DNA from: Fimbriimonadaceae bacterium
GTDB taxonomy: Bacteria > Armatimonadota > Fimbriimonadia > Fimbriimonadales > Fimbriimonadaceae
Direction of reading: 5' to 3'
DNA length: 8,292 bases
NCBI GenBank assembly: GCA_019694835.1
Contig: JAIBBE010000156.1
Span: forward strand, 1-8,292
Shown here piece after piece: positions 1-8,292 of this stretch. Made by a program: the position numbers and the translations under genes. Numbering within the stretch: the first letter of the stretch is position 1; each line of letters opens with the position of its first letter. The notes beneath the pieces were generated by a model, which worked only from the letters and a program-made list of their open reading frames with translations, was not told where the DNA came from and ran no database searches.

Positions 1-117
1 CACACCATGGCACTGGAAGCGCAAGCCACCTCGCAAGAGACGGTCGAAGCCCAAACCCGTGCACTGGCTGACAGCCTATTAAAGGGTTCGCGGCGCGCTC
101 TGTGGCGGGAGCCCTGA
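1..117 (+). CDS. Mobile mystery protein A, C-terminal fragment (5' end outside window)
   Basis: The reading frame is open from the window edge to a TGA at 115-117 and gives 38 residues starting HTMALEAQ and ending ALWREP. From memory of the family, mobile mystery protein A ends with a conserved HTMALE-Q block and a terminal LW motif after a helix-turn-helix domain that would lie upstream of this window. The identification is strongly supported by the next gene, which matches mobile mystery protein B; the two are known to occur as a pair with A upstream. The A stop and B start are separated by only four bases, so the genes are almost certainly co-transcribed and translationally coupled. The DNA-binding domain is not visible here, so a role as regulator or antitoxin-like partner is inferred from the family only. 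Confidence 0.82.
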   Translation, partial: HTMALEAQATSQETVEAQTRALADSLLKGSRRALWREP

Positions 118-121
118 CACG

Positions 122-733
122 ATGGCATCCCGCCCGCCCTTCAACCTTGACTATCCACCTGGTGCCACACCCCTGGATGCCGATGAACTTGCCAGCCTCA
201 TTCCCAGCCACATCACCACGCAGGGTGATTTAAACGAATGGGAGCAGCTCAACATCCTTCAGGGCGAGCAATGGGTACGCAAGCAGCGCAAGGAGTTCCT
301 GACAGAGGCCTTCCTGCGCCAATTGCACAAACAGATGTTCGGCGAGACCTGGAAGTGGGCTGGCGAATTTCGCAAGTCCGACAAAAACATTGGCATCGAC
401 TGGCTAAAGATCAGCGTCGAGCTCAGGAAGCTGCTCGACGACATACGCTATCAACTCGAACACGGCAGCTTCCCGGCGGATGAAATCGCCGTGCGATTCC
501 ATCATCGACTGGTTGCCATCCATCCGTTCCCGAATGGAAACGGCCGCCATGCGCGTTTGATGGCCGATCTTCTGGTTGAGCGTTTAGGGAAGCCTCGATT
601 TTCCTGGGGCCAACGCAGCCTGAATGCGGGAAATCTGGTTGATGCCAATGAAACTCGACAGCGCTACATCGCCGCCCTGCAAGCAGCTGACGCAAGGGAT
701 ATCGCACCACTCCTCAACTTTGCGCGCAGTTGA
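122..733 (+). CDS. Mobile mystery protein B, Fic-domain protein
   Basis: This 203-aa protein is a Fic-fold enzyme. Such proteins typically transfer AMP or another phosphate-containing group from a nucleotide to a hydroxyl on a target protein. The Fic motif is clear at residues 134-145 (HPFPNGNGRHAR), with catalytic His134, the GNGR anion-binding turn at 139-142 and Arg145. It is preceded by the usual WKWAGEFR segment (77-84) and a KSDKNIGI flap-like strand (85-92). The N-terminal stretch PPGATPLDADE and the block LNEWEQLNI (37-45) are typical of mobile mystery protein B, and the length fits that family. Asn138 replaces the Asp/Glu of the common HxFx(D/E)GNGR motif, so metal binding may differ; I recall this as common in the family. 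I see no exact (S/T)xxxE(G/N) inhibitory motif. The ATG follows the upstream stop by four bases, with GGCGGGA about 11 bases ahead as a weak ribosome-binding site. Confidence 0.93.
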   Translation: MASRPPFNLDYPPGATPLDADELASLIPSHITTQGDLNEWEQLNILQGEQWVRKQRKEFLTEAFLRQLHKQMFGETWKWAGEFRKSDKNIGIDWLKISVELRKLLDDIRYQLEHGSFPADEIAVRFHHRLVAIHPFPNGNGRHARLMADLLVERLGKPRFSWGQRSLNAGNLVDANETRQRYIAALQAADARDIAPLLNFARS

Positions 734-989
734 TGGTCTCTGAAGTGTTGAAGTGCACTGAAATATGACCCACCGGGGGGGCACGTCAACAAATTAGTCT
801 CAGGCCAAAAGCGGCCGGTGGCCTATATTTGCTTTCAAGCAACCGACCTTGAGATAGTATTCAAGCAACATTACCCTGATCTCGGGAGGCGGTCTGATTC
901 AACTGACGGCACCCGTAGCCTCGTTCCAGAAAAAGGGAAAGTAGGGTCAAAGTGGACTTTCATTCGTATTTCGAATAGATCTAGCAACT
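734..989. other. Non-coding spacer with possible decayed IS/MITE ends
   Basis: I see no credible gene in these 256 bases. Near the left end, AAGTGCACT (751-759) is followed by TGACCC (767-772). Near the right end the same pieces occur in inverted orientation: GGGTCA (944-949) followed by AGTGGACTT (951-959). The two ends therefore form an imperfect inverted pair enclosing about 200 bases, as expected of a decayed insertion-sequence or MITE remnant. The AAGTGCACT/TGACCC style reminds me of IS21-family termini, but I cannot confirm that. Also present are a tandem TGAAGTG (741-747 and 749-755), a G7 run around 775-781 and a 10-base direct repeat TTCAAGCAAC (834-843 and 860-869). The promoter of the giant downstream gene must lie here or further upstream, but no convincing -35/-10 pair stands out. 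Confidence 0.35.
962..976. promoter_or_regulatory. Short inverted repeat upstream of the giant ATPase gene
   Basis: ATTCG, a TATTT spacer and CGAAT form a 5+5 inverted repeat ending 13 bases before the ATG at 990. It sits where an operator or 5'-UTR hairpin could act, and it occupies part of the place where a Shine-Dalgarno sequence would be expected. No good Shine-Dalgarno is visible between it and the start codon. A repeat this short can occur by chance. Confidence 0.2.
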
Positions 990-3900
990 ATGCCACTCGA
1001 CGATCTCCTCTCCCGTATTCGAGCCGAGAATCTCAACGTCTATCGAGCCAGTCCACAACGGTTGCGCGAAGACGTCGGCCAAGAGTCTCAGATCTCTCAG
1101 GACTACCGTGGGCGCCTCATCTACGAGCTTCTTCAAAACGCCGACGACGCTATTTCGTCGGAAACCCCTTCTTCCCTAGCTGCCATCGCATTTGTTCTTG
1201 AGGAAGACGCTCTGTGGGTCGCTAACTCAGGACGACCGCTCGACGAAGCCGATGTAAGAGGGCTCTGTGGGATCAGTGCTAGCAGCAAGTCCACGACGAG
1301 TGGGAAGCGCCGGGCTTCAATTGGCCACAAAGGGATGGGATTCAAATCCGTTCTGGAAATCTCCGATGCGCCGGAAGTGTACTCGACGACGATCAGCTTC
1401 AGCTTCGGACCCGACAAGGCTCTGAAAGCCATCGACGCTCTTGTTGCGGACGCTACCTTGCTCCCGGTGGCCCGCGCGCCCGTCACACGATTTCCGTGGC
1501 ACATAGAAGAAAAACCTGATCAGTGGCGCGCACTGTGCGATCAAGGCATGAAGACGGCCTTCCGGTTCCCGCTGCGCTCCAAGATGACATTCGAACAGCG
1601 CGAAGGTCTCGCACGTTCTCTGCGCGATCTTCCGGTGACATCTTTGGTGTTCCTGAAGCATCTCTGTCGTGTCGAGGTCATCATCAGGTGCCAGGAGAAC
1701 AATCATTCGTTTGCGTGGACAGCAAGGCGCCAGAGAGTCACCGACTCTAGAGAACACGACGTTCTGGCGTTCTCAGATGCGGGTACGTATCGCGTCGTAC
1801 TGACTCCTGACCAGGGAGTCGCAGAGACATTTCTCGTCGCGCATGACCCTAGCATTCACATCGAGAAGAATCGCGGTGGCCTGGATGAGTTCACTTGGGA
1901 CGGCATAGAGCTAACTGAAGTTTCCGTTGCGGCACGCATCCGCAGCGACAAACCTGTAGCGCTTGATCCAGCGTGGCGAAAGCTCCACGTGTTCCTTCCC
2001 ACAGGGGAGCCTTGCCCCTACCACCTCCTGGTGAGCGGTGCGTTCGGCTCGAACCTATCCCGTCAAGAGATTCGCGTAGAAGCCGACGCAACGAACTACA
2101 ACCGCCACCTCATGCGACACGTCGCACGCATACTTCGTGAATTGCTGATTCCGCAGCTCATATCCAGCGGGTCGTCCGTCGTCGATGTCCTGAGGATCCT
2201 AGATCGAGGAACACCAGTTGGAATTCCATGCGCGACTGCGGCAGCGCAGTCGCTCTTCGACGAAGTGCGTACCGCGCTGTACGACTTCACATTTCTTCCC
2301 CAGGAAGTTGGGACGCCGCTCGCCATCGCGACATGCGTCGTACCGCCGATCACTAGCGACGCCCATGTCGGCGAGATGCTCAGAGATCTTCTTCCTGCAA
2401 AAGCTTCCTCAGCGGACCGATGCTTCCCAATTTCTGCGCTTTGCGGTTCCGACGTCGCCCGAGTCCTCGTTGACCACGGTGCCCATGAATTAACTCCAGA
2501 GGCCGCGGCGGCAGCTCTTTCCAATCCTGACCCAACCCGGTCTCAACTTGACCTCGCGGGCAACCTGTTTGTGGATCCCGTGTTACGGGTCTTGGAGAAG
2601 CTTTGGCTGTCGCTGGGCGCTGATGGGCGCGAAAGACTTGCCAACGCAGCCCGACGCGAATCGCTCTTTCCTGTAGGCATAGCTAATGATGGAACAGCCC
2701 AGCGGGTCGCCACATCTGGGGTGATGTGCTTCTATCCGCCGCGGTCACTACATGGAACGGTCCCACTAGACGGTCTTTGCTTTTTGATGCAGGAGATTTG
2801 CTGGGGAGATTTGACACCTAAGGAACGCAATCAACAACTGCGGCAAGAGGTAGCTACCTGGCAAGCTCTCTTTGACGTGCAGGAGTTCAAGTTCCCGGCC
2901 GTTATGCGCGCCAGTGTCCTGCCGGCGCTTGATCTTGAGCGAGATGCTCATAGCCGCGAGGAACGCGAGTCACTACACACGTTTGAACGCATTGCAGCAA
3001 TTTGTCAGCTTGCCGGGCGAACGCCGAATCCCGGTGCGCCGTTACCTTATGAGCGCCTTGGGCCGAATCGCGCCCTTTTCAATTTAAGCCGCTTGGACGT
3101 TCCCTGTCGCAGTGATGTACCGGGGCAGTACGTCTGGGTCCCTGCGTACCGGGCGTACCTAGGAAGTGACTGGGTTGGAGAAAACTCTGTCGAGCGAATT
3201 CTCGCGGTCGGGCGTGAGCTTCGGGTTGAAGGGTTGCCATCGGTCAACTTTCTCGCCGGACCCGACGCCTTCGTTGGACTCCTAGCGAATTATCGTCACC
3301 TTCAAGAGGCGCCACGAACAGAAGATATCGATCCTGGCACAGACGAGGTGGGGATAGACGAGGATGAAGAAGCCGCTTTGGAGGGGGACGAAAGAAGCCG
3401 GTGGCTCAATTTTTTTTTGTGGCTTGGGGTAAATCAGGCACTTCGGCCAGTCCATTTCCACGATGTCGAAGATCGCGCGTCCGGTTGGTTGAAGACGGCA
3501 AATCTACAACGTCCGGAAGGCTGGATCTTCAGGAACCTAGATCAGAGTGTCTGGAGAGAATACGTCGATCGCGTCCGAGGCTCGCTCGCAGAAGTTGGAC
3601 CAGATGAAGAAACGACGCCCTACTTCTACGGCTTGCATGATCTCGATCACCTCGTGACCCTCCTGAGAGCTGCCTCCGAGGACCAAACGACCAAACTCGG
3701 TCGCGCCCTCTACGAGCATCTCGCACGAAATTGGCATTCGTTAGAGCGATTCTCAGCTGCTCTAGTCGCTCAAGTGCCATCAAACAGCGTTCCGGCAATG
3801 AGAACCAAGCCGCAACGAGCGAAGGATGATGAACTCATCGAGGTGGGTCCAGATTTCTGGGTGGCGCGTCTTCAGGCATCGCCATTTTGTCCAACCGGCC

Positions 3901-5882
3901 ATGGTCCGCGATACGCCAAGCAAGTCTGGCTACCGTCTCTTGAGGTCGAACGTCGCTTCGGGCGCCGAGCCAGGACTGGGAGCTTCCTGATCCCGGCTCT
4001 TGAGGTGGATCCGGCGGTTCTCAGAGGGAAAGCGAGGGGATTTGCACAGGCACTTGGCATACGCGAAGAGCTGAGTTCTGCCGCCTTCACCCTGAACGAT
4101 GCTCGCATCATGCTTGAGCGTCTGCGTGATCTTTACACCAACAGGTTTGAGGTAGGCGAAGATCTACGGCTCGAACTCCGAGAGGTCATCCGACCAGCCT
4201 ACCGCAACCTTTTCGAACTTCTCTCCGGCAAGGAACAGATTAATCCGCTGCTGGCACCTGGTGCACCACCGCTCGCAAATGCGCCACTCTTGGCCCACGA
4301 TGGTCGTAAAGCCTATCGCTTTATCGATGATGGGCAACTCTATTACATGGACCGTCGAGAAACGCGGGAGCATCTGAAATCGGACGCGGCCATTTGGTCA
4401 TTCGTACTGGAAGCGTTGCCTGTGGCAAGAACGTCGATCGTCCAGCTTTTCGGCGTACCTGTCCTGGAAGAGTCGCTCCGATGGGCCCCTAGACCGGGGG
4501 ACAGTGCGTTGAGTGTTGAAGAACTCGATCATCTACGAGAGGAGATTCGCCTTCTCGCCCCCTATCTGCTCGCACGAATCGCCACTGACCGATCAGACGA
4601 GAAACTTGCTAGACAAGATGCACAACGTCTGCGTAGGTTCGTAGAGTGCCTTGAGGCCGTGACAAATCTGGAACTCGATTGTGAGTTGGCGGGGAAGAGG
4701 CTCGATCTCGGCAATGGTGGTCGAGATTCCTTCGTCGAATTTGTTTTGGACAAGACTACCCATGCCTTCGTTGTCTGGGGAGAACAGTCGTGGCCTCCCG
4801 AACCACGCGAGGCAGAAGCGCTCGCCAACGCGCTTTGCGAAGTCTTTAGTGCCGGATATTTCGAGCCGTTTCTGGCCCTGATACAGGCAAAGACACCAGA
4901 AGACCGCGAGCGTCTTCTCCGTCGCGCCGGCGCACCTCTTGACGTTGATGAGAGACGGGCCCTGTTTCTGAACAACGAAAAGGGAAACCCGCAAGAGGTC
5001 GAAGTTGGTGCGCCCGCTGATCCGAAGACCACCGTGCCTTCAGGGACACAGGAGCAACAGGCCGTGCTACCCAATGGCGCCAGCCAGCAACTACCCTCGA
5101 CCAATGTACGCCGCGTACCCTTGTTCTCGCCTAGTCAGCTGCTACTCGACGGTCAGCCCATTCTGGTCGTAGGCACCGGTACTTCGCAACCCACATCAAA
5201 CGGAAAACCGACTGACGCTGCAAGCTTCGGGAGAGGCCCGAGCGGTTCAGAGAACCACGGGTATGGTGGACACACTGACCTCGACGCACTAAACAGAGTA
5301 GGCATGTGGGTTACTCTGACGTTCGAGCGGAACCGACTGCGTCAGTCCGGCCTGCACAACGCGGACATTCTCGATCCTGAACGCAGCGAACCACAGCCAG
5401 ACGCGATGGTGTTCGATGTGTCATCACCAGACAAGATTGCCAGCGCCCGAAGAATGTCATCGATCTTCGATGCGTCGATGAAGCAACTCAGTTGCTTATT
5501 TGGCATTTCACAGGAGTGGCCTGGATTCGATGTCCTCACTCTTGATCCACGAGTACCAGATCAACTCGATCGCCTTATCGAACTAAAGTCCTCGGGGGTA
5601 AAGTCGCGGGTACAGGAAATGACCTGGAATGAGTGGAAGTCGGCCGGTTCAAGCGCACTCAGAGCCCGCTTCTATCTCTACCTAGTAGGAAATCTCCGCT
5701 CGGATCTAAAGGAAGCTCAGCCATTCGTTCGAACGATTCGAAACCCATTCGAACAACTCGCGGCTGAAGTTCGGGTTGGCCAAACGGTTAGCCGCAAGGT
5801 TCTGCTTTCTGTTGAACTTTTCAAGGAGGCCGAACATCTCGTACTTTCAGTTGATGACGGGTTGCCGAATCCATCGATGTAA
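990..5882 (+). CDS. Giant sacsin/NO VEIN-like GHKL ATPase with C-terminal DUF3883 PD-(D/E)XK-like domain
   Basis: The protein has 1630 residues. The N-terminal GHKL (HSP90/MutL-type) ATPase shows the N box YELLQNADDA (45-54; Glu46, Asn50, Asp53), a G1-like ANSGRPL (78-84) followed by DV (88-89) and a Ser/Lys patch, and the G2 box IGHKGMGFKS (111-120). This is the arrangement of prokaryotic sacsin-N-terminal-like ATPases; the canonical DxGxG Asp is replaced by Asn79. The middle is long and lacks recognised domains, with an acidic tract (about 780-802) before a WLNFFLWLGV block (805-814). A Gly/Pro/Gln-rich linker spans about 1331-1430. The C-terminus (about 1438-1570) matches DUF3883: Glu1446, Asp1514, Glu1531-Leu-Lys1533 (PD-(D/E)XK pattern), then WNEW (1546-1549) and YLYLVG (1562-1567). 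Plant NO VEIN has the same end-to-end order. ATG 990 is the first start after an in-frame stop at 942 and precedes the conserved N-terminal region directly. A DNA-targeting defence role is inferred, not shown. Confidence 0.88.
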   Translation: MPLDDLLSRIRAENLNVYRASPQRLREDVGQESQISQDYRGRLIYELLQNADDAISSETPSSLAAIAFVLEEDALWVANSGRPLDEADVRGLCGISASSKSTTSGKRRASIGHKGMGFKSVLEISDAPEVYSTTISFSFGPDKALKAIDALVADATLLPVARAPVTRFPWHIEEKPDQWRALCDQGMKTAFRFPLRSKMTFEQREGLARSLRDLPVTSLVFLKHLCRVEVIIRCQENNHSFAWTARRQRVTDSREHDVLAFSDAGTYRVVLTPDQGVAETFLVAHDPSIHIEKNRGGLDEFTWDGIELTEVSVAARIRSDKPVALDPAWRKLHVFLPTGEPCPYHLLVSGAFGSNLSRQEIRVEADATNYNRHLMRHVARILRELLIPQLISSGSSVVDVLRILDRGTPVGIPCATAAAQSLFDEVRTALYDFTFLPQEVGTPLAIATCVVPPITSDAHVGEMLRDLLPAKASSADRCFPISALCGSDVARVLVDHGAHELTPEAAAAALSNPDPTRSQLDLAGNLFVDPVLRVLEKLWLSLGADGRERLANAARRESLFPVGIANDGTAQRVATSGVMCFYPPRSLHGTVPLDGLCFLMQEICWGDLTPKERNQQLRQEVATWQALFDVQEFKFPAVMRASVLPALDLERDAHSREERESLHTFERIAAICQLAGRTPNPGAPLPYERLGPNRALFNLSRLDVPCRSDVPGQYVWVPAYRAYLGSDWVGENSVERILAVGRELRVEGLPSVNFLAGPDAFVGLLANYRHLQEAPRTEDIDPGTDEVGIDEDEEAALEGDERSRWLNFFLWLGVNQALRPVHFHDVEDRASGWLKTANLQRPEGWIFRNLDQSVWREYVDRVRGSLAEVGPDEETTPYFYGLHDLDHLVTLLRAASEDQTTKLGRALYEHLARNWHSLERFSAALVAQVPSNSVPAMRTKPQRAKDDELIEVGPDFWVARLQASPFCPTGHGPRYAKQVWLPSLEVERRFGRRARTGSFLIPALEVDPAVLRGKARGFAQALGIREELSSAAFTLNDARIMLERLRDLYTNRFEVGEDLRLELREVIRPAYRNLFELLSGKEQINPLLAPGAPPLANAPLLAHDGRKAYRFIDDGQLYYMDRRETREHLKSDAAIWSFVLEALPVARTSIVQLFGVPVLEESLRWAPRPGDSALSVEELDHLREEIRLLAPYLLARIATDRSDEKLARQDAQRLRRFVECLEAVTNLELDCELAGKRLDLGNGGRDSFVEFVLDKTTHAFVVWGEQSWPPEPREAEALANALCEVFSAGYFEPFLALIQAKTPEDRERLLRRAGAPLDVDERRALFLNNEKGNPQEVEVGAPADPKTTVPSGTQEQQAVLPNGASQQLPSTNVRRVPLFSPSQLLLDGQPILVVGTGTSQPTSNGKPTDAASFGRGPSGSENHGYGGHTDLDALNRVGMWVTLTFERNRLRQSGLHNADILDPERSEPQPDAMVFDVSSPDKIASARRMSSIFDASMKQLSCLFGISQEWPGFDVLTLDPRVPDQLDRLIELKSSGVKSRVQEMTWNEWKSAGSSALRARFYLYLVGNLRSDLKEAQPFVRTIRNPFEQLAAEVRVGQTVSRKVLLSVELFKEAEHLVLSVDDGLPNPSM
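3410..3418 (+). repeat. T9 homopolymer inside the giant ATPase gene
   Basis: Nine consecutive T bases encode part of N-F-F-L at residues 807-810. The frame continues into WLGV, a motif I associate with sacsin-like proteins, so the frame as read is the functional one. Loss of one T would bring a TAA at 3430-3432 into frame within a few codons. Gain of one T would shift into a frame that ends at 3607, giving a protein of roughly 870 residues without the DUF3883 domain. Confidence 0.9.
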
Positions 5883-5938
5883 TACGCTGCTGAAGTGTCA
5901 GGGTGTAGAAGCATATTCAGTCGGTACCAATCACGACA

Positions 5939-5952
5939 CTCGGATAGCCGAG
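5939..5952. terminator. Weak hairpin downstream of the giant ATPase gene
   Basis: CTCGG, ATAG and CCGAG form a 5-bp stem about 57 bases after the stop codon at 5880-5882. It is followed by an AT-rich stretch (ATTAATCAAATCT) but not by a true T tract. It might be a weak intrinsic terminator or simply a chance palindrome. Confidence 0.22.
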
Positions 5953-6008
5953 ATTAATCAAATCTAACATAACCCGACTCTGCGCTTACCCGATCAAGAC
6001 CAGCTAAT

Positions 6009-6025
6009 AGCGCTGCCTCAGCGCT
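6009..6025. terminator. Perfect GC-rich hairpin touching the IS left end
   Basis: AGCGCTG, a CCT loop and CAGCGCT form a perfect 7-bp stem. Its last base is the first base of the insertion sequence's inverted repeat. No T tract follows, because the element begins there. It may be the stem of a terminator for the giant ATPase gene whose T tract was displaced by the insertion, or a structured target site. Either reading is inference. Confidence 0.3.
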
Positions 6026-6035
6026 GTGACCTGCC
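6025..6035 (+). repeat. IS left inverted repeat (IRL)
   Basis: TGTGACCTGCC is the exact reverse complement of 7221-7231. Weaker matching, including a shared GATTT block, continues inward to about 6051. Base 6024 has no counterpart at 7232, which fixes the outer boundary. Confidence 0.85.
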
Positions 6036-6067
6036 CGGAGATTTTCGGACCAGTAAAACTTGAGAAG

Positions 6068-6094
6068 ATGGCTTCCTTGAAGAGAGGAAGTCAT
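6068..6094 (+). promoter_or_regulatory. Hairpin sequestering the orfA ribosome-binding site and start codon
   Basis: In RNA, positions 6068-6078 (ATGGCTTCCTT) can pair with 6084-6094 (GAGGAAGTCAT), giving an 11-bp stem with two G-U pairs and a 5-base loop. The 3' arm contains the GAGG Shine-Dalgarno (6084-6087) and the first two bases of the orfA ATG. Any transcript that includes the 5' arm would hide the translation start. Other insertion sequences, such as IS10 and IS50, use this principle to avoid being switched on by read-through transcription, here from the upstream gene. The pairing is seen in the sequence; the function is inferred. Confidence 0.6.
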
Positions 6095-6356
6095 GAGAAA
6101 GAGTCGATTCACCGAAGCCCAGATCGTCACCATCCTGCGGGAAGCGGATCGGGGATCAGTTGCAGAAGTAGCCAAGAAACACGGCATCAGCGAACAAAGC
6201 ATCTACACATGGCGGAAGAATTTCGGGGCGCTCGATGCGGCAGACGTAAAGAAGCTGCGTCAGCTCGAACAGGAAAACGCGCGGTTGAAGAAGCTCCTGG
6301 CGGAGCGCGACCTTGAAGTTGAGATCATGAAGGAGATCAACGCAAAAAAATGGTGA
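6093..6356 (+). CDS. IS3-family transposase OrfA (IS407 group)
   Basis: This 87-aa protein begins MRKSRFTEAQIV, the signature of IS407-type OrfA. Residues about 5-45 form the helix-turn-helix that binds the element's terminal repeats (EVAKKHGISEQSIYTWRKNF covers the recognition part). Residues about 53-80 form a heptad-rich leucine-zipper-like coiled coil (LRQLEQENARLKKLLAERD) used for oligomerisation. The length is standard and the frame is uninterrupted. GAGG lies five bases before the ATG but within a hairpin that includes the start. The gene ends in INAKKW, where an A7 run allows a -1 shift into orfB. With orfB broken, this protein may still be made and, by analogy with IS3 and IS911 where OrfA regulates transposition, may act as a DNA-binding modulator. 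Confidence 0.93.
   Translation: MRKSRFTEAQIVTILREADRGSVAEVAKKHGISEQSIYTWRKNFGALDAADVKKLRQLEQENARLKKLLAERDLEVEIMKEINAKKW
6330..6350 (+). promoter_or_regulatory. Programmed -1 frameshift site (A7 with upstream SD-like sequence)
   Basis: The run of seven A at 6344-6350 is read in the orfA frame as gcA AAA AAA, matching an A-AAA-AAA slippery heptamer. A Shine-Dalgarno-like AAGGAG (6330-6335) lies eight bases upstream, a spacing like that of the dnaX-type stimulator. A -1 shift enters the orfB frame, where an ATG also begins at 6350, so initiation at 6350 is an alternative. In this copy either route reaches an amber codon at 6392 after 14 codons. Confidence 0.7.
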
Positions 6357-7203
6357 GCGCACCCGCAAGGCGCCGCCAGGTCGAATACGCCTAGGTGCGT
6401 GGCCTGTCAGAGCGCAACGCTTGTGCGCTGATGCGAACCGCAAGGTCGCCGCTCCACTACGAATCCCGGATGCAGCAGAAGGACGCCACGGCGCTGGTGG
6501 CCATGAGCATTCTCTCGGCGCAGTACCCGAGGTACGGCTACCGGCGGATACAAGTTTTTCTTGAACGCCAAGGGCAACAGATGAGTACCGACCGGGTCTG
6601 GCGCCTCTGGCGTAAGGCGGGGTTGCAGGTTCCGAGGCAGCGACCGAGAAAGAGAATTGCGCTATCGCGCCCCCGGCCGCAATCGCCGATTGCAACCGGG
6701 CAGGTATGGGCGTACGACTTCGTATTCGACGCCTGCGCCAACGGACAGCAACTGAAATGCCTGACCGTCGTTGATGAATACACGCGGGAGAGCCTGGCCA
6801 TCGATGTGGCCGGCTCGATCCGTTCAGGGAGAGTGATTGAAGTGCTGTCGCAACTGATCAGTACGCATGGCGCACCGAAGATCCTGCGTTCGGACAACGG
6901 GCCGGAATTTGTATTTCGTGCCCTTCTGCGCTGGGCGGCCAACGAAAATCTCGATATGGCGCTGATCGATCCCGGCAAACCGTGGCAGAACGGTACAGCC
7001 GAGAGTTTCAACGGCAAGTTCCGGGATAAACGTCTGTGATGGAGTGGTTCCGCAACCGGATCGAGGCCAAGGTCGTGATCGAACAATGGCGACAGCATTA
7101 CAATGAAGTCCGGCCGCATTCGAGTTTGGGAAACCAGACGCCGGCGGCATTCAAGAAACAGTGTTTTTCAACCACCCAACCGGAAGCCATTTTCCAGGAA
7201 TGA
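6350..7203 (+). pseudogene. IS3-family transposase OrfB (DDE integrase domain), broken
   Basis: OrfB supplies the catalytic DDE domain of the transposase. The three acidic codons are present: Asp at 6716 (WAYDFVF), Asp at 6893 (RSDNGPEF) and Glu at 7001 (TAESFNGKF), with the usual 35 residues between the second and third. The N-terminal part carries the LSERNACALM and YGYRRI blocks typical of IS407 OrfB. Two lesions are visible. A TAG at 6392-6394 lies just before VRGLSERN and could come from CAG by one change. One base is missing near 7037-7039: after FRDKRL the frame hits TGA, whereas the expected MEWFRNRIEAK...HYNEVRPHSSLGNQTP continues in the next frame from 7039 to a TGA at 7201-7203. 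FRDKRL also departs from the usual FRDECL. Unless suppressed, this gene makes no full transposase. Confidence 0.9.
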
Positions 7204-7220
7204 GTGACCCGCAGAAATCA

Positions 7221-7231
7221 GGCAGGTCACA
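7221..7231 (-). repeat. IS right inverted repeat (IRR)
   Basis: GGCAGGTCACA is the exact reverse complement of the left end at 6025-6035. It lies 17 bases after the last orfB-frame stop, the usual compact layout for an IS3-family element. Confidence 0.85.
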
Positions 7232-7272
7232 TCCACGCAGGCATTCGCGATCCGGCGGTCGGTTGATTGCGA

Positions 7273-7824
7273 TTACGCACGAGAACACAACCCCACTACA
7301 ACCCCCTGCTGGAATGCAGTCAGCTTCATCTCTTCAGCTTTGCATACTGGATACAGTATCTTCGCCATGTGGCAATCAGGATGTCTATGCATGGCAAGCA
7401 GCGCGGGCACAAATCCTGACCGCTCCTTGGGCGTTGAAAGAACAACACACGATGCGCCGCTTCTCAATGCAGCGATCACCGACGACATTGCCTCTTCGGG
7501 TCTCCTAGGTACGGCAAAAAACCAATCCGTTCCGGGAACGTCAAACAAGGGAAGGATCTTGATGTTGTTCGCGCCTACGGTATCGGCCAGTTCTTGGAGT
7601 TCTGCCGAATTCAGGGACTGAACGAATTCACTCGCTGGAAGTACGACCAGGACAGGCTGACGCAGTTTTGCCAGATCGGTCAACACACCAGCGAGTGCAG
7701 ATGTCTTCTGAGCGGGTTCGCCAGCATCAAAAAGGCTGTTTCGAACAACACCAAAATAGACAGTACCCCAATCCTCTGGAAGTCCATACGGAATCCTGCA
7801 TTCTTCAAGTGTGATGTTTTCCAT
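7273..7824 (-). CDS. Unrecognised 183-aa alpha/beta protein, coupled to the helicase-nuclease
   Basis: I do not recognise this protein. It begins MENITLEECRIPYG and reads as alternating hydrophobic strands and helices: candidate strands are TVYFGVV, PVLVVLP, NIKILPLF, WFFAVP, CVVLST and KILYPV. That pattern suggests a soluble Rossmann-like alpha/beta fold. There is no signal peptide, membrane segment or clear P-loop. The ATG at 7824 was preferred over a start at 7932 because the longer frame would run about 100 bases into the end of the upstream gene, and the proline- and glycine-containing start at MENITL looks like a genuine N-terminus. Four bases separate it from the upstream stop and GAGG lies about 12 bases ahead, so translational coupling is likely. 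The stop at 7273 lies only 41 bases from the insertion sequence end; a rearranged C-terminus is possible but not shown. Confidence 0.72.
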   Translation of the reverse strand: MENITLEECRIPYGLPEDWGTVYFGVVRNSLFDAGEPAQKTSALAGVLTDLAKLRQPVLVVLPASEFVQSLNSAELQELADTVGANNIKILPLFDVPGTDWFFAVPRRPEEAMSSVIAALRSGASCVVLSTPKERSGFVPALLAMHRHPDCHMAKILYPVCKAEEMKLTAFQQGVVVGLCSRA

Positions 7825-7828
7825 TTTC

Positions 7829-8292
7829 TCAACTCGCCTCGTGTTCAGTCTGGAGCCCGCCTCCCGCCACCGGCAGGAACAGCCAACTCTCCTGCACCGG
7901 TTTTCCACTGCCTGTACGCACTGCGTCCCCATAAGCAGTCAACTGCGATCCGTGATCCATCACCAGCCGATCCCAAGCATCGGGTGCAAGCGGGCTGGAC
8001 TTGTGGTCGATGAGAATCCAACCTGAATCCGTTTCCAGCAGCAGATCAATACGCCCGTTCTGCACCTGCCCTGACTGCAGAACGCTCTGAACTGCGATCT
8101 CCGCATATGGCCTGGCACCTGGCCAGCGGGTCTTTATCCACTCATGAAGCGCCAGTATTTGCCGGAGTACAGCCGCAGGCGAAAGAAACTCCAGAACACC
8201 AAACCCAGAAAGTAGGCGTGAAATCTCCTGTTCAGTCACTTTCACGCTCCGGTCGGCAAACGACAGAGCGATGCACGCGTGGATTGCCGTTC
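7829..8292 (-). CDS. C-terminal RecB-type PD-(D/E)XK nuclease domain of a UvrD/AddA-like helicase-nuclease (partial)
   Basis: The frame is open to the window edge and ends at a TGA at 7829-7831; about 154 residues are visible. They carry the ordered motifs of the RecB/AddA nuclease family: IH (His codon 8279-8281), YAEIAV (Glu, 8099-8101), GRIDLL (Asp, 8045-8047), LIDHKSS (Asp 8006-8008, Lys 8000-8002) and the QLTAY motif (Gln 7943-7945, Tyr 7931-7933). In this family the Asp, Asp and Lys bind metal and cleave DNA, and His and Gln/Tyr complete the site. Such domains usually end UvrD-superfamily helicases or AddB-like proteins that process DNA ends; the helicase part would lie to the right. 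A GTG at 8243-8245 could be taken as a start, but the conserved IH motif upstream shows the gene begins further out. The next gene follows after four bases. Confidence 0.82.
   Translation of the reverse strand, partial: TAIHACIALSFADRSVKVTEQEISRLLSGFGVLEFLSPAAVLRQILALHEWIKTRWPGARPYAEIAVQSVLQSGQVQNGRIDLLLETDSGWILIDHKSSPLAPDAWDRLVMDHGSQLTAYGDAVRTGSGKPVQESWLFLPVAGGGLQTEHEAS

Follow-up and report, generated by a model that had tools for sequence, protein, structure and literature searches.

A Tiamat-like protein with a predicted GHKL ATPase clamp and a PD-(D/E)XK-like nuclease end: a candidate single-gene defence system in a Fimbriimonadaceae bacterium

Introduction

In the portions available of a 2026 review (PMC12926258) and a 2023 survey (PMC10482375), Tiamat is treated as an anti-phage system of unknown mechanism; as excerpted, the survey reports it as almost always chromosomal in Actinobacteria, and a further source, also available in part (PMC12629846), finds it in Pseudomonas island hotspots. 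Neither a mechanism for Tiamat nor a text naming both 'TmtA' and 'Tiamat' was found in the literature searched, outside which most subscription papers lie. The TmtA profiles of PADLOC are presumably named for Tiamat. The system consists of a single large protein with an N-terminal sacsin-type GHKL ATPase, and a NOV_C end is also present in a full-length TmtA protein of Rhizobium (L039).

The closest published analogue in design is VcSduA, a Shedu protein that combines a GHKL ATPase with a PD-(D/E)XK nuclease and loses phage protection if either activity is altered (PMC12137116, available in part). In the same excerpts VcSduA is modelled as dimeric, with possible control of the nuclease by the ATPase, and is reported to protect at all phage doses tested, which the authors read as direct restriction with host viability kept. 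The VcSduA type, Shedu type I-D, had earlier been annotated as paraMORC3 in a source seen in extract, which also describes GHKL families with C-terminal RE-fold nucleases (PMC2292703), and Shedu is stated to sense DNA ends in the accessible part of PMC12904381. The GHKL-plus-nuclease design is thus already published, for VcSduA. The DUF3883 domain was called a novel REase domain, encoded in one operon together with R-M components and an ATPase of the DUF499 type (PMC3710099, in part); its fusion partner in that case is an SNF2 helicase, whereas in the protein described here it is a GHKL ATPase.

Here, we describe the gene at 990–5882 of a contig from a Fimbriimonadaceae bacterium; 'the window' denotes the whole stretch analysed (8292 nt).

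Results

Genes of the window

In the protein database, a single 8292-bp contig is given for the window's protein; the window therefore seems to be the whole contig, with both outer genes cut. It contains the following features:

1-117, final 38 codons of a reading frame lying immediately upstream of mobile mystery B, truncated by the contig edge
122..733, + strand, mobile mystery protein B, Fic type (TIGR02613, 4.2e-83)
990..5882, + strand, complete 1630-aa gene, Tiamat/TmtA-like (ORF list, Pfam, PADLOC, NCBIfam, alignment)
6025..7231, + strand, IS3-type element with 11-bp identical inverted ends TGTGACCTGCC and transposase genes (Pfam, NCBIfam)
7273-7824, − strand, reading frame of 183 aa that directly follows the AddA-like gene, on its strand (without a Pfam match at E≤1)
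7829..8290, − strand, end (C-terminal 153 aa) of a PD-(D/E)XK protein of AddA/RecB-like type, truncated by the contig edge (PF12705, 1.1e-7)

A first-pass annotation of the DNA had described this setting as accessory. Mobile mystery B, the IS3-type transposase genes and the AddA/RecB-like nuclease end were all borne out, while the ORF at 1-117 is probably mobile mystery A, a naming by position only. By eye, orfB of the IS3-type element shifts to another frame near its end, and the element therefore looks decayed. Rfam and tRNA scans detected nothing in the window.

Domain structure of the 990-5882 product

The gene is a single uninterrupted reading frame (+ strand, 1630 aa), whose product is laid out as a sacsin-type GHKL ATPase, a middle region and a NOV_C/DUF3883 PD-(D/E)XK-like domain. 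All motifs named in the first-pass annotation (N box, G2 box, Asp1514, Glu1531-x-Lys1533 and WNEW) were found at the residues claimed:

1044..1724, + strand, GHKL ATP-binding domain, residues ~19-245
1122..1151, + strand, N box, residues 45-54, YELLQNADDA (E46 and N50 conserved)
1320..1349, + strand, G2 box, residues 111-120, IGHKGMGFKS (conserved per residue)
1725..2174, + strand, transducer (S5-like) domain, residues ~246-395 (fold matches)
2175..4991, + strand, middle region, residues ~396-1334 (mostly confident prediction)
4992..5264, + strand, poorly predicted linker, residues ~1335-1425 (low pLDDT in the C-terminal model)
5265..5849, + strand, PD-(D/E)XK-like nuclease domain, residues ~1426-1620 (predicted structure, fold matches)
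5325..5327, + strand, Glu1446, a nearly invariant acidic residue within the first long helix of this domain (alignment, model)
5529..5531, + strand, Asp1514 (106/106)
5580..5588, + strand, Glu1531-Leu-Lys1533 (E and K 106/106)
5625..5636, + strand, WNEW, residues 1546-1549 (W1546 106/106; N1547, E1548 and W1549 at least 97%)

At the N terminus, the Pfam SACS domain was matched at residues 38-232 (2.3e-11, above cut-off) and the NCBIfam sacsin N-terminal ATP-binding domain at 4.4e-22, in agreement with the proposed sacsin-type ATPase. The structure matches listed for the N-terminal model, which concern residues ~19-436, likewise point to a GHKL ATPase, with a predicted Bergerat fold plus an S5-like transducer matched over model residues ~19-395; those to Hsp90, topoisomerase VI, SMCHD1 and MORC3 extend through model residue ~391-395. 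Sacsin SR1 was the closest solved ATPase structure among the matches listed (27% identity over 175 aa), and the likeness to MORC3/MORC4 (MORC/paraMORC) is one of fold only. Sacsin, however, has repeated ATPase modules with HEPN and DnaJ domains, whereas this protein has a single SACS stretch, and HEPN, DnaJ and ubiquitin-like domains were not found in it by Pfam scan at E≤1. Sacsin was therefore rejected as a family label, and so was Shedu, since DUF4263, the signature nuclease domain of VcSduA, was also absent at E≤1. A search of the sequence against solved structures gave a single match at chance level (E 0.61).

The middle region is predicted with block pLDDT values of mostly 80-98, which drop to low values around 773-797; it gave no Pfam match above cut-off, and a DUF5803 match of the protein (0.0099, below cut-off) was taken as chance. 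In the C-terminal model, pLDDT fell below 50 at model positions 184-212, 214-217 and 251-276, within the linker region.

At the C terminus, the proposed DUF3883 end was recovered as a Pfam NOV_C/DUF3883 match at 1511-1571 (E 0.0012, 19.4 bits, under its 22.1-bit cut-off). NOV_C scored similarly in P0004, a relative 81% identical (19.0 bits, also below cut-off). It was precomputed for 24 of the 120 relatives listed (of at least 407), and passed the cut-off in all six relatives scanned, which were chosen from those 24. Plant NO VEIN, for which the Pfam family NOV_C is named, has the domain order GHKL then NOV_C; the order here is the same, a likeness taken from the general description of that protein. 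Structure prediction and fold matches point to a PD-(D/E)XK-like C-terminal fold, as had been proposed, and thus the contrary outcome, some other C-terminal fold, did not occur. The predicted model carries the D...(D/E)xK arrangement on neighbouring strands of an alpha-beta core, and from these predicted strands and the fold matches we infer that Asp1514, Glu1531 and Lys1533 would cluster. The block holding Glu1531 and Lys1533 has a mean pLDDT of 78. Foldseek with the C-terminal model returned nothing at E≤0.001, and the SPARDA nuclease was among the top nuclease fold matches.

Conservation and selection

Among the 7991 best candidates of a whole-protein word search, 407 proteins reached E≤0.001. 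The 120 of these that were listed are 44-84% identical to the window's protein, itself excepted; the 106 of them that are 1580 aa or longer, with the window's protein among them, were aligned. D1514, E1531, K1533 and W1546 were present in 106/106 proteins, E46 and N50 in 105/106 (one gap) and the G2-box residues in 104-106 each, so that the motifs of both the ATPase and nuclease ends are conserved far beyond chance. Under a stricter check of all 120, the N-terminal motifs were found in 110, the C-terminal motifs in 113 and both ends in 103; among the 17 that did not show both ends, 14 are shorter than 1580 aa and three are longer (1587, 1619 and 1795 aa). The useful new point is, we believe, that an apparently intact ATPase clamp and an apparently intact nuclease-type site occur together across the 106 full-length sequences aligned from this Tiamat-like subfamily.

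The gene is under purifying selection, with a dN/dS of 0.136 against the copy of Chitinilyticum piscinae (81% identity), and none of the eight family genes taken from loci, that of the window among them, contained an internal stop.

Along the pair formed by 990-5882 and L001:9989-14872, the silent-site difference was 0.24-0.31 per 100-codon bin at codons ~1300-1600, and 0.32-0.63 before. No comparable stretch as such was detected in the other four pairs, including L004/L005, and the 1501 bin alone was lowish in both L007 pairs. Recent recombination of the nuclease end is a possible explanation of the low stretch between the window and L001.

Relation to Tiamat

Nine TmtA profiles of PADLOC matched the protein, the strongest at 1.3e-62, and six of them matched all 15 family members scanned at 1e-20, the window's included. 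Taken by pieces, residues 1-450 matched at 5.3e-54, 801-1200 weakly (0.0056) and 451-800 not at all; a match at 1511-1587 (1.7e-6) appeared when 1201-1630 was scanned and was absent when 1401-1630 was scanned alone. No TmtA profile was matched over its whole length, the best stretch being 5-386. The Rhizobium protein L039, in contrast, is full-length TmtA (1816 bits, 25-1858 of 1859 aa), with NOV_C above cut-off and SACS just below it. Aligned with a profile of the 990-5882 family, L039 matched over residues 35-380 only, and its C terminus, used alone as a single sequence, gave no alignment with the nuclease end of the family. Because the match to TmtA and L039 is partial and mainly N-terminal, the protein is, judged by sequence, a member of a Tiamat-like subfamily and not Tiamat proper; it looks like a distant relative of Tiamat. 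The first-pass annotation had proposed a single-gene defence candidate. Kinship to TmtA strengthens that proposal, whereas the idea of an unrecognised kind of system was rejected on account of the profile matches and of the same two end domains in full-length TmtA.

Spread of the family

Homologues were rare and patchy in genome scans, and the contrary outcome of conserved core genes therefore did not occur. With the centre genome included, positives were 1/41 among relatives of the Chitinilyticum genome (E≤0.001), 1/398 in its phylum (E≤1e-30), 3/296 in the phylum to which the L007 genome belongs (E≤1e-30; one of the three spans 98 residues and contains a stop), 1/296 in the family of the L004 genome (E≤1e-60) and 4/282 in the phylum of the L005 genome (E≤1e-60; the L006 genome also included, and one match covering residues 5-407 only). 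Identity is discordant with taxonomy: the protein of L004 (Bradyrhizobiaceae) is 74% identical to that of L005 (a deltaproteobacterium), 70% to that of L002 (Pirellulaceae) and 56% to that of L001 (Chitinilyticum). DNA similarity between the window and L001 is confined to 996-5860, and the gene appears to travel by itself, as a single-gene unit.

Matches were found in 41 plasmid records, seven of them over at least 80% of the length, all at less than 60% identity; megablast of the window against plasmids gave none. Viral contigs yielded three pattern matches and no relatives of the protein, and annotated phages just two weak partial matches. Three haloarchaeal plasmids (L014-L016) encode end-to-end relatives at about 25% identity (26% for L014, whose nuclease end aligns well with the family, E 7.5e-23); since NOV_C was found in two of the three, the architecture spans bacteria and archaea.

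Neighbouring genes in other loci

We examined 12 loci (L001-L009, L047, L048 and L049); L010-L012 and L042-L046 are second copies or parts, and the 98-residue L013 was dropped. Contig ends truncate the family gene in L003 and L009, and L048 has only part of it. Clear defence or restriction genes adjoin it in only four of the 12 loci, and the surroundings of several look housekeeping-like by eye, which limits the support for a defence-island setting. L001 carries a GmrSD N-domain fragment ~0.7 kb upstream of the family gene, with a RecQ-UvrD protein further off; L004 and L005 carry AddB-like plus AddA-like genes beside it; and L009 gave HmaC matches of 4.5e-155 and 5.8e-80 in two reading frames. 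The latter, at L009:1105-4577 on a metagenome contig, correspond to HmaC of the Hma system directly upstream of the family gene. Among 46 neighbour ORFs of L002, L003, L006, L007, L008 and L011 (part of L049), nine PADLOC families were matched at 1e-10, one family with two members and the others with one each; the strongest match was to PDC-S27 (2.1e-187), and none was counted as a clear defence neighbour. For L047, L048 and the remainder of L049, neighbours were assessed by visual inspection alone. As the first-pass annotation had stated for the window, no methylase or self-protection partner was seen conserved beside the family gene among the neighbours profiled.

Discussion

The 990-5882 protein probably acts in genome defence on its own, as a single-gene system of the Tiamat-like kind, working as an ATP-gated clamp-nuclease. 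This reading is based here on an intact gene, the prediction of both folds, co-conserved active sites, purifying selection, a patchy single-gene spread and kinship to TmtA. In such a protein, two protomers would be held together through ATP binding in the GHKL-transducer modules to form a clamp, and the middle region might sense or thread invader nucleic acid, or sense a phage process. Closure driven by ATP would then place both C-terminal PD-(D/E)XK domains on DNA, to be cut with Asp1514, Glu1531 and Lys1533. Dimerisation, gating, DNA as substrate and phage as target are all inferred. The earlier proposal of an ATP clamp licensing a nuclease is sound, and the kind is already known. Shedu type I-D has the same one-gene design, an N-terminal GHKL ATPase with a C-terminal PD-(D/E)XK nuclease, here in predicted models; VcSduA is much shorter, since its catalytic Lys is residue 557.

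The nuclease could instead act as an abortive-infection effector, the clamp sensing infection and the nuclease cutting DNA or RNA indiscriminately so that the infected cell dies. The SPARDA nuclease acts non-specifically, and its place among the top nuclease fold matches favours such an effector, as does the lack of a protective partner conserved adjoining the gene among the neighbours profiled. However, resemblance of nuclease fold does not fix the substrate, and VcSduA protects at all doses tested, read as direct restriction (PMC12137116, in part). We regard abortive infection as unlikely, while giving it some weight.

A dependence on partners was suggested by L004 and L005, in which AddB-like and AddA-like genes lie upstream of the family gene (on the same strand in L004) and the AddA-like stop overlaps its start by 4 bp and 11 bp, respectively; the product of 7829-8290 (− strand) in the window resembles the end of this AddA-like protein of L004 (36% identity over 142 aa). 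The three genes would then form a unit in which an AddAB-like helicase-nuclease processes DNA ends. However, the L005 pair is only distantly related to the L004 pair (26% over 537 aa), and tblastn with four AddA-like and four AddB-like queries found the pair in none of the other seven named loci, L047-L049 or the three haloarchaeal plasmid loci; beyond L004 and L005, the search picked up just a short helicase match in L001 and the AddA-like end of the window. Conversely, AddA-like matches occur in 27 plasmid records (E≤1e-40), with the AddB-like gene overlapping the AddA-like gene in all eight plasmid loci inspected; tblastn detected no relative of the 990-5882 protein within ~9-kb flanks of these eight pairs (chance-level E 0.14 and 0.38). 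The pair was accordingly rejected as a fixed partner. Being found apart from the family protein, it is most readily viewed as a separate module that sometimes joins the family, and a partner-dependent system is rather improbable. The pair may itself be a defence module; several of the plasmid pairs lie near CBASS, ThiF/multiubiquitin, restriction or toxin-antitoxin genes. A more elaborate version is a long shot: the family would be a switchable partner of an AddAB-like DNA-end processor, in which the helicase-nuclease generates or presents ends onto which the GHKL clamp loads, licensing a third PD-(D/E)XK nuclease. The tight L004 and L005 operons would then show the full arrangement, and the window would be a rearranged version in which the IS3 element lies in between.

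The pair is of a non-standard type (AddB-like with PD-(D/E)XK, AddA-like with UvrD plus PD-(D/E)XK), represented by 7829-8290, L004:4066-9959 and L031-L038. Scores of the AddA-like proteins of L004 and L005 lay far below the curated cut-offs for standard AddA and RecB (L004, 150 bits versus 861 for alphaproteobacterial AddA; L005, 113 versus 696 for RecB). Against viral contigs, the AddA-like protein matched 14 distant helicase loci.

A housekeeping role as a sacsin/Hsp90-like chaperone or DNA-repair clamp is very improbable: sacsin and Hsp90 are the nearest ATPase folds among the matches listed and genes around several loci look housekeeping by eye, but the family is rare and patchy, its nuclease-like domain has a fully conserved active site and it is kin to TmtA.

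Read as an autonomous clamp-nuclease, a large Tiamat-like family in which an ATP clamp and a nuclease site are conserved together would offer a direct, testable mechanism for Tiamat, and would group Tiamat-like proteins with GHKL-type Shedu among ATP-gated nucleases. A link to bacterial defence for the architectures of plant NO VEIN and animal sacsin would be compatible with this reading, though not proved by it.
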